NCBI GenBank assembly: GCA_001898145.1
Contig: MKSR01000029.1
Coordinates: forward strand, 124,001-188,000
DNA length: 64,000 nt
Origin: Dyadobacter sp. 50-39
Lineage (GTDB): Bacteria > Bacteroidota > Bacteroidia > Cytophagales > Spirosomataceae
Direction: 5' to 3'
Part shown: positions 1 through 64,000 of the stretch, in pieces
Position numbering within the stretch: position 1 is the stretch's first letter
Layout: every line of letters begins with the position of its first letter
The notes under the pieces: model-generated
Told to the model about the DNA's origin: nothing
The model's database searches: none
Seen by the model: only the letters and a program-made list of their open reading frames with translations
Made by a program: the position numbers and the translations under genes

Positions 1-1602
1 GGCTGGTTTTATAACAAAACAGAGCCATTCTTCACCGGTATGGAAGATGGCTATAACCGGATGCTGCGCGGATTTATGAAAGCACGCTGGGTTTCCTGGG
101 TGCTGGTAGTTGCCTGCGGTGTGCTGATCTGGTTCACCTACACGCATTTGCAAAGCGAGCTCGCCCCTATGGAAGACCGGAACAGTATCCGATTCAACCT
201 GTCGGCACCGGAGGGTACCAGCTTCGACCAGATGCAGCAGGTTTCCGATCAGCTCAGCAACTTTCTGAACGACTCTATTCCTGAAAAAGCATTTACCTTC
301 TCCGCCACGCCGGGCTTCGGCGGCGGTGGCGTGAACAGCGGTACCGGGCGTATCGGGCTCGTGGATGCGAGCGAGCGCAGGAGAAGCCAGAACGAAATCG
401 CGCAGGACATCAATAAAAAACTGTCGAGGTTCAACGACGCGCGGATTTTTGCGACGCAGGAACAGACTATTTCCGTGGGTATCGGTTCAAGGGGGTCGCT
501 TCCGGTTCAGTTTGTATTGCAAAACCTTGATTTTGATAAGCTCAGCGAGGTGCTGCCCAAGTTCCTCGATGAGGCACGGCAAGATCCGACTTTCCAGAAC
601 GTCGATGTGAACCTCAAATTCAATAAACCCGAGGTACGTCTTACCATCGACCGCCTTAAAGCCCGTGACCTGGGCCTCTCCACCACCGATGTGGCGGCTA
701 CCATTCAGGCTGCATTCAGCGGCCGCCGGCTTGCATATTTTATCATGAATGGGCAGCAATACCAGGTAATAGGCCAGGTAGAGCGCTCGGAACGCAACAA
801 ACCTGCGGACATTGAAAAACTGTACGTGCGGAACAACCGCGGCGAGAGCATTCCGCTCACTGCGGTGGTGCATATGGAGGAAGAAAGCGGCCCGCCGACT
901 ATTTACCACTACAACCGGTATAAAAGCGCGACAATCTCCGCATCTCTCGTAGAAGGAAAAACAATCGGCGACGGCGTGGAGGCCATGCGCAGAATCGGTA
1001 CCAAACTGCTCGACGAATCGTTCCAGACCTCGCTGACGGGCCCTTCCCGCGATTTTGAAGAAAGCTCTTCCAACACCAGCTTTGCGTTCGGGTTGGCGCT
1101 TTTACTGGTATATCTGGTACTCGCAGGCCAGTTTGAAAGCTTCACGGACCCTTTCATTATCATGATCACCGTTCCATTGGCATTAGCTGGTGCATTGCTC
1201 AGTCTTTATTTGTTTGGATTAACCATCAATATCTTTTCCCAAATAGGGATGATCATGCTCATCGGGCTGGTAACGAAGAATGGTATCCTCATTGTGGAGT
1301 TTGCCAACCAGAAGCGGGAGCAGGGAATGGGGCGGACGGCAGCGGCGATCGAATCGGCTACGCAGCGTTTGCGTCCGATCCTGATGACGAGCCTGGCAAC
1401 GGCATTCGGCGCATTGCCCATTGCATTGAGCCTTGGCGCTGCGGCAACCAGCCGGGTACCGCTCGGGGTGGTGATCGTCGGTGGTCTGATGTTCTCGCTG
1501 ATCCTTACGCTGTTTGTGATCCCGGCGATTTACACATTCATTTCACCTAAGAAACACAAGGTGACGGAAGAACAAAAGATGGCGGAGGAGCTTGTGGCTT
1601 AA
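1..1602 (+). CDS. RND (HAE1/AcrB-like) efflux permease, C-terminal half
   Basis: The reading frame is open from base 1, so the gene starts upstream; about 533 codons are visible, roughly the second half of a ~1040-residue pump. It opens just before the membrane helix that begins the second half (ARWVSWVLVVACGVLIWF). A long periplasmic porter/docking stretch follows, then a block of closely spaced helices with the family hallmarks GLVTKNGILIVEFAN and LRPILMTSLATAFGALPIAL. Proteins of this family use proton motive force to export drugs, dyes or other amphiphiles through a periplasmic adaptor and a TolC channel. The TolC-like gene follows directly, and the adaptor is expected upstream, outside the window. 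The substrate cannot be read from the sequence. Confidence 0.95.
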   Translation, partial: GWFYNKTEPFFTGMEDGYNRMLRGFMKARWVSWVLVVACGVLIWFTYTHLQSELAPMEDRNSIRFNLSAPEGTSFDQMQQVSDQLSNFLNDSIPEKAFTFSATPGFGGGGVNSGTGRIGLVDASERRRSQNEIAQDINKKLSRFNDARIFATQEQTISVGIGSRGSLPVQFVLQNLDFDKLSEVLPKFLDEARQDPTFQNVDVNLKFNKPEVRLTIDRLKARDLGLSTTDVAATIQAAFSGRRLAYFIMNGQQYQVIGQVERSERNKPADIEKLYVRNNRGESIPLTAVVHMEEESGPPTIYHYNRYKSATISASLVEGKTIGDGVEAMRRIGTKLLDESFQTSLTGPSRDFEESSSNTSFAFGLALLLVYLVLAGQFESFTDPFIIMITVPLALAGALLSLYLFGLTINIFSQIGMIMLIGLVTKNGILIVEFANQKREQGMGRTAAAIESATQRLRPILMTSLATAFGALPIALSLGAAATSRVPLGVVIVGGLMFSLILTLFVIPAIYTFISPKKHKVTEEQKMAEELVA

Positions 1603-1639
1603 AGGATATTTTTCATACAAATCAACTATTGTTTTTTAC

Positions 1640-3001
1640 ATGGGCTCGCTCACCTTTCTTAAAAAATACCAATACGCAGTCATTCTCACTTTGCTATGCC
1701 CTGGTGCCGCCTGGGCTGGCTTGCCGGGAGCCGGCCTCCCGCGGGCGGGCTACCCCGCCGATACACTCGCCCTCACGCTCGAACAGGCCGTAGCTACCGC
1801 CCTTAAAAACAGCTACGAAATAGAGATCGCCAAGAATAATGTGGATGCGAATACTATTCTGAACAATTATGGTGTAGCAGGCGGCTTGCCGACGGTATCC
1901 CTCAACGCTTCCAATACGGAGCAGATCACGCAGGTAAACCAGAAACTGAACACCGGCGTCGAGATCAGTCGTAACGCCGCCGCGGGTAATAACACGCAGG
2001 CAAACCTGGCGGTGGGAATGCTCCTGTACAATGGCAAACGTGTGGTAGCAACCAAAAAACGCCTCGCCGAGCTGCAATACCAGAGTTCCGAAGTGCTCAA
2101 TTCGCAGATCCAGAACACGATCGCGTTGGTGATGACGAGCTATTACGATGTCGTGCGGCAGCTCAGCTATATCAATACGATCCGCACGTCCATCATTGCC
2201 TCCGAAAAGCGTCTCGAAATCCTGCGGGTAAGGAAAGAAGCGGGTATGGCCAATAATGCAGATATTTTCCAGGCCGAAATAGACCTGAACACCCTCAACC
2301 AGACGCTGCTGAACCAGCAGATGGTAGCTCAGGTAGCCAAAACAGAACTCCTCCGGACGCTGACGCTCGACCCTAAGTCGGCAGTGACCATCAAGGATAC
2401 GATTACGGTCGACAACAGTATGCAGCTCGCGCCGATAATGGACAAGCTGGCTTCCAATGCGGATATCAAAGCGGCGGATCACCAGATCCAGATCAACGAA
2501 CTGATCGTGAGGGAAACGGCCGCGCTTCGCTATCCGACCGTCCGCTTCAATGCCGCTTACAATTTTAGCCGTAACCAGACCGCTGCCGGTCTTACATTGC
2601 TCAACCGCGTAGCGGGTCCGCAGGCGGGGTTGTCGCTGGCGATACCCATTTACAACGGTTCGTCATTCAAACGCCAGAAACAAGTCGCCGAAATCGATGT
2701 GAAAACTGCGGAATTACAGAAAAATACATTGTTACGCGACTACGGCGCCAATGCGGTGAAGATGTACCAGACCTATCAAAGTTCTATCGAGCAGCTGGAA
2801 AACCAGAAAAAAAACTACGCCCTCAGCAAGCAATTGCTGAACCTGACACTCCAACGCTTCGAGCTGATCCAGGCTACGATCATCGATGTGCGTGAGGCGC
2901 AACGCAGTTTCGAAGAGGCCGGATACCGGCTCATCAACCTGAACTACGCCGCCAAAGCCGCTGAAATTGAGCTGAAAAGAATCAGCAATTCCCTTCAATA
3001 A
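1640..3001 (+). CDS. TolC-family outer membrane efflux protein
   Basis: A 453-residue protein with an N-terminal signal peptide (hydrophobic stretch ending in AWA at about residue 26) followed by two repeated, coiled-coil-rich outer membrane efflux domains. Family knowledge: such proteins trimerise into the outer-membrane exit duct of tripartite pumps. It follows the RND permease gene, so the two are probably co-transcribed. The frame is open back to an ATG at 1592 that overlaps the permease gene. I prefer the ATG at 1640 because it places the signal peptide at the N terminus. A strong GC-rich hairpin follows the stop codon. Confidence 0.93.
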   Translation: MGSLTFLKKYQYAVILTLLCPGAAWAGLPGAGLPRAGYPADTLALTLEQAVATALKNSYEIEIAKNNVDANTILNNYGVAGGLPTVSLNASNTEQITQVNQKLNTGVEISRNAAAGNNTQANLAVGMLLYNGKRVVATKKRLAELQYQSSEVLNSQIQNTIALVMTSYYDVVRQLSYINTIRTSIIASEKRLEILRVRKEAGMANNADIFQAEIDLNTLNQTLLNQQMVAQVAKTELLRTLTLDPKSAVTIKDTITVDNSMQLAPIMDKLASNADIKAADHQIQINELIVRETAALRYPTVRFNAAYNFSRNQTAAGLTLLNRVAGPQAGLSLAIPIYNGSSFKRQKQVAEIDVKTAELQKNTLLRDYGANAVKMYQTYQSSIEQLENQKKNYALSKQLLNLTLQRFELIQATIIDVREAQRSFEEAGYRLINLNYAAKAAEIELKRISNSLQ

Positions 3002-3012
3002 TGCCATAGCCG

Positions 3013-3043
3013 CGGTCCGGGGTTAAAAAATTTCCCCGGACCG
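3013..3043 (+). terminator. GC-rich hairpin after the efflux operon
   Basis: Perfect 10-bp inverted repeat (3013-3022 with 3034-3043, arm CGGTCCGGGG) and an A/T-rich 11-base loop, starting 11 bases after the TolC-like stop codon. There is no clear T-run afterwards, so it may act as a weak terminator or as an mRNA 3'-end stabiliser. Confidence 0.6.
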
Positions 3044-3069
3044 TGCATTGATTTCAGAATCCGTCCTGT

Positions 3070-3093
3070 CCAAAGTATTAAGCAATACTTTGG
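3070..3093. repeat. Perfect inverted repeat upstream of the sugar cassette
   Basis: CCAAAGTATT and its exact reverse complement are separated by AAGC, 22 bases before the start of the GT4 gene. It could be an operator or a hairpin in the 5' leader of the 3115-7141 operon. No T-run follows. Confidence 0.5.
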
Positions 3094-3114
3094 CCCGACT
3101 GAAAATAGAAATCA

Positions 3115-4275
3115 ATGAAAATACTGGCTATTCACAATATCCTCTGGTCGCACTACAAGGCCAGGATTTTCACGGAACTCCACCAACGACTTCAAAAGCA
3201 GGGTACGGAGTTCTTTGTGTTGCAGCTTGCTTTCAGCGAACAGAGCCGGTTGGGCCTTAAAACCGACCTGAGCATCCATACCTACCCCTACCAGGTCCTC
3301 TTTCCCGACAAAGCCATCGAGCAAATCGGCCACGCCGAAAAAACACGAAAGCTTCTCGCCGCCCTTCGCAGGCACCGTCCCGATATTGTTTACCTCAACG
3401 GCTACTACGACCCCTCCTACTGGTTTGTAATGGGTTATTGCAAAACACATCGCATCAGGATAGTCCTTGATTTCGAGAGCAGTGAGATCAGCAGACGACG
3501 GATCTGGTGGAAGGAGAGTTTAAAGAGAATATTCCTCGGCCAATGCGATGGGCTCGTCTGCCTCGGGCAAAAAGCGGCCGAATATGCGCTGAAACTGGGC
3601 GTGAACCGGGAGCGTATTATGAGTACCAAGAATGTGGGCGTAGACAATGACGCCTTACAAAGCATCTTCAAACGGGAATTACCGCTCCGTGAAGAGCGGA
3701 AAGCAGAATCCGGACTTCCCCGTTACAATTTCCTGTATGCGGGCCGGTTCGTCGAGCGTAAAAACCTCGCCATGCTGATCACCGCTTTTCATGAAGCCAG
3801 GCAGACCTCTCCGCACGGGAATGAATGGGGGCTTATCCTTAGCGGAGAAGGCAACCAGAAACAGAGACTGCAAGAACTCGTCCGATCGCTGGGTTGCGAA
3901 GCGGTGCATTGGATGGATCCATGCGAATGGTACGAGGTGCCCATCCGGTATACGCTGGCCGATGTCGCAGTCCTGCCCAGTACTTTCGAACCATTCGGCT
4001 TTGTCACCAACGAGGCGATGGTGTATTCCATGCCGGTACTCGTTTCAGAACGCTGCGGAAGCGCCCACGATCTGGTGGTCGACGGACTGACCGGTTTCCG
4101 CTTTGACCCCCACAATCAATCGGATTTTACAAGCAAGTTACTGTGGTTTATGGACCACCCCGGGCAGTTCAGTCAAATGGGTCGCAATGGTAAAGCGATC
4201 ATCGACCAATGGTCGCCGGACATCATTACAGAAGAACTTATCCAATCTTTTCAAAAAGTATCCCTTCATGGTTAA
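3115..4275 (+). CDS. GT4-family (GT-B fold) glycosyltransferase
   Basis: A 386-residue cytosolic protein with a GT-B layout. The N-terminal acceptor domain covers about residues 1-190. The C-terminal group 1 domain starts at FLYAGRFVERKN (about 206-217) and holds the donor-binding EX7E pair, E292 and E300, in FEPFGFVTNE. Family members retain anomeric configuration and transfer a sugar from a nucleotide donor during surface polysaccharide or lipid-linked glycan assembly. It is the first gene of a four-gene operon and overlaps the next gene by 8 bases. Donor and acceptor are unknown; the neighbours suggest an amino-deoxysugar donor. Confidence 0.9.
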   Translation: MKILAIHNILWSHYKARIFTELHQRLQKQGTEFFVLQLAFSEQSRLGLKTDLSIHTYPYQVLFPDKAIEQIGHAEKTRKLLAALRRHRPDIVYLNGYYDPSYWFVMGYCKTHRIRIVLDFESSEISRRRIWWKESLKRIFLGQCDGLVCLGQKAAEYALKLGVNRERIMSTKNVGVDNDALQSIFKRELPLREERKAESGLPRYNFLYAGRFVERKNLAMLITAFHEARQTSPHGNEWGLILSGEGNQKQRLQELVRSLGCEAVHWMDPCEWYEVPIRYTLADVAVLPSTFEPFGFVTNEAMVYSMPVLVSERCGSAHDLVVDGLTGFRFDPHNQSDFTSKLLWFMDHPGQFSQMGRNGKAIIDQWSPDIITEELIQSFQKVSLHG

Positions 4276-5254
4276 CGAACAGAACAAAACGGTCCTCGTG
4301 ACCGGTGGCGCGGGCTACATCGGCTCGGAGCTGGTGCGGATTTTGTTGCAGGACAATTTCCGGGTTGTGGCGCTCGACAATCTTTCATTTGGCGGCGAAT
4401 CGCTGCTCAGCTTTTGGGGCAATCCCGCATTCACATTTATCAAAGGAGACATCCGGAATGACGACGATCTCCGGGCTGCATTGAAAGATGTCGATTACGT
4501 ATGCCACCTCGCGGCCATCGTAGGCGAGCCTCCCTGTAAGAAATACCCAGAGCTCGCCCTGGAAGTGAACTGGAATGCGTCCGTGCGGCTGTATGAGCTT
4601 TGCGAGGAAGCGGGAGTCGAGCGGTTTGTGTTTGCTTCCACGTGCAGCAACTACGGCAAAATGGCAGTAGCCAACTCGCTGCTCGACGAAACGGCTGAGC
4701 TGAACCCCATTTCGCTGTATTCCGAAACCAAGGTAAATTTTGAAAAATACCTGCTTAGCCATACAAACAGCACTATTACACGCACTATTCTCCGCTTTTC
4801 CACAGTTTACGGCATCTCGCCCAGGCCGCGTTTCGACCTCACGGTGAACGAGTTCACACGAGACGCCGCTTTGGGAAAACCACTGCTGATCTATGGCGAG
4901 CATTTCTGGCGCCCCTATTGCCACGTGAGTGACCTGGCACGCTCTGTGAAAATTGCGCTGACGGCGGACAAGGGAAAGGTCAATGGCGAGGCGTTCAATG
5001 TCGGGGATACTGCGCAGAACTACACCAAGAAAATGCTGGCAGCGGAAATAGGAAGGGAGATTCCCTCGCTGGAAGTAAATTACCATCCGGCAGTCACCGA
5101 TCCCCGCGATTACAAAGTCAATTGTGATAAAATCAGGGATGTACTCGGTTTCAAAATATCTAAAACCGTCCCGAACGGCATCCGGGAAATAGCGTCTCTT
5201 TTCCGCGAAAAAGTAATCAGCGAACCGATGAATGCGCGCTATGGAAACGTGTAA
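4268..5254 (+). CDS. NAD-dependent epimerase/dehydratase (extended SDR)
   Basis: A 328-residue extended SDR. The Rossmann NAD motif GGAGYIG lies at residues 13-19. The catalytic serine/threonine region is STCSNYG (124-130), and the YxxxK pair is Y151/K155. It should act on a nucleotide sugar, as a 4-epimerase or a 4,6-dehydratase; motifs alone do not decide which. The start at 4268 puts the glycine motif at the N terminus as usual. The frame is open further upstream, but only inside the glycosyltransferase gene. Position between a glycosyltransferase and a DegT aminotransferase suggests it supplies a keto-sugar for amination. Confidence 0.9.
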   Translation: MVNEQNKTVLVTGGAGYIGSELVRILLQDNFRVVALDNLSFGGESLLSFWGNPAFTFIKGDIRNDDDLRAALKDVDYVCHLAAIVGEPPCKKYPELALEVNWNASVRLYELCEEAGVERFVFASTCSNYGKMAVANSLLDETAELNPISLYSETKVNFEKYLLSHTNSTITRTILRFSTVYGISPRPRFDLTVNEFTRDAALGKPLLIYGEHFWRPYCHVSDLARSVKIALTADKGKVNGEAFNVGDTAQNYTKKMLAAEIGREIPSLEVNYHPAVTDPRDYKVNCDKIRDVLGFKISKTVPNGIREIASLFREKVISEPMNARYGNV

Positions 5255-6398
5255 GCCATCCCCTATCCCACTTTGCGAGCCCAATTTGAATGGCCGCGAG
5301 AAGCAATACATGGCCGAAGCCGTCGACTCCAACTGGTTGTCCGGCGGGAGCTTCCTCCGAAGATTCGAACAGCAACTGGCTGACTACACGGGCGCCGCCC
5401 ACGTCATAGGCGTAAGCAACGGCACGAGCGCTTTACAGGTCGCGCTCACGCTCGCGGGTGTAGAGAAAGGTGACCTCGTTCTGGTCCCCGACCTGACATT
5501 CGTGGCCACCGCCAATGCGGTCAAATACCTTGGAGCAGACCCGTTAATGATCGATATCGACTCCCGGACGTGGCTGATGGACCTGGATCTATTGCAGGAT
5601 TTTTTGGAAAACCAGACTTACCAGAATAGCGGCGGATGCTTCTACTGTGGAAATCATCGGCGTATCAGCGCGATAATTCCGGTGCATTTGCTGGGTAATG
5701 TATGCGAAATGGAACGGCTCAACACATTGGCAGCGCGGTTTGCTTTGGAGGTAGTCGAAGATGCCGCCTGTTCGCTGGGCTCGTTCAGGAATGGACGGCA
5801 TTCGGGAACGTCGGGATTGCTGGGAACGATGAGCTTCAATAGCAATAAAATCATCACCACGGCCGGCGGCGGGGCGATACTGACCAACGATGACCGGTTG
5901 GCAAAACGGGCCCGGCACCTGATCACCCAGGCTAAAAGCCACGCTACCGAGTACCTTCACGACGAGCTTGGCTACAATTTTCGGCTGGTTAACCCGCTCG
6001 CTGCAATGGGCTGTGGGCAAATGGAGCAGCTTTCCGGTTTTGTGCAGAGAAAAAAACAGATTGCCGCCTATTACCAGAGCGAGTTCTCCGACTATGAGCT
6101 GTCATTCCAGCAACTGACACCCGGCACGGATTCCAACCACTGGCATTCCGCCATGCTGATAAGCGAAAGCCGCGAGCTGATTGCAGCGTTGGCAGCAGAG
6201 AACATCGAAACCAGGCCGCTATGGACGCCTATTCATGCATTACCGCTCTTCAGTCAGGATTTGTATATCAGCTTGGAAGACGTCTCCTCGGATGTGTCGC
6301 AGCGAGGCATAATGCTTCCCTGTTCTACTTCCATATCTGACGAACAGCTGCTGCGGGTATCCCAAACCATTGGAAAGTTTTTGGGCATAAAAGTATAG
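5232..6398 (+). CDS. DegT/DnrJ/EryC1/StrS sugar aminotransferase, LegC-like
   Basis: A 388-residue PLP-dependent aminotransferase of the family that aminates nucleotide-linked keto-sugars. The PLP-binding lysine is K206 in SFNSNKIITTAGGG, and D177 in VVEDAAC matches the aspartate that pairs with the pyridine nitrogen. The N terminus (IPLCEPNLNGREKQYM) resembles the LegC subgroup used for legionaminic-acid-type sugars; this is recognition by eye, not a search. The gene overlaps the SDR gene by 23 bases if the ATG at 5232 is used; an ATG at 5241 is equally possible. With its neighbours it probably makes a 4-amino-deoxysugar nucleotide. Confidence 0.88.
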   Translation: MRAMETCKPSPIPLCEPNLNGREKQYMAEAVDSNWLSGGSFLRRFEQQLADYTGAAHVIGVSNGTSALQVALTLAGVEKGDLVLVPDLTFVATANAVKYLGADPLMIDIDSRTWLMDLDLLQDFLENQTYQNSGGCFYCGNHRRISAIIPVHLLGNVCEMERLNTLAARFALEVVEDAACSLGSFRNGRHSGTSGLLGTMSFNSNKIITTAGGGAILTNDDRLAKRARHLITQAKSHATEYLHDELGYNFRLVNPLAAMGCGQMEQLSGFVQRKKQIAAYYQSEFSDYELSFQQLTPGTDSNHWHSAMLISESRELIAALAAENIETRPLWTPIHALPLFSQDLYISLEDVSSDVSQRGIMLPCSTSISDEQLLRVSQTIGKFLGIKV

Positions 6399-6403
6399 GC
6401 ATT

Positions 6404-7141
6404 ATGCATTCGAATACGAAACCGGGCCGGAGGCCTGTGAATGTCGTCATTATGGCTGGGGGTAAAGGTACACGCCTGAAACCGCTCACCGACAATACCC
6501 ATAAGTCGCTGATCACGGTGGGCGGCAAGCCCATTATCCTGCACCTGCTGAACCACCTCGCGGCATCCGGTTTTCGGGAAATAGATATTTCCGTCGGGCA
6601 TCTGGCCGACCAGCTCACGGGCTACCTGGGTGACGGACGTGAGTTGGGCGTGTGCATCCGCTACCTGCATGAGCCCAGTCCGATGGGCAGCATCGGTGCT
6701 ATTACATTGAATCCACACTGGCCTCACGACGATTTCCTCGTGATCAATGGAGATGTATATTCCAATTTCGATATTACACATTTATGCTCCGAATATTTTT
6801 CCAGGAAGGCTGATATGGCGGTGCTCACGGTTTCCAACACCGTCGAGGTACCCTACGGCGTGCTGGAAATGGACGTTAACGGTCAAATCTGCAAGTTCGC
6901 CGAGAAACCCGGATGGGAATTCATGGTGAATGCCGGAGTTTATCTTTTTAACAAAAATGTTTTCAACCTGCTTCCCAAGGGGATTGCATTCGAAGGCTGG
7001 CAACTGATCCAGTCGGCACTGCATGCCAGGCTGCATGTCGCGGGAGTACCTCAGACAACGGGGTACTGGGTCGACATCGGAAGTTTGGAAACACTTCAAA
7101 GGGCCCGGGAGATGAGCCAGATAGCGCTCGCACAGGAATAG
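6404..7141 (+). CDS. Sugar-1-phosphate nucleotidyltransferase
   Basis: A 245-residue protein with the GxGxRxxPxT signature GGKGTRLKPLT (about residues 19-29) followed by K34. FLVINGDVYSNFD carries the metal-binding aspartate region. It is a compact enzyme, without a left-handed helix acyltransferase tail, of the type that activates a sugar phosphate with NTP. It starts 5 bases after the aminotransferase gene and ends the operon. It should provide the nucleotide-activated precursor for the SDR and the aminotransferase; the exact sugar and nucleotide are unknown. Confidence 0.88.
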   Translation: MHSNTKPGRRPVNVVIMAGGKGTRLKPLTDNTHKSLITVGGKPIILHLLNHLAASGFREIDISVGHLADQLTGYLGDGRELGVCIRYLHEPSPMGSIGAITLNPHWPHDDFLVINGDVYSNFDITHLCSEYFSRKADMAVLTVSNTVEVPYGVLEMDVNGQICKFAEKPGWEFMVNAGVYLFNKNVFNLLPKGIAFEGWQLIQSALHARLHVAGVPQTTGYWVDIGSLETLQRAREMSQIALAQE

Positions 7142-7271
7142 CAGTGCTGGCACGCAATTTTTTTCATGGGAGATTAAAAAGTCATTAAACCTTTTACCGA
7201 CTTTTCAATCCAACTGGCTCACCTTCAACCCACATCTGTCGCGCGGCGCACGGCAGGGTGCCAATGCCGAC

Positions 7272-9677
7272 ATGAAAAAAATACTACTGATCGCTTCGCT
7301 CCTAAATTTTCTGTGTTTGCAGCTCCATGCACAGGATGAACCTTCAACAACTTATCCCATTACCGGCAAACTCGAAGATTCGGATAAAAAACCCGTCCCC
7401 TTCGCCAATGTGGCGCTTCTGGCCGCCAGGGACTCTGCCTTGATCGGCGGCGGCACTGCCGATGAAAACGGCCTTTTCAATATACCGGCCGAACCCGGCA
7501 GCTATCTGGTCAAAATTACTTTTCTGGCCATGGACGAGAAAATCGTCCCGAATGTGCGGGTTGCAGCCCAGCCGGTCGAACTGGGCACGATCACGCTCAC
7601 TTCCAATTCACGGCTACTCGACGAACTGGTGGTCCAGGGCGAAAAGAGCCAGATGGATCTGCAATTGGACAAGCGGGTATTTAATGTCGGAAAAGACCTG
7701 GCCAATATCGGCGGCAATGCTTCCGATATCCTGAACAATATGCCCTCGGTGACGGTGGATGTGGAGGGTAATGTGGCCCTTCGCGGAAGTGGCAATGTCC
7801 GAATTCTCATCGACGGCAAACAATCCGGGATGGTAGGGCTCAACCCCGCCGAGGCATTGCGTCAGATCCCGGCCGACCTGATCGAAAGCGTGGAGATTAT
7901 CACAAATCCTTCTTCCCGCTACGATGCCGAGGGGGAGGTGGGGATTCTCAATATTGTGATGAAGAAAAATATCCGATATGGCTTGAATGGCGCTTTTACG
8001 GGCACAGCAGGCTATCCATCCAATTTCGGCGCCTCCTTCAATGTTAATTACCGTAAGAAGAAAGTGAACCTCATCGCCAATTACGGCTGGATGTACCGCG
8101 ACGGCCCCGGCCGCGGGCATTCCAGGCAGGAGTACAACAGCGCCGACACCAGTTTCGTGTACGAACAGACCAACCGGCGCAACCGCGCGGGGTATTCGAA
8201 TAACGTGCGTGTGGGACTCGACTATTTTTTGAACAATTACAACACCATTACCGCCACGGTTTCCGTCCGGAAATCGCAGAATGACAACAAATCGCTGCTG
8301 GAATACCGCGATTTCGACATGAATAATGTGCTCACACGGACCGTGACGCGCAGCGAGGACGAGACGGAACCGAGGACTAATATCGAGGCCGCATTGAATT
8401 ACAGAAAAACCTTCGAAAGAAAAGGACAGAGCCTGTCGTTCGATGCGAAATACATTCTCAGCGACGAAACCGAGTCTTCAAAATACCACGAGGTGGCCGA
8501 CAACAACTCGGTGGACATACGTCAGCGGTCCTACAACACCGAGGATGAGAAGAATTTTCTCGCCCAACTGGACTACATTCATCCATTCGGGAAGGACGGC
8601 AAACTGGAAGCCGGACTGAAAACTTCCATCCGGCAGCTGGACAATGATTTCTCGGTACGCCAGCAGCAGGAGCCCAATTACTGGGTCATTCTGCCGGATT
8701 ATGACAACCGGCTCGCTTACGACGAGAAAATCCACGCGGCCTACCTCATGGCCAGCAACCAGTTCGGGAAGGTTTTTGTACAGGCTGGCTTGCGCGGCGA
8801 GTACACCGACATTCTCACCGAATTGAAAAAAACAGCGAAAACCAATCACCGGCAATATTTCAATCTTTTCCCCAGCATTCATTTATCCTACAAACTGGCA
8901 GATGCCCAGACTTTGCAGCTCAGTTACAGCTACCGGCTGAGCCGGCCCAACTTCCGGGACCTGCTTCCATTCTCTAATTTCAGCGATTCGCGCGTGTTCC
9001 GTGCGGGTAACCCGCTGCTGAACCCAGAATTCACACATTCCTTCGAAGCCGGGCATTTGCTGAACATGAACAAGGGAACGCTGCTTTCCAGCATTTACTA
9101 CCGGCATAGGCTTGGCGTTGTGGAGAATATTACTTCGGTCGATTCTACGGGTTTTACCACCATTACCCCCATTAACCTCTCGACCGGCGATTCGTATGGC
9201 TTTGAATTTAACCTGACCTACGATCCGGCGCCCTGGTGGAAACTGACTGCGAACGCCAATATTTTCAGAGCTATGAATGAGGGTTATTACAATGACAAGC
9301 TTTATCAAAGTGACACTTATTCCTGGACCAGCCGGCTTTCATCCCGTGTTACATTGTTCGGTGCGGTAGATTTCCAGTCCTCATTTAACTACCGTGCGCC
9401 CCGGCGCACTACCCAGGGCAAGGACTTGTCTATTTATTTCATCGACCTGGGCTTGTCCAAAGACATCCTGAAAGGCCGGGGTACCATTACCGCCAGCGTC
9501 CGCGATTTGCTCAACTCGCAAAAGCGCCGGAGCATTACCGAAAACGCCGGCTACTACTCCTACTCTGTATTCCAATGGCGCCCGCGGCAGTTTTTGGTCA
9601 CACTTTCCTATCGTCTGAACCGTTCGAAAGAGAGACAGAATATGGATAAGCAAGGCGAAATGAATGACGACGAGTAA
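7272..9677 (+). CDS. TonB-dependent receptor, carboxypeptidase-regulatory plus OMP beta-barrel type
   Basis: An 801-residue outer membrane protein. The signal peptide ends near LQLHA (residue ~20). A carboxypeptidase-regulatory-like beta-sandwich covers about 25-115. A plug domain with DILNNMPSVTVDVEGNVALRG lies around 155-235, and a beta-barrel follows to the C terminus, ending in a variable hydrophilic tail. Members of this Bacteroidota-rich group import substrates with TonB/ExbBD energy. There is no SusD-like gene beside it, so it is not a typical glycan-uptake pair and its ligand is unknown. It appears to be a single-gene unit. Confidence 0.92.
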   Translation: MKKILLIASLLNFLCLQLHAQDEPSTTYPITGKLEDSDKKPVPFANVALLAARDSALIGGGTADENGLFNIPAEPGSYLVKITFLAMDEKIVPNVRVAAQPVELGTITLTSNSRLLDELVVQGEKSQMDLQLDKRVFNVGKDLANIGGNASDILNNMPSVTVDVEGNVALRGSGNVRILIDGKQSGMVGLNPAEALRQIPADLIESVEIITNPSSRYDAEGEVGILNIVMKKNIRYGLNGAFTGTAGYPSNFGASFNVNYRKKKVNLIANYGWMYRDGPGRGHSRQEYNSADTSFVYEQTNRRNRAGYSNNVRVGLDYFLNNYNTITATVSVRKSQNDNKSLLEYRDFDMNNVLTRTVTRSEDETEPRTNIEAALNYRKTFERKGQSLSFDAKYILSDETESSKYHEVADNNSVDIRQRSYNTEDEKNFLAQLDYIHPFGKDGKLEAGLKTSIRQLDNDFSVRQQQEPNYWVILPDYDNRLAYDEKIHAAYLMASNQFGKVFVQAGLRGEYTDILTELKKTAKTNHRQYFNLFPSIHLSYKLADAQTLQLSYSYRLSRPNFRDLLPFSNFSDSRVFRAGNPLLNPEFTHSFEAGHLLNMNKGTLLSSIYYRHRLGVVENITSVDSTGFTTITPINLSTGDSYGFEFNLTYDPAPWWKLTANANIFRAMNEGYYNDKLYQSDTYSWTSRLSSRVTLFGAVDFQSSFNYRAPRRTTQGKDLSIYFIDLGLSKDILKGRGTITASVRDLLNSQKRRSITENAGYYSYSVFQWRPRQFLVTLSYRLNRSKERQNMDKQGEMNDDE

Positions 9678-9693
9678 ATCGGCCCGAAAGCAC

Positions 9694-9701
9694 TACCTTT
9701 G
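9694..9701 (+). promoter_or_regulatory. Candidate -7 box (TACCTTTG) for the CvfB-like gene
   Basis: Exact match to the Bacteroidota -7 consensus TAnnTTTG, 25 bases before the start codon at 9726. No convincing -33 TTTG at the usual 19-20 base spacing. Confidence 0.4.
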
Positions 9702-9725
9702 TACCCGAACCTCGTTATTTGAATA

Positions 9726-10565
9726 ATGCTATTTATCGGAAAATACAATTACCTGACCATTGAGCGGGTTACCAGCGTAGGGATGTTCCTGAGCGATGTG
9801 GAGGGTGAAGAAGTACTGCTTCCCAACCAATATATTACGGACGACATGCAAGTCGGCGACCAGATCAGGGTGTTTGTGTACCTCGACTCGGAAGACCGGC
9901 CCGTAGCGACCACCCAGACGCCAAAAATCATCCGCAACGAATTTGCCTACCTCGAAGTGACGGATGTATCCGAATACGGTGCATTTCTCGACTGGGGGCT
10001 CATCAAAGACCTTTTCGTGCCATTCCGTGAACAGCCCAAGCCCATGGAAATCGGTGAATGGCACGTGGTGTTCCTTTACCTCGATCAAAAGTCTCAGCGC
10101 CTGCTGGCTTCTGCCAAAATCGACAGGTTTCTGGAAAATGAGAGATTGACTGTGAATGAAGGGGACGAAGTGGATTTATTGGTTTGGCAAAAGACCGATC
10201 TGGGCTACAACGTCGTCGTAAACCAGTACCACAAAGGCCTCATTTATGCGAACGAAGTGTTCCAGCCGCTGCAAATCGGGGATGCACTGAAAGGCTATGT
10301 CAAAAAGATCCGCGAAGAAAACAAGCTGGATATCAGCCTGCAAAAGACCGGCTATGAAGTGGTAGAACCGGTAGCGAAGCAGATTCTGGAAGAAGTAGAA
10401 AAAGGAAAAGGCTTTTTGAATCTTTCCGACAACTCTTCCCCCGAGGATATTTATAATAGGTTAAAAATTAGTAAAAAAGTATTCAAAAAAGCGATTGGTG
10501 GCTTATACAAGCAGGGGATTATCCGCATTACGGAGGATGGGATTTACCTGATTGGGCAAGATTGA
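9726..10565 (+). CDS. cvfB: CvfB-like S1-domain RNA-binding protein
   Basis: A 279-residue protein. Successive S1-like beta-barrels cover residues 1 to about 210, and a winged-helix-like C terminus (SPEDIYNRLKISKKVFKKAIGGLYKQG) lies at about 238-270. The length and domain plan match the CvfB/YitL family, conserved proteins implicated in RNA binding and in virulence-gene control in Staphylococcus. In Bacteroidota its role is not established. It stands alone between a receptor gene and a toxin-antitoxin pair and has its own candidate promoter. Confidence 0.85.
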   Translation: MLFIGKYNYLTIERVTSVGMFLSDVEGEEVLLPNQYITDDMQVGDQIRVFVYLDSEDRPVATTQTPKIIRNEFAYLEVTDVSEYGAFLDWGLIKDLFVPFREQPKPMEIGEWHVVFLYLDQKSQRLLASAKIDRFLENERLTVNEGDEVDLLVWQKTDLGYNVVVNQYHKGLIYANEVFQPLQIGDALKGYVKKIREENKLDISLQKTGYEVVEPVAKQILEEVEKGKGFLNLSDNSSPEDIYNRLKISKKVFKKAIGGLYKQGIIRITEDGIYLIGQD

Positions 10566-10570
10566 TTGGA

Positions 10571-10578
10571 TATTTTTG
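10571..10578 (+). promoter_or_regulatory. Candidate -7 box (TATTTTTG) for the toxin-antitoxin pair
   Basis: Exact TAnnTTTG match 31 bases before the antitoxin start and just after the CvfB-like stop codon, so the pair probably has its own promoter. Confidence 0.4.
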
Positions 10579-10608
10579 TAGATTAAGATCAAATAAACCT
10601 GTCAAAAC

Positions 10609-10809
10609 ATGAAAACCATTGAAATAGAAATCACTGATGATAAAGCCATGAAGCTTCTATTGGATATGGAAGAAATGCATTTGATCAAGGTGATTCGAAA
10701 CCGGCAACCGCTTTCGGAGTTGCGAAAACAAATCAAATCTCCGATGACGAACCAGGAAATTGATTCTCAATTAAACACACTTAGAAATGAATGGAGGAGA
10801 GATATCTAA
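10609..10809 (+). CDS. Putative antitoxin (VapB-like position)
   Basis: A 66-residue protein with a beta-strand-like start (KTIEIEITDDKAMKLLLDME) and a basic, probably helical C-terminal half ending in NTLRNEWRRDI. It matches no antitoxin family I can name with certainty. The call rests on size and on the 19-base overlap with a PIN-domain toxin gene. Antitoxins of such pairs bind and block the toxin and usually repress the operon. The two genes look more AT-rich than their neighbours, which suggests horizontal acquisition. Confidence 0.7.
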   Translation: MKTIEIEITDDKAMKLLLDMEEMHLIKVIRNRQPLSELRKQIKSPMTNQEIDSQLNTLRNEWRRDI

Positions 10810-11180
10810 TCGACACCAGTGCTGTTATTAAGTATCTGAATGCCACATTACCTCCGTCCGGACTAGTACTGATGGACGGGATTTTGGATAACGAGTCGAT
10901 CATATCGCTAATTACAGAGATCGAGTTGCGCGTTTGGGAACCTAGCGACACCACGGATAAGGCTATCTATGAGTCATTCATCACAGGCTCGATAGTACTT
11001 GATCTAAACCGCGATATTGTAGATCAAACCATCGCAATTCGAAAAAAGTACAGGTTAAAGCTTCCGGACGCATTTATCGCCGCAACCGCCATTATCAACA
11101 ATTATACATTGGTAGCGGACAACGATAAGGATTTCAGGAAAGTTGAAATTTTGAAATACATCAATCCAAATAAAAACTAA
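10791..11180 (+). CDS. PIN-domain ribonuclease toxin, VapC-like
   Basis: A 129-residue single PIN domain. The acidic metal-binding residues are visible: D8 in YLIDTSAVI, E43/E45 in ITEIEL, D93 in KLPDAFIAATA and the DNDKD cluster at 110-114. VapC-type toxins are Mg-dependent endoribonucleases, often cutting tRNA or rRNA. The intact active site suggests a functional toxin. The gene overlaps the antitoxin gene by 19 bases and is followed by a strong terminator hairpin. Confidence 0.88.
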   Translation: MEERYLIDTSAVIKYLNATLPPSGLVLMDGILDNESIISLITEIELRVWEPSDTTDKAIYESFITGSIVLDLNRDIVDQTIAIRKKYRLKLPDAFIAATAIINNYTLVADNDKDFRKVEILKYINPNKN

Positions 11181-11210
11181 AAGCCATCCGCTACAAAACG
11201 GATGGCTTTT
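11179..11210. terminator. Bidirectional terminator between toxin and amidohydrolase genes
   Basis: Perfect 12-bp stem (11179-11190 with 11199-11210, arm AAAAGCCATCCG) and an 8-base loop. A-run and T-run edges serve both converging genes. Confidence 0.85.
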
Positions 11211-11240
11211 CAATTCCTGACCTATCGGCATTCAGGTTAC

Positions 11241-12545
11241 TTACTTCTTGCCATACTTGTCTTTATACTTCTCGTAAAGCCGCTTCTGCTTATCATCCAG
11301 GTTGACTTTTCCCCCGCGGATGTAGGCCATTTGGACCATATTGCCCCGCATGTCGAGGATATCGCCGTCGGAAACCAGCAATGAGGCCTGTTTGCCTTTT
11401 TCGAGCGTTCCTACCTGCTGGCCGGCTCCGATGATCTCCGCTGCATTGCGGGTCACAAATTGCAACGCTTCCTCAGGGCCAACGCCGCTGAAACCGGACG
11501 CAGTACCTGCCAGGAAACCGAGGTTTCGCGTACGCCACCATTCATCCGCATAAGTAATCGCGACTTTCACTCCTGCTTTATGAAGCAATCCGGGCAGTTC
11601 GTACGGAAGGTAAACGTTTTCATCCACACCGTCGGGGAGCCGGTGTGTGGTATTGATAATGACCGGCACCTGGTTTTCTTTCAAAAATGAAGCCACTTTA
11701 TAGGCTTCATTTCCCCCGGCGATTACGATCTTTTTCACGCCTGCTTCCTGAGCAAAACGAATGGATTCGATGATGTCCTTGGCATAATCTGCGCGGATAT
11801 AAAGATTAGCAGTGCCGGTAAAAAGCGGCTTCATCGCTTCCAGCCTAAGATTCACCGGGCTGGGATTCGCAACTTCCGCGTAAGCCTTTGCCTCAGCGAA
11901 TGTCTTTTTGAAGAGGTCTACCGTTTCCTGGCGCTTGTCGTTTCGCTTGATCGCGTAGGTAAAGGTTTCATTATCAAAATTCCCCGTCAAAAACGGAGGC
12001 CAGCTGAGCCAAATGCCGTCGTCCTTTTTTAGAACTGCGTCTTCCCAATTCCAGCCATCGCTGTAAAATACGGACGACGAACCGGAGATCGCTCCGCCTT
12101 GCGGAACGGACTGCGATAACAGGATACCGTTGCCCCGCAAAGTCGGGATCACTTCCGAGTCGGTATTGTAAGCCACAAGTGCGCGTACGTGCGGGTTTAT
12201 TTCACCTACTTCACGGTAATCGAGCGTAGCGCGCACGGATGCGATCTCCTGCAACCCGACGGTTGTATTGAGGGAGATCAATCCCGGAAAAATGTGTTTC
12301 CCTTTCACATCCACCGTTTCCGCGCCGGCCGGGCCTGTGACCGAAGCTGCCGGGCCTACCTGCGTGATAATGCCTTTATCGAATGCGATCGCCCCGTTCT
12401 GGATTACCTGTCCGTTTCCGATGTGGATCGTGGCACCTGTAAGCACTACCGGCCTGGCCTGCGGCTTGGCGGGCGCCGGATTCTGCGCCTGTACTCCCGC
12501 CGTCAGTCCGAGGAGAAGGCCGGCAATCAGTTTATATTTTTTCAT
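11241..12545 (-). CDS. Secreted amidohydrolase-family protein lacking metal ligands
   Basis: A 434-residue protein with a signal peptide (MKKYKLIAGLLLGLTAGVQA) and the outline of a urease-type amidohydrolase: N-terminal beta-sandwich (TGATIHIGNGQVIQNGAI), then a barrel, then the C-terminal sandwich return (GTLEKGKQASLLVSDGD). Where catalytic members have HxH after strand 1 (FPGLIDxHxH), this one reads FPGLISLNTTVGL, and no usual later His or Asp ligands are evident. It may be a non-catalytic partner of the larger amidohydrolase encoded 29 bases upstream in the same operon. The start at 12545 is chosen for the signal peptide; an ATG at 12638 would overlap the upstream gene. Confidence 0.85.
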   Translation of the reverse strand: MKKYKLIAGLLLGLTAGVQAQNPAPAKPQARPVVLTGATIHIGNGQVIQNGAIAFDKGIITQVGPAASVTGPAGAETVDVKGKHIFPGLISLNTTVGLQEIASVRATLDYREVGEINPHVRALVAYNTDSEVIPTLRGNGILLSQSVPQGGAISGSSSVFYSDGWNWEDAVLKKDDGIWLSWPPFLTGNFDNETFTYAIKRNDKRQETVDLFKKTFAEAKAYAEVANPSPVNLRLEAMKPLFTGTANLYIRADYAKDIIESIRFAQEAGVKKIVIAGGNEAYKVASFLKENQVPVIINTTHRLPDGVDENVYLPYELPGLLHKAGVKVAITYADEWWRTRNLGFLAGTASGFSGVGPEEALQFVTRNAAEIIGAGQQVGTLEKGKQASLLVSDGDILDMRGNMVQMAYIRGGKVNLDDKQKRLYEKYKDKYGKK

Positions 12546-12574
12546 AAAATCAATTTGAAAGTCCTGAATCAGAA

Positions 12575-15500
12575 TCACTTGCTGGTCTCGGCATGAACAT
12601 GCTCGGCATGGATACCAACCACGTCCTCGCAATGCCACATATGCGGCTTGGTAGCTTCCGGTTTTTGTGTGGGCTTGCCTTCTGCCTTTTCACCCAGCAT
12701 TTTCTGGATCAACCGTTCACGTTCTGCTGCCATGGATTTCTGCTTCTCCTCATCCTTTTTACGATCGAAATAAATAGCGCCTTCGACCATGGTAAATTCA
12801 GGTCTCGCATAAACTGAAAGCGGGCTTGCATTCCAAAGTACCAGATCGGCATCCTTGCCAGTCTTGACGCTTCCCATCCGATCGTCCACATGCAGCAGTT
12901 TGGCGGGGTTCAATGTCACCATTTTCCAGGCTTCTTCTTCCGGTACACCGCCGTATTCCACCGTTTTGGCAGCTTCCTGGTTAAGACGGCGAGCCATTTC
13001 AGCATCGTCGGAGTTGATCGCCACCGTCACTCCTTCGTGGTACATCAAGGCTGCATTGTAGGGGATCGCCTCTTTCACTTCCATTTTATAGGCCCACCAG
13101 TCGGCAAACGTCGAGCCGCCGATCCCGCGCTTCTGCATGCCGTCGGCCAGCTTGTACCCTTCCAGGATGTGGGTAAATGTGTTGATTTTGAATTTCAGTG
13201 AATCTGCTACGTGCATCAGCATATTGATCTCCGACTGCACATAGGAATGGCAGGTGATGAAACGCTCATTACCGAGAATTTCGGCCAGTGCATCGAGTTC
13301 GATATCGCGGCGTGGCGGGGCCACATTCTGCTTTTTGCTATTGGCATTGTAGCTTTTCCAGCTCGCAGCATAGTCTTTCGCACGCAGGAAATGGTCAAAG
13401 TAGATCTGCTCCACGCCCATGCGTGTCTGCGGGAAGCGTACGCGCTGCACATCCCCCCAGTTCGACTGTTTCACGTTTTCGCCCAATGCAAACTTGATCG
13501 TCTTTACCTGCGGCATCAGCATTTCCGACTGGCTTGCTCCCCATTTCAATTTGATCATCGCACTTTGGCCGCCGATCGAGTTTGCTGAGCCGTGCAGCAA
13601 ATGGGAGGCGGTCACCCCACCTGCAAGCTGCCGGTATATATTGATGTCATCCGGGTTGATCACATCGCTCATCCGTACTTCCGCCGAACTGGATTGTCCG
13701 CCTTCGTTGATACTGAAAAGCGCGATATGCGAATGTTCGTCAATGATCCCGCTCGTCAGGTGCTTGCCTGTGCCGTCGATCGTTCTGGCGCCCGACGGTG
13801 CAGCCAGCCCCTTTCCTACTTTGGAAATCTTACCATTCTGGACAACCACATCTGCATTTTGCAGGATACCTTCCTTTTCGTTTGTCCAGACGGTCGCATT
13901 TTTGATCAGCACGGTTTCCTTCGCCGGCAATGCTTCATTTCCATATCCTACAAATGGATATACAATCGGCCCGGTTTCTTTGCTTTTCGGCTTTGTGGTG
14001 TCCGCCGGGGATACAGCTGCCAATGGCTTCTCTGTAAGCGTAGCAGCCCAGGGAATAACGGTACCGTCAGGCAACACTCCTTCTCCATTCAGCCCGTTCC
14101 CACTCAGCCAACCGGTGAGGCGGGTGGTCCCGCCTGCTTTTTTGTCCTGCTGGTAGCTCAATGTCAGCAATGCATTTGCCAGTATCGCCTTTGGAGTGAT
14201 CTTGATTGTGTCCTGAACGACTATCTTATACTCGGGTTTTTCCGGCGATCCGGTGATCTGCAACTTTCCGGAGGGCTGGTTGTTCAGCGACAAAGAATAA
14301 GTACCCCTGATATCCGGTGCATCCAGCGCCGTCAGCACGAACTTCTTACCCTGGACCCAGTTTTCATAGATCACATTATCCTTTGAAAACAAGTCGCCCG
14401 AAGTGATGATAAAATTGGCAAGCATGCCAGGTTTCAGGCTTCCGATCTTACTGTCTGCTTTGATGAGGGAAGCCGGAAGGGTTGTCAGTGCGGCCAGCGC
14501 CCGCTCTTTCGGCAGCCCATATTCAATGGCGGTCCGCAGGTTTTTCCAGAAATCTGCCTTATTCCGTAACCCTACGGTGGTCAATGCAAATGAAATCTCC
14601 GCTTTTGCGACCTCCGACGCATTGCGGGGTGCAAGTTCCCAATGTTTCAGCTGGCTCATGGTAACCACCTCTGCATCCCAGGGGTCGGTCACCTCATAAG
14701 CATCGGGGAATACGAGTGGGAGCAGCAATGTTGCCTTGCTCTCTTTAATCTCCCGAATGCGCTGATATTCATCGCCTCCGCCGCGGATAATGTACTGTAT
14801 ACCAAATTCATCCCCGATCTTGTCGGCCCGCAGTACGCTGTACTTGTCGCCGGTTTCGAAAAACGACGGCAATGTTTTAATCTGGTTGAATGCTTCGAGC
14901 GACAGGTTGGTTTCCTTTTTATTACCGCCTTTGGCGTACCAGTCGGCATCGTAGTAATTTTGCCTTAAAAGTGCCACCACACCCATTCCCGACGATGGAT
15001 ATGTCTGCGATGAGCTGCCCTTGCCAAATGAAAAGTGGGCCGAGGCTTTGCTGTTGAGCATTGCTTTGTTCGCGGGCTCGTCAGTCAGCGTCACGAGTGC
15101 GCCGCTTCCGCGTACGATGCCGTCATGTGCATGTACGAGCACCGTACCGAACCCCAGCTTCCGCAAATCACCCGCCTTTTTGGCATCCGGTGTGAAGAGG
15201 ATACTGGCATCCGTTTCGGGCTGAATGGCCTGGTTCCAGCCAAATGCCCCTTTCTTGTTCGATTCCAATTGCGGGGTTTGCCGTCCGCCACCGCCCTGCG
15301 CCCGCCTTACCTCCGGCATTCCATAGTCCGAATCCAGCTCGATGAGCGACGCATAAATGAACTTCCCCTTCAAATCTACCGTAACTGTGCCGGCCGGGAT
15401 TTTCACCTGCTTCCCTGCTTCCCGGATCACGCCATCTTCGATCAGCATGGTGGCTTGCTCGATCGTGGTTTTGGGGTCTACGACAATCGTGGCGTTCGTG

Positions 15501-15616
15501 AAAGCGTAGCAGCCGCTCCTTTCGTCGTAGGCGCCATTCCGGGGGAAGGTTTCCTGCGCATGGCAACACACCGCCAGGGTCATGCAGCCTAATATCGTTG
15601 ATAATTGTTTAAACAT
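12575..15616 (-). CDS. Secreted double amidohydrolase protein with His-rich tail
   Basis: A 1013-residue protein with a signal peptide (ends near CHAQ). Residues ~25-430 form a degenerate amidohydrolase-like half whose HxH position reads IELDSDYG. A linker/beta region runs to about 560. The second half (~565-990) keeps a plausible metal site: H628-S-H630 in DEHSHIAL, a lysine in GQSAMIKLKWG, histidines in TCHSY and FTHILEG, and an aspartate in INSDDAEMAR. The last ~22 residues are unusually rich in His and contain a Cys (HMWHCEDVVGIHAEHVH). Likely periplasmic; substrate unknown (amidohydrolases cleave cyclic amides, dipeptides or related bonds). First gene of a two-gene minus-strand operon. 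Confidence 0.88.
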   Translation of the reverse strand: MFKQLSTILGCMTLAVCCHAQETFPRNGAYDERSGCYAFTNATIVVDPKTTIEQATMLIEDGVIREAGKQVKIPAGTVTVDLKGKFIYASLIELDSDYGMPEVRRAQGGGGRQTPQLESNKKGAFGWNQAIQPETDASILFTPDAKKAGDLRKLGFGTVLVHAHDGIVRGSGALVTLTDEPANKAMLNSKASAHFSFGKGSSSQTYPSSGMGVVALLRQNYYDADWYAKGGNKKETNLSLEAFNQIKTLPSFFETGDKYSVLRADKIGDEFGIQYIIRGGGDEYQRIREIKESKATLLLPLVFPDAYEVTDPWDAEVVTMSQLKHWELAPRNASEVAKAEISFALTTVGLRNKADFWKNLRTAIEYGLPKERALAALTTLPASLIKADSKIGSLKPGMLANFIITSGDLFSKDNVIYENWVQGKKFVLTALDAPDIRGTYSLSLNNQPSGKLQITGSPEKPEYKIVVQDTIKITPKAILANALLTLSYQQDKKAGGTTRLTGWLSGNGLNGEGVLPDGTVIPWAATLTEKPLAAVSPADTTKPKSKETGPIVYPFVGYGNEALPAKETVLIKNATVWTNEKEGILQNADVVVQNGKISKVGKGLAAPSGARTIDGTGKHLTSGIIDEHSHIALFSINEGGQSSSAEVRMSDVINPDDINIYRQLAGGVTASHLLHGSANSIGGQSAMIKLKWGASQSEMLMPQVKTIKFALGENVKQSNWGDVQRVRFPQTRMGVEQIYFDHFLRAKDYAASWKSYNANSKKQNVAPPRRDIELDALAEILGNERFITCHSYVQSEINMLMHVADSLKFKINTFTHILEGYKLADGMQKRGIGGSTFADWWAYKMEVKEAIPYNAALMYHEGVTVAINSDDAEMARRLNQEAAKTVEYGGVPEEEAWKMVTLNPAKLLHVDDRMGSVKTGKDADLVLWNASPLSVYARPEFTMVEGAIYFDRKKDEEKQKSMAAERERLIQKMLGEKAEGKPTQKPEATKPHMWHCEDVVGIHAEHVHAETSK

Positions 15617-15735
15617 ATATTGTTGTCTTAATTACAATTGTGCCTTACAATATACAAGTAAAATCGGTAAATCAGGGCTCTGAGGCTTATATTGCAGCTC
15701 GTTTCACCGTTTATTCATCATCTTTTCTACGCATC

Positions 15736-16032
15736 ATGACATTCGAAGAATTTCAGCAATCCATTTCGCTGTCCGCCCCTCCAAAGGGCCTTTCGCCTAT
15801 TCTGGAAGCACTTTGGCACGATGCCAACGGCGACTGGGAAGCAGCTCACAACATTGCCCAAAGCAAAGAGGGAACACAAACCTACGATAGATTACATGCC
15901 TATCTTCACCGCGTAGAAGGCGACACTTTCAACGCCGGGTACTGGTACAGACGTGCTGGTTCAGAAGTATTTAAGGGAAGTTTAAAAGAAGAATGGGCCT
16001 ACCTGACCCATATTTTCATCCAAAAAGCATAA
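15736..16032 (+). CDS. Small conserved-looking protein of unknown function
   Basis: A 98-residue soluble protein, probably all alpha-helical, with Trp- and Tyr-rich motifs (ALWHDANGDWEAAHNIAQ and LHRVEGDTFNAGYWYRRAG). I do not recognise a named domain. The frame is open upstream to 15640, but the ATG at 15736 gives a compact start. Its stop codon lies inside the first unit of the operator array at 16029-16135, so its 3' end and the control region of the next gene are fused. Confidence 0.75.
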   Translation: MTFEEFQQSISLSAPPKGLSPILEALWHDANGDWEAAHNIAQSKEGTQTYDRLHAYLHRVEGDTFNAGYWYRRAGSEVFKGSLKEEWAYLTHIFIQKA

Positions 16033-16135
16033 GGCTTTTTACTTATATTCTTAAAATATAAGGTTTTTAGCTTATATATTCGAAATATAAGGCTTTTACC
16101 TTATATTTGGCAATTATAAGCAAAAAGCCTTATGC
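16029..16135. promoter_or_regulatory. Four-unit operator array with exact 29-base spacing over the satD-like promoter
   Basis: Four inverted repeats of the form ATAAG-N8-CTTAT lie at 16029-16046, 16058-16075, 16087-16104 and 16116-16133. Their first bases are exactly 29 apart, separated by unlike spacers. The first three share the left-to-right core GGYTTTTA; the fourth is the reverse complement form (ATAAGCAAAAAGCCTTAT). Unit 1 covers the upstream stop codon, unit 3 overlaps a -7 box at 16102-16109, and unit 4 overlaps the ATG at 16132. This looks like a cooperative repressor site, probably for the helix-turn-helix protein encoded immediately downstream. Confidence 0.85.
16079..16109 (+). 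promoter_or_regulatory. Candidate promoter of the satD-like gene (TTCG-N19-TATATTTG)
   Basis: Exact TAnnTTTG at 16102-16109 with TTCG 19 bases upstream, close to the TTTG -33 consensus. Transcription would begin near 16115, inside the operator array and about 17 bases before the start codon. Confidence 0.55.
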
Positions 16136-16770
16136 TCATGAAATCGCTCCGGGCGGTTATAACCGCTGATATGGTAAATTATACGCAGTTTTCACGCGAG
16201 GAAGCCACTATATGGCTCGAAGAACTGCTGTCACTTCTACACCAAAACAAGGCATTTAAATGGGCCTTAAAGCCCGAAATATACCGTGGTGACAGCTTCC
16301 AGGCAGTATTGAAGAACACCGACGAAGCCATGCGTATGGCTATCCTTGCACGTGCATGCATACGCAAGCACGCGCCCAATGCAGATATGCGCATAGCGAT
16401 CGGTATCGGCCATACGGAGCTCCTCACCGACCGCCCCGGCACCTCCGATGGAGAAGCGTTCAGGCTTTCGGGGCACCTCGCCGATAAAATCCGGCAACAG
16501 AAAGCAAGGATCGGCATTGCATTGCCCAGGCCGTCCGAACCATTGTCGGCGACGCTGGATTTGCTGGAAACGGTGATCGAAAGCTGGACGGCGGCCCAAA
16601 GCCAGGTGGTTGAAGCATTATTGCAAGGAAAGAATGTAACGCAAATCGCCGAAATGTTCTCCATCAGCCAATCGGCTGCAAGCCAGCGGGTCGCGGCATC
16701 GAAGTGGTGGGCAATTGACAGTTTTATTACTACCTTTCCAAAGCAATTATCACTATACACCAAACGCTAA
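16132..16770 (+). CDS. SatD-like protein with C-terminal helix-turn-helix
   Basis: A 212-residue protein. Residues ~5-130 (VITADMVNYTQF, YRGDSFQAVL, MRIAIGIGH, SDGEAFRLSG) follow the SatD family pattern and are reminiscent of a nucleotide-cyclase-like alpha/beta fold; the fold resemblance is inference. Residues ~150-192 (VVEALLQGKNVTQIAEMF and on to about 190) form a clear helix-turn-helix resembling sigma region 4. Family knowledge: SatD is named from the Streptococcus sat locus linked to acid tolerance, with unclear biochemistry. A DUF3307 gene follows after 6 bases. The operator array around the start codon suggests autoregulation. ATG 16138 is an alternative start. Confidence 0.8.
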   Translation: MLMKSLRAVITADMVNYTQFSREEATIWLEELLSLLHQNKAFKWALKPEIYRGDSFQAVLKNTDEAMRMAILARACIRKHAPNADMRIAIGIGHTELLTDRPGTSDGEAFRLSGHLADKIRQQKARIGIALPRPSEPLSATLDLLETVIESWTAAQSQVVEALLQGKNVTQIAEMFSISQSAASQRVAASKWWAIDSFITTFPKQLSLYTKR

Positions 16771-16776
16771 ACTACT

Positions 16777-17532
16777 ATGACAGAATTTCTGCTTCTCCTC
16801 CTGGCGCATGTTCTCGTAGATTTTTACTGGCAACCTTCCAGATGGGTGGCCGACAAAAAGGAGAAAAAATACAAATCACGCTACCTTTATTTCCACGTAC
16901 TACTGGTCATAATCGTATCATACATTGCCCTGCATCAATGGAACAACCCCTTTCCCGCCATTGCACTAGGCATCGCGCACGGCATCATTGATCTTGTTAA
17001 AATATCATTCGACAAGAAAGGCTCCCTTACCTGGTTTATCGCCGATCAGGCGGCACACCTGGTCACCATTGCATTGACAGCATTGATGCTCACCAGCAAT
17101 GTAGCTACCGGCTTCGAGGCGCTTACCAGCTTGTTCAACACGCCCAAAACGCTCGCAGCCCTCTCCGGAGCATTGCTTTCACTGTCACCCGTATCATTTC
17201 TGGTGGGTATCCTCACCAAACCCTGGCGGGAGGAGCTCAGCAGACTGGCACCAGAGGCCGACGACAATCTCGCGAGCGCCGGCCGTTGGATAGGTATGTC
17301 AGAGCGGCTGCTCATTTTTGTTTTTGTATTGGTCAACCAGTATTCTGCGATCGGCTTCCTCATTGCCGCCAAATCGCTGCTGAGGTACAACGACAAGTCA
17401 ACCGAGCCCGGCATTCCGCCGGCCTACATCAGCAAAAAATCGGAATATGTATTGGTAGGCACGCTCATGAGCTACACCTGTGCCATTGCAGTAGCGCTGG
17501 CCGTTCAGCTGCTCAGCCAAAAATTTAAATAA
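16777..17532 (+). CDS. DUF3307 integral membrane protein
   Basis: A 251-residue polytopic inner membrane protein with about six or seven hydrophobic segments. The N-terminal LLLLLAHVLVDFYWQPSRWV and ALGIAHGIIDLVKI motifs, with conserved His and Asp inside membrane segments, are typical of DUF3307. The function is unknown. It is co-transcribed with the SatD-like gene, 6 bases apart; this pairing recurs in bacteria as far as I know. A role in sensing or responding to an envelope or ionic signal is plausible but unproven. Confidence 0.85.
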   Translation: MTEFLLLLLAHVLVDFYWQPSRWVADKKEKKYKSRYLYFHVLLVIIVSYIALHQWNNPFPAIALGIAHGIIDLVKISFDKKGSLTWFIADQAAHLVTIALTALMLTSNVATGFEALTSLFNTPKTLAALSGALLSLSPVSFLVGILTKPWREELSRLAPEADDNLASAGRWIGMSERLLIFVFVLVNQYSAIGFLIAAKSLLRYNDKSTEPGIPPAYISKKSEYVLVGTLMSYTCAIAVALAVQLLSQKFK

Positions 17533-17590
17533 CCCGTTAAACTTGCCGCCGGTTTTTTCATCTAACCCGGGTATCTAAACTTTTGTGACC

Positions 17591-17959
17591 ATGAGGAAAT
17601 CATTGTTGGCCATTTTACTGGCTTTTGCAAGCTTCACAGCCTTCGCGCAACGCGGCGGCAATGCCACCCCCGAACAACGCGCCGAGAACCAGACTAAAAC
17701 TTTAACCGAAAATCTGAAACTTTCGGACGACCAGCAGAAAAAGGTGTACGACCTAAGCCTGGCCCGCGCCAAAAAAATGCAGGAATTAAGGGATTCGCAA
17801 AACATGGACCGCGAACAAATGCGGGCTTCCATGGAGACATTCAATACCGAAATCTCCAAAATCCTGACGGTTGAGCAGCAGGATAAATACAAAACCATGC
17901 TGGAAGATCGGAGAAACAACCGCGGTGGCGGCGGAGGAGGCGGCGGACCGAGGAACTAA
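17591..17959 (+). CDS. Secreted LTxxQ-type (Spy/CpxP-like) small protein
   Basis: A 122-residue protein with a signal peptide (MRKSLLAILLAFASFTAFA). The rest is mostly helical and contains LSDDQQKK and LTVEQQDKY, which resemble the LTxxQ repeats of periplasmic Spy/CpxP chaperones. It ends in a run of eight glycines followed by PRN. A GTG at 17585 in the same frame is an alternative start, but ATG 17591 fits the signal peptide. Periplasmic chaperone or stress-buffer function is inferred from the motif only. A long hairpin follows the stop codon. Confidence 0.75.
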   Translation: MRKSLLAILLAFASFTAFAQRGGNATPEQRAENQTKTLTENLKLSDDQQKKVYDLSLARAKKMQELRDSQNMDREQMRASMETFNTEISKILTVEQQDKYKTMLEDRRNNRGGGGGGGGPRN

Positions 17960-17966
17960 CCCTAAT

Positions 17967-18018
17967 TTTAATCGAAACAGGCTGCTTCATGTGTTTGAAG
18001 CAGCCTGTTTCGATTAAA
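17967..18018. terminator. Bidirectional terminator with an unusually long perfect stem
   Basis: Perfect 23-bp stem (17967-17989 with 17996-18018) around a 6-base loop, between two converging genes. T-rich left and A-rich right edges give a U-run in either direction. The right arm ends 18 bases before the prfC stop codon. Confidence 0.9.
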
Positions 18019-18036
18019 CGATATCCAAATCAGCAT

Positions 18037-19632
18037 TTAAAGTGCCATTTCAGTCTTAAACTCCGACGTGAAATGGAAGTGAATGGCAGGGTTATTTTCC
18101 CGGTTCATACGGATCATCCATTCGGACTCGGCAAGGAAAACAGGATTACGGTCTTTATCATAGGCAATCTGATTGCCTTTCAGTCGGATAAACTGATCCA
18201 TAGCCGGCTTCTCATCCGCCGTGAGCCAGCAAGCACGGGAGATATTCATCGGTACCCAGCGGCATTTGGCGCCGTACTCGTGTTCCAGGCGGTACTGGAT
18301 TACATCGAATTGAAGTTCTCCAACGGTACCTACCACTTTCCTATTGCCCAGGTCCAGGGTAAAAAGCTGTGCCACCCCTTCGTCGGTAAGCTGCTGAATG
18401 CCTTTTTCCAATTGCTTGGATTTCATCGGATCCATATTGATCAATTCCTTGAAAATCTCGGGCGAGAAGCTTGGGATGCCGGAGAATTGCAGATTTTCAC
18501 CTTCGGTCAACGTGTCGCCGATTTTGAAGTTACCCGTATCGTACAAACCCACCACATCTCCCGGGAAACCTTCGTCCATCACGCTCTTATCCGAAGCCAT
18601 GAATGTGAACGGGCTCGAAAAGCGCACATCCTTGCCCAACCGCACATGTTTATAAAATTTATTCCGCTCGAACTTACCCGAGCAAATGCGCAGGAACGCA
18701 ATGCGGTCGCGGTGACGGGGATCGAGGTTGGCGTGGATTTTAAATACAAAACCCGTGAACTTAGGCTCGGTAGGCTCCACCTCGCGTACGTCGGTCGGAC
18801 GCGGCTGCGGGATCGGCGAAATATCGCAGAATGTGTCGAGCAATTCCTTGATGCCGAAGTTATTGATCGCACTTCCGAAAAACACCGGTGCCAGCTGGCC
18901 TTTTTGGTAAGCTTCTTCCGAGAATGCGTCGTAAACGCCTTCCACGAGTTCAACATCTTCGGTCAGTTGGCTGGCGTCCCTTTCACCAAGCAGCTCTCCC
19001 AGCTTTTCATCTTCCAGGTTCACCTTGGCGACGTCGTTCTCGATTTTAGTTTTATTGATTTTAAAGAAATACAGCATTTGCTCGTACAAGCTGTAAACTC
19101 CTTTAAAATTGGCACCCATATTGATCGGCCAGGTAAGCGGTCGAACACGGATATTCAGCTTGCTTTCCAGCTCGTCGAGCAGTTCAAACGGATTTTGGCC
19201 TTCACGGTCGAGCTTGTTGATGAACACGATCACCGGCGTATTCCGCATACGGCAAACTTCCATCAAACGCTCGGTCTGCTCCTCGACGCCCTTCACACAG
19301 TCCACCACCAGGATTACGCTATCCACGGCAGTCAATGTACGGTAAGTATCTTCGGCAAAGTCCTTGTGACCCGGTGTATCGAGGATATTGATGAGCAAAT
19401 CCTTGTATTCAAATGTCATCACCGACGTCGCTACCGAGATACCACGCTGCTTCTCGATCTCCATAAAGTCGGAAGTTGCAGTCTTCTTGATTTTATTGGA
19501 CTTTACCGCACCCGCCGTCTGGATAGCACCACCGAAAAGGAGCAACTTCTCCGTCAATGTGGTTTTCCCCGCATCGGGGTGGCTGATAATCGCGAACGTG
19601 CGTCGCTTCTTAATCTCTTGTAAATTACTCAT
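18037..19632 (-). CDS. prfC: Peptide chain release factor 3
   Basis: A 531-residue translational GTPase. The G1 motif SHPDAGKTT is at residues 17-25, G3 DTPGH at 85-89 and G4 NKLD at 139-142; length and order match RF3. RF3 uses GTP to eject RF1/RF2 from the ribosome after termination. The start at 19632 ([18 protein letters not shown]) matches the family N terminus; an ATG at 19734 is in frame but would add an unrelated leader. A TATCTTTG box sits 43 bases upstream. Single-gene unit. Confidence 0.96.
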
Positions 19633-19675
19633 ATATGCCTGGCAGCGAGTGCCAAATGGTTGGTCAAAATTTCCG

Positions 19676-19683
19676 CAAAGATA
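19676..19683 (-). promoter_or_regulatory. Candidate -7 box (TATCTTTG) for prfC
   Basis: Exact TAnnTTTG on the minus strand, 43 bases before the prfC start codon and immediately downstream of the ppa terminator. No clear -33 element. Confidence 0.4.
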
Positions 19684-19688
19684 CGAAT

Positions 19689-19718
19689 TAAAAAAAGCCG
19701 CCCCTAACCGGAGCGGCT
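19689..19718 (-). terminator. Rho-independent terminator of ppa
   Basis: Stem AGCCGC/GCGGCT (19696-19701 with 19713-19718) with a run of seven A on the plus strand (T on the minus strand) just beyond it, about 60 bases after the ppa stop codon. Confidence 0.75.
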
Positions 19719-19779
19719 CTAAATTCCGACGCATTAACGGACCTTCATCCGATAACCGGCGTTATAATGCTTCGTCGAT

Positions 19780-20391
19780 TCAATAATAGGAATGCTTGTA
19801 ATCTTCTACCGAGGTAAGGATCACTTCATGCGCCTCTTCTTTACCGTACACATTGGTAATTTCGATATGCGCCTTCTCGCCTGGCAGGTTTTTGTAAGTC
19901 AGGAAGTAGTGCTTCAAACGTTCCACGATACCTTCCGGTAATTGACTCAGGTCATCGAACTGGCCGTAAACCTCGTCACCTTTCAGCACGGCGATGATCT
20001 TGTCGTCCGCCTCGCCGCCGTCGATCAGACGAATACCGCCGATCGGCTTCGCCTCGCACATGATATTACCGTGCGAAATGATTTTTTCGCACAATACAAT
20101 GATATCCAGCGGGTCACCATCACCCTCGGTCACATCGCGACCGGAGCGTTCCCGTGCCAATGCCGCGATTTTGTCCGCGCAATAGGTTTTGGGAATGAAG
20201 CCGTACAATGCAGGGACGATGTTGGAATATTTCTGAGGGCGGTCAATTTTGAGATAACCGGTGGCCTTATCAATTTCGTATTTTACGGTATCGGTAGGAA
20301 CAATCTCAATAAATGCAGTCACTAGTTCGGGTGCCTTGTCACCCATTGGGATTCCGTGCCACGGATGTGCTTTGTGTACGTTAGCGATCAT
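19780..20391 (-). CDS. ppa: Soluble inorganic pyrophosphatase, family I
   Basis: A 203-residue enzyme that hydrolyses pyrophosphate to phosphate and so drives biosynthesis forward. The signature DGDPLD at residues 91-96 carries the Mg-binding aspartates. KYEIDKATGYLKIDR near the N terminus and the KHYFLTYK segment near the C terminus are also typical. Length is slightly above the usual ~175-residue bacterial enzyme but normal for Bacteroidota. It is transcribed alone, with a terminator after it. Confidence 0.95.
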   Translation of the reverse strand: MIANVHKAHPWHGIPMGDKAPELVTAFIEIVPTDTVKYEIDKATGYLKIDRPQKYSNIVPALYGFIPKTYCADKIAALARERSGRDVTEGDGDPLDIIVLCEKIISHGNIMCEAKPIGGIRLIDGGEADDKIIAVLKGDEVYGQFDDLSQLPEGIVERLKHYFLTYKNLPGEKAHIEITNVYGKEEAHEVILTSVEDYKHSYY

Positions 20392-20450
20392 TAGTTGTGT
20401 AATAGGTAATAACTTTAAACTTAAATTTCGTTGAATACTGATCTTGATTG

Positions 20451-21422
20451 TTACAATCCTGCCTTGTCGGCAACAGTGTAATCCCCTGTTTTTGAAACAG
20501 ATTGCTTTACAAACAATTCACCCAAAAATCCTGCGAGAAATAATTGAGAGCCTACCATTATCGCTACGAGTGCCAGAAAAAACAGCGGGTTTTCCGTAAC
20601 ATTCCGATAGGGCAATAAATTGTAAATGTTATATATCTTTTTCCCGATAAGCCACACAGCTATAAGGCTTCCAAGAAAAAACATAAGGGTTCCCAGACTG
20701 CCGAACAAATGCATCGGTCTCCGTCCAAACTTATTCACAAAGGCGATCGAAAGCAAATCCAGGAAGCCAAAAATGAAGCGTTCGAGCCCGAATTTTGTGT
20801 AACCGTATTTGCGCGCACGGTGCTGTACCACCTTCTCCCCGATCTTCGCAAAGCCGTTCCATTTTGCGATCACCGGAATGTAGCGGTGCATCTCTCCGTA
20901 AATAGTGATATTTTTCACAACCTCCCTCCGGTAAGCTTTCAGCCCGCAATTGAAGTCATGCAAATAAACCCCTGAAATACTGCGCGTAGCGGCGTTGAAG
21001 AGCTTTGTGGGTATCGTTTTGGTGATCGGGTCGTAACGCTTTTTCTTCCAGCCCGAGATCAGATCGTAACGGTCGTTAACGATCATGTTGTACAATTCCG
21101 GGATTTCGTCCGGACTATCCTGCAAATCGGCGTCCATGGTAATGACCACATTGCCTTTTGCAGCCTGAAAACCGGTTTGTAACGCGGCGGTTTTGCCATA
21201 GTTACGCACAAAGCTGATCCCGCGCACATTTGCATTCTCCCTTGAAAGCCGCTGGATCACTTCCCAGGAACGGTCCTTACTGCCGTCGTCCATGAAAAGC
21301 ACTTCATAGGTGTAATGGTTTTCATCCATTACCCTCGCAATCCACTCGCAGAGCTCAGGAAGCGACTCTTCTTCATTATAAAGCGGGATAACAACGGAAA
21401 TCTGGATAGCCTGGTCGGTCAT
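20451..21422 (-). CDS. GT2 polyprenyl-phosphate glycosyltransferase (GtrB/DPM1-like)
   Basis: A 323-residue protein with a GT-A domain at about residues 7-230 (ISVVIPLYNEEESLPEL, VLFMDDGSKDRSW, TMDADLQDSPDEIPEL) and two C-terminal membrane helices. The family moves a sugar from a nucleotide donor to polyprenyl phosphate on the cytoplasmic face, feeding periplasmic GT-C transferases. The start at 21422 (MTDQAIQISVVIPL) is preferred over an in-frame ATG at 21464. It is the last gene of a probable minus-strand group with trmN6 and rnhA. Its sugar is unknown. Confidence 0.9.
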   Translation of the reverse strand: MTDQAIQISVVIPLYNEEESLPELCEWIARVMDENHYTYEVLFMDDGSKDRSWEVIQRLSRENANVRGISFVRNYGKTAALQTGFQAAKGNVVITMDADLQDSPDEIPELYNMIVNDRYDLISGWKKKRYDPITKTIPTKLFNAATRSISGVYLHDFNCGLKAYRREVVKNITIYGEMHRYIPVIAKWNGFAKIGEKVVQHRARKYGYTKFGLERFIFGFLDLLSIAFVNKFGRRPMHLFGSLGTLMFFLGSLIAVWLIGKKIYNIYNLLPYRNVTENPLFFLALVAIMVGSQLFLAGFLGELFVKQSVSKTGDYTVADKAGL

Positions 21423-21482
21423 GTACGGTTTCAGTGACAATGCTTTGCCGGTAATTTGCCGCAAAGTTCGTGTTTTTCCTGA

Positions 21483-22205
21483 TCAAAATTTCAAATAAAA
21501 AGCTTTTAACAACTCCCTGAAACGCGGATTATAGGTAATGCCGTCCTTTTCATAAATATACAAATCCGCTTCAACCGCCACATTATGAACCAATTCTGCA
21601 CGCTGGAACAGCATCAGCACGCGAAAGGCTTTCTTGTCTTCCTGGTGAAACAATGTCAGCTTACGTACCAGTTTCCATCCCGCGTAGGCTGCCTTTTCCG
21701 CAAAACGCTCGCCTTCGTCGACAGGAAACAGGATGTTGAATTTACCCTCCGGTTTCAGAAGCCGCTCGATCGCTGCGAGCAGCTCGCCGAAATCGAGGGA
21801 TTTGGCGTGGTGTGCGATGTTCTTCTTATCGATCGGCGAAAGCAGGTCCGACTGGAAGAACGGCGGATTGGTAATGATGACGTCGTACAGGTGATCTGAG
21901 ACAAACTCCTGCACCGCTGAATGGAACAGGGTAATGCGGTCGTGAAACGGACTTTGCTCCACATTTTCACCCGCCTGGTAAAACGCCTCCGCGTCGATTT
22001 CCACCGCGTCGATCATAGCGTAGGAGTTGCGCTGCGCCACCATGAGCGACAACAGCCCCGTTCCCGCGCCGATATCCAGGATGCGGTCGGCATCTTCCAC
22101 ATCCGCCCATGCGCCTAGCACGCAGGCATCTGTACATACTTTCATCGCGCACTGGTCCTGCCGGACAGTGAACTGCTTGAACCGGAAATGGGCGTTACGG
22201 GGCAT
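21483..22205 (-). CDS. trmN6: tRNA1(Val) adenine-37 N6-methyltransferase
   Basis: A 240-residue class I SAM-dependent methyltransferase. The SAM motif DIGAGTG is at residues 44-50 and the N6-adenine motif NPPFF at 113-117. The N terminus FRFKQFTVRQDQCAMKVCTD is characteristic of the YfiC/TrmN6 family, which methylates A37 of tRNA1Val in Escherichia coli. The rnhA stop codon is 8 bases upstream, so the two are very likely co-transcribed. Confidence 0.93.
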   Translation of the reverse strand: MPRNAHFRFKQFTVRQDQCAMKVCTDACVLGAWADVEDADRILDIGAGTGLLSLMVAQRNSYAMIDAVEIDAEAFYQAGENVEQSPFHDRITLFHSAVQEFVSDHLYDVIITNPPFFQSDLLSPIDKKNIAHHAKSLDFGELLAAIERLLKPEGKFNILFPVDEGERFAEKAAYAGWKLVRKLTLFHQEDKKAFRVLMLFQRAELVHNVAVEADLYIYEKDGITYNPRFRELLKAFYLKF

Positions 22206-22213
22206 AATATGGT

Positions 22214-22843
22214 CTATTTTCTTCCAAAATCAGCCGGATTCTCTCCCCAATATTCCGTCTCCCACTTCAATATCCTGTTGGGGTAAGTATTTGTAGCGAG
22301 CCATCGCTCGGCGCGTTGCAGCATTTCAAACAACGGCTTATTACGCGGCGTCAGTTCCAGTTTGGTATTCGCATGCTTCTTCTTGATCCAAGCCATTGCC
22401 GTTTTTGAATCGGTGTAGATCGGCAGGTCACTTTCCTTTTTTTGCAAATAGGCCAATGCATGCACGATCGCCAGAAACTCGCCGATGTTATTGGTACCAT
22501 CCTTGAACGGCCCTTGCAGGAAGATCCGATCACCGGTGGCATAATACACGCCCTGATATTCCATATCACCGGTAGCTGTGTTCCAGGCGGCATCTACCGC
22601 AATGCTGTTTTTAATCGGCCTTCCTACGTTTGCAGGCGGCTCCTGCACGGCGGGTTTGGAATCCTTTTTAGCCACGAATTCCCAATAATTGCGCTGAATG
22701 GCGGCCTCTGCTTCCTGCAAAGAGTCAAAAGACTTATAGCGTGCATCCTCGAAGCCCTTGATCTGCGCCTCGCATTCCTTCCAATCCGTAAAAACGCCGG
22801 TTTTCCGGCCCTGCCAGACGACGTAGAACTTGGTCTTTTTCAA
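22214..22843 (-). CDS. rnhA: Ribonuclease HI with N-terminal viroplasmin domain
   Basis: A 209-residue protein if the TTG at 22843 is the start. An N-terminal viroplasmin-type RNA/DNA-binding domain (KFYVVWQGRKTGVFTDW) is followed by a linker and an RNase HI domain. The catalytic acidic residues are in AVDAAWN, NNIGEFLAIVHAL, IYTDSK and ENPADF. The enzyme degrades RNA in RNA:DNA hybrids. No ATG fits: the next in-frame ATG (22927) would add a leader encoded by the repeat tract at 22865-22932, so the TTG start is inferred. trmN6 follows after 8 bases. Confidence 0.9.
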   Translation of the reverse strand: MKKTKFYVVWQGRKTGVFTDWKECEAQIKGFEDARYKSFDSLQEAEAAIQRNYWEFVAKKDSKPAVQEPPANVGRPIKNSIAVDAAWNTATGDMEYQGVYYATGDRIFLQGPFKDGTNNIGEFLAIVHALAYLQKKESDLPIYTDSKTAMAWIKKKHANTKLELTPRNKPLFEMLQRAERWLATNTYPNRILKWETEYWGENPADFGRK

Positions 22844-22864
22844 TGTTGAATGATTGAATATGCT

Positions 22865-22932
22865 AATGATTGAATGACCGAATGATTGAATGATTGAATG
22901 ATTGAATAAAGCTATTCGGTCATTCAATCATT
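22865..22932. repeat. Octamer tandem repeat inside a 19-bp perfect inverted repeat
   Basis: The sequence lies between the pepT stop codon and the rnhA start. Arms of 19 bp (22865-22883 and 22914-22932) are exact reverse complements. The interval contains back-to-back copies of the octamer GATTGAAT (about 22884-22907). The RNA could form a long hairpin, but there is no T-run. Function unknown; possibly a mobile or slippage-prone intergenic repeat. Confidence 0.85.
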
Positions 22933-22945
22933 CAGTCATTCAAAA

Positions 22946-24175
22946 TTATTCCGCCCAAACCCCCGCCAACTCCACAATCACCTCAACAGCTTTTTCCATA
23001 TCCTGCACCGACACCCATTCCAGTTTGGAGTGAAATGCGTGTTCGCCGGCAAAGATATTCGGGCAGGGCAAGCCCATGAAAGAGAGCCGGGAGCCATCGG
23101 TGCCGCCGCGAATGCTGCGCTGAACAGGTTTCAAACCGACGCGTTCCATGGCTGTCAATGCATTTTTGATCACTTCCGGGTGCTGATCCAGCACTTCCTT
23201 CATGTTCCGATATTGTTCCTGTACTTTGAATTCGGCGGAAGAATTGGGATAATCCTTCAAAACTTCTTCCATAATACTTTGCAGGAGAGCTTCTTTTTCG
23301 TGCAGGCCCGCAACGTTGAAATCGCGGATGATGAAGCTCAAAACGGCTTTTTCCTGAATGCCTTCCATTTGCACGGGGTGGATAAAACCTTCCTTATCCT
23401 GTGTAGTTTCGGGCGAAAGTTTGTCTTTGGGAAGTCGTGCAAGTATTTCCGCTGCGATTTTCAATGCATTTTCCAGCTTGCCGATCGCATAACCCGGGTG
23501 CGTGCTCACACCGTGAATGGTGATTTTCACGCCGTCGGCCGAAAACGTTTCGTCTTCCAATGTACCGATCGCCTCTCCGTCGACCGTATAGCCAAAATCA
23601 GCTCCCAGCTTTTGCAAATCGACCTTTTCAGTTCCTCTTCCTACTTCCTCGTCCGGCGTGAACAGAATTTTGATAGCACCATGTCTGATTTGCGGATTAG
23701 CCAGCAAATACTCCGCCGCAGCCATTATTTCGGCAACACCGGCCTTATTATCGGCGCCGAGCAACGTAGTACCGCTGGCCGTGACAATGTCGTTCCCGAT
23801 CTGCTGATCAAGGTCGTGCAGCTCTCCTATCCGCAAAACCTGCGAATGATCGTCGGGCAGGATAATGTCCGAGCCGTCCCAGTTGCGGTGAACGATCGGC
23901 TTCACGTTTTCGCCCGTCACATCAGGCGATGTATCCACGTGCGAGCAGAAGCAGATCACAGGAATGTCCGCCTTTTCCGAATTCGATGGGATTGTCGCGT
24001 ACACATATCCGTGCTCATCCACATGCGCGTCCGCCACGCCCAGCGCGCGAAGCTCTTCCGCCAGCAGGTTGCTCAGGTTACGTTGTTTGGCCGTGCTGGG
24101 AAATGTTTCCGAGTTAGGGTCCGATTGCGTATCGATCTGCACATAACGCAGGAATCGTTCGAGAACAGAGCTCAT
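22946..24175 (-). CDS. pepT: Peptidase T (tripeptide aminopeptidase)
   Basis: A 409-residue M20-family metallopeptidase that removes N-terminal residues from tripeptides in the cytosol. Metal and catalytic residues are visible: H79 and D81 in CFCSHVDTSPD, D142 in LGADNKAGVAE, the E176/E177 pair in FTPDEEVGRG, and the C-terminal histidine in FAGEHAFHSKLEW. The length matches the family. It is the probable first gene of a minus-strand run toward rnhA, separated from it by the repeat at 22865-22932. Confidence 0.95.
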   Translation of the reverse strand: MSSVLERFLRYVQIDTQSDPNSETFPSTAKQRNLSNLLAEELRALGVADAHVDEHGYVYATIPSNSEKADIPVICFCSHVDTSPDVTGENVKPIVHRNWDGSDIILPDDHSQVLRIGELHDLDQQIGNDIVTASGTTLLGADNKAGVAEIMAAAEYLLANPQIRHGAIKILFTPDEEVGRGTEKVDLQKLGADFGYTVDGEAIGTLEDETFSADGVKITIHGVSTHPGYAIGKLENALKIAAEILARLPKDKLSPETTQDKEGFIHPVQMEGIQEKAVLSFIIRDFNVAGLHEKEALLQSIMEEVLKDYPNSSAEFKVQEQYRNMKEVLDQHPEVIKNALTAMERVGLKPVQRSIRGGTDGSRLSFMGLPCPNIFAGEHAFHSKLEWVSVQDMEKAVEVIVELAGVWAE

Positions 24176-24203
24176 AATGAATCGATTGGTTTTGGAAATA
24201 CGA

Positions 24204-24668
24204 TTAGCCGATAATCGACGCCAGATCCGCAGGCGAATAATTGATATTCTTCAAAGTCTTGTCGTCGGCCGTGCGGTACACCAGGTACTTGCCATTATCC
24301 TCTTTGTAGTAGCATTCGGTGCCTTTGGCCTGGTAATGTGCCACGGTCGCTTCGGCTTCTTCCACCGAATTGCACGCTTTCGACATATTCGAGCGTTGCA
24401 CCTCGTCGAACAATGTGCGGAACTTCTCGCCTAGTCCGAATTCCAGCACCGCGCCAGCCAACACATATTGCAGGTCGCAAAGCGCGTCGGCCACTTCCAC
24501 GATGTCCTTTTCGAGGATCGCAACTTCCAGCTCCTTCAACTCCTCGGCCAGCAATGCCACGCGCAGGCGGCTTCTTTCTTCGGAGGGGATCGTCGGGGTT
24601 TCCAGGATAGGGTGTTTGAAAGTTCTGTGAAAATCCGCGACTTGATTAAGGCTATCCAGTTGTTGCAT
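24204..24668 (-). CDS. MazG/PRA-PH-like nucleotide pyrophosphohydrolase
   Basis: A 154-residue protein. The all-alpha NTP pyrophosphohydrolase pattern is visible: ALLAEELKELEVAILEKD carries the EExxE-like metal-binding helix and ADALCDLQYVL the ExxD-like partner. The C-terminal ~50 residues (CYYKEDNGKYLVYRT) look like a small beta appendage. Family members hydrolyse NTPs or phosphoribosyl-ATP to the monophosphate. The exact substrate is not evident; house-cleaning of non-canonical nucleotides is the usual guess. Located 28 bases upstream of pepT. Confidence 0.75.
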   Translation of the reverse strand: MQQLDSLNQVADFHRTFKHPILETPTIPSEERSRLRVALLAEELKELEVAILEKDIVEVADALCDLQYVLAGAVLEFGLGEKFRTLFDEVQRSNMSKACNSVEEAEATVAHYQAKGTECYYKEDNGKYLVYRTADDKTLKNINYSPADLASIIG

Positions 24669-24721
24669 TGTTATATGGTTTTAAAAATTGGTCTTACTTA
24701 AATGTAGCATTGGGGCGCCAC

Positions 24722-25291
24722 TTACATTGAAAGGTTGGTTTTGAAGAGCTTGATGGCGATCGCGAGCAGGATAATGCCGAAAACCTTCCGGAGAATGTCC
24801 GTACCGCCCTGCCCCAGCTTCCTTTCAAGCCAGTTGGATGATTTTAATACGAGGTAAATAAAAAAGAGGTTCAGCACGATACCGACCAGAATGTTCTGGA
24901 TCTGATAGGTCGAGCGGAGCGATAGCAACGTAGTCATGGTAGCCGCTCCCGCGATCATCGGGAATGCGATCGGTACGATGGACGCAACGCCCACATCGAT
25001 ATTGCCATGCTTGAAAATGTCACGCCCCAGGATCATTTCCAGCCCGAGCAGGAAGAGAATGATAGCCCCGGCAATGGCGAATGAGGCGATATCGACCCCG
25101 AAAAGGCTCAGCAGCCTTTCGCCCAAAAACAGGAATATCACCATGATCGCCCCGGCCACGATGGTCGTTTTCTCCGACTCTATCTTGCCCAGTCTCCGCC
25201 GGAAATCGACAATAATAGGCAGAGAGCCAAGCACATCGATCACCGAAAAGAGGATCAGCGTGACGGATATGATTTCCTTGAAATTGAACAT
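24722..25291 (-). CDS. MarC-family integral membrane protein
   Basis: A 189-residue inner membrane protein with six hydrophobic segments, matching the MarC/UPF0056 family in length and in the opening FKEIISVTLILFSVIDVLGSLP. An older proposal linked MarC to multiple antibiotic resistance in E. coli, but this was not supported; the transported substrate is unclear. The start at 25291 (MFNFKEII) fits the family; an ATG at 25324 is also in frame. Confidence 0.88.
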   Translation of the reverse strand: MFNFKEIISVTLILFSVIDVLGSLPIIVDFRRRLGKIESEKTTIVAGAIMVIFLFLGERLLSLFGVDIASFAIAGAIILFLLGLEMILGRDIFKHGNIDVGVASIVPIAFPMIAGAATMTTLLSLRSTYQIQNILVGIVLNLFFIYLVLKSSNWLERKLGQGGTDILRKVFGIILLAIAIKLFKTNLSM

Positions 25292-25385
25292 GGGCTTACA
25301 CTTTGGGGCGTTTTGGTCCCGCAAAGTTGCTCAAAACCGACTGCTTACACAACCTTAAAAACCGATGATCGTGAAATAGCCCCGG

Positions 25386-26099
25386 CTACGAAGCGCTTCC
25401 CGGCAGGAAGTTCAGGAATGTGTTGAACTGCTTTTTGTACTTCTCCTCGTCGATCTTATAAAAGAATGCGCCTTTTTTGGAATACCCCTTCTGTTTTTCG
25501 TCCAGCTTAACCAGCAAATTGGTAGACAACAGCTTGCGGCTGAAATTGCGTTTGTCAAGTTCGGTACCGAAAATCGCTTCGTACAGTTTCTGCAACTGCG
25601 GAATCGTGAATTTTTCGGGTAACAATTCAAAGCCGATCGGATGTTGCGAGGCCTTGTAGCGCAAATGCTGGATCGCCATATCGACCATCAAACCGTGATC
25701 AAAGAGCAGTTTGGGCAGCTCCTGCATTGAAAACCACTGTGCCTCGTAGTTTTTGGAAATCTTGTGATCGTAATCCTCGACGTTAATCAATGCGAAATAG
25801 GCAACGGACACCGTGCGTTCCACCGGGTCACGCTGCGGGCTTCCGAAAGTGTAAAGTTGTTCGAGGTAAATGTCCGTCAGGCTGGTAAGCTCGAAAAGAA
25901 TGCGGGACGACGCCCCTTCGAGGCTTTCGTCGGGCTGTACCCATCCGCCCATCAGAGACCATGTGTGGTGCTCGTCTTCAATGCCCCTTTTAACCAGCAA
26001 CAGTTTCAGCTCCTCGCCATCAAAACCAAAAATTATCGAATCCAACGCCACCAGACATTTGGTCTGGGCCTGGTATTGCTTTAAAATATCTAATCGCAC
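25386..26099 (-). CDS. NrtR-like Nudix-related transcriptional regulator
   Basis: A 237-residue protein. An N-terminal Nudix fold (about 1-150) is joined to a C-terminal winged helix (about 160-230, FTIPQLQKLYEAIFGTELDKRNFSRKLL split over two helices). The Nudix box is degenerate: GX5E is kept (G52, E58), but the RE and EE positions read R66-I67 and E70-L71 and the last Gly is Ser73. This suggests ligand binding without hydrolysis. Family knowledge: NrtR controls NAD metabolism, and Bacteroides AraR controls arabinose use. The target here is unknown. The start codon is GTG (26099). Confidence 0.85.
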   Translation of the reverse strand: MRLDILKQYQAQTKCLVALDSIIFGFDGEELKLLLVKRGIEDEHHTWSLMGGWVQPDESLEGASSRILFELTSLTDIYLEQLYTFGSPQRDPVERTVSVAYFALINVEDYDHKISKNYEAQWFSMQELPKLLFDHGLMVDMAIQHLRYKASQHPIGFELLPEKFTIPQLQKLYEAIFGTELDKRNFSRKLLSTNLLVKLDEKQKGYSKKGAFFYKIDEEKYKKQFNTFLNFLPGSAS

Positions 26100-26173
26100 A
26101 ATCTAAAAATCCGCAAGTGAGTAGATTTGTTTTTAGTTATAAATACAAGTAGCGCCATTTACTACTCATTCCG

Positions 26174-27232
26174 CTAATGGATCGCCATTTTCACTAAAAA
26201 TGCCTTCAATATGGCTATATCCTCGTCGGTAATGGCCGGGAAGTTGGCAATGCGGAAACTGGTATCTTTCTCCTTGCCGTACCCGTTGCCGAGTGTGATC
26301 CCTTCTTGCTTTGCCGCATTTTTGAGGAATGTAATACGCTCTTTCTCCGCCCGCACCGCAATCACTGTGTCCGAACGGACTGCTATATTCTCCACTACCA
26401 GTTCATAGCCGTTTTCAAGCAGGAACGCGTACCAGTCGTGCGCGCGCCGGCGGGTTTGGGCATCCACCTCTTCGATCGGCTGAACCTGCTCCATCACCTT
26501 CCCAAGAAGGTAAATACCCAGGATATTGGGCGTAAAAGGCGTCTGAAATTTCAAAAAATTATCCCGGATGAACAGGAGGCTATTGTAATGCTTCCGCTCG
26601 CCGACCTGAATCGCACGCTCGATGGCTTTGGGTGAAACGATCATTACGGCCAGGCCCGCAGGCAAGCCGAAGCATTTCTGCACAGAAGCGTACCAGATAT
26701 CCGCATTCTCCCAGGGCATCACAACCCCTGCCATGGCGGAAGTGGCATCCACGGCAATGAGGTTATCCACTTTTTTACGAATATCGAGCAGAAAACCGTC
26801 CGGAATTTTGGTACCGTTCGAGGTCTCATTGTAAGTCACGCAAACGAGCTCGTTGCGCGAAAAAACCGCAGAACGGTCCATCAGCAACGTCTCGTTCAAC
26901 CCGAATGCCGCATCGGTGGCGCGGTGCGAAATGCGTTGGGTGTATTCCATCCATTTCTCACCAAATGCGCCATTGTAAATATGCAGGCTGGAATCAATCA
27001 CCAGCGACTGCGCAATGATTTCCCAGCATTCCGTCGCAGAGGACACAAAATACACTTCATACCCGGCCGGAACATCCAGCTTGGATTTCAGATCTGCAAT
27101 GGTCTTTTCCAAAAGCTGCATGAAGCCGGCACTACGGTGGTTGGAGCTGATCAGCCCGCTCGCGAAAGCTTCGGAGATATATTGTTCGACCTGAGGATAA
27201 ACCTTACTAGGCCCTGGGTAAAACGTGATCAT
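26174..27232 (-). CDS. Class V aminotransferase, SerC-like
   Basis: A 352-residue fold-type I PLP enzyme. The PLP lysine is K186 in YASVQKCFGLPAG, and D162 in VDATSAM binds the cofactor ring. The opening FYPGPSKVYP and HRSAGFMQ resemble phosphoserine aminotransferase, so it may serve serine synthesis, although alanine-glyoxylate-type activity cannot be excluded. It lies downstream of dapA but is separated from it by a terminator-like hairpin, so it probably has its own promoter. Confidence 0.82.
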   Translation of the reverse strand: MITFYPGPSKVYPQVEQYISEAFASGLISSNHRSAGFMQLLEKTIADLKSKLDVPAGYEVYFVSSATECWEIIAQSLVIDSSLHIYNGAFGEKWMEYTQRISHRATDAAFGLNETLLMDRSAVFSRNELVCVTYNETSNGTKIPDGFLLDIRKKVDNLIAVDATSAMAGVVMPWENADIWYASVQKCFGLPAGLAVMIVSPKAIERAIQVGERKHYNSLLFIRDNFLKFQTPFTPNILGIYLLGKVMEQVQPIEEVDAQTRRRAHDWYAFLLENGYELVVENIAVRSDTVIAVRAEKERITFLKNAAKQEGITLGNGYGKEKDTSFRIANFPAITDEDIAILKAFLVKMAIH

Positions 27233-27255
27233 AGCATTTCGTTTTTGATTTAAAC

Positions 27256-27297
27256 AAAAACATCACAGGCCGGAATTAAATCCCCAAACCTGTGATG
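27256..27297 (-). terminator. Terminator of dapA
   Basis: A 9-bp stem CATCACAGG/CCTGTGATG (27261-27269 with 27289-27297) is followed on the minus strand by a T-run. It lies about 105 bases after the dapA stop codon and 29 bases before the aminotransferase start. Confidence 0.6.
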
Positions 27298-27402
27298 CCT
27301 GAAATTATATTTAATGAGCCGGAACGTCAGTCACGAAACCCGCCAACACATCACCACACCGCAATGCCTGACTATCCTTGACTACACTCACCTCATTTAA
27401 AA

Positions 27403-28293
27403 TCACATAAAACCCTCTCGGATCATCGCTTTCTCCAACTTCTCGCCCAGCTCTTTCGAAGCTCTCAGCAATGGTAACCGTACGTCCGCACTGCAAATAC
27501 CTTTAATTTCGAGGCACTTCTTAATGCCTACCGGGTTCGACTCGATGTACAGCAACGTATCGAATTCCAGGAATGCGAGCTGCAACTTTGCCGCATCCTT
27601 GAAACGGCCTTCCAACGCTGCCCAGGTAAGATCATGAAATTCTTTCGGGAATGCATTGGCGATCACCGAGATGACCCCATGCCAGCCTACGCTTACCATG
27701 GTCGTGACCAGGTTATCATCGCCTGAAAGCAGCAAAAAATCCTCCGGCGCACGTGCCGCGAGTTCCATGCTTTGTTCCAGACTGCCGCCAGCGTCCTTGA
27801 TACCGATGATATTCGGATGCTCCGCAAGCTTGATAATGGTGTCCGCTTTCATGTTAATCACGGTACGTCCCGGAACATTATACAGCAGCACCGGCACCGG
27901 CGAAGCGTCGGCGATAGCGGTAAAATGCGCGATAATGCCCTCCTGGGTGGGTTTGTTATAGTAAGGGCAAACCGACAGGATCGCATCTACGCCTGTAAAG
28001 TCAGTTTCCTGGATCGTATTCAGTACCGACTGGGTATTGTTGCTTCCGATACCATAAACGATCGGCAGCTTTTTATAGTTGTTCTTTATTGTAAATGCCA
28101 GGATATCACGCTTTTCCTTGGAAGTAACTGTCGGCGACTCGCCAGTTGTTCCTTGTACTACGAGGTAGTCGGTACCACCTTCCGTCACCAGGTCGATCAG
28201 TCTTTTCAGACCCGGATAATCAATCTCATTCTGTTCATCAAAAGGTGTGATCAGCGCGGCCCCTACCCCTTTGAAACGTTGGTCCAATGGCAT
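27403..28293 (-). CDS. dapA: 4-hydroxy-tetrahydrodipicolinate synthase
   Basis: A 296-residue class I aldolase that condenses pyruvate with aspartate semialdehyde, the first committed step of lysine and diaminopimelate synthesis. The Schiff-base lysine is K166 in IIGIKDAGG. The catalytic tyrosine Y138 (LLYNVPGRT) and threonine in QGTTGESPT are present. dapF, from the same pathway, is at 55416. A TAACTTTG box lies 33 bases upstream of the start. Confidence 0.96.
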   Translation of the reverse strand: MPLDQRFKGVGAALITPFDEQNEIDYPGLKRLIDLVTEGGTDYLVVQGTTGESPTVTSKEKRDILAFTIKNNYKKLPIVYGIGSNNTQSVLNTIQETDFTGVDAILSVCPYYNKPTQEGIIAHFTAIADASPVPVLLYNVPGRTVINMKADTIIKLAEHPNIIGIKDAGGSLEQSMELAARAPEDFLLLSGDDNLVTTMVSVGWHGVISVIANAFPKEFHDLTWAALEGRFKDAAKLQLAFLEFDTLLYIESNPVGIKKCLEIKGICSADVRLPLLRASKELGEKLEKAMIREGFM

Positions 28294-28326
28294 TATTTAC
28301 TTATATAATTGTTAGATTTTAAAACA

Positions 28327-28334
28327 CAAAGTTA
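28327..28334 (-). promoter_or_regulatory. Candidate -7 box (TAACTTTG) for dapA
   Basis: Exact TAnnTTTG on the minus strand, 33 bases before the dapA start codon. No clear -33 element. Confidence 0.45.
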
Positions 28335-28358
28335 GCCTTCCGGGGCTATTTTCTTTAC

Positions 28359-30446
28359 TTAATTTCCAATCATTGCTAAAAATTCTTCCTCGGAGATGAT
28401 CGTAACGCCCAGTTTACGTGCCTTTTCAAGCTTGGAGGGCCCCATATTCGCGCCGGCGAGCAGGTAATTCAGCTTACCCGACACCCCGCTGAGCACCTTC
28501 CCGCCATTCGCTTCGATCTTCTCTTTCAGCTCGTCCCGCTCGAAATTTTCGAAAACGCCGGATATCACAAATGTCTTACCTTCCAGCAGATCACTTTCGA
28601 TTTCAACCGGTTTTTCATCGCTTTCCATCTGCAAACCGGCCCGCTCCAGGCGCTCCACCAGCAACTGGTTTTCCGGCACGCTGAAAAACGATTCAATGCT
28701 CAATGCAATGCGCCCGCCGATTTCGGGAACTGCCGTCAGCTGCTCGTAGGTGGCAGCGCGGAGCGCCCGCATGGACTTGAAGTAGGCCGCCAGTTTTTCG
28801 GCCACAGTCTGTCCAACAAAGCGGATACCCAATGCAAAAAGCACATTCTTGAAAGGCACGGTCCTTGACAGATCAATGCCTTTCAGGATATTATCAACAG
28901 TCTTTTCACGGAAGCTGATCTTTTTAACCTTCCCGGTTTCCTCGTTGAGCAGGTTTTTTTCGAGGCCCAGCAATTTGTCGTAATTCAGATCGTACAGGTC
29001 TGCCGGCGTAAGTACCAGACCGAGGTCGAACAGCAGTTCAATTTTTCCTTCTCCCAGGCTTTCGATATTCATCGCCTTGCGGTGAATGAAATGCTCGATA
29101 CGTCCTTTGAGCTGCGGCGGGCAATGGCTGTCATTCGGGCAGAAGAATGCCACTTCGCCTTCATTGCGTTGCAGCTCATGGCCGCATTCAGGGCAATGCG
29201 TTGGGAAAACGATCGGCTCGGTTTCGTACTTTTCACGCTGGGAAACATCTACCCCGGTAATTTTCGGGATTATTTCGCCGCTTTTCTCCACAAACACCGT
29301 GTCGTGCAGGCGAATGCCCAGTCTTTCCAGCTCATTGGCGTTGTGGAGCGTCGCACGCTTGACGCGGGTACCCGACAAATGCACGCCTTTCACCTGATTG
29401 TAGGGTAAAGTGCGTTCCGAAAGATCGCAAAGGTTGGCCACCGGCGTCACGGCACCTGTCCGGCCCACCTGGTACGTCACCATCCGCAGCACTGCCGGTT
29501 TATTTTCGGCTTTGTATTTATAAGAAATTGCCCAACGCGGACTTTTGGCCGTAAATCCGAGCTCTCTCTGCTGTTCAAAAGAATTGATTTTGATAACAAT
29601 GCCATCGGTAGCCAGCGGCAAATGCGCCCGCTTTTCTTCCCATTCATGAATGTATTCGATTACCTCATCGATGTTGGATACCTTTTTCCATCCCGGCGAC
29701 ACATTGAAGCCCCAGGATTTCAAGGCCAGCAGACTTTCCTCATGGCTTTTGAAAAATTCATTATCCGAGAGAAAGGAATAAATGTAGCTATCGAGCCCCC
29801 GGCGTGCCGCCTCGCCGGAATCCTGCAATTTGAACGACCCGGAAGCCGCATTACGGGGATTCGCATATTGGTTTTCGCCCAGCGTTTCCATTTCCTCATT
29901 CAGTTTCTGAAAGGAAGAAATAGGCATAAACCCCTCGCCGCGAATTTCAAAAACCGGCGGTATCCCTTCGGCCTTCACACGCAGCGGCAGTGAGCGGATG
30001 GTTTTGACATTGTTCGTGATCTCATCCCCGCGCGTACCATCGCCACGCGTTACGCCGCGTGCGAGGACGCCATTTTCGTAGGTAAAGCTGAGGGAAATCC
30101 CGTCAAATTTCAGCTCGCAGATATATTCATAAGCTTCTCCATCGAGCCCGCGACGAACGCGGTCGTCGAAAGCCCGAAGCTCGTCCTCATTATAAGTGTT
30201 ATCCAGTGACAGCATCGGATATCGGTGGTACACTGCATTGAAACTCTTGGTAACCGTTCCGCCGACCCGCTGCGTGGGTGAATCATCCTGCCGGAACTGC
30301 GGGTACTCATTTTCCAGGGCCTGTAATTCTTTGAGCAGCTGGTCAAATTCGAAATCGGATATTTCCGACACGCTGTCCTGATAATAGCGGTCATTGTAAT
30401 AATGTAGCTTTTCGGAAAGCTCCTGAATGCGTTGTTCGGGATTCAT
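28359..30446 (-). CDS. ligA: NAD-dependent DNA ligase
   Basis: A 695-residue replicative ligase with all expected parts: Ia domain; adenylation domain with the AMP lysine K113 in CELKFDGISLS; OB fold; four-cysteine zinc finger (CPECGHEL with CPNDSHCP); helix-hairpin-helix region; and C-terminal BRCT domain (LLEGKTFVISGVFENFERDE onward). It seals nicks using NAD. The start at 30446 (MNPEQRIQELSEKL) fits the family; the upstream ATG at 30533 would precede the promoter box. Confidence 0.97.
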   Translation of the reverse strand: MNPEQRIQELSEKLHYYNDRYYQDSVSEISDFEFDQLLKELQALENEYPQFRQDDSPTQRVGGTVTKSFNAVYHRYPMLSLDNTYNEDELRAFDDRVRRGLDGEAYEYICELKFDGISLSFTYENGVLARGVTRGDGTRGDEITNNVKTIRSLPLRVKAEGIPPVFEIRGEGFMPISSFQKLNEEMETLGENQYANPRNAASGSFKLQDSGEAARRGLDSYIYSFLSDNEFFKSHEESLLALKSWGFNVSPGWKKVSNIDEVIEYIHEWEEKRAHLPLATDGIVIKINSFEQQRELGFTAKSPRWAISYKYKAENKPAVLRMVTYQVGRTGAVTPVANLCDLSERTLPYNQVKGVHLSGTRVKRATLHNANELERLGIRLHDTVFVEKSGEIIPKITGVDVSQREKYETEPIVFPTHCPECGHELQRNEGEVAFFCPNDSHCPPQLKGRIEHFIHRKAMNIESLGEGKIELLFDLGLVLTPADLYDLNYDKLLGLEKNLLNEETGKVKKISFREKTVDNILKGIDLSRTVPFKNVLFALGIRFVGQTVAEKLAAYFKSMRALRAATYEQLTAVPEIGGRIALSIESFFSVPENQLLVERLERAGLQMESDEKPVEIESDLLEGKTFVISGVFENFERDELKEKIEANGGKVLSGVSGKLNYLLAGANMGPSKLEKARKLGVTIISEEEFLAMIGN

Positions 30447-30475
30447 AGTAGTCACGGCGGCTTGATGATTCGGCC

Positions 30476-30483
30476 CAAATTTA
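30476..30483 (-). promoter_or_regulatory. Candidate -7 box (TAAATTTG) for ligA
   Basis: Exact TAnnTTTG on the minus strand, 30 bases before the ligA start codon. This supports the start at 30446 rather than 30533. Confidence 0.45.
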
Positions 30484-30599
30484 AGATTTAATTCAATTTT
30501 TGGGCATTGGATAACTGATCTGTTACCAATCATGGATCGGCTCGTATCAATAGGACATTCACCTATCCGTCACACAATCAGTATATCGCACATTTTTTG

Positions 30600-30607
30600 T
30601 ATTTTCG
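30600..30607 (+). promoter_or_regulatory. Candidate -7 box (TATTTTCG) for the Uma2 gene
   Basis: One mismatch to TAnnTTTG, 19 bases before the start codon. The same TTCG ending recurs before rpe, the GT39 gene and the GT2 gene at 44009. Confidence 0.3.
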
Positions 30608-30625
30608 TTCAAAACGGCCGAGCTT

Positions 30626-31150
30626 ATGAAAACCCTGGAAACGCCCATTTACTACAATCCGGACCTGACGCAGATCATCAACGGGGAGGAAGTCATGTCG
30701 CCTAGCCCGAAAATGCCGCACCAGAGAGCGTCGTCCCGGTTATTGCGAACGCTTATGAATTTCGTAGGCGACAATCAGCTCGGCGAAATTTATCACGCAC
30801 CATTCGACGTGATCTTTGAAGAAGATTTCAATCATCTTCAACCGGACATCTTCTTTGTATCCGTTCAAAACCAGAATATCGTAGTGGATTGGGTGCGCGG
30901 CGTGCCCGATCTGGTGATCGAAATCGTATCGCCTGGCTCAAAGAAGGTGGATACATTAATTAAAAAGCAGATTTACGAACGCTATGGCGTGAATGAATGC
31001 TGGATAGTATTTCCTGAGAATCTTCGGATTGAAGTGTATACGCTGGCCGACAACCATTACGTCTTGTATGGATCGTTTTCAGACCATGAGCTAGTCAGAT
31101 CACGCGTGTTCGAAAGGCTGTCATTTCCAGCGAATGTGATTGCTCCATAA
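30626..31150 (+). CDS. Uma2-family (DUF820) PD-(D/E)xK nuclease-like protein
   Basis: A 174-residue protein with the restriction-endonuclease-like core of Uma2. D74 is in HLQPDIFFVS, then D95 and E99 in GVPDLVIEIVSPGS, with nearby lysines K113/K114. Uma2 proteins are abundant in some genomes, often solitary, and their target is not established. Stand-alone gene divergent from ligA; the preserved acidic residues suggest a live metal site. Confidence 0.85.
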   Translation: MKTLETPIYYNPDLTQIINGEEVMSPSPKMPHQRASSRLLRTLMNFVGDNQLGEIYHAPFDVIFEEDFNHLQPDIFFVSVQNQNIVVDWVRGVPDLVIEIVSPGSKKVDTLIKKQIYERYGVNECWIVFPENLRIEVYTLADNHYVLYGSFSDHELVRSRVFERLSFPANVIAP

Positions 31151-31172
31151 CCCGCATTGCCCATAAATTCAC

Positions 31173-31180
31173 TAATTTCG
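31173..31180 (+). promoter_or_regulatory. Candidate -7 box (TAATTTCG) for rpe
   Basis: One mismatch to TAnnTTTG, 32 bases before the rpe start codon. Confidence 0.3.
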
Positions 31181-31211
31181 GCCCCATTAATCATTACTAG
31201 CTTCCGATTTC

Positions 31212-31859
31212 ATGGCTGAAATTGCCCCTTCCATACTGGCTGCGGATTTTGCGAACCTGCAACGCGACGTCGAAATGATCAACAGTAGTTCCGCAGGATA
31301 CATTCATGTCGACATTATGGACGGCATGTTCGTCCCCAATATCTCGTTCGGGCTTCCCGTCTGCGAAGCAGTTCACCGGCACGCCAAAAAGCCCCTGGAC
31401 GTCCATTTGATGATCGAGCAACCCGACCGCTACCTGGAAGCGTTCCGTAATGCGGGCGCGGCTGGTATCACGGTGCATTACGAGGCTTGCCCCCATTTAC
31501 ACCGCACAATCCAGCACATTAAAGAGCTCGGCGCAGAACCTGGCGTGGCGCTGAATCCGCACACACCCGTGGATGTTTTGAGTGAAATAATGGGTGATGT
31601 TTCACTGATCCTTATCATGTCGGTCAACCCAGGTTTTGGTGGCCAGAAATTCATCGAAAACACCTACCGGAAAATTGCAGCACTCGATAGCTACCGGAAA
31701 AAATTCGGATACAACTTCAAGATAGAAGTCGACGGCGGCGTTAATCTCAGCAATGCACCCCGGCTTGTGCGCGAAGGCGTGGACATACTCGTGGCGGGAA
31801 GCTTCGTTTTCACCTCGCCCGACCCGGCGCAGACGATCGCCGAGCTGGGAAATAGCTAG
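31212..31859 (+). CDS. rpe: Ribulose-phosphate 3-epimerase
   Basis: A 215-residue TIM barrel that interconverts ribulose-5-phosphate and xylulose-5-phosphate in the pentose phosphate pathway. Motifs HVDIMDGMFVPN, LDVHLMIEQP, MSVNPGFGGQKF and IEVDGGVN carry the metal-binding His and Asp residues. A DUF4038 glycosidase gene follows 20 bases later and may be co-transcribed. Xylulose-5-phosphate is a transketolase donor, which is of interest given the split transketolase genes at 37292 and 40185. Confidence 0.96.
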   Translation: MAEIAPSILAADFANLQRDVEMINSSSAGYIHVDIMDGMFVPNISFGLPVCEAVHRHAKKPLDVHLMIEQPDRYLEAFRNAGAAGITVHYEACPHLHRTIQHIKELGAEPGVALNPHTPVDVLSEIMGDVSLILIMSVNPGFGGQKFIENTYRKIAALDSYRKKFGYNFKIEVDGGVNLSNAPRLVREGVDILVAGSFVFTSPDPAQTIAELGNS

Positions 31860-31879
31860 CATTCATTGAGCTGACACCC

Positions 31880-33166
31880 ATGAATATCTTTAAATCATTC
31901 GCCGGCATCGTCATGCTGCTGGCCTGCCTGCTCTCGCTGGGGTTTGTATTTCAAAAGGAAGATCAGGCGCCGCCGAGGTTCCCGCTGAAAATCAGTCCGA
32001 ACGGGAGGCACCTTATGGATAACCACGGTACGCCGTTCCTGATGGTGGCCGATGTAGCCTGGCAGATGTTACGCAGACTGAGCTATGCCGAGGCCGTTCA
32101 CTACATGGACATTCGCAAGTCGCAGTCATTTAATACATTCCTGGTGCATTTACTTCCTGCTCAGCCGAATCAGCGTAACTTCAATAAGGTAGCGCCGTTT
32201 CTGGATAACAATGACCTGACCAGGCCGAACAAAGCCTATTTTGACTATCTTGAAAAGATCGTGATTGCGGCGCGGGAGCGGAATCTGGTAGTAGGTATTG
32301 TGGTGTCAAGACAGAGCTGGAACACCGTTTTTGACACACAAAAAGAGGAAGCCTGGAAAAAGTATGGAACCTATGTAGGGAGGCATTTTGCGAAGTACCC
32401 GAACATTATCTGGATCATCAGCGAGGAAGAATACCAGAGCGCCTCGCAGTTTAAGGCCATTTCGGAAGGTATCCGGTCGGAATCCGACGGGCAGATCGTG
32501 GCCTCGCTCAATACCTGCTCGCCGACAAGCGTAAATGATAATTCCCCAAACCATTCGCAGCTCAAATTCATTATCCCCGACTCCACAGTCACCCCTGCCG
32601 AATATGCCGCATTGGCCAACTGGCAAAAAAACTCGGCTGAGGCTGCATTGCGGCCTTTCCTGATCGCCAATTCTGAATTTCCCAAGGAAATTACCGACCA
32701 ATCGACGCTTATCCGCAATCAGGCATACCAGTCCATTCTGAGCTCGGCGGCAGGCTTCTGCCATATGAGCACGATTAAGAATTTCAATCCCACCTGGAAA
32801 GTCAACATCACCAAAGACGGCGCGGAGTACATTCACCAGCTGGTGAAAATCCTGAAAGGCATTCCCTGGGAATACATGCAGCCCGACACGCCGGATTTGC
32901 TCGTAGATTCCATCGACAAGGCTGATATTGGCATTGTTTCGCTCTCGAACAAAAAGATGGCCATGCTTTACCTTCCTACCTCACGGGCCGTGCGCCTGAA
33001 CCTTAAACATCTGGAAGGGAATGTCTTCGGGGCGGTATGGTACAGCCCGCGGACCGGCAAGCGATGGAACGGCAAAGACCTCAAACTGGACGAAGAAGCC
33101 ATTGTGCAGCCGCCCGAATTGCAACCGGAATGGGACTGGATACTCCTCATCGGCTCCAAGCAGTAG
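31880..33166 (+). CDS. DUF4038 (apiosidase-like) glycoside hydrolase
   Basis: A 428-residue protein with an N-terminal hydrophobic export or anchor segment (about residues 5-25). A DUF4038 TIM-barrel catalytic domain (LMDNHGTPFLMVADVAWQML near its start, acidic cluster IISEEEYQS around residue 178) is followed by a C-terminal beta domain of the collagen-binding-like type often attached to it (WYSPRTGKRW, WDWILLIGS). Members include GH140 apiosidases acting on rhamnogalacturonan II. Substrate here is unproven; the coupling to rpe hints at a pentose. Confidence 0.85.
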   Translation: MNIFKSFAGIVMLLACLLSLGFVFQKEDQAPPRFPLKISPNGRHLMDNHGTPFLMVADVAWQMLRRLSYAEAVHYMDIRKSQSFNTFLVHLLPAQPNQRNFNKVAPFLDNNDLTRPNKAYFDYLEKIVIAARERNLVVGIVVSRQSWNTVFDTQKEEAWKKYGTYVGRHFAKYPNIIWIISEEEYQSASQFKAISEGIRSESDGQIVASLNTCSPTSVNDNSPNHSQLKFIIPDSTVTPAEYAALANWQKNSAEAALRPFLIANSEFPKEITDQSTLIRNQAYQSILSSAAGFCHMSTIKNFNPTWKVNITKDGAEYIHQLVKILKGIPWEYMQPDTPDLLVDSIDKADIGIVSLSNKKMAMLYLPTSRAVRLNLKHLEGNVFGAVWYSPRTGKRWNGKDLKLDEEAIVQPPELQPEWDWILLIGSKQ

Positions 33167-33236
33167 GATTGACATTTTTTTGCATTTTGACTATATTACC
33201 AGATATTGAATAGCCCGGCCGGTATCTGATCACCCC

Positions 33237-35258
33237 ATGCGTTTGAGATTAAAAAACACCCTTCTTGGTATTCTAACAGCGATTCTTCCGCTTTCGGCGC
33301 ACTGCCAGCAGGTGTTTTGGGCCAATAAGGTTTTAGGCTATTCTTCGGAGTACCGCCCGTCGCAGATCGGCCACGGATACCGCTCCAAACAGATCCTGGG
33401 CATTCCTAACAAGCTTCCCGATTTTGGGGACAGTCCCTGCGCCTGGTCACCGGCGGACGCCGACGGGCGCAATGAAGAGTGGATCAAAGTGGGCTTTGAA
33501 AAGCCAATTCCGTTGAAGCAGGTCGCCATTGCCGAGAATTTCAACCCCGGCGCAGTGGTGCGGGTGTATGCCTACGACGAAGCGGGCCGTGAATTCCTCG
33601 TTTCGGAAACGCCGGCTGCCCAGCAACCCGTGAAAGGCCGGATGCTCCGCATTTTTCCGAAACAGAATATCCAAGCCAACGCCGTGAAAGTGGTAATGCA
33701 GCCGGGAAAGGTTTCGGGCTTTAACCAGATCGACGCGATCGGCATTTCTCCGGAGACCGTGCCTGTGGAAGCCAAAATCAATTTTGCAGCCTCGCCGCTG
33801 AAAGCGCAAAAGGAGAATATGGGCAAGGCCATCAATTCGAAAGGTCAGGAAATAGCGCCCATCATTTCCCCGGATGGCAAGACGCTATATTTTACCCGGA
33901 ATAATTTTGAAGGGAATATGGGCTCCGCCAGCCGGCAGGACGTTTGGTACTCCACACTCAACGAGCAGGGACAATGGACGGATGCGGCCAATATCGGCCC
34001 GCCGATCAATAACACGGGTGAGAATGCGGCTACCAGCATCTCGGCCGATGGCAAAACGCTTTACCTGATCAACGAGTACCGGCCCGACGGCAGCATGTAT
34101 TTCGGATTCTCCAATTCATTTAAAACAAAATCGGGCTGGGGGTTTCCCCGTACACTGCGGATCAACAACCTGATCAAAACGGCCAAGACCCTGGAAGTTA
34201 CGGTGTCGCCGTTTGAGAATGTACTTATTATGTCGGTTGAAGGGTTAGATTCGGAGGGGAACAAAGACCTTTACATTTCTTTTTTGCAAAAAGACAAAAG
34301 CTGGTCGGAGCCGCGGAACCTCGGAAACGTGATCAATACTGCCGATACCGAGGCTACTCCCTTCCTGGCGTTGGACAATAAAACGCTATATTTCTCTTCA
34401 CAGGGACATGCCGGCTACGGCGAGGGCGACCTGTTTCTCACCCGCCGCCTCGACGATACGTGGCTTAACTGGTCGACACCCGAAAACCTGGGACCGGCGG
34501 TGAACTCGCCGCTGTGGGATGCATTCATCAATATCCCCGCAACCGGCGACTACGCCTATTTCAGTGCCAGCGACAAAGTCTTGGGGCAGGAGGACATATT
34601 CCGGATCCGCATGACGCCGGAAATCAAGCCCGATCCGGTGGCGGTGGTCAGCGGGAGCGTTTTGGAGGCGGAGACCAACAAACCGGTTAAATCCGACATT
34701 GCCGCCGACATTAAAAATACCAACGCCTCTTTTGCTACGGCAAGTTTCGACCCGGAAACCGGCGATTACCGGCTCATACTTCCATTGAAGGAAATATACC
34801 GCATTACCGCGTCGGGTGAGGGCTTTTTCCCTGCTTCGGAAGACATGGACCTGAGCGCGGAAACCGGCTTCCGTACCATCCGGAAAAACATTTACCTGCA
34901 ACCCATCAAAGCCGGCCAGCAGATCAGGCTGAGTAACACGATGTTTTCCCAAAGCAGCGCGGAAGTGATCCCTTCTTCATTTGCCGAACTCGACAAAGTG
35001 GCGGAAACCATGAAGAGCTACCCCACCATGGAAATATTGCTGGAAGGCCATACCGACAACCAGGGCGAAGTGCAAAAGAATGTCAAGCTTTCCGCCGACC
35101 GGGTGGAGCAGGTCAAAAAGTACCTTTTATCCAAAGGTATCGACGCCAAACGCATTCAAACCAAGGCCTGGGGACCGGCACGCCCTATTGCCAGCAACCT
35201 CACCGAACAGACGCGGCAGAAAAACCGACGGGTAGAGTTTACGATTCTTAAAATCTAA
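33237..35258 (+). CDS. OmpA-family protein with discoidin-like and PD40 propeller domains
   Basis: A 673-residue envelope protein. The signal peptide ends near LSAHC. Residues ~30-165 resemble an F5/8 (discoidin)-type sandwich (WIKVGFEKPIPLKQVAIAEN). PD40/WD40-like blades follow (PIISPDGKTLYF, TSISADGKTLYL, LALDNKTLYFSS). A carboxypeptidase-regulatory-like domain (~470-560) precedes the OmpA peptidoglycan-binding domain (EGHTDNQGEVQKNVKLSADR). It probably sits in the outer membrane or periplasm, bound to peptidoglycan. The ligand is unknown. Confidence 0.88.
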   Translation: MRLRLKNTLLGILTAILPLSAHCQQVFWANKVLGYSSEYRPSQIGHGYRSKQILGIPNKLPDFGDSPCAWSPADADGRNEEWIKVGFEKPIPLKQVAIAENFNPGAVVRVYAYDEAGREFLVSETPAAQQPVKGRMLRIFPKQNIQANAVKVVMQPGKVSGFNQIDAIGISPETVPVEAKINFAASPLKAQKENMGKAINSKGQEIAPIISPDGKTLYFTRNNFEGNMGSASRQDVWYSTLNEQGQWTDAANIGPPINNTGENAATSISADGKTLYLINEYRPDGSMYFGFSNSFKTKSGWGFPRTLRINNLIKTAKTLEVTVSPFENVLIMSVEGLDSEGNKDLYISFLQKDKSWSEPRNLGNVINTADTEATPFLALDNKTLYFSSQGHAGYGEGDLFLTRRLDDTWLNWSTPENLGPAVNSPLWDAFINIPATGDYAYFSASDKVLGQEDIFRIRMTPEIKPDPVAVVSGSVLEAETNKPVKSDIAADIKNTNASFATASFDPETGDYRLILPLKEIYRITASGEGFFPASEDMDLSAETGFRTIRKNIYLQPIKAGQQIRLSNTMFSQSSAEVIPSSFAELDKVAETMKSYPTMEILLEGHTDNQGEVQKNVKLSADRVEQVKKYLLSKGIDAKRIQTKAWGPARPIASNLTEQTRQKNRRVEFTILKI

Positions 35259-35285
35259 AAAATATCCTATAACGGGAAATTTCCT

Positions 35286-35293
35286 TATTTTCG
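35286..35293 (+). promoter_or_regulatory. Candidate -7 box (TATTTTCG) at the head of the glycan locus
   Basis: One mismatch to TAnnTTTG, 25 bases before the GT39 start codon. Confidence 0.3.
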
Positions 35294-35317
35294 CGGCGTC
35301 CATCAGCGAACGCACTA

Positions 35318-37174
35318 ATGTCTCTCAACCATACCAAAGAAACCCTGCGGTCAAGGCTAATACTCTCCCTCATTCTCATCGCGGGCCTTGCATTAAGGCT
35401 CTACAACCTCGATCGTTACAGTATTTTCTTCGATGAGGTAAGCACATTGCTCGTCAGCCAGGGTATAGTATTGGAAGGGGCCAATCAGAAGGAGGTTTTT
35501 GCGGTCCGTGAACTGGCCGATTCGCGTTTCTGGACAACCCCGGCACACCCCCAAAAGCAGGTGCTGCGCACATTTACGGCAAACGAAATTTACACCCCCA
35601 AGGCATTTACACCTGCCGAGTTCTGGTCGCCGAAATCCATCGGCGATTACTACGAGGCCATGACGCGGAGCGACATCGGCAACAGCCCCTTCTACTACGC
35701 GCTGCTGCATCCGTGGATTGATATTTTCGGCTTTTCCGACTTTTCGATCCGCTTCTTTTCCGTCATTTTCAGTGTGCTGATCATCGGACTAACCTATCTT
35801 TTCGCAAAACGCTTCTTCGGAATCAAGACGGCGTTGATCGCGGCGGGTATCACGGCCATCGAGCCGTTTTTTATTGCCTACAGCCACCAGGCGCGGAACT
35901 ACTCGCTTACGTTCTTCCTCACACTGGCAGCGACTTATTTCTTTTTACAAATCATTGAAAAAAAGGCTAATAAAAGAGGAATACTATGGCTTTACGCCGG
36001 TTACGTCCTCTCCGCGGGACTAGGACTGCTAAGCCATTTCCTCGTTATTTCCGTGCTGCTGGCGCATGCCATTTATGCGCTGTTTTTCCTCCGCACATTT
36101 AAGGGCTGGGTACGAATGGCCATTGCGGCAGTATTTGCACTTTCGGGTGTGGCGTGGTGGCTGCTGTTTGGCGGTGGGGTATACACGCTATCGTCCCTGC
36201 AATACCAGGCAGATCTGTACCGCAGAATGGCCGAAACCGGCGGACAAGCGTTTGGCAATATCCTTCCGGCGACGCCGCTGAATGTGTTTAACAAGTCTTT
36301 GCCCATTTTCTCCGATCTTGTCCTCTTTACCAATGGCCTCACCGATGCGCTGGGAGGGAAGAAGAACGTTTTCATCGCATTGCTGGTGGCACTGATCCTG
36401 ATCTGCTGGTACCGTTTCAAAGACAGGATCAACACGCCGGCGTGGCTTACACCCCGTTTCCCCTATTTGCTGATCATTTTCACCGCTTTTTTTTACAATA
36501 ATCACAAACTGCAATTCTGCATTCTCAGCGTCAGTTTGTTCGCACTGTCTTTCATTCCCGATTTGCACAAAAGTGCCTCGCGCGAGCAGCGTGCGCGCCT
36601 GTGGCTGCTGTACATTGTGGCGCTGGTACCGACATTGTTCCTGATCCTGATGTCGTTCAAGAATGGGCATACCTATGGCATTATGCAGCGCTACTCCGGC
36701 TTTTCATTCCCTTACGTGATTATTCTGCTGAGTCTGCTGCTCCAATTTTATACAACTCTTAAGGTGGAGTTCCGCGTACTTATTTTCGTATTCCTTGCCG
36801 CCCAGCTCTACTTTGTGGGGTTGAGGTTAAAAGAGTTTTACGAAGACCGCTCGCCAAAATATGGCTATTTCGCGGTGCCGCGCGTACCTAATCCGTACAT
36901 GGAAGCTGCCAAAAAAATCGAAGCCAACTACCAGCCCGGCGACACCATCTTTTACCCGGCCCCGCGTTATGAAGTGCTTTCCGAAATGGACCGGACATTC
37001 CTGCCCTATTCGATCCATGACGCGCAAATTACCAACCTCTATTTTCCCAAAGACGCACAATATGTCCAGGTTATGGACATGAACCAGACGCAGCGGATCT
37101 GGATCAAAAAGCAAGGGCGCGCCGAGCCGCTGGAAATCATGACGCTGACGGGCAAACGTTACGGTTTTGAGTAA
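35318..37174 (+). CDS. GT39 (ArnT/PMT-like) membrane glycosyltransferase
   Basis: A 618-residue polytopic protein with about 10-12 membrane helices. The first periplasmic loop carries the acidic catalytic pair D39-E40 (YSIFFDEVSTLL) typical of GT-C enzymes of the ArnT/PMT class. A soluble C-terminal part (~520-618) follows. Such enzymes take a sugar from a polyprenyl-phosphate donor on the periplasmic side and transfer it to lipid A, protein or another glycan. It opens the plus-strand glycan locus. The GT2 domain of the fusion protein at 38112 could make its donor. Confidence 0.88.
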   Translation: MSLNHTKETLRSRLILSLILIAGLALRLYNLDRYSIFFDEVSTLLVSQGIVLEGANQKEVFAVRELADSRFWTTPAHPQKQVLRTFTANEIYTPKAFTPAEFWSPKSIGDYYEAMTRSDIGNSPFYYALLHPWIDIFGFSDFSIRFFSVIFSVLIIGLTYLFAKRFFGIKTALIAAGITAIEPFFIAYSHQARNYSLTFFLTLAATYFFLQIIEKKANKRGILWLYAGYVLSAGLGLLSHFLVISVLLAHAIYALFFLRTFKGWVRMAIAAVFALSGVAWWLLFGGGVYTLSSLQYQADLYRRMAETGGQAFGNILPATPLNVFNKSLPIFSDLVLFTNGLTDALGGKKNVFIALLVALILICWYRFKDRINTPAWLTPRFPYLLIIFTAFFYNNHKLQFCILSVSLFALSFIPDLHKSASREQRARLWLLYIVALVPTLFLILMSFKNGHTYGIMQRYSGFSFPYVIILLSLLLQFYTTLKVEFRVLIFVFLAAQLYFVGLRLKEFYEDRSPKYGYFAVPRVPNPYMEAAKKIEANYQPGDTIFYPAPRYEVLSEMDRTFLPYSIHDAQITNLYFPKDAQYVQVMDMNQTQRIWIKKQGRAEPLEIMTLTGKRYGFE

Positions 37175-37291
37175 CCGGCAAGGTTGTTTTGACTGAGCCG
37201 TCTAATAACATTTCGTATATTGCGGACTTAAAACCGGAGATCTGGCCGTTATTTTGCAGGCAATTCCTTACATCGACATACAACATCAGGC

Positions 37292-38119
37292 ATGACAGCA
37301 CACGAGATATTAAAAGACCCGAAACAGCTGAGCGGCGAACTTCGTCTGAAAATACTGGGGCTTTATCACCAGGCCAACGCCGGCCATATTGGTTGCTCCC
37401 TCAGCTGTATCGACCTGATGATCGCGATTTTATTTCTTCAAAAATCGGCCGATGATACTTTTATTCTTTCCAAAGGCCATGCGGCGGCGGCGCTTTACGC
37501 TTGCCTGAATACCCTTGGGGAAATTACCGACGAAGAACTCAGTACTTTCTATCTCGACGGCACCACATTGCCCGCTCACCCGGCACCGAGGCAGTACAAA
37601 GGCATTCCTTTTGCTACCGGTTCACTTGGGCACGGATTGCCCATTGCGACCGGAATCGCCCACGCGGCGAAAGTTTCGGGCGATGCAACATATTCGTTCG
37701 CGCTGCTGTCTGATGGGGAAACCAACGAAGGTACCACCTGGGAAGCGGCGCATTATGCGATCCAGAATCAGCTCGACAACCTGATCATGCTCATCGACAA
37801 GAATGGTTTGCAGGGGTTCGGGTTCACAGACAAAGTTCTGGGCGAAACCGCATCTGTGGAAAAATGGAAAGCCATCGGCTTCGAAACTGTGGAAGTAGAT
37901 GGGCATGACATTGCAGCCATCGCGGCGGCCATCGCCGAACTGAAAAAGCGCCAGAACGGCTTACCCAAAGCGATTATCGCCAATACGGTCAAAGGAAAAG
38001 GGGTTTCCTACATGGAGAATAAATTGGAATGGCATTACCTGCCGATGAATAAGGACCAGTATGAGCAAGCTACACTGGAAGTAAAGGAACGTTATCTTAA
38101 TGAATTGACGAATGCTTGA
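37292..38119 (+). CDS. Transketolase, N-terminal (TPP-binding) subunit
   Basis: A 275-residue protein equal to the first third of transketolase. Motifs include ANAGHIGCSLSCIDLM, ILSKGHAAAALYACL, HPAPRQYKGIPFATGSLGHGL (split here by family blocks) and the TPP/metal motif LLSDGETNEGTTWEA with DKNG. The partner subunit is at 40185. Such split pairs move a two-carbon ketol unit between sugars; dedicated copies occur in secondary sugar pathways. It overlaps the fused SDR-GT2 gene by 8 bases, which ties it to glycan synthesis rather than to central metabolism. Confidence 0.92.
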   Translation: MTAHEILKDPKQLSGELRLKILGLYHQANAGHIGCSLSCIDLMIAILFLQKSADDTFILSKGHAAAALYACLNTLGEITDEELSTFYLDGTTLPAHPAPRQYKGIPFATGSLGHGLPIATGIAHAAKVSGDATYSFALLSDGETNEGTTWEAAHYAIQNQLDNLIMLIDKNGLQGFGFTDKVLGETASVEKWKAIGFETVEVDGHDIAAIAAAIAELKKRQNGLPKAIIANTVKGKGVSYMENKLEWHYLPMNKDQYEQATLEVKERYLNELTNA

Positions 38120-40106
38120 TCATTTACCGGTTTACCGCGATAAAATACAGAAATTAAAAGGGCCAGTTTTCGTTTTCGGTGCCAGCGGCTTCATCGGCGC
38201 CAATCTCTTCAATGATATATTTAAAATCCGGAAGGACTGCTACGCGGTAACACACGACGCTACCAAAGCATGGCGCCTGAAACTGCTGAATGTGCCATTT
38301 GAAAACATCATCCACTGCGACATTCTCTCGGACAATTCCATCAAGGAGGTATTTGAAAAGTACAAACCGCAAACGATCTTCAATCTTGCGGCCTACGGTG
38401 CATACAGCAAACAAAGCAATGTAAACCTGACGTACGAGACGAACGTGCTCGGCACGGTGAATATCCTTCAAAACTGCACGAAAGATATGGTTTACATCCA
38501 TGCCGGAAGCAGTTCCGAGTATGGTTTCAATTGTACCTCGCCCAAAGAAACAGACCGTGTGGAGCCCAACAGCCATTATGCTGTTTCCAAAGTTTCGGCA
38601 GCCTATTTGCTTGAATATTATGCTAAAGTTGCAGGCCTGAAAACGCTCAACCTGCGCCTTTACTCCATTTACGGGTATTGGGAAGAGCCGGACCGGCTCA
38701 TTCCCCGCCTGATCGAACATGCGCGCAGGAGAAGCCTGCCTTCCCTGGTATCACCCGATATCAGCCGCGATTTTGTGTTTGTGGAAGACTGCGTCGAGGC
38801 ATTCCTGGACGCGGCGCTGAAAATCGATGATGAGAAGTCGGGGCGCTCTTATAACATTGCCACCGGCCGTAAGACCACGATGGGCGACCTCGTGGACGTG
38901 ACCCGCAAAGCTTTCAACATTGCCAAAGAACCCGAATGGGGCAGCATGTCGAACCGCAAATGGGACCTGGCCGAATGGTTTGGTGACCCTACCGCATTCG
39001 AAAACGACTTCGGATGGAAGGCGAGAACTTCCCTGGAAGACGGTCTGACGCGTTACAGCCAGTGGCAGGATGCCGTGCAATACGAGTCACGCCTGATCCC
39101 GGCTTTTGAAAATCCGAAGCTCAACCCGGTCATCACCGCCATTATCGCATGTTATAAAGACGCTCAGGCTATTCCGTTCATGTACGAGCGGCTTGTAAAG
39201 ACTTTCAACGAACTGAAAGTGCGCTACGAAATCATCTTCGTCAACGACAGTTCGCCTGATAACCAGGAGGAAGTCATCAATGCCATTTGTGATAAAGATC
39301 CCAATGTGGTCGGTATCAGCCACTCGCGTAACTTTGGTTCACAGTCGGCTTTCCTGAGCGGGATGGAGATCGCCACGGGCGACTGCGTGGTACTGATGGA
39401 CGGCGACTTGCAAGACCCGCCTGAAATTATCCCGGCATTTTACGAGAAATGGATGGAAGGCTACGACGTCGTGTACGGTGTACGCGTACAGCGTGAGATG
39501 AAACCGCATATCCATTTCTTCTATAAAACATTCTACAAGGTATTCCAGGGACTAAGCTACATTCCTATCCCACGCGACGCGGGCGACTTCTCGATGATCG
39601 ATCGTAAAGTGGTGAAAGAACTCGTAGACTTACCCGAGACGGAGCAGTTCCTGCGCGGTTTGCGGGCATGGGTTGGTTTCAGACAAACCGGCGTACCGTA
39701 CGTTCGTCCGGAAAGGATGTTTGGGGTATCGACCAACAACTGGACAAAAAACATCTGGTGGGCTAAAAAAGCCATATTCTCGTTCAGTTTTGCTCCGCTG
39801 GAACTGATGAGCTATGCGGGTTTCGGCCTCACGGGCCTCTCCATTCTGGGTATTATCTGGCAAATCCTGGCCAAAATCTTTTTCTTCCCGGATACGCCAA
39901 GAGGCCTCAGTACCGTAATTATCCTGATCGTATTCTTTGGCGGGCTCACCATCCTGGGCATTTCATTTTTAGGAGAATATATTACCAAGATATTCGAAGA
40001 GACTAAAAAGCGGCCCAAATATATCCGCACCAGAATACGCCGCGGTCCGAAGGCCTATAAAACCGCCGACGAGATCCGGGCGCTGGTAAAACAGTTGAGA
40101 AAGTAA
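38112..40106 (+). CDS. Fusion of NAD-dependent SDR epimerase and GT2 polyprenyl-phosphate glycosyltransferase
   Basis: A 664-residue two-enzyme chain. Residues 1 to ~330 form an extended SDR: NAD motif GASGFIG (23-29), catalytic region GSSSEYG (132-138), Y156/K160 in HYAVSK. Residues ~339-664 form a GT2 domain of GtrB/ArnC type: IIACYKDAQ, IFVNDSSPDN, metal-binding DGDLQD (430-435), then two membrane helices (~560-645). One protein could therefore modify a nucleotide sugar and load it on polyprenyl phosphate. The frame is continuous, so this is not two adjacent genes. It lies between the two transketolase subunit genes. Confidence 0.93.
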   Translation: MLDHLPVYRDKIQKLKGPVFVFGASGFIGANLFNDIFKIRKDCYAVTHDATKAWRLKLLNVPFENIIHCDILSDNSIKEVFEKYKPQTIFNLAAYGAYSKQSNVNLTYETNVLGTVNILQNCTKDMVYIHAGSSSEYGFNCTSPKETDRVEPNSHYAVSKVSAAYLLEYYAKVAGLKTLNLRLYSIYGYWEEPDRLIPRLIEHARRRSLPSLVSPDISRDFVFVEDCVEAFLDAALKIDDEKSGRSYNIATGRKTTMGDLVDVTRKAFNIAKEPEWGSMSNRKWDLAEWFGDPTAFENDFGWKARTSLEDGLTRYSQWQDAVQYESRLIPAFENPKLNPVITAIIACYKDAQAIPFMYERLVKTFNELKVRYEIIFVNDSSPDNQEEVINAICDKDPNVVGISHSRNFGSQSAFLSGMEIATGDCVVLMDGDLQDPPEIIPAFYEKWMEGYDVVYGVRVQREMKPHIHFFYKTFYKVFQGLSYIPIPRDAGDFSMIDRKVVKELVDLPETEQFLRGLRAWVGFRQTGVPYVRPERMFGVSTNNWTKNIWWAKKAIFSFSFAPLELMSYAGFGLTGLSILGIIWQILAKIFFFPDTPRGLSTVIILIVFFGGLTILGISFLGEYITKIFEETKKRPKYIRTRIRRGPKAYKTADEIRALVKQLRK

Positions 40107-40184
40107 TAAATTGCATGGTATCAGCCCATTAGGCGACCAAACCATTTAAGTTAAGCAACCAATCGGCCTGGCGCCCACTTAACG

Positions 40185-41105
40185 ATGAGAAAAGAATTTT
40201 CAACAGCCATAGAAGAGCTTGCGACAGCAGACGACTCCGTTATTTTCATCACAGGTGATCTTGGCTATAATGCATTGGAAAACCTGCAGGCCAAAATGGG
40301 CAAGCGTTTCATCAATGCCGGTGTGGCGGAGCAGAATATGGTGGGTGTAGCTGCCGGCTTTGCGCATAAAGGTTATAAAGTTTTCTGTTACAGCATCGCG
40401 CCGTTTATCGTATACAGATGCCTCGAACAATTCCGTAACGATGTATGCTTCAACAACTTGCCGGTATTTCTGGTGGGGAATGGAGGCGGATACGGCTACG
40501 GCATCATGGGGAGCAGCCATCATACCATCGAAGACCTGGCCTGTTTGAGCGGTCAGCAGAATGCCCAGGTGTGGGTACCCGCCTTTGCCGACGAGGTCAT
40601 TCCGGTCGTACAGCAAATTGCCGCCGACGCGCGTCCTGCATACCTGCGCCTGGGAGCCGGTAAAACCACTCCTGCAAACAGCTATTTAGCGGGTTCTTTT
40701 AAAGTAATACACCAGCCGGCCCATGCCGAAATCACGGTTTTTGCATTGGGCCCGATCGCCAATAATGTACTCTCCGCACTGGGACTTGCGCCGGAGCTGG
40801 CCGAAAAAGTGAACGTGGTTACTGCCTTGCATTTCCCGCTTGAACTAACGGACGAGCTGATGGCAATGGTAAAAAAAGCGCCGGCGATCCTGGTCGCAGA
40901 AGAGCATATCAGTACCGGCGGCCTTGCACAGCAACTTTCAGTGCAGCTGCTCGAAAAGGGCATTTTCCCTTCGGTATTCAAGAGTCTCAAAGCCGAGGGC
41001 TATCCCAATAGCCGCTACGGCAGCCAAAGCTATCACCAGAAACTTTCCGGACTGGACGCGGATTCGATCTTGTCGAGCATCAGCCAACTAATGATCACGG
41101 CATGA
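40185..41105 (+). CDS. Transketolase, C-terminal subunit
   Basis: A 306-residue protein equal to the pyrimidine-binding and C-terminal thirds of transketolase. The glutamate that activates TPP is expected in FINAGVAEQNMVGVAAG (about residues 43-59). Loop GNGGGYGYGIMGSSHHTIEDLA and the C-terminal domain (TVFALGPIANNVLSAL) are also typical. It pairs with the subunit at 37292 although the fusion gene lies between them. It overlaps the next gene by 4 bases (ATGA), a sign of translational coupling. Confidence 0.92.
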   Translation: MRKEFSTAIEELATADDSVIFITGDLGYNALENLQAKMGKRFINAGVAEQNMVGVAAGFAHKGYKVFCYSIAPFIVYRCLEQFRNDVCFNNLPVFLVGNGGGYGYGIMGSSHHTIEDLACLSGQQNAQVWVPAFADEVIPVVQQIAADARPAYLRLGAGKTTPANSYLAGSFKVIHQPAHAEITVFALGPIANNVLSALGLAPELAEKVNVVTALHFPLELTDELMAMVKKAPAILVAEEHISTGGLAQQLSVQLLEKGIFPSVFKSLKAEGYPNSRYGSQSYHQKLSGLDADSILSSISQLMITA

Positions 41106-42796
41106 CGAAAAAGGCTTTCACCATTATCCTGAGCCTGATCCTGCTGTTACCCGTCGCCATTTACTTCACGGTTTGGGATTACTATGCCATTAATATCCCC
41201 AAGTGGGACGACCATGCATTGAAGACGTTCATCGCCGAATATGCACAGGCTGGCAACTGGCAGGAGAAGATCCAGGCGCTTTTTAAGCAGCATAACGAGC
41301 ACCGAATCGCGCTTACCCGCCTTTTTGCATGGCTCGACTATGCCGTTTTCGGGCACCTCAATTACCGGCACCTGATGACGGCCGGCAACGTGCTGCTGCT
41401 GGCGGCGATTCCGTTGTTTTACGACCTGCTTAAAAAGAACAAAAAGCCGCTTTTTGCGCTGGTACCCATTCCGTTCCTGTGGATGACACTGGCGTTTTGG
41501 GAGAACATGTATTGGGGAATGGCAGCGGTGCAAAACCTCGGTGTGGTAACGCTCGTGCTCTGGACCCTATACCTGGTCATTAATCCCAAAGTATTGCCTT
41601 TCTCCATTGCCGTACTGCTCAGTCTGGTCACCGTTCTCACGAGCGGAAACGGGCTGATGGTGCTCCCGCTCGGTGCCTTTCTGCTCTTCCTAGCGGGTAA
41701 CAGAAAGCGGTTTGCGCTCTGGATCATTGTCAGCATAGGCGAGATCTTCTGCTATTTCTACTGGTATACCAAACCGGAATCCAATCCGGAATCGAAAGCG
41801 GGTATTTTGAAACTCGCCAAAGGCTATATGGCATTCCTGGGCTCATTTGCCGAATCCATACCGGTACTGGATCATTTCAAGGTCTGTCTTTTTCTGGGGA
41901 TCGTCCTGTTCCTGGTGGCGGTTTCAATTGCCTCCACTACCCTTTTCAGGATTGTACGGAATAAGTATTCGGTCAAATTCGAGCGGACGACCGACCTTTT
42001 CTGCCTTGGCGCAATCCTGTTTATCCTTGGGACTGCATTGATCGTGGTGTACACCCGCGCAGGCTTCGGCCTGGAAGGGTTGATTACGAGCCGATACAAA
42101 ATCTATTCGGTACTGCTGCTGATCGTGGCTTACCTGTACGTGGTGGTTCCCATTCGCGGCAGTTTCCTTTCGCCTTACATTACCGCCATCATCGCATTGG
42201 CGGTGACATTTAACGTGTTCAGCTACCATTACCACCTCGTGGATGCCTACAACCTGAGGAAACAGCTCGTAACCTCCCAGTTCAACTGGACATTTACGGA
42301 TAAGTCTCTGAAGTACCCGGCCGATACTTCGTTTGCCGCCAATATCGTTGAAAAAACACCTGTTATTTACGATAAATGGCTGCCGCTCATAGCCATCGCC
42401 GATCGCCAGAACTATGCCGGCAGCTCGCGGGGAATGGTGGATTTGTATGATAAAACCACATTTACGACCGACACTGCCTCCATTAGGGTTACCAACACCT
42501 CGTTCACCAGCCAGCGCTTGCAGGACAGCGGTGTGTACGTGCTGCTCAGTTCGGATGAATGCTATTATATTTTCCCGGCTTTGCGCACACGTAACACGAG
42601 CCGCAAGCAGCTGTTTCTCAAACAATACTATTTCGCGCCCGGCTTTTATGCAGATATTCCTTTCTCGGAAATGGATAAGGGCACTTACAGGGTGGCGCTG
42701 CTCCATCAGCAGGGGAACGAAACCGGCATTCTGTTCAAGGACCAGCGGGTAACGGTCAAAGAATCGCATAAAAAAGAAGTGAAAGTTAACTGGTAA
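41102..42796 (+). CDS. Polytopic membrane protein, possible GT-C transferase
   Basis: A 564-residue protein with about 10-11 hydrophobic helices up to residue ~390 and a soluble C-terminal region of ~170 residues. The first extracytoplasmic loop has an acidic motif, PKWDDHALKTF, and HRIALTRLFAWLDY follows. The layout resembles GT-C glycosyltransferases, whose catalytic acid sits in that loop, but I do not recognise a family. Position, translationally coupled to the transketolase subunit and 2 bases before an acyltransferase, supports a role in glycan transfer or export. Confidence 0.7.
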   Translation: MTKKAFTIILSLILLLPVAIYFTVWDYYAINIPKWDDHALKTFIAEYAQAGNWQEKIQALFKQHNEHRIALTRLFAWLDYAVFGHLNYRHLMTAGNVLLLAAIPLFYDLLKKNKKPLFALVPIPFLWMTLAFWENMYWGMAAVQNLGVVTLVLWTLYLVINPKVLPFSIAVLLSLVTVLTSGNGLMVLPLGAFLLFLAGNRKRFALWIIVSIGEIFCYFYWYTKPESNPESKAGILKLAKGYMAFLGSFAESIPVLDHFKVCLFLGIVLFLVAVSIASTTLFRIVRNKYSVKFERTTDLFCLGAILFILGTALIVVYTRAGFGLEGLITSRYKIYSVLLLIVAYLYVVVPIRGSFLSPYITAIIALAVTFNVFSYHYHLVDAYNLRKQLVTSQFNWTFTDKSLKYPADTSFAANIVEKTPVIYDKWLPLIAIADRQNYAGSSRGMVDLYDKTTFTTDTASIRVTNTSFTSQRLQDSGVYVLLSSDECYYIFPALRTRNTSRKQLFLKQYYFAPGFYADIPFSEMDKGTYRVALLHQQGNETGILFKDQRVTVKESHKKEVKVNW

Positions 42797-42798
42797 CC

Positions 42799-43935
42799 AT
42801 GCGCACCAATTCAGAAGGACACATTATTCAACTTGACGGCGTGCGCTTTATTGCAGTGGGACTGGTTCTGCTCGACCACCTCATCGTAGAGATCAATATC
42901 ATCCCGTTCGGTGCCCTCGGCGTGACCATTTTTTTCGTACTCAGCGGCTTCCTGATCTCCCGCATTCTGCTCAAAAGCAAGGAGAAAACGTACGGAACAC
43001 CCGGGGGATTCAAGAAGTACCTGCGCAAGTTCCTGATCCGCAGGACGATCCGGATTTTTCCGGTATACTACCTCATCATCGCATTGCTGTTCATTTTCAA
43101 TGTGCCGCCGGTCCGCGATAAGCTGGCCTGGCTCGCATTGTACGGCACCAACATTTACATTGCCCTGCACAAAACATGGATGGGCTCGGTGGACCATTTG
43201 TGGTCGCTGGCGGTAGAAGAGCAGGTGTATCTTTTCTTCCCGTTCCTGATATTCTTCATTCCTAAAAACAGACTGGTGCCCGTGCTGGGCCTGATGGGCA
43301 TTTTCAGCATTGTCCTGCGGGCATACATTTTTTACACGGGCAGGATACCAGGCACCAACTTCGTTACAATGGGCGAGTGGACAGTCGCGTACGTATCTAC
43401 GCCCGCGTGCTTCGACTCTTTCGCATTGGGCGGGCTCATGGCCTGGACACAGCTTTACAAAAATGATCTGTTTGTTAAATTCTTCGGTAAATCGTGGCCG
43501 GTACTGCTTGGGTTACTGGGCTGGGTGCTGGTACAATGGTGGGCCAAATCGCTGGCGCAGCCTTTCAACTTTCCGTACGTGGTGCTCGACAGAACCATGT
43601 CATCTATTTTCGGGTTTATGCTCATAGGACGCGCAGTGATGGGTTTCAAGGGTTGGATGGCCGCGTTCCTGGAAAATCCGGTGTGTATTTATCTTGGCAA
43701 AATCAGCTATGGCCTGTACCTGTACCACAATTTTGTATACAACCACTTTCACAGCGGCCCCATGCACCCGACGGTCAGGCTTTTCCGGAAAATCTATCAG
43801 TATATCCCCAGCCTGGAAGGCAATATCGCATTCGAAGCAACGGTGGTAGTGGCACTTACTGTCTTAGTGGCGTCGGTTTCCTGGCACTTTTTCGAGAAAC
43901 CGATTAACGCACTGAAAGACAAGTACGCTTACTAA
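42799..43935 (+). CDS. OafA/YrhL-like acyltransferase (acyltransferase 3 family)
   Basis: A 378-residue membrane protein with about ten helices. The family histidine is H27 in LVLLDHLIVE, and LDGVRFIAVGLV and LWSLAVEEQVYLFFPF are hallmark segments. Acyltransferase 3 proteins move acyl groups, usually acetyl, across the membrane onto surface sugars. It lacks the C-terminal SGNH domain of OafA. An SGNH-like protein is encoded separately at 47447, so the two may act as a pair. It starts 2 bases after the previous gene. Confidence 0.92.
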   Translation: MRTNSEGHIIQLDGVRFIAVGLVLLDHLIVEINIIPFGALGVTIFFVLSGFLISRILLKSKEKTYGTPGGFKKYLRKFLIRRTIRIFPVYYLIIALLFIFNVPPVRDKLAWLALYGTNIYIALHKTWMGSVDHLWSLAVEEQVYLFFPFLIFFIPKNRLVPVLGLMGIFSIVLRAYIFYTGRIPGTNFVTMGEWTVAYVSTPACFDSFALGGLMAWTQLYKNDLFVKFFGKSWPVLLGLLGWVLVQWWAKSLAQPFNFPYVVLDRTMSSIFGFMLIGRAVMGFKGWMAAFLENPVCIYLGKISYGLYLYHNFVYNHFHSGPMHPTVRLFRKIYQYIPSLEGNIAFEATVVVALTVLVASVSWHFFEKPINALKDKYAY

Positions 43936-43974
43936 ATAATGAACCCCCATAGCCCGGTTACAGGCTTTATTTAT

Positions 43975-43982
43975 TAATTTCG
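43975..43982 (+). promoter_or_regulatory. Candidate -7 box (TAATTTCG) before the GT2 gene
   Basis: One mismatch to TAnnTTTG, 27 bases before the start at 44009. It suggests a second transcription start inside the glycan locus. Confidence 0.3.
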
Positions 43983-44008
43983 CGCAACCATACCAAATAC
44001 GCTTTTGC

Positions 44009-44752
44009 ATGTCATATCTTCTGAGTATAGTAATGCCCGCATACAATGAGCAGGATTGTATCGAAAAAGTAGTTTATAATTGGACCTCCTTCCTCAAAAC
44101 CAAATTCCCCAACGATAACACTACCCTGATCGTCATCAACGACGGATCGAAAGACAATACCAAGGTATTACTGGACAAACTGGACGCCGAGATCGACAAT
44201 CTCACGGTGGTTAACCAGAAGAACGGCGGGCATGGCAACGCGGTCGTAAACGGCTACCGCAAGGCGCTGGAACTGGGCTCGGAATATGTGTTCCAGACCG
44301 ACAGCGACGATCAATTTGTTTCCGACGATTTTGACAAGCTCTGGGCCAAACGTACCCAGTCGCAATTCATACTCGGCTACCGCCAGGTAAGGCATGATGC
44401 CGGCGTACGCCTTTTTATCACGAAATTCCTCCGCGGTACGATCTCCGCTGTGTATGGTACCTTCATCATGGACAGCAACATCCCGTTCCGTCTCATCAAA
44501 GGAACATTCCTGCAAAAACTGATGAACCAGCTGCCCAACCCGGAACCGTTCGCACCGAACATTTTCCTGGCTGTAATGGCTAAAAAATCGGGGCAGGAAC
44601 TGTTCGACATCCCTATCACTCACAAAGACCGGGAAACCGGCACCGTTTCGATCGTGAAATGGAACCTTTGGAAAGTTTGTATTCGAAGCTTTAAAGAACT
44701 CCTGCGGTTTCGCCTCGAACTGAATGATAAAGTGAAAGCGATCCGCGCTTAA
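44009..44752 (+). CDS. GT2 family glycosyltransferase, soluble
   Basis: A 247-residue GT-A protein without clear membrane helices. The nucleotide-binding start is SIVMPAYNEQDCIEK, the VINDGSKDNTKV block follows, and the metal site is QTDSDDQFVSDD (about 94-106). The family transfers sugars from nucleotide donors to lipid carriers or growing glycans. It lies 73 bases after the acyltransferase gene and 11 bases before the propeller protein gene. Donor and acceptor unknown. Confidence 0.9.
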   Translation: MSYLLSIVMPAYNEQDCIEKVVYNWTSFLKTKFPNDNTTLIVINDGSKDNTKVLLDKLDAEIDNLTVVNQKNGGHGNAVVNGYRKALELGSEYVFQTDSDDQFVSDDFDKLWAKRTQSQFILGYRQVRHDAGVRLFITKFLRGTISAVYGTFIMDSNIPFRLIKGTFLQKLMNQLPNPEPFAPNIFLAVMAKKSGQELFDIPITHKDRETGTVSIVKWNLWKVCIRSFKELLRFRLELNDKVKAIRA

Positions 44753-44763
44753 AAAACAGGCTT

Positions 44764-47442
44764 GTGTCGAAAAAAAAACTGATTGCTATCCTGCTGGTCG
44801 TGCTTATCGCATCAGCAGGATATTTCCTGTTCAAATGGTCGAGGGGCTCTGCGGCAGCCTGGCAATTCATTCCGTCCAATGCCGTTGTGGTAATCACCAG
44901 CGAGCATTTGCAGGATTCGGCTTACACAGCCACCGAGGCCGCGCTTGATCTGAAACGCCTTCCACTCCTCGACATCGCCAGCGATAACCTGACGTTGCTC
45001 AACCTGCTGACGAAAGACCCTAAAAAGCTCAAAACATTCCTGAAAGGCAAAGCCCTTTCGTATTCATACCACCCGCGCACCAGCACCGAATGGGGGGTGA
45101 TCATGTACATCCCGGTTACGGAAGAAGAAACGAAATGGCTCGCCAGCCCGCAGCATGCCAACATCCGGCTGCTGCATCACAACTTCCAGGACCACCGCAT
45201 TACCGATGCCATCGACGCCAATTCGCGTCCCATGTTTTCCTACCTCGTGAAGGACCATTTCCTGATCGTGAGCTACTATGGCGACCTGATCGAAGACGCC
45301 GTACGCGCCTCGTCGCTGAATATCGGCTCGTTCAGGCTGCGTTCACGTTTTTCCAATATCAATGATTCCGACTACGGCACGAGCATTTACCTGCGCACTG
45401 ATGCATGGAAATCGGTGATGTCCATGGACAATGCGGCTACGCTGGCAGAGTTTGGAAAAAGCTTTCCCTCCTACCAGGATTTTCACATCGAAAAAGCAGA
45501 AAACAAGGGAAACCTGGTTGTCGGATCGGACGGGGCCGATGCGCCGGACTACTACCTCGCGGAAATCCTGAAAGACAACCCCGGTACGCCATTTATCGGT
45601 CACAAGCATGTTTCGCAGCAAACTTCCTTCCTGTACCGGGCGGCGGCATCCGACAGGGCGGCATTCAAGGAAGCGTTCTCGAAATGGCATAAAAAATACA
45701 AATCGGCGGCCTGGGATAAGCTGAACTATTACATTGCCGGCGAAAGCAATGTGCTGGTGGATAACATCGGGTCCGAGTTCGTATTATGCCAATTGGAAGA
45801 AAACAACAGTATTACCGATGGCAAAATCCTGCTTGCCGAGTTCTCCAACTACGATAAAGTGAGGCCGGTGCTTCAAAAACTGGCACAGCTGGCCAACCAG
45901 GAAAGCAATGCCTCGGTGGACCAATACCAGGGTTACGACATTTACTCGGTGCCCATTCCCGAGCTGCCGACGGGTCTGTACGGGCCAATGTTTACCGGCT
46001 TCCCCCGCAGCTACATTACTTATATTGCTCCGTATCTCGTGATCAGCAACAACTCACAGGTCCTGCAAAACTATATTGTCGATTACGAAAACCAGATCAC
46101 CTGGAAACAGTCGCCGGAATATGACAGCGTGCTAACCAATGTGAACAACGAAGCGCAGCTTTCGATGATCGTCAACCTGCGGAAAGCCCAGTCCGGTGAA
46201 GAGACGCAGGTAAGTAAAAAGTACAGCGACCTGACGGCTAAAATGGAGTCCATTACGCTGCAATGCCGTTTCGCAGGCAGCGAAGCATTTCCCGAACTCA
46301 CGTTCCATCCCAAAAAACGGCAAACCGCCAGCAAGGTACTGAACCGTACTTTCCTGAATATCGATATCGAATGGCCGGACATTTTCGATGCACAGCTCGC
46401 CGCATTGCAAAACCCGATCGATGGAAGCTCTGAAATACTGCTGACCGACAAGGAACACAACCTGCTCAGAACGAACAACCTCCGCGAAGGTAAAACGGAG
46501 ACTATCGCTAAACTGAACGGCGCTATCGGCACAGCAGCCTACAAGGTCGATTTCCTCAACATTGGCCGCCAGCAGCGCATCTTCGCCACCGATCGCACCG
46601 TGTATGCGCTGGATGAAGACGATTCTACGAACGTTTCCACATTCCAGGCACATTTGCCCGGCCCCGATCCTATTTCGGCCCTGTACCTCATCGATGGCGG
46701 GGAGGACGGGAGTAACCGGTTCATCGTTAAAAGTGCGGCGGAAGAACTATTTGTGTGGGAAGGCGTGACGCGGCCGCTCAAAAGGCTCAACCATTCGGTC
46801 CGTTTCGACAAGATCGTAGGCCCTGTGGTGGCACTGAACCAGATCGGCAACAGGGGCTTCATCGTGACGCAGCAGAATGGCAAGATTTACCTGCTCAAAG
46901 AAAACGGCACCGTCAAACCCGGCTTCCCTGTTGATATCCTGACCCGGACCGAAAGTCCGTTCACCTGGGCGCAAAATCCGCAGACCGGCCAGCCCGAATT
47001 GGCAGGCGTGAGTGTTTCGGGAGAGCTCATCCGCATTAACCTGGATGGTAAGATTACATCAAGGCGGCAGCTCCTGCGCCCTGAACCAGGCTCGCGTTTC
47101 CGGATCCTTTTCGATCGCAATTCGCTGGACTGGATATTGATGCGGTCGGTTAACTCCAAAACAGCTATTATTACCAAAGACGGGCGTGACCTGTTCGAGA
47201 TTAAGGATATTTTGCCGAATGCGGTGATCCAGTACCATTTCTTTGGGGTCGATAACCGGTTTATTACAATCAAATCGGGCAGCTACACCACTGTTTTCGA
47301 TATGAACGGAAAACGTCTGGGCGACAAAGCGATACCATCTGAAATGCCGGTGCAGCTCACCTATCAGCCAGGTTATTACAAATTATTGATATTCAGCCGG
47401 TCGGAAAAGAAAATACAGGTCTGGTCGATCAAGTTGAGATAA
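44764..47442 (+). CDS. Large membrane-anchored protein with C-terminal beta-propeller-like region, function unknown
   Basis: An 892-residue protein with one N-terminal membrane helix (IAILLVVLIASAGYFLF, ~5-21) and a long periplasmic part. Residues ~40-520 resemble DUF3352-type anchored proteins in style (AWQFIPSNAVVVITSEHL), but I cannot name a domain with confidence. Residues ~540-880 hold repeated beta-hairpins of propeller character (EILLTDKEHNLLRTN, RIFATDRTVYALDED, GFIVTQQNGKIYLLKENG). The start codon is GTG, followed by a nine-A run in the codons for Ser-Lys-Lys-Lys. It is embedded in the glycan locus and may be a scaffold or glycan-binding protein. Confidence 0.75.
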   Translation: MSKKKLIAILLVVLIASAGYFLFKWSRGSAAAWQFIPSNAVVVITSEHLQDSAYTATEAALDLKRLPLLDIASDNLTLLNLLTKDPKKLKTFLKGKALSYSYHPRTSTEWGVIMYIPVTEEETKWLASPQHANIRLLHHNFQDHRITDAIDANSRPMFSYLVKDHFLIVSYYGDLIEDAVRASSLNIGSFRLRSRFSNINDSDYGTSIYLRTDAWKSVMSMDNAATLAEFGKSFPSYQDFHIEKAENKGNLVVGSDGADAPDYYLAEILKDNPGTPFIGHKHVSQQTSFLYRAAASDRAAFKEAFSKWHKKYKSAAWDKLNYYIAGESNVLVDNIGSEFVLCQLEENNSITDGKILLAEFSNYDKVRPVLQKLAQLANQESNASVDQYQGYDIYSVPIPELPTGLYGPMFTGFPRSYITYIAPYLVISNNSQVLQNYIVDYENQITWKQSPEYDSVLTNVNNEAQLSMIVNLRKAQSGEETQVSKKYSDLTAKMESITLQCRFAGSEAFPELTFHPKKRQTASKVLNRTFLNIDIEWPDIFDAQLAALQNPIDGSSEILLTDKEHNLLRTNNLREGKTETIAKLNGAIGTAAYKVDFLNIGRQQRIFATDRTVYALDEDDSTNVSTFQAHLPGPDPISALYLIDGGEDGSNRFIVKSAAEELFVWEGVTRPLKRLNHSVRFDKIVGPVVALNQIGNRGFIVTQQNGKIYLLKENGTVKPGFPVDILTRTESPFTWAQNPQTGQPELAGVSVSGELIRINLDGKITSRRQLLRPEPGSRFRILFDRNSLDWILMRSVNSKTAIITKDGRDLFEIKDILPNAVIQYHFFGVDNRFITIKSGSYTTVFDMNGKRLGDKAIPSEMPVQLTYQPGYYKLLIFSRSEKKIQVWSIKLR

Positions 47443-47446
47443 TACT

Positions 47447-48478
47447 ATGAAAATTTTAAGATACATCGTGCTGGCCATTGGCTGCCTCATCTGGACGGTG
47501 GGGCTCAGCCCGACCATTCTGCCCTGGTTATGGAAAGTAGGGGCTGTGGAAGACGGTTACCAGTACGGCGATTTATACAAACTTTCCACCCTGTCGGAAT
47601 TCCGCGATCCGCGCCATCAATGCACCGGATATGTGCCGCCAGCCCGGCCGAAATCGGCTAAAAAAGTGCATTTGTACATTATCGGCGATAGTTTTACAGA
47701 AAAAGGAAGGCTGGAAAAGGAATACTTCCCGGTGGACGAGTACACCTGGGTAAAATGGTCCGATTTCCTGCACATCAAGCTCGATACCTCTAAGCATAAC
47801 ATCCTGCTGATGGAAAGCGTGGAGCGGCATTTCCGACAGAAATTTGCCGCATCGGCGATTACTGTACTCGTCCCCGACACCGCCACTTTCGTGCAGAACG
47901 GTGCCTCTACCAAATTCATGCATCAGCTGGATGAGGCTTTCCGGGGCTCGCATACCGCCGGCAGGCTCGACGGGTTCTTGTTCCAGGGTGATCTCGCATT
48001 GCGCGTCAAGGAATGGAAATCCGACTTCAATCACCACATCTTTGACCGAGTCGGTTCAGGCGTTTCGCTCGTGAACAATGATCGCGACATCGTGTATTAC
48101 ATGGATACCGATACGCCGCAAGTAACGTCGTCATTCACACCAATGCGCGAGACCGAGCTCGATTCGATCATTACGAACCTCAATGCCAGCCGCGATTATG
48201 CGGATTCACTCGGCTTCGATAATGTGATCATGGCTATTATCCCCAACAAAGTATCGGTCCTCAGCCCCGGTTATGGAACGTACAACAACCTGATCGAACG
48301 GGTGTATAACCATCCGAAACTTGGGATTCCGTACATCGATGTCCTGCCCGACTTCCGCCGGATGGGACGCGCAGCTTATTTAAAAGGCGATTCGCACTGG
48401 ACCTGTGAGGGACAGACGCTCTGGCTGAATAAAATCAATGCGCTGATCAACCAGTACGTTACCGGCCCCGACTCCTAG
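47447..48478 (+). CDS. SGNH-hydrolase-like (AlgJ/AlgX-type) periplasmic protein
   Basis: A 343-residue protein with an N-terminal membrane anchor or signal (~5-28). The SGNH-like nucleophile motif is GDSFT (80-84, Ser82), and the C-terminal KGDSHWTCEGQTLW carries D315 and H317, giving a Ser-His-Asp set. Proteins of this kind acetylate or deacetylate exported polysaccharides. It starts 4 bases after the propeller gene and could be the periplasmic half of an O-acylation pair with the acyltransferase at 42799. Its TAG stop codon overlaps the TAG of the opposing antiporter gene. Confidence 0.78.
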   Translation: MKILRYIVLAIGCLIWTVGLSPTILPWLWKVGAVEDGYQYGDLYKLSTLSEFRDPRHQCTGYVPPARPKSAKKVHLYIIGDSFTEKGRLEKEYFPVDEYTWVKWSDFLHIKLDTSKHNILLMESVERHFRQKFAASAITVLVPDTATFVQNGASTKFMHQLDEAFRGSHTAGRLDGFLFQGDLALRVKEWKSDFNHHIFDRVGSGVSLVNNDRDIVYYMDTDTPQVTSSFTPMRETELDSIITNLNASRDYADSLGFDNVIMAIIPNKVSVLSPGYGTYNNLIERVYNHPKLGIPYIDVLPDFRRMGRAAYLKGDSHWTCEGQTLWLNKINALINQYVTGPDS

Positions 48479-49731
48479 GCCACCGCTTCCTCCTCGTCCG
48501 GAAGGCGGCTGGTAAGTTTACTCACCGTGAGCCCTTGCACAATGATCGAGAACAGCACTACGAAATAGGTAATGGCCAGCAGCAGGTCTTTGTGAAGATG
48601 CTGGTCGATGGACAATGCCAATGCGATGGACACGCCGCCGCGCAATCCTCCCCAGACCAGTATCGTGATCGATTTTTTCCCGAAGCGCGTCTTGAACGGG
48701 ATCAGTTTCACCGGAATATAAATGGAAATGAAGCGCGCGGAGAGCACTACGATGATCGCAATCAGCCCGGCCCAGCCATATTGCTTCATATCCGGGATCA
48801 GCAGCAACTCGAAACCGATGATGAGAAACAAGATCGCGTTCAGGATTTCGTCGATCAGCTCCCAGAATTTATCAATGTAGTCGCGCTCGGTATCCGATAC
48901 CGCACCGGGGTTTTTACCGTAGTTTCCTACCACCAGACCGGCCGCCACCATTGCGAGCGGGCCCGACATATGCAATGCCTGTGCCGCCAGGTGCCCGCCC
49001 ATCACGATCGCGAGCGTAATAAGCACGTGTACATTGTAGCCGTCTACCCGATACATCATTTTGGAACCCAGAAAGCCCAGCAGCAAGCCCAGCAAAATAC
49101 CGCCGATCGCCTCTTTTACAAAAAGCCCGGCAATACCGACGAATGAAGTATTAACCTCCTCACCCCGCGCCAAGGCGAGCATCAGGATGAATACCACTAC
49201 CGCCATACCGTCGTTGAAAAGGGATTCCCCGGCGATTTTGGTTTCAAGGGATTTCGGCACACCGGCCTGTTTGAGGATCCCGAGAACGGCAATGGGGTCG
49301 GTAGGCGAAATCAATGCGCCGAACACGAGACATTCTATCAGCGGGATGGTTATGCCGATCAGCGGCAGGATATAGTAAATCAGGAAACCGATGACGAACG
49401 TAGAGATCACAACACTGACCGTCGAGAAAATAATGACCGGCAGCCGCTGTTCGCGAAGGTCTTCCAAATGCAAATGGATGGCACCGGCAAACAGCAGAAA
49501 ATTGAGCATCGCGCCCATGAGTATCTCCGTAAGGTCGACGCTCGCGATGAGCGTGGAAATGCGGATGAATGTGCGCGGAAATATGCTGTCGGTAGCGATA
49601 AGCCCCAGCGAAACCATCAAGGCAATCACCATGACGCCGATCGACGGAGGCAGTTTCAGAAAGCGGGAATTGAGGTAAGAAAATATCGCGGAAAGGACGA
49701 TTAATGCAGAAAAAGAGTAATACAGCTCCAT
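48475..49731 (-). CDS. CPA1-type Na+(cation)/H+ antiporter
   Basis: A 418-residue inner membrane protein with about 12-13 helices. The conserved ion-path acidic residues are visible in ALISPTDPIAVLGIL and AGESLFNDGMAVVVF, hallmarks of NhaP/NHE-type exchangers. WGGLRGGVSIALALS late in the chain is also typical. It exchanges Na+ or K+ for H+ for pH and ion balance. No long cytosolic tail is present. The start at 49731 (MELYYSFSALIVL) is preferred over an in-frame ATG at 49779. Confidence 0.93.
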   Translation of the reverse strand: MELYYSFSALIVLSAIFSYLNSRFLKLPPSIGVMVIALMVSLGLIATDSIFPRTFIRISTLIASVDLTEILMGAMLNFLLFAGAIHLHLEDLREQRLPVIIFSTVSVVISTFVIGFLIYYILPLIGITIPLIECLVFGALISPTDPIAVLGILKQAGVPKSLETKIAGESLFNDGMAVVVFILMLALARGEEVNTSFVGIAGLFVKEAIGGILLGLLLGFLGSKMMYRVDGYNVHVLITLAIVMGGHLAAQALHMSGPLAMVAAGLVVGNYGKNPGAVSDTERDYIDKFWELIDEILNAILFLIIGFELLLIPDMKQYGWAGLIAIIVVLSARFISIYIPVKLIPFKTRFGKKSITILVWGGLRGGVSIALALSIDQHLHKDLLLAITYFVVLFSIIVQGLTVSKLTSRLPDEEEAVA

Positions 49732-49949
49732 GAAAATATTTTTTAGGCTAGCCCAAAATAGAAAATTACGGCCGGGCATTCAAGGTGAAACGGGCCGGGC
49801 GGACAAACTCTAATAGTATTCTAATTTGACGGAACTGTATGAAATTTGGCCGGAAAGGCGATTTGAAAGTCCTGAAATCCACTCGCATCGATTGTTTTCC
49901 TACATTAGTAAGCCAAAGGTCGCTTTGTCATTCAACGCTCGCTATCACT

Positions 49950-51098
49950 ATGCAAAAGACCCCGACAAGTTTCACGCCCTGCCTCGTCGCGCATTGCATT
50001 TCCCTATTTTTTTTAATGCTCGGTTTGGTGGCCAACCCACCGGCTTCTGCTCAAACCACCAAGCTGAAACCGGGCTTCGACAAGGCGGAATACCAGGAAC
50101 TCGTGTACATGCATGCCTTGCTATACGACACCACCATGACCCGCCGGGGGGCATTCAGGGTGCCCCGCCCCACGAAGTTCGACTCGATATATACCTCGCC
50201 GGTGATGGGCCTCGACAACCGATGGGGACTTTGGAAAAATAAGGCTTCGGTAGGCGTGATCAACCTGCGCGGTACGACTATGAATGCTGTGGGCTGGCTG
50301 GAAAACTTTTATGCCGCCATGGTACCGGCAAGCGGGGAGCTCCGGCTGTCCGGGGACTATACCTTTAAATACCATCTGGCGGATAATCCGAAAGCGGCGG
50401 TACACATTGGCTGGCTGGTGGGCACAGCGTATCTCGCCCGGGATATTATTCCAAAAATTGATTCATTGTATAAATCGGGCGTCAGGGAGTTCCTGATAAT
50501 GGGCCATAGCCAGGGAGGAGCGCTCGGCTATCTCCTGACGGCGCATTTAGCATCCCTTCAAAAACAGGGGACATTGCCCGGGGACATTCGTTTCAAAACC
50601 TACGCCAGTGCGGCGCCCAAGGTGGGTAACACGTATTTCGCGTACGAATACGAGCATCTGGTCGACGGTGGATGGGGTTATAATATAGTGAACTCAGCCG
50701 ACTGGGTACCCGAAGTGCCGTTTTCGGTGCAAATGCTCAGCGACTTCAATAATACCAATCCTTTCAAGAACATCGACGGCATTATTAAAAAGCAAAAACT
50801 CATTGCGCGCATCGGCATGCGGCACGCTTACCGGGGACTCAGAAAGCCCAGCGAAAAAGCGCAGCGCAACTATGAAAAGTACCTTGGCAGATACGCGGGC
50901 AAAATTGTATCCAAAAACCTGCCGGATTACCAGTCGCCAGCCTACTATAAAAGCAGCAACTACGTACGCACCGGCCCGACCATCGTACTGCTGGCGGATG
51001 AAGCTTATTACCGCAAATTTCCCGACTCCGATCAGCAGGTATTTGTGCACCACGGCCTGGAACCTTACCTTCACCTCATCGAACTGTACCCATACTGA
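49950..51098 (+). CDS. Secreted class 3-type lipase
   Basis: A 382-residue protein with a signal peptide (hydrophobic core CISLFFLMLGLVA, cleavage near ASAQ at ~34). The alpha/beta-hydrolase nucleophile is S187 in MGHSQGGALGYL, matching the GHSxGG of class 3 lipases; a lipase-3 segment (FKTYASAAPKVGNTYFAYE) follows. It probably hydrolyses acylglycerols outside the cytosol. The frame is open upstream to 49839, but only ATG 49950 starts with a signal peptide. A secreted M14 peptidase gene follows 14 bases later. Confidence 0.87.
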   Translation: MQKTPTSFTPCLVAHCISLFFLMLGLVANPPASAQTTKLKPGFDKAEYQELVYMHALLYDTTMTRRGAFRVPRPTKFDSIYTSPVMGLDNRWGLWKNKASVGVINLRGTTMNAVGWLENFYAAMVPASGELRLSGDYTFKYHLADNPKAAVHIGWLVGTAYLARDIIPKIDSLYKSGVREFLIMGHSQGGALGYLLTAHLASLQKQGTLPGDIRFKTYASAAPKVGNTYFAYEYEHLVDGGWGYNIVNSADWVPEVPFSVQMLSDFNNTNPFKNIDGIIKKQKLIARIGMRHAYRGLRKPSEKAQRNYEKYLGRYAGKIVSKNLPDYQSPAYYKSSNYVRTGPTIVLLADEAYYRKFPDSDQQVFVHHGLEPYLHLIELYPY

Positions 51099-51112
51099 CA
51101 CCTCTCCCGTTG

Positions 51113-52855
51113 ATGCGCTCCAAAATGACATTGTTCCTGCTCTGCATTCTGCCGGGCATTGTATTCACCGCAACCGCCCAGTACCAGACCCGTTTCGAAA
51201 AAAGCGGTGGCAAGCACACACCCACCTACGAGGAAGGCATTGCATTTTATCAACAGCTCTCCAAAAACTTCCCGCAGGTACAAATGCAGGAGAAAGGCCT
51301 CACCGACAGCGGCAAGCCATTGCATTTGGTAATCTATTCCCGAAACAAGGTTTTCGACATGAAGAAGCTGAAAGCGCAGGGAAAAGCGGTCTTATTCATC
51401 AACAATGCAATCCATCCTGGCGAACCCGACGGCGTGGATGCGTCGATGATGCTCCTGCGCGATATGCTGGTACATCCGGCCAGATTTCCGGAACTGGATA
51501 GCATTGTGGTGGCCATCATCCCGTTTTACAACATCGGCGGGGCGTTGAACCGCAACAGCACCACCCGTACCAACCAGGCAGGGCCGGAGGAATATGGTTT
51601 TAGGGGAAATGCCCGGAATTATGACCTGAACAGGGATTTCATCAAATCAGACACCCGTAATGCGCGCAGTTTCGCCGCCATTTTCCACGAACTCGACCCC
51701 GATCTTTTTGCGGATACGCATGTGAGCAACGGGGCGGACTACCAATATGTGATGACGCTCGATTACGCCCAGAAAGACAAGCTGGGCGGACCGCTGGGGG
51801 ACTTTAACGACAAGGTTTTCCTGCCCTACATGTACAAGCATTTAAAGGAGGCGGGTTTTGAAGCAACACCCTACGTAAATGCTTACGGTCAGACACCCGA
51901 CAAAGGCTTTGTCCAGTTCCCCGACTGGCCCCGCTACTCCACGGGTTATGCGGCCTTGTTTCATACCATTGGCGTAATGACCGAGACGCATATGCTCAAA
52001 CCTTACGATCAGCGTGTGAAGTCGACATATGCGTATTTGCATGGCAATATCAAGTTCCTGGCAGCACATCGTAAAGCGCTGCTGACATTGCGGAACGCAA
52101 CAAAAGAAGCGGTTAAAACGCAGGAGAAATTTGCCATCACCTGGCAGGTGGATAAATCGAAGCAATCCACGATCGCATTCAGAGGCTACGAACCCGAATA
52201 TGTTCCAAGCGAGGTGAGCGGCTTGCCCAGGCTGCATTACGACAGGTCGAAGCCATTTACCAAAGATATTCCATTCTATGACACATATGTGCCGCTGGAC
52301 GAAGTAACAAGGCCCGAGGCTTACCTTATCCCGCAAGGCTGGCATCATATCATCGCATTGCTGCGGTTAAACTGCGTGCAAATGAGAGCGCTTGAAAAGG
52401 ATTCGGAAATGCATGTGGAAACGTATTATATCGACGAACTGGAAACGCCGAGACAGCCATTTGAAGGGCATTACTGGCACACTTCGGTGAAACTGCGGAC
52501 GGAAAAACAGAAGCTTGCGTTTAAGAAAGGCGACTGGTATGTGCCTGTAAACCAGGCGGTAAACCGCTACATTATCGAAACGCTCGAACCGAAAGCGGTG
52601 GATTCGTTTTTCAAGTGGAATTTCTTTGATACCATTTTGCAGGCCAAGGAACACTATTCCGGCTATGTTTTTGAAGACCTGGCCGCAGATCTGCTCAAAA
52701 AATCCCCCGATTTAAAGGCCAAACTGGAAGCAAAGCGCAAAGCCGACCCGGAATTTGCGAAGAATGGTAACGCGCAGCTGGATTTTATCTACCAGAATTC
52801 GGCGTACGCGGAAAAGGAATACATGCGCTATCCCGTTTTCCGCGTCGTGAAATGA
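51113..52855 (+). CDS. Secreted M14-family zinc carboxypeptidase-like peptidase
   Basis: A 580-residue protein with a signal peptide (MTLFLLCILPGIVFTATA). The M14 zinc ligands are H101 and E104 in NAIHPGEPDG and H203 in FADTHVSNG. The catalytic glutamate is probably E291 in GVMTETHML. A C-terminal region of ~270 residues has no recognised domain. The family removes C-terminal residues or trims peptidoglycan peptides. It is probably co-transcribed with the lipase gene. A TTG directly before ATG 51113 is ignored as a start. Its stop codon abuts the stop of the opposing gene. Confidence 0.88.
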   Translation: MRSKMTLFLLCILPGIVFTATAQYQTRFEKSGGKHTPTYEEGIAFYQQLSKNFPQVQMQEKGLTDSGKPLHLVIYSRNKVFDMKKLKAQGKAVLFINNAIHPGEPDGVDASMMLLRDMLVHPARFPELDSIVVAIIPFYNIGGALNRNSTTRTNQAGPEEYGFRGNARNYDLNRDFIKSDTRNARSFAAIFHELDPDLFADTHVSNGADYQYVMTLDYAQKDKLGGPLGDFNDKVFLPYMYKHLKEAGFEATPYVNAYGQTPDKGFVQFPDWPRYSTGYAALFHTIGVMTETHMLKPYDQRVKSTYAYLHGNIKFLAAHRKALLTLRNATKEAVKTQEKFAITWQVDKSKQSTIAFRGYEPEYVPSEVSGLPRLHYDRSKPFTKDIPFYDTYVPLDEVTRPEAYLIPQGWHHIIALLRLNCVQMRALEKDSEMHVETYYIDELETPRQPFEGHYWHTSVKLRTEKQKLAFKKGDWYVPVNQAVNRYIIETLEPKAVDSFFKWNFFDTILQAKEHYSGYVFEDLAADLLKKSPDLKAKLEAKRKADPEFAKNGNAQLDFIYQNSAYAEKEYMRYPVFRVVK

Positions 52856-53704
52856 TCAGAACCGGAAGCCCAGGTTGAAGTTAAATTCGCCGGTAATTTC
52901 CATACCCCGGACTCGGTAAACCTTCGAGTCAAATTTATCGCGGTCGATGTAGCGTGGACCTACACCGGCATTCAGGCCGATCTGGAAATGTTTGGTGATC
53001 TGGAAATTGACGAAGTTATTCACTAGCATTCCCATCCGGAAACGCTCCCGTCTCTCGTCGCGGGACGTGTAAACCTGCGTGGTAGGATTGTAGTCGGTAT
53101 ACTGGTACCAACGCTTGCCCGCTCCCGCATAGAGCGTAGGCCCTACTGCGTACGTGACCCTTTTCTGCCCGAATGGGTAGACCTTCAATGTCGGCGAGAA
53201 ATAATACATTTCGTCATTACCGCTGGTTTCGGAGCCGATCGGGAAATAGTAGCTGTCGGCAATGGTGACCGTCAATGGCAATAAAAGCCCGAAATAGCCG
53301 CTTTTGTCGAGAATCCTTTCGTAGCTGATACCAAAGCCGGGGCCGCTGTCCAGTGCCTTGAATGGCGAAATATCTACCTTGTTTTTACCCATTTCCTCAT
53401 CCTGGACCATCGTAGCGTCGCGTTCCCGACCGCGCTCGGTATTTCGCTCGCTGCTGCGCTCGCGCCGCTTATCGAACCAGATTGTCTGCCCGTTACCAAA
53501 CTCGATGCGCAGCAATTCGTTTTTGCGGATCACAAAATTGGCGGCATTCGCCTCCTGGCTGATCTTGTACAAAACCCTGTCGATACCGACTTCGGTTACC
53601 TTTCCTTCGATCGTTGAACCATTTTTGCGGACGAGAACATCCTGTCCATAAGTGGTGACAAAAAGGAAGGAGAATAAGAATGTGAGAGTAATAATCTTGC
53701 CCAT
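52856..53704 (-). CDS. Outer-membrane beta-barrel-like protein with N-terminal sandwich domain, unknown function
   Basis: A 282-residue protein with a signal peptide (MGKIITLTFLFSFLFVTTYG). Residues ~20-80 form a small beta domain (VLVRKNGSTIEGKVTEVG) common in Bacteroidota exported proteins. A very polar Arg/Glu linker (RRERSSERNTERGRERD) follows. Residues ~115-282 alternate in the manner of an outer-membrane barrel ending in GFRF. The start at 53704 is chosen for the signal peptide; a TAAATTTG box lies 28 bases upstream. Ligand or function unknown. Confidence 0.75.
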   Translation of the reverse strand: MGKIITLTFLFSFLFVTTYGQDVLVRKNGSTIEGKVTEVGIDRVLYKISQEANAANFVIRKNELLRIEFGNGQTIWFDKRRERSSERNTERGRERDATMVQDEEMGKNKVDISPFKALDSGPGFGISYERILDKSGYFGLLLPLTVTIADSYYFPIGSETSGNDEMYYFSPTLKVYPFGQKRVTYAVGPTLYAGAGKRWYQYTDYNPTTQVYTSRDERRERFRMGMLVNNFVNFQITKHFQIGLNAGVGPRYIDRDKFDSKVYRVRGMEITGEFNFNLGFRF

Positions 53705-53731
53705 AGCATAGTTGTGTTGATGGCTAATATT

Positions 53732-53739
53732 CAAATTTA
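53732..53739 (-). promoter_or_regulatory. Candidate -7 box (TAAATTTG) for the outer-membrane protein gene
   Basis: Exact TAnnTTTG on the minus strand, 28 bases before the start codon at 53704. This supports that start over ATG 53734. Confidence 0.45.
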
Positions 53740-53752
53740 GAGGAATACTGAC

Positions 53753-53760
53753 TATTTTTG
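53753..53760 (+). promoter_or_regulatory. Candidate -7 box (TATTTTTG) for the helicase gene
   Basis: Exact TAnnTTTG, 125 bases before the helicase start, so it would give a leader of about 118 bases. It is divergent from the box at 53732 with only 13 bases between them. Confidence 0.4.
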
Positions 53761-53884
53761 TACAGTATAGTCACTGAACGTTTAAAAACATACTTCTGTT
53801 ATACTCCTGGCCGGATAGGCCGATTCATATTATGCAGGCTGCGTTTAAAATGGATGATCATCACGCAGCCATTAAAAAGACCAA

Positions 53885-55027
53885 ATGACATTTCAGGATT
53901 TAAAACTCATAGAGCCGATCAAAAAGGCTCTTCAAGAAGAAGGATACACCACTCCCACTCCCATCCAGGCCAAAGCCATCCCGATTATTCTAGAAAATAA
54001 AGATTTGCTGGGCTGTGCACAGACGGGTACGGGTAAAACTGCCGCTTTTGCGATTCCTATGCTGCAATTGCTGCAAGAGAACCCTGTCGGGAAGTTTGAG
54101 AAAAGCCGTGTACGCGCATTGATTCTGACCCCTACCCGCGAGCTCGCGATCCAGATCGGAGAGAGTTTCGCTGCTTACGGGCGCCATACACGTGTGAGAC
54201 ATACCGTTATTTTCGGCGGTGTGGGGCAGAAACCGCAAACCGACGCATTGCAGAAAGGCGTGGACGTGCTCATTGCTACGCCGGGCCGTATGCTGGATTT
54301 GATCAACCAGGGATTCATTAAACTGAACCAGCTGGAATTTTTCGTACTCGACGAAGCCGACCGTATGCTCGACATGGGTTTCGTGCATGACGTCAAAAAG
54401 GTAATCAAGCTGTTGCCGAACAAGCGCCAGTCGCTGTTTTTCTCGGCCACCATGCCCCCGGCGATCGTTACTCTGGCGGGTACCATTTTGAAAAACCCGG
54501 TAAAAGTGGAAGTTACCCCGGTGTCGTCGACGGCCGATACCATTCGCCAGTCGGTGTTTTTTGTAGATAAATCGGACAAGAACTCACTGCTGCTGCATAT
54601 TCTGAAAGACGAATCGATTGCAACGGCATTGGTATTTACCCGTACCAAACACGGGGCCGATAAAGTGGTGAAAGTGCTGCGTAAAGCCGGTGTTACTTCG
54701 GAGGCCATTCACGGCAATAAGTCGCAGACAGCCCGCCAGAATGCGTTGAAGAACTTCAAAAGCCAGACAACCCGCGTACTCGTAGCGACCGACATCGCCG
54801 CGAGGGGTATCGATGTGGATGATCTGACGCACGTGATCAACTACGAGATTCCGAATATTCCCGAAACATACGTTCACCGGATCGGTCGTACAGGTCGCGC
54901 GGGTGCCAAGGGCATTGCCCTGTCGTTTTGTGACAAGGAAGAAAAACCGTATCTCAAAGACATTCACAAGCTGATCGCCAAAAACATCCCGGTCGTGAAC
55001 GACCATCCCTACGCGCTAAGCAGATAA
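53885..55027 (+). CDS. DEAD-box RNA helicase, RhlE-like
   Basis: A 380-residue helicase with all family motifs: Q motif region (PTPIQAKAIP), AQTGTGKT (45-52), PTRELAIQI, DEADRMLDMG, SAT, and HRIGRTGRAG. It ends soon after the second RecA domain, without the basic tail many RhlE or CsdA proteins carry. It unwinds RNA in ribosome assembly or mRNA decay. The long leader (promoter box at 53753) is a common feature of cold-induced helicase genes, but that is inference here. A rhodanese gene follows after 8 bases. Confidence 0.93.
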   Translation: MTFQDLKLIEPIKKALQEEGYTTPTPIQAKAIPIILENKDLLGCAQTGTGKTAAFAIPMLQLLQENPVGKFEKSRVRALILTPTRELAIQIGESFAAYGRHTRVRHTVIFGGVGQKPQTDALQKGVDVLIATPGRMLDLINQGFIKLNQLEFFVLDEADRMLDMGFVHDVKKVIKLLPNKRQSLFFSATMPPAIVTLAGTILKNPVKVEVTPVSSTADTIRQSVFFVDKSDKNSLLLHILKDESIATALVFTRTKHGADKVVKVLRKAGVTSEAIHGNKSQTARQNALKNFKSQTTRVLVATDIAARGIDVDDLTHVINYEIPNIPETYVHRIGRTGRAGAKGIALSFCDKEEKPYLKDIHKLIAKNIPVVNDHPYALSR

Positions 55028-55035
55028 GAGGCAGT

Positions 55036-55341
55036 ATGCTGAAAAAAACTTACTCTGACATCGATCTGCCGCAAGCCCTGGTGTTGACCAAAAGTCCAGA
55101 TGCAGTGCTTATAGACGTGCGCGAGAGCTGGGAATTTGAAGAATTCAATGAAGGAGGAATCAATATCCCTCTCGCGGAGATCAGAGAAAAACGACCGCTG
55201 GTGGCTGCTTATCAAACGATCGTCGTCATTTGCACAAACGGTGTGCGGAGTAAAGTCGCCGCGATGGATTACTGCCGCGTCCCCGAATGGGCCGACAAGC
55301 AGATTTACCACGTGAAAGGCGGCATTATAGAGTCTGAGTAG
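55036..55341 (+). CDS. Single-domain rhodanese-like protein
   Basis: A 101-residue rhodanese domain. The active-site loop is VVICTNGVRSKVA with cysteine C66, and AVLIDVRESWEFEEF is the conserved entry motif. Proteins of this type transfer sulfane sulfur from thiosulfate or persulfide donors to acceptors. It is probably co-transcribed with the helicase gene (8-base gap) and followed by a terminator. The partner is unknown. Confidence 0.9.
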   Translation: MLKKTYSDIDLPQALVLTKSPDAVLIDVRESWEFEEFNEGGINIPLAEIREKRPLVAAYQTIVVICTNGVRSKVAAMDYCRVPEWADKQIYHVKGGIIESE

Positions 55342-55359
55342 TAGATTATTTATAAAAAA

Positions 55360-55394
55360 TAAAGCCTTGCAAGTCGATGATTTGCAAGGCTTTA
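55360..55394. terminator. Bidirectional terminator between rhodanese and dapF
   Basis: Perfect 13-bp stem (55360-55372 with 55382-55394) around a 9-base loop, with A-rich and T-rich flanks, between converging genes. Confidence 0.85.
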
Positions 55395-55415
55395 CTTTCT
55401 TACTTCAAATATTCA

Positions 55416-56195
55416 TTACACTTTCAAAGTCCCTTCAAAAACGCGTACCGCAGGGCCTATCAGATATATATTTTTAAATTGGCCTTCTCCGGCATCCTGG
55501 TATTCCACTGACAGCGTTCCGCCGATGGTTTCTACCTGCACGGGGCCATTCCAGCCCTCTCGCAGATGCGCGGATAATGCGCAGGCAGTCACGCCCGTTC
55601 CGCACGAGAAGGTTTCGTCTTCCACGCCGCGCTCGTAGGTACGCACGCTCAGGTGATTGTCTTCGATTACTTCCACGAAGTTCACATTCGTACCACCTTT
55701 CGGCCCATAAACGGAGCCATAGCGGATTTCGCTGCCGGTATTCACTACATCGGCTTCATGGATATCATCCACGTAAGTCACATAGTGCGGTGAACCGGTG
55801 TTCATGAAATCATATTCCTCATATTGCTCCACACCATTCACGTTCGACATTTTGAGTCGGATCGTATCGCCGGACACCGTAGCTTCGTGCTCGCCGTCGA
55901 CGGCGATGAATTTGGTACTGTCCTTAAACAGGCCAAGATCGTTCGCAAAACGTACCACACAGCGTCCGCCATTGCCGCACATGCTGCCCTCGCCGCCATC
56001 CGCATTGAAATACACCATGCGGAAATCGTACCCTTCGGCATTTTGCAGGAGAATCAGGCCGTCGGAGCCGACGCCGAAGCGGCGGTGGCAGATCGAAGCG
56101 ATCAGTTCTTTAGAAGCCGGGAACTGCAAGTCGCGGTCGTCGATCATGACGAAGTCGTTGCCGGTTCCCTGGTATTTAAAAAAGGCGGTGGTCAT
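55416..56195 (-). CDS. dapF: Diaminopimelate epimerase
   Basis: A 259-residue enzyme that converts LL- to meso-diaminopimelate for lysine and peptidoglycan synthesis. The two catalytic cysteines are C73 (GSMCGNGGRC) and C198 (ETFSCGTGVTAC), with the pseudo-twofold layout of the family. dapA lies at 27403 in the same window but not in the same operon. rplS lies upstream on the same strand, separated by hairpins. Confidence 0.96.
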   Translation of the reverse strand: MTTAFFKYQGTGNDFVMIDDRDLQFPASKELIASICHRRFGVGSDGLILLQNAEGYDFRMVYFNADGGEGSMCGNGGRCVVRFANDLGLFKDSTKFIAVDGEHEATVSGDTIRLKMSNVNGVEQYEEYDFMNTGSPHYVTYVDDIHEADVVNTGSEIRYGSVYGPKGGTNVNFVEVIEDNHLSVRTYERGVEDETFSCGTGVTACALSAHLREGWNGPVQVETIGGTLSVEYQDAGEGQFKNIYLIGPAVRVFEGTLKV

Positions 56196-56251
56196 AAATT
56201 ATTGGTCGTTGTCCGTCGGTTGAAACCGGCGGTAATAGAATCAATCAATTC

Positions 56252-56271
56252 CCGTCAGTTTCAACTGACGG
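56252..56271. repeat. Inverted repeat upstream of dapF
   Basis: Perfect 9-bp arms CCGTCAGTT/AACTGACGG with a 2-base loop, 57 bases before the dapF start codon. There is no adjoining T-run. Operator or leader hairpin; not assignable. Confidence 0.5.
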
Positions 56272-56288
56272 CGGGGTTATATTTTTAA

Positions 56289-56308
56289 AAAAATCGCGTT
56301 CGATTTTT
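56289..56308 (-). terminator. Second, A/T-rich hairpin after rplS
   Basis: An 8-bp stem AAAAATCG/CGATTTTT (56289-56296 with 56301-56308) with further T's beyond it on the minus strand. It may back up the stronger rplS terminator at 56321-56349. Confidence 0.45.
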
Positions 56309-56320
56309 CTAAAAAACAAA

Positions 56321-56349
56321 ACCCCGCAAGAAAAATTCGCTTGCGGGGT
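56321..56349 (-). terminator. Rho-independent terminator of rplS
   Basis: A 10-bp GC-rich stem ACCCCGCAAG/CTTGCGGGGT with a 9-base loop, followed on the minus strand by a T-rich run, 31 bases after the rplS stop codon. Confidence 0.85.
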
Positions 56350-56379
56350 CTTAAAATTTCGTACCGAAGATCTTTTGGA

Positions 56380-56742
56380 TTACTTCGTGGTTTTAAGCTC
56401 TTTAATACGAGCGGCTTTACCCTGACGGCCACGCAAGAAGAACAGTCGTGAACGACGCACCTTACCACGACGAATCAATTCGATTTTCGCGATGCTTGGT
56501 GAAAGGATTGGGAAAACACGCTCAACACCGATACCATTTGAAATTTTACGTACTGTAAAAGTTTCGCCTGCTCCGTTTACGTTACGACGCTGCATAACGG
56601 TACCCTGGAACTGCTGGATACGCTCTTTGTTACCTTCACGGATTTTCACGTGAACGTTGATCGTGTCGCCTGATTTGAAATCAGGATACTCGGATTTACG
56701 ATTTTCAATCGTAGCTTCTACGAGTTTAATAAGTTCGCTCAT
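56380..56742 (-). CDS. rplS: 50S ribosomal protein L19
   Basis: A 120-residue ribosomal protein at the 30S-50S interface. [36 protein letters not shown] and the basic C terminus [20 protein letters not shown] are family hallmarks. The frame is open upstream to 57009, inside the divergent nnrDE gene, but ATG 56742 ([20 protein letters not shown]) is the family start. A TAGATTTG box at 56835 leaves a leader of about 85 bases. Confidence 0.97.
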
Positions 56743-56834
56743 GACGAGTGATTTTATGGATTTAAAATGATAGCTTGCTCCCAGCGGACGGGGTGACGCC
56801 CCTTCATTCAAAACAGCTTTTGAGAAAACGAGTG

Positions 56835-56842
56835 CAAATCTA
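56835..56842 (-). promoter_or_regulatory. Candidate -7 box (TAGATTTG) for rplS
   Basis: Exact TAnnTTTG on the minus strand, 93 bases before the rplS start codon, implying a leader of about 85 bases. Confidence 0.4.
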
Positions 56843-56883
56843 GCACTATTTTTTTGCAAGAAAAAGCTTTTCTCACGACTATC

Positions 56884-58365
56884 ATGAAGATTTTCAATGT
56901 AGAACAGATCCGGGCGATGGACGCCTACACGATCGCACACGAGCCCATCGCTTCCATCGACCTGATGGAGCGCGCCTCTCAGGCATTTGTACGCTGGTTT
57001 TGTAATCAATATGTCAATACCCGCCCGATTGCCGTCTTTTGCGGCAAGGGGAACAATGGCGGCGACGGCCTCGCAATCGCCCGCATTTTAAGCGCTTCGG
57101 GCTACGATGTGCAGGTTTTTACTGTTGAATACACCCTGCAAGCCACAGACGACTTCCACCACAACCTGGCACGTCTCGGCCAGCATCTCACACCGCGCCG
57201 AATCCACTCCGAGAACGACCTGCCGCGGCTATCCCAAAATGTCGTTTGCATCGACGCGTTGCTGGGCTCGGGACTTTCGAGACCCGTAGAGGGGCTGCTA
57301 AGTATTGTGATCAGGTATTTAAATGAAATATCCTGCAAAGTGGTGTCGGTCGACATCGCAAGCGGGCTGTACACCGATCAGCCGAACGATCCTACCGATG
57401 TGATCGTCAAACCGCGTTACACCGTCACGTTTCAGTTACCCAAACTTGCATTTATGCTCCCGCAAAATGCGGAATACGCGGGCGAATGGCACGTCGTCGA
57501 CATTGGACTGAGCGCACAGTATATCGATGATACAGCAACTCCTTACTATTTCACCGACAAGTCCGAAGCCGAAAAGCGGATCAAACCCAGGCAAAAGTTC
57601 TCTCATAAGGGCACTTACGGCCACGCCGTGATCTTGGCAGGCAGTTATGGAAAAATGGGTGCTGCGGTGCTGTCTGGCAGAGCTTGTCTTCGCTCGGGAG
57701 TGGGGCTGCTCACTATGCATGTACCCGCGTGCGGATACGAGATCACGCAAACAGCGGTCCCGGAAGCGATGACCACAGTGGATGATGCGGTGAAATACAT
57801 CAGCAAGGCACCGGATCTGGGTTCGGCGACGGCCATCGGCATCGGCCCTGGGATCGGCCAGGACAATGCCACTGTAAAAGCATTGGAAAGGGTGTTGCAA
57901 CAAGCCAAGGTACCTGTGATCATCGACGCGGACGGGTTGAATATCCTGGCTGCCAACCGGCATTTACTTTACAAACTACCTGAAAACACGATCCTCACAC
58001 CGCATCCCAAGGAATTTCAACGGCTGGTCGGCGACAGCGCCAATGAATATGAGCGACTGGATAAAGCCCGGGCATTTGCTTCCAAATACAAGGCGATCAT
58101 TTGCCTGAAAGGTGCCAATACCGCCATCGTGTTACCTAACGGCGAAGTGCATTTCAACTCCACCGGCAACCCGGGAATGGCCACCGGCGGCACCGGCGAC
58201 GTGCTTACCGGCATTATCACCAGCCTGTTAGCCCAAAAATACGCCCCTGCCGACGCCGCCATTATGGGTGTATACCAGCACGGCCTGGCCGGTGACCGAG
58301 CCGCCGCATCCCGCGGTCAAACCGCGCTCATCGCGTCGGATGTAGTGGAGCACCTTGGTTGGTAA
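56884..58365 (+). CDS. nnrDE: Bifunctional NAD(P)H-hydrate epimerase/dehydratase
   Basis: A 493-residue repair enzyme. The N-terminal YjeF_N epimerase domain (~1-215) has GKGNNGGDG at 54-62 and [11 protein letters not shown]; the C-terminal ADP-dependent dehydratase domain, of ribokinase fold, has [19 protein letters not shown] and [16 protein letters not shown]. It restores NADH and NADPH damaged by hydration. The start at 56884 ([16 protein letters not shown]) matches the family; an in-frame ATG at 56854 lies close to the rplS promoter. Divergent from rplS and convergent with feoB, 9 bases away. Confidence 0.95.
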
Positions 58366-58374
58366 CTCGTTTGA

Positions 58375-60507
58375 TTAACTCAAAACCTGATAAACCACAA
58401 ATGCCGACACATATGCCAGCACCGTGAGATAGGCCAGCTGGATCATCGGCCATTTCCAGCCGTGGGTTTCGCGGTAGACTACGGCGATAGTACTCATACA
58501 CATCATCGCGAAGACGTAGAATATCAGTAGCGAGTAGCATACGGCCGGTGTGAACATCTGGCCACCTGTCTTCGGGTTTTTCTCTTGAATAAGCCTTTGC
58601 TTCACAGTCAGCACATCTTCGGTATCGCCGCTGATGCTGTAAATCGTGGCCATCGTACCCACAAACACCTCACGCGCCGCGAAAGACGCGAGTAAGGCAA
58701 TCCCGATCTTCCAATCATAACCTATCGGCTTGATTACCGGCTCGATAAAACGCCCGAACTGGCCCGCATAGGAGCTTTCCAGTCTTGCGGAAGCTACTGC
58801 GGCGTCAATTTCTTCCTGCGGGGCCGCATTCATGGAGGTGACTACTTGCTGTTCGGCTTTGTCCATTGCATTACCGGGACCGTAAGAGGCGAGTACCCAA
58901 AGTATGATGGAAATCGCCATAATGACCTTGCCGGCTTCCAGCACAAAGGATTTTACACTCTCATACATCGTATACCCGACATGCCCCCAGCGCGGCAGCT
59001 TGTAGGAAGGCATTTCAAGCATGAAATAGCTCGGCTCTTTTCTTGGAATAAACAATGACAGCAGCCAGGCAGAGCCTAACGCGCCAAGCAAACCGAGCAG
59101 GTAAAGGCCGAAAAGCACTAATCCCTGCACATTGAAAATGCCCAATACCTTGGTTTCCGGCACTACGACGGCGATGAGGATCGCGTAAATCGGCAGGCGG
59201 GCCGAGCAGCTCATGAGCGGGGTTACCATGATCGTCAGCAAACGCTCGTAGCGGCTACTGATGCTGCGGGTGGTCATAATGGCGGGTACGGCACAAGCCA
59301 CGCCCGAAATAAGCGGTACCACGCTGCGGCCGTTCAGCCCGAAGCGCCGCATCAGCTTATCCATAATTACCATCACCCGCGCCATGTAGCCCGATTCTTC
59401 CAGGATAGCCACCAGTGCGAACAGGATCGCGATTTGCGGGATAAATATGATGATACCGCCGATTCCGGCCATGATGCCGTCCGTCAGCAGATCGTTCAAT
59501 ACGCCTTGCGGCAATGTGTTTTTAGTCCATTCGATAGCGGCTGCGGTGCCGGCGTCGATCATGTCCATCGGGTAGGATGCCCAGGCGAAAATGGCCTGAA
59601 AGACGACCAGCAGCACCAATCCAAACGTCACGTATCCCCAAACGTGGTGCAGCAAGATGCTGTCCAGCTTGCGCGTCCAGTAAGGCTGCTCGGTAGCCCC
59701 CTCCGACTTGACGGCTTTGGAAACGATCGGTTTGATCTTCTCGTAGCGGGCGACCGTCTCGTTGGCGAGGAAGTTGTTTTCGTCAAAACCGTATTTCTCG
59801 ATCAGCGCATCGAGTTTGGCCCTTACGGGCTGTTCGAGAAAGGAAAAGTTATCATGCTGGCATACGTACTGCAATGCCACATAGTCATTATCGAGATGAT
59901 GGATTTCCTTCACTTCGTTGATCAGCCCTATTTCATTTCCCTTCGGTTCGTAGAAATAATGGAGGACAGGCTTCTCCGTGCGCTCTGCCACCTGCCTGAT
60001 GGCCTCCTTCAAGCCTTTCAGCCCGTCACCTGTCCGCGCGTTGATGCGCACGACGGGTACATTGAGCTGCATCGCGAGTTGTACGGCATTCACGGTCAGG
60101 TTCATACTTCCGGCCACATCGAGCATGTTGAGTGCCAGCACGGTGGGTATACCGAGGTCGTTGATTTCGGTAAAAAGCAGCAGGTTTCGTTGGAGGTTGG
60201 AGGCATCGGCCACGATCACGACCACATCCGGAAAATCGGGGTGCCTGGGGTTGGCCAGGATGTCCATCACCACGGTTTCATCCTTCGATTTGGGATAGAT
60301 ACTATATGTACCCGGCAAATCGACCAGCGTTACCGCCGCGTCGTGCCCGGCAGCGCTTGCAATGCGGAATGTGCCGGATTTCTTCTCGACCGTCACTCCC
60401 GGAAAATTGCCGGTTTTCTGGCGCATTCCGGTGAGTGCATTAAAAAGCGTAGACTTGCCGGCATTCGGGTTACCTACCAGCGCAACTTTAATATTTCCCT
60501 GTTTCAA
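58375..60507 (-). CDS. feoB: Ferrous iron transporter FeoB
   Basis: A 710-residue inner membrane protein. The N-terminal G domain has G1 GNPNAGKS (12-18 region), DLPGTYSI and NMLD. A helical spacer (~180-270) follows, then the membrane region with two Gate segments (LISGVACAVPAIMTTR and the C-terminal ASFAAREVFVGTMATIY). It imports Fe2+. No ATG is available before the G domain: an upstream in-frame stop forces the TTG at 60507 as start. feoA lies 28 bases upstream on the same strand. Confidence 0.96.
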   Translation of the reverse strand: MKQGNIKVALVGNPNAGKSTLFNALTGMRQKTGNFPGVTVEKKSGTFRIASAAGHDAAVTLVDLPGTYSIYPKSKDETVVMDILANPRHPDFPDVVVIVADASNLQRNLLLFTEINDLGIPTVLALNMLDVAGSMNLTVNAVQLAMQLNVPVVRINARTGDGLKGLKEAIRQVAERTEKPVLHYFYEPKGNEIGLINEVKEIHHLDNDYVALQYVCQHDNFSFLEQPVRAKLDALIEKYGFDENNFLANETVARYEKIKPIVSKAVKSEGATEQPYWTRKLDSILLHHVWGYVTFGLVLLVVFQAIFAWASYPMDMIDAGTAAAIEWTKNTLPQGVLNDLLTDGIMAGIGGIIIFIPQIAILFALVAILEESGYMARVMVIMDKLMRRFGLNGRSVVPLISGVACAVPAIMTTRSISSRYERLLTIMVTPLMSCSARLPIYAILIAVVVPETKVLGIFNVQGLVLFGLYLLGLLGALGSAWLLSLFIPRKEPSYFMLEMPSYKLPRWGHVGYTMYESVKSFVLEAGKVIMAISIILWVLASYGPGNAMDKAEQQVVTSMNAAPQEEIDAAVASARLESSYAGQFGRFIEPVIKPIGYDWKIGIALLASFAAREVFVGTMATIYSISGDTEDVLTVKQRLIQEKNPKTGGQMFTPAVCYSLLIFYVFAMMCMSTIAVVYRETHGWKWPMIQLAYLTVLAYVSAFVVYQVLS

Positions 60508-60535
60508 TGGAGAGGCTGTATGCGGAACGCAATCT

Positions 60536-60784
60536 TTACTCTAATTCAATCACTGCGGCTTCGTTCAAACGCAACGACAGGCTGTAATGGCCTCCGACGT
60601 TGATGCAGATCGGGTCACCGAAGGGCGCAACCGCATCCAGCCGTACCTCACATCCTGGCAAACAGCCCATTTCGAGCAGTTTGAGGGACATTGCACGGTC
60701 TGTAAATGATTTGATTATGCCCCTTTCACCCTTTTTAAGGTGGGAAACGGTACGAGCCGACATACGTTCCTTATTTAGATTCAT
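60536..60784 (-). CDS. feoA: Ferrous iron transport protein FeoA
   Basis: An 82-residue SH3-like protein of the FeoA family (VSHLKKGERGIIKSF, LKLLEMGCLPGCEV, LSLRLNEAAVIEL). FeoA assists FeoB, probably at its cytosolic domains. It is the first gene of a two-gene operon with feoB, divergent from the ccm genes across a 239-base gap. I saw no clear Fur-like site in that gap. Confidence 0.92.
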   Translation of the reverse strand: MNLNKERMSARTVSHLKKGERGIIKSFTDRAMSLKLLEMGCLPGCEVRLDAVAPFGDPICINVGGHYSLSLRLNEAAVIELE

Positions 60785-60911
60785 TTTATTTAAAGTACAA
60801 ATAAAGCACTCTCAGACGGTAAATCAAACTTTACTTAACCTAATGTGCCTACCGTTCGCCAAATCATTCAAAATCCTGACCGTTTTATTATTTCCCTCCG
60901 GCTTTGTGTCG

Positions 60912-60919
60912 TACTTTTG
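60912..60919 (+). promoter_or_regulatory. Candidate -7 box (TACTTTTG) for the ccm operon
   Basis: Exact TAnnTTTG in the feoA-ccmB gap, 104 bases before the inferred ccmB start. If used, transcription begins after any possible start at 60904, which favours the TTG at 61024. Confidence 0.4.
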
Positions 60920-60985
60920 CAGCGCGAAACGAAGTACCGGAGCCCGGAAAAAGTGCCGCTGGTTACATTACAACAGCAAACCGAG

Positions 60986-61006
60986 AGCCGAAAGCTGAAA
61001 GCCGAT
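60986..61006. repeat. Heptamer tandem repeat before ccmB
   Basis: Three direct copies of a heptamer, AGCCGAA, AGCTGAA and AGCCGAT, end 17 bases before the inferred ccmB start. Origin and effect unknown. Confidence 0.6.
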
Positions 61007-61023
61007 GGCCCGCACCAATCACC

Positions 61024-61686
61024 TTGAACGAGATTAAGACCCTGATCTGGAAAGAAGTAACACTCGAATGGCGCCAGAAATACGCCCTGAGCGGGATGTT
61101 GCTTTATGTGGTCAGCACAGTGTTCGTTTGTTACCTGAGTTTTAATCTCCGCAGAAACCAGCTGACGCCGATCGTCTGGAATACGCTCCTCTGGATTATC
61201 CTGCTTTTCACGGCGGTGAATGCCATTGCCAAAAGCTTCTCGCAGGAACGTCACGGCCGGCTGCTCTATTATTACAACCTGTGCAGTCCGCAAGCCATTA
61301 TCATTTCCAAAATCATCTATAACTCGCTCGTAATGGCGGTGTTGTCGGGGCTTGGATTCGTTTTTTACGCATTTGTCATGGGTAACCCCGTGCAAGACAA
61401 TGGCTTGTTTACGATTTGCGTATTGCTGGCGTCCGTCGGTTTTGCTTCCGTTCTCACATTGATCGCCGGCATTGCGTCCAAAGCCGACAACAGTGCGACG
61501 CTCATGGCAGTGCTTAGTTTCCCGATCATCCTTCCCATGCTGCTCATGACGATCCGCCTCGCGAAAAACGCGCTCGACGGTCTGGACTGGTCGGTCAGCA
61601 CGGACGAAATCACCACACTATTATCGATCGATCTGATAGTAATTACGCTCAGCTACCTGCTTTTTCCTTATTTATGGAGAAGCTGA
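61024..61686 (+). CDS. ccmB: Cytochrome c maturation permease CcmB
   Basis: A 220-residue inner membrane protein with about six helices. EIKTLIWKEVTLEWRQKYALSG at the N terminus (split in family alignments after WKE) and FSQERHGRLLYYYNLCSP are characteristic. With the ATPase CcmA it forms the transporter that frees haem-loaded CcmE from CcmC. The start is taken as TTG 61024, which gives the normal length; the frame is open to a TTG at 60904, but that leader is encoded by repeat sequence. First ccm gene in the window; no ccmA is adjacent. Confidence 0.9.
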   Translation: MNEIKTLIWKEVTLEWRQKYALSGMLLYVVSTVFVCYLSFNLRRNQLTPIVWNTLLWIILLFTAVNAIAKSFSQERHGRLLYYYNLCSPQAIIISKIIYNSLVMAVLSGLGFVFYAFVMGNPVQDNGLFTICVLLASVGFASVLTLIAGIASKADNSATLMAVLSFPIILPMLLMTIRLAKNALDGLDWSVSTDEITTLLSIDLIVITLSYLLFPYLWRS

Positions 61687-61730
61687 AAAACAGCAGGTTA
61701 CAGGGCACAACTTTAAAGTATTAGTTTAAA

Positions 61731-62414
61731 ATGAGAAAGATCTGGTGGAAAATCCTCTGTGTGGTGATTATCTTCTATGTGATCATCTGGGGTTTTATCG
61801 GTCCCGTTCCACGCCTTGCCATTATCAATGAAAGTATCCGCAATACGTACTTCCACGTGGCATTATGGCTTGCCATGACCACATTGCTGCTTTTGTCGAT
61901 GGTGTTCTCCATCCGCTACTTGATGAAAGGCAACATCAAAGACGACGATATCGCCAGTGAAGTGGCCAAAGCCGCTATCTTCTTTGGAATACTCGGCTGC
62001 CTGACCGGCTCGGTGTGGGCCAATTATACCTGGGGCGATCCCTGGCCGAACGACCCGAAACTGAATGGGGCCGCGGTGGGTATCCTTATCTACCTGGCCT
62101 ATCTGCTGCTCAGAAGCTCTTTCGAAGACGAGCAGCGCCGCGCCCGGATTTCCTCGGTTTACAACATTTTCGCGTTCGCCGTTTTTATCCCGATCATTTA
62201 CATTCTGCCCCGTCTGACGGACTCTTTGCACCCGGGCAGCGGCGGCAACAGTACATTCGGTTCTTATGATTTTGACAACAATATCCGGAAGGTTTTCTAC
62301 CCGGCCGTGATCGGGTATATCCTGCTGGGATTGTGGATTGCAGAGCTTCGGATCCGTATCAAGCAGATCAACCGGGTACGCGAAGAGGCATTGATCGAAT
62401 CGGGCAAGCTCTGA
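61731..62414 (+). CDS. ccmC: Cytochrome c maturation haem-handling protein CcmC
   Basis: A 227-residue membrane protein with six helices. The tryptophan-rich haem motif between helices reads NYTWGDPWPNDPKLNG, a variant of the WWD motif. Flanking histidines are in YFHVALWLAM and TDSLHPGSGG. CcmC loads haem onto CcmE in the periplasm. The gene follows ccmB by 44 bases and precedes ccmD and ccmE. Confidence 0.92.
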   Translation: MRKIWWKILCVVIIFYVIIWGFIGPVPRLAIINESIRNTYFHVALWLAMTTLLLLSMVFSIRYLMKGNIKDDDIASEVAKAAIFFGILGCLTGSVWANYTWGDPWPNDPKLNGAAVGILIYLAYLLLRSSFEDEQRRARISSVYNIFAFAVFIPIIYILPRLTDSLHPGSGGNSTFGSYDFDNNIRKVFYPAVIGYILLGLWIAELRIRIKQINRVREEALIESGKL

Positions 62415-62491
62415 GCATTTTGACCCAAGAAAGGCTTTTTACAAACGTTTCAAAGTAAATTTTCGTTAAGGTTTAGTCCATTAGATATACA

Positions 62492-62716
62492 ATGAAAAGA
62501 ATTTCCCTTATCCTCATGACCTTACTGGCCATTGTCGGCAACGCGTTCGCGCAGGCAGGAGATACCTCCGTGGAGATGGCCGACAGGCTGCGTGCCGACG
62601 GTAAAATCTGGGTCGTGGTGGCGGTGGTAGCCGTTGTTTTCGCCGGGTTGGCAATCAACCTCTTCCGCATCGATTCCAAGTTGAAAAAGATTGAAAAAGA
62701 CCTCAATATCAAGTAA
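62492..62716 (+). CDS. ccmD: CcmD-like small membrane protein
   Basis: A 74-residue protein with a probable signal peptide (MKRISLILMTLLAIVGNAFA), a short polar region, one membrane helix (IWVVVAVVAVVFAGLAINLF) and a charged cytosolic tail (RIDSKLKKIEKDL). Size, topology and position between ccmC and ccmE fit CcmD, which helps release haem-bound CcmE. The leading signal-like segment makes it longer than the enterobacterial protein. Confidence 0.82.
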   Translation: MKRISLILMTLLAIVGNAFAQAGDTSVEMADRLRADGKIWVVVAVVAVVFAGLAINLFRIDSKLKKIEKDLNIK

Positions 62717-62722
62717 GCCCCT

Positions 62723-63157
62723 ATGAAAAAGATACAGATATTCGGATTGGTGATCATCGCGGTTGCAATTGGTATTATTGTTTCAACTGCCGGTGATGCA
62801 AGTACTTACGTCGATTTCACCAAGGCCAAGGCAATGGCTGCGGATGGTGACAATGAGAGCATTCACGTCGTAGGCAAACTCAAAAAAGACGCTGCCGGCC
62901 AGATCCTGGAAATGGAATACCGGCCTGAAATTGACCCTAACCTGTTCGTTTTCACATTGGTTGACAACAACAATGTAGAACAGAAGGTCATATACAAAAA
63001 CACCAAACCACAGGATTTCGACAAGTCGGAACAAGTGGTAGTGGTGGGTAAAATGCGGGATGGCTCGTTTTCTGCTGAAAAAATCCTGATGAAATGCCCG
63101 TCTAAATACGAAAACGGTAAAATGGAAACCACGGAACATACTGCAAAACAATCATGA
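62723..63157 (+). CDS. ccmE: Cytochrome c maturation haem chaperone CcmE, CxxxY type
   Basis: A 144-residue membrane-anchored OB-fold protein (N-terminal helix ~5-22). It carries haem from CcmC to the CcmF ligation complex. The usual haem-binding HxxxY is replaced by CxxxY: C125-P-S-K-Y129 in ILMKCPSKYENG. Such a CxxxY CcmE defines the variant pathway described for archaea and some bacteria (System I*). It is 6 bases after ccmD and overlaps ccmF by 4 bases. Confidence 0.92.
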   Translation: MKKIQIFGLVIIAVAIGIIVSTAGDASTYVDFTKAKAMAADGDNESIHVVGKLKKDAAGQILEMEYRPEIDPNLFVFTLVDNNNVEQKVIYKNTKPQDFDKSEQVVVVGKMRDGSFSAEKILMKCPSKYENGKMETTEHTAKQS

Positions 63158-64000
63158 TTCACAGTACGATCGGAAGTGCAGGACACCTGCTGGTTATAGT
63201 CGCATTTGTAACGGCCATTCTGGCGACGTTCGCTTATTTCAAAGCGGGGATCGCAGGCGGTACCGTGGAGGAAACGCAAACCTGGAAACGGTTTGCACGC
63301 GGCGTTTTCTGGATACATCTGGCGGCGGTGATCGGCGTGGTATTCTCGCTCTACTGGATCATCGGTAACCATTATTTTGAATACCATTACGCCTGGAAGA
63401 ACTCTTCGCTTTCCCTGCCAACGGGCTATACCATTTCCAGCTTCTGGCAAGACCAGGAAGGCAGCTTCCTGCTCTGGATCTTCTGGAATGTGATATTGGG
63501 TGCCACATTGATTTTCACCAACCGTTCCTGGGAAGCTCCAGTGATGACGGTTTTTGCATTGGTACAGGCATTTCTTACCTCGATGATCCTCGGGGTGGTG
63601 ATCCCGGGCCTGGACCTGAAAATCGGCTCCACGCCGTTTCTGCTCCTGAAAGAAGTAATGCCCGACCTGCCGGTCTATAAAATGGACCCGAATTTCATCC
63701 CGAAAGATGGTAACGGCCTCAACCCATTGCTGCAAAACTACTGGATGGTGATCCACCCTCCTACCCTGTTCCTCGGCTTTGCGAGCACGCTCATTCCTTT
63801 CTCGTTCGCGATTGCAGGTCTTTGGACCCGACGCATTCAGGACTGGATACGCCCGGCGCTGCCCTGGTCGCTGTTCTCGGCACTGGTTTTGGGCGTGGGT
63901 ATCCTCATGGGTGCCTACTGGGCGTACGAAACACTCAACTTCGGTAGCTACTGGAACTGGGACCCTGTCGAAAACTCCTCGTTTGTGCCCTGGCTGGTGC
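63154..64000 (+). CDS. ccmF: Cytochrome c haem lyase subunit CcmF, N-terminal part
   Basis: About 282 codons are visible before the window ends; the full protein is normally larger than 600 residues. It starts at ATG 63154, overlapping the ccmE stop by 4 bases. Multiple membrane helices are present. Family motifs include SSFWQDQEGSFLLWIFWN, VIHPPTLFLGF and the haem-binding tryptophan-rich SYWNWDPVENSSFVPWLV at the very end. CcmF attaches haem to apocytochrome c in the periplasm. The frame is unbroken to the window edge. Confidence 0.95.
   Translation, partial: MIHSTIGSAGHLLVIVAFVTAILATFAYFKAGIAGGTVEETQTWKRFARGVFWIHLAAVIGVVFSLYWIIGNHYFEYHYAWKNSSLSLPTGYTISSFWQDQEGSFLLWIFWNVILGATLIFTNRSWEAPVMTVFALVQAFLTSMILGVVIPGLDLKIGSTPFLLLKEVMPDLPVYKMDPNFIPKDGNGLNPLLQNYWMVIHPPTLFLGFASTLIPFSFAIAGLWTRRIQDWIRPALPWSLFSALVLGVGILMGAYWAYETLNFGSYWNWDPVENSSFVPWLV

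What the first reader, a model, noticed from the sequence alone, without database searches (positions are those of the whole stretch)
37292..41105. Split transketolase genes flank a fused SDR-GT2 gene: candidate pathway for an unusual lipid-linked sugar
Seen: transketolase N-subunit, then a 664-residue SDR-GT2 fusion (8-base overlap), then the transketolase C-subunit, which is coupled by ATGA to the next glycan gene. Known: transketolase pairs transfer two-carbon units, SDRs make or modify keto-sugars, and GtrB/ArnC-type GT2 domains load polyprenyl phosphate. Inference: the transketolase may extend or branch a nucleotide-linked keto-sugar that the fusion protein then finishes and loads on the carrier, parallel to ArnA-ArnC-ArnT but with two-carbon chemistry. 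I know of no described pathway with this arrangement.
Basis: partly seen in the sequence, partly recalled or inferred. Interest (0 to 1): 0.8.

Follow-up and report, generated by a model that had tools for sequence, protein, structure and literature searches.

The report
Candidate two-carbon sugar-branching glycan module
A bacterium carries a conserved gene set in which a re-shaped transketolase sits with a fused sugar-reductase/lipid-loading enzyme, most likely to build a branched sugar for a surface glycan; the sugar itself is still unknown.

Summary
In detail: a 275-aa transketolase N-subunit, a 664-aa SDR-GT2 fusion and a 306-aa transketolase C-subunit lie in one operon, in Dyadobacter or close kin.

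The genome has two other split transketolase pairs. TKN-fusion-TKC order holds in 72 of 80 loci; 2 have TKN-TKC-fusion; in 6 a contig end intervenes. TKN-TKC-fusion also occurs in another family of the order and on a Methylobacterium plasmid.

The C-subunit groups with others from nucleotide-sugar or glycan-type contexts, three with rfbF-rfbG-rfbH, which supply the acceptor of YerE. In 76 of 76 C-subunits seen among these loci His416 and Asp424 (human numbering) are Gly and Met; the N-subunit His residues are kept.

Best reading: the pair transfers a C2 ketol unit to a keto-sugar, a transketolase counterpart of YerE; the SDR domain finishes the sugar, the GtrB-like domain loads it on polyprenyl phosphate, GT-C enzymes use it.

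Donor, acceptor and product are not shown. No CDP-glucose dehydratase over cut-off was found in this genome, and a catabolic-looking pair has lost the same two residues. New variant of a known kind.

The parts
37292..38119 (+). Split transketolase N-subunit (ThDP-binding part), 275 aa
   Evidence: Pfam Transketolase_N 9.9e-31; best PDB match 6yak, N-chain of a split transketolase, 1.9e-49; His37/77/110 equivalents kept in 76 of 77 loci (one not covered) and His258 in 77 of 77
38112..40106 (+). SDR-GT2 fusion, 664 aa: extended SDR (about aa 1-330) and GtrB/ArnC-type GT2 with C-terminal membrane helices (about aa 331-664)
40185..41105 (+). Split transketolase C-subunit (pyrimidine and C-terminal domains), 306 aa, with changed acceptor/phosphate pocket
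   Evidence: Pfam Transket_pyr 4.1e-25; PDB 6yaj 4.2e-27; H416->G and D424->M in 76 of 76 sequences from the 80 loci, E366 and R474 kept in 76 of 76
41102..42796 (+). GT-C-fold membrane protein (by prediction), 564 aa, no Pfam match; start overlaps TKC stop (ATGA)
35318..37174 (+). PMT_2-type GT-C protein upstream, 618 aa
   Evidence: Pfam PMT_2 9.1e-18; a match in 67 of the 80 loci, some of which are short
42799..43935 (+). Acyltransferase-3 family membrane protein
   Evidence: Pfam Acyl_transf_3 3.2e-22; a match in 67 of 80 loci
44009..44752 (+). Second GT2, 247 aa, much shorter than GtrB
   Evidence: Pfam Glycos_transf_2 7.5e-17; a match in 69 of 80 loci, median identity 72.5%

Best explanation
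The three genes form a module that makes an unusual, probably two-carbon-branched or two-carbon-extended sugar and loads it on polyprenyl phosphate. The split transketolase takes a ketol (C2) unit from a ketose donor and adds it to a carbonyl of an activated keto-sugar, doing with transketolase chemistry what YerE does with pyruvate in yersiniose synthesis. The SDR domain finishes the sugar, most simply by reducing the new keto group; it could instead create the acceptor ketone first. The GtrB-like domain fused to it transfers the finished sugar to polyprenyl phosphate, and the GT-C proteins beside it move the sugar to a periplasmic glycan. Shown: gene order and its conservation, domain assignments, the group of the C-subunit, the pocket changes, and the GT-C fold of the next gene by prediction. 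Inferred: the C2 transfer to a keto-sugar, the role of the SDR, the donor, the acceptor, the carrier and the destination.
For: TKN-fusion-TKC in 72 of 80 loci; TKN-TKC-fusion in L115, L116, L123, L197, L198 and Methylobacterium L139. The Methylobacterium fusion is 46.1% identical over 98%. TKC tree of 51 rows: the ten fused-module rows form a group 100/100, and these ten plus the eight non-module glycan-context rows lie on one side of a split 97/97, with canonical, C20-type and DXS rows on the other (the DXS rows checked). Of those eight loci 4 carry rfbF and rfbG (L133, L136, L137, L138), 3 of these also rfbH; the other 4 have a DegT aminotransferase (L122), a dTDP-glucose-dehydratase-like SDR (L134), pseB-pseC (L140) or an NAD(P)-dependent oxidoreductase (L141). 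L136 has TKN-TKC-SDR followed by a GtrB-like GT2 as separate genes. Paenibacillus L138 has an SDR fused to TKN in a rfbF-rfbG cluster. Pocket: H416->G and D424->M in 76 of 76, N-subunit His kept; changes at S385, D469 and R520 of the E. coli enzyme moved its acceptor range to non-phosphorylated and aromatic aldehydes (PMC5073344, passages). Precedent: the two-subunit transketolase Rif15 uses fructose-6-phosphate as C2 donor for rifamycin S, which bears a C-4 keto group (PMC6002545, passages). Two other pairs exist in the genome. GT2 is of GtrB type; next gene GT-C.
Against: No CDP-glucose 4,6-dehydratase over cut-off in this genome, and no gene for a keto-sugar was recognised in the module itself; two dTDP-glucose 4,6-dehydratases over cut-off lie elsewhere. 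The same two pocket residues are lost in the genome's C20 pair, which sits by an isomerase-like gene (in its relative L135 beside ORFs I read by eye as ABC transporter and FGGY kinase), so the loss does not by itself point to nucleotide sugars. The S345 position is mixed (N 58, A 10, S 7, K 1 of 76), and R318 and R474 are kept, so a phosphate could still bind. SDRs near the non-module pairs are only 21-27% identical to the SDR domain, so that parallel is of role, not of orthology. The eight contexts are not a random sample: I opened 5 of the 8 non-family hits and 5 of the 382 records, all found by likeness to the window's C-subunit. The tree program warns of long branches among them and of odd letter make-up in four rows. 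No flippase was seen beside the module; GtrA genes lie on contigs C12 and C40. 69 of 150 family genomes show neither a near-full-length fusion nor a listed piece of it (my count), so the module is dispensable.
Confidence: 0.5

Rival explanations
1. The transketolase pair makes a free, unusual sugar (a longer ketose or aldose phosphate) from ordinary sugars; the sugar is then activated by enzymes elsewhere, modified by the SDR domain as a nucleotide sugar and loaded by the GT2 domain. No C-branching of a nucleotide sugar takes place.
For: N-subunit ketol-binding His and the R318/R474 equivalents are kept, so sugar phosphates may still bind; rpe (named from its product by eye), which would make xylulose-5-phosphate, lies in the same conserved neighbourhood; the related C20 pair looks catabolic.
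Against: No kinase or nucleotidyltransferase was recognised in the module; relatives of the C-subunit lie next to rfbF-rfbG-rfbH, which already provide an activated keto-sugar; His416 and Asp424 lost in 76 of 76.
Confidence: 0.2
2. The SDR domain and the transketolase act on the sugar after it has been loaded on the lipid carrier, comparable in place to the DprE1/DprE2 steps of mycobacteria (recalled); the fusion keeps the SDR at the membrane for that reason.
For: The SDR is covalently held to a GT2 with C-terminal membrane helices in two phyla, which brings it close to the lipid-linked product.
Against: The SDR is nearest to nucleotide-sugar enzymes (GalE, Rmd, RmlB, WbmF); in several non-fused clusters TK and SDR accompany nucleotide-sugar genes.
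Confidence: 0.12
3. The pair is an ordinary spare pentose-phosphate transketolase that happens to lie in a glycan operon.
For: Best NCBIfam match is the plain transketolase model NF004559, though under its cut-off for either chain.
Against: Two other pairs exist; both subunits lie beside the fusion in 74 of 80 loci, a contig end intervening in the other 6; separate group in the tree; acceptor-pocket changes fixed in 76 of 76.
Confidence: 0.08
4. The enzyme is a pyruvate-type C2 (acetyl) transferase with a transketolase fold, giving an acetyl branch exactly as YerE or the AviB1/AviB2 type do.
For: The rfbF-rfbG-rfbH neighbours of three relatives supply the very acceptor used by YerE.
Against: The His residues of the N-subunit that hold the ketol part in transketolases (role recalled) are kept, and DXS, which uses pyruvate (recalled), lies on the other side of the tree's main split.
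Confidence: 0.1

Closest known systems
YerE/yersiniose-type C2 branching of CDP-3,6-dideoxy-4-keto-glucose in O-antigens (PMC12247030, passages; PMC4753412, passages)
   Same: ThDP enzyme adds two carbons to a keto-sugar for a cell-surface glycan; a reduction of the new keto group follows; some relatives of the window's transketolase lie beside the same CDP-sugar genes
   Different: YerE is a decarboxylase-superfamily enzyme using pyruvate; here a split transketolase with the ketol-type His residues; no CDP-glucose dehydratase over cut-off in this genome; SDR fused to GT2
Split-gene transketolases proposed for miharamycin and amipurimycin (PMC12247030, section 2.3 read)
   Same: Split transketolase proposed to move a hydroxyacetyl group to a keto-sugar
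   Different: Those are natural-product pathways and untested; the review mentions 13 further candidates, all from Streptomycetes; here glycan-type genes in Bacteroidota, Pseudomonadota, Bacillota and Thermodesulfobacteriota records
Rif15 two-subunit transketolase of rifamycin synthesis (PMC6002545, passages)
   Same: Two-chain transketolase with F6P as donor and a non-sugar keto acceptor, both chains needed
   Different: Polyketide acceptor, and the product rearranges to a C-O bond
GtrB (sll0501) and ArnC polyprenyl-phosphate sugar transferases
   Same: GT2 domain with DGDLQDPPE motif and C-terminal membrane helices; 34-37% identity to GtrB and 22-24% to ArnC in the Foldseek rows shown
   Different: Here fused to an extended SDR at its N-terminus
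Three-component periplasmic glycosylation (loader, flippase, GT-C; PMC11127046, abstract and passages)
   Same: Loader plus GT-C genes side by side
   Different: No flippase gene seen beside the module; sugar probably made by a transketolase-SDR set instead of taken from the common pool
wps-2 exopolysaccharide cluster of Actinoplanes missouriensis (PMC13390465, passages)
   Same: A transketolase N and C pair inside an exopolysaccharide cluster with DegT aminotransferases
   Different: No SDR-GT2 fusion in the passages seen; no role proposed there; cluster deletion gave normal sporangia

Membership tests
Transketolase (ThDP, split-chain type) | Transketolase_N, Transket_pyr and Transketolase_C domains over two chains | tested here: met
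   Transketolase_C scores under its cut-off (20.9 against 25.9 bits)
Transketolase (ThDP, split-chain type) | ThDP/Mg site (Asp155, Asn185), catalytic Glu366 and ketol-binding His of the N-subunit | tested here: met
   kept in every covered row (76 or 77); the roles are recalled
Pentose-phosphate transketolase | Phosphate/acceptor pocket with Ser345, His416, Asp424, Arg474 (human numbering; roles recalled) | tested here: not met
   His416 and Asp424 lost in 76 of 76, Ser345 kept in 7 of 76, Arg474 kept in 76 of 76; own canonical pair keeps the SHAGLTLGEDG stretch
YerE-like C-branching enzyme | Decarboxylase-superfamily ThDP protein | tested here: not met
   only transketolase, DXS and E1 families match either chain
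YerE-like C-branching enzyme | C2 transfer to a keto-sugar | not testable with these tools
   needs an assay
GtrB/ArnC polyprenyl-phosphate sugar transferase | GT2 fold with D-x-D motif and C-terminal transmembrane helices | tested here: met
GtrB/ArnC polyprenyl-phosphate sugar transferase | Sugar transfer to polyprenyl phosphate | not testable with these tools
   needs an assay
Extended SDR acting on nucleotide sugars | GxxGxxG and YxxxK motifs in a Rossmann fold | tested here: met
   the substrate is not tested
NDP-sugar 4,6-dehydratase | T/S-D/S-E-x-Y-G dehydratase motif (recalled) | tested here: inconclusive
   SSSEYG aligns with SSEEYG of the reductase Rmd (2pk3); best SDR family score is dTDP-glucose dehydratase but far under cut-off (98.5 of 365 bits)
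GT-C glycosyltransferase (41102-42796) | GT-C fold | tested here: met
GT-C glycosyltransferase (41102-42796) | Catalytic acidic residues in the first periplasmic loop | tested here: inconclusive
   D36-D37 invariant in 18 sequences; topology not tested
Gtr three-component system | Flippase encoded with loader and GT-C | tested here: inconclusive
   None among the ten products scanned; GtrA genes on other contigs; MATE and SMR families not searched in the genome

The most novel reading that the evidence does not exclude
A whole lineage of split transketolases, seen here in records of four phyla, has left central metabolism to make C2-branched sugars for bacterial surface glycans, and in Spirosomataceae, their order-mates and Methylobacterium it has become a fixed module in which one fused protein finishes the branched sugar and loads it on the lipid carrier.
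Probability: 0.42. Interest if true: 0.78.

Novelty: new variant of a known kind. Interest (0 to 1): 0.6.

Why it matters
If true, it adds transketolases to the enzymes that build branched sugars in bacterial envelopes, a role the 2025 review read here gives to YerE-like enzymes. That review knows transketolases for this chemistry only as untested proposals, with its 13 further candidates all from Streptomycetes. It would supply many well-conserved enzymes for making tertiary alcohols, and would predict unknown sugars in the glycans of this family, where 81 of 150 sampled genomes carry the fusion whole or in pieces (my count).

Tried and rejected
Only transketolase of the genome: rejected, two further pairs. 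Chance neighbourhood: rejected. Fusion confined to one family: first suggested by the phylum samples (fusion 2 of 395, SDR domain alone 2 of 395, at strict limits), then rejected, since three genomes of two other families of the order and a Methylobacterium plasmid also carry it. SDRs near the non-module pairs as orthologues of the SDR domain: rejected, 21-27% identity. CDP-sugar route in this genome: no CDP-glucose dehydratase over cut-off. Methyltransferases seen beside divergent modules as a fixed part: rejected for this genome, where one of the two families was searched and gave only weak matches on other contigs. Sinorhizobium and Roseibium SDR-GT2 pairs: CDP-sugar clusters without an annotated transketolase, 27-28% identical, so treated as analogues. 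dN/dS: dS could not be computed for most pairs, not used. Plain Foldseek for the 564-aa protein gave nothing under E 0.001; the GT-C call rests on the second aligner and the motif. G550 (L196): fusion close to a contig end, no transketolase match in the 10,182 bases read, neither for nor against. Defence-system models: no match. Phage records: no match at 1e-60. Literature on glycans of this family: searches gave listings only, nothing seen on the sugar.
Full report
Observation. Pfam confirms the domains. The best PDB matches of the two subunits are the two chains of the split transketolase of Carboxydothermus hydrogenoformans. The GT2 half best matches GtrB (sll0501) by sequence and by fold. 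The window lies on a 7.72-Mb genome of 48 contigs; the nearest named loci are Dyadobacter, up to 98% identity of the fusion.

Other transketolases: the genome has three split pairs, on contigs C46, C20 and C29 (this one). Order in relatives: of 80 loci fetched by the fusion, 72 have TKN-fusion-TKC, 2 (L115, L116) have TKN-TKC-fusion, and in 6 a contig end lies 0 to 1,446 bases from the fusion on the side of the missing partner or partners. Similar genes flank it in many of these loci: a PMT_2 protein upstream; the 564-aa protein, an acyltransferase, a second GT2, a DUF3352 protein and an SGNH-like protein downstream (label of the last is mine). In 150 genomes sampled from the family, 79 have the fusion near full length by my count of the rows and 2 more (G060, G025) in pieces; the remaining matches of that table cover the GT2 half only, and 21 genomes have no match at its limit. 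All 17 genomes of the same genus in that sample, the window's own included, have it. In 395 genomes sampled from the phylum 2 have it at 1e-120; in 213 of the order 14 have it, 3 of them from two other families. Two of these three (L197, L198) show TKN-TKC-fusion followed by two methyltransferases; in the third (L196) the fusion lies close to a contig end and no transketolase was seen.

Beyond the phylum. A plasmid search with the C-subunit listed first, of 382 records, Methylobacterium aquaticum. Its DNA, unannotated in that collection, holds TKN, TKC and a 655-aa SDR-GT2 fusion, 46.1% identical over 98%, then an ORF without a Pfam match that looks membrane-bound by eye and, on the other strand, a methyltransferase. 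So the module is not a family peculiarity, and TKN-TKC-fusion may be the older order (inference from its wider spread).

Where the transketolase comes from. I opened the surroundings of ten further C-subunits: 5 of the 8 non-family hits and the first 5 of the 382 records. They were found by likeness to the window's C-subunit and are no random sample. One is the Methylobacterium module. One (L135) is catabolic in context by eye and falls with the C20 pair. The other eight: L133 and L136 have rfbF, rfbG and rfbH, all far above the NCBIfam cut-offs; L137 (Methylovirgula) has rfbF-rfbG-oxidoreductase-rfbH-TKN-TKC with a GT2 and a GtrA gene on the other strand; L138 (Paenibacillus) has rfbF-rfbG, a methyltransferase, a 635-aa protein that is an SDR fused to TKN, and TKC; L122 has a DegT-type aminotransferase; L134 has a dTDP-glucose-dehydratase-like SDR next to TKN, and methyltransferase-like ORFs; L140 has pseB and pseC; L141 has an NAD(P)-dependent oxidoreductase and a B12-binding radical SAM gene. 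L136 continues TKN-TKC-SDR and then a GtrB-like GT2 as separate genes, an unfused counterpart of the window's arrangement, though its SDR is only distantly related. A tree of 51 C-subunits puts these eight and ten fused-module rows on one side of a split (97/97), the fused-module rows in a group of their own (100/100), and canonical, C20-type and DXS rows on the other side; the program warns of long branches among the eight and of odd letter make-up in four rows, and the root is for drawing only (DXS rows checked).

The active site. Mapped through the human alignment printed (roles of residues recalled): in the 76 C-subunits of the 80 loci, Arg318, Glu366 and Arg474 equivalents are kept, His416 is Gly and Asp424 is Met in all 76; Ser345 is N in 58, A in 10, S in 7, K in 1. 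The His residues of the N-subunit that hold the ketol part are kept wherever covered. The eight relatives also lack His416 and Asp424; the genome's canonical pair has both. In E. coli transketolase, engineered changes at S385, D469 and R520 moved the acceptor range from phosphorylated aldehydes to non-phosphorylated and aromatic ones (PMC5073344, passages); that D469 is human D424 and S385 is human S345 is recalled. Against over-reading: the C20 pair, which sits by an isomerase-like gene, has lost the same two residues.

Known systems. YerE adds two carbons from pyruvate to CDP-3,6-dideoxy-4-keto-glucose for O-antigens (PMC12247030, passages). The same review says split transketolases were proposed for miharamycin and amipurimycin, that this is untested, and that 13 further candidates all come from Streptomycetes (section 2.3 read). 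Rif15 shows that a two-subunit transketolase can use a large keto acceptor with F6P (PMC6002545, passages). A 2026 paper lists a transketolase pair in an Actinoplanes exopolysaccharide cluster without a stated role in the passages seen (PMC13390465). Ten searches of the open-access library listed no paper that I recognised as describing an SDR-GT2 fusion with a transketolase pair; subscription papers, such as the Krug 2024 study cited by the review, were not seen.

Verdict. Real, conserved, and best read as a new variant of ThDP-dependent sugar branching for surface glycans, at about even odds for the chemistry.

Noticed in passing
L139:8111-11861 (Methylobacterium aquaticum plasmid pMaq22A_1p): The whole TKN-TKC-SDR-GT2 module lies on a plasmid that is unannotated in the collection used.
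   Followed up: partly
L138:7097-9004 (Paenibacillus cellulosilyticus plasmid): SDR fused to transketolase N-subunit in a CDP-sugar cluster, followed by the C-subunit.
   Followed up: partly
G000:C20:71125-72878 (L002) and L135:6853-10110: A further split transketolase pair next to an isomerase-like gene, in the relative beside ORFs that look like an ABC transporter and an FGGY kinase; it too lacks the canonical His/Asp of the acceptor pocket, so it may act on an unusual sugar in catabolism.
   Followed up: partly
L133:16101-16874: A second, different transketolase N-subunit about 9 kb after the first pair in the same glycan cluster.
   Followed up: no
window 41102-42796 and tandem copies in L081, L089, L091, L103, L111: GT-C-fold family without a Pfam model, in tandem copies in some Larkinella, Spirosoma and Arsenicibacter loci and far more divergent (median 35.8% identity) than the sugar-making genes.
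   Followed up: partly
L107, L110, L115, L116, L123, L139, L197, L198: Two class I methyltransferase families recur beside divergent copies of the module, which suggests a methylated sugar or glycan there.
   Followed up: partly
L071:12024-13703 (Runella): An extra protein of 559 aa, membrane-bound by eye, is encoded between the fusion and the C-subunit.
   Followed up: no
L150 and L151 (Sinorhizobium pSymB, Roseibium plasmid): CDP-sugar clusters with an SDR followed by a GtrB-like GT2 but no annotated transketolase, a looser parallel to the fusion.
   Followed up: partly
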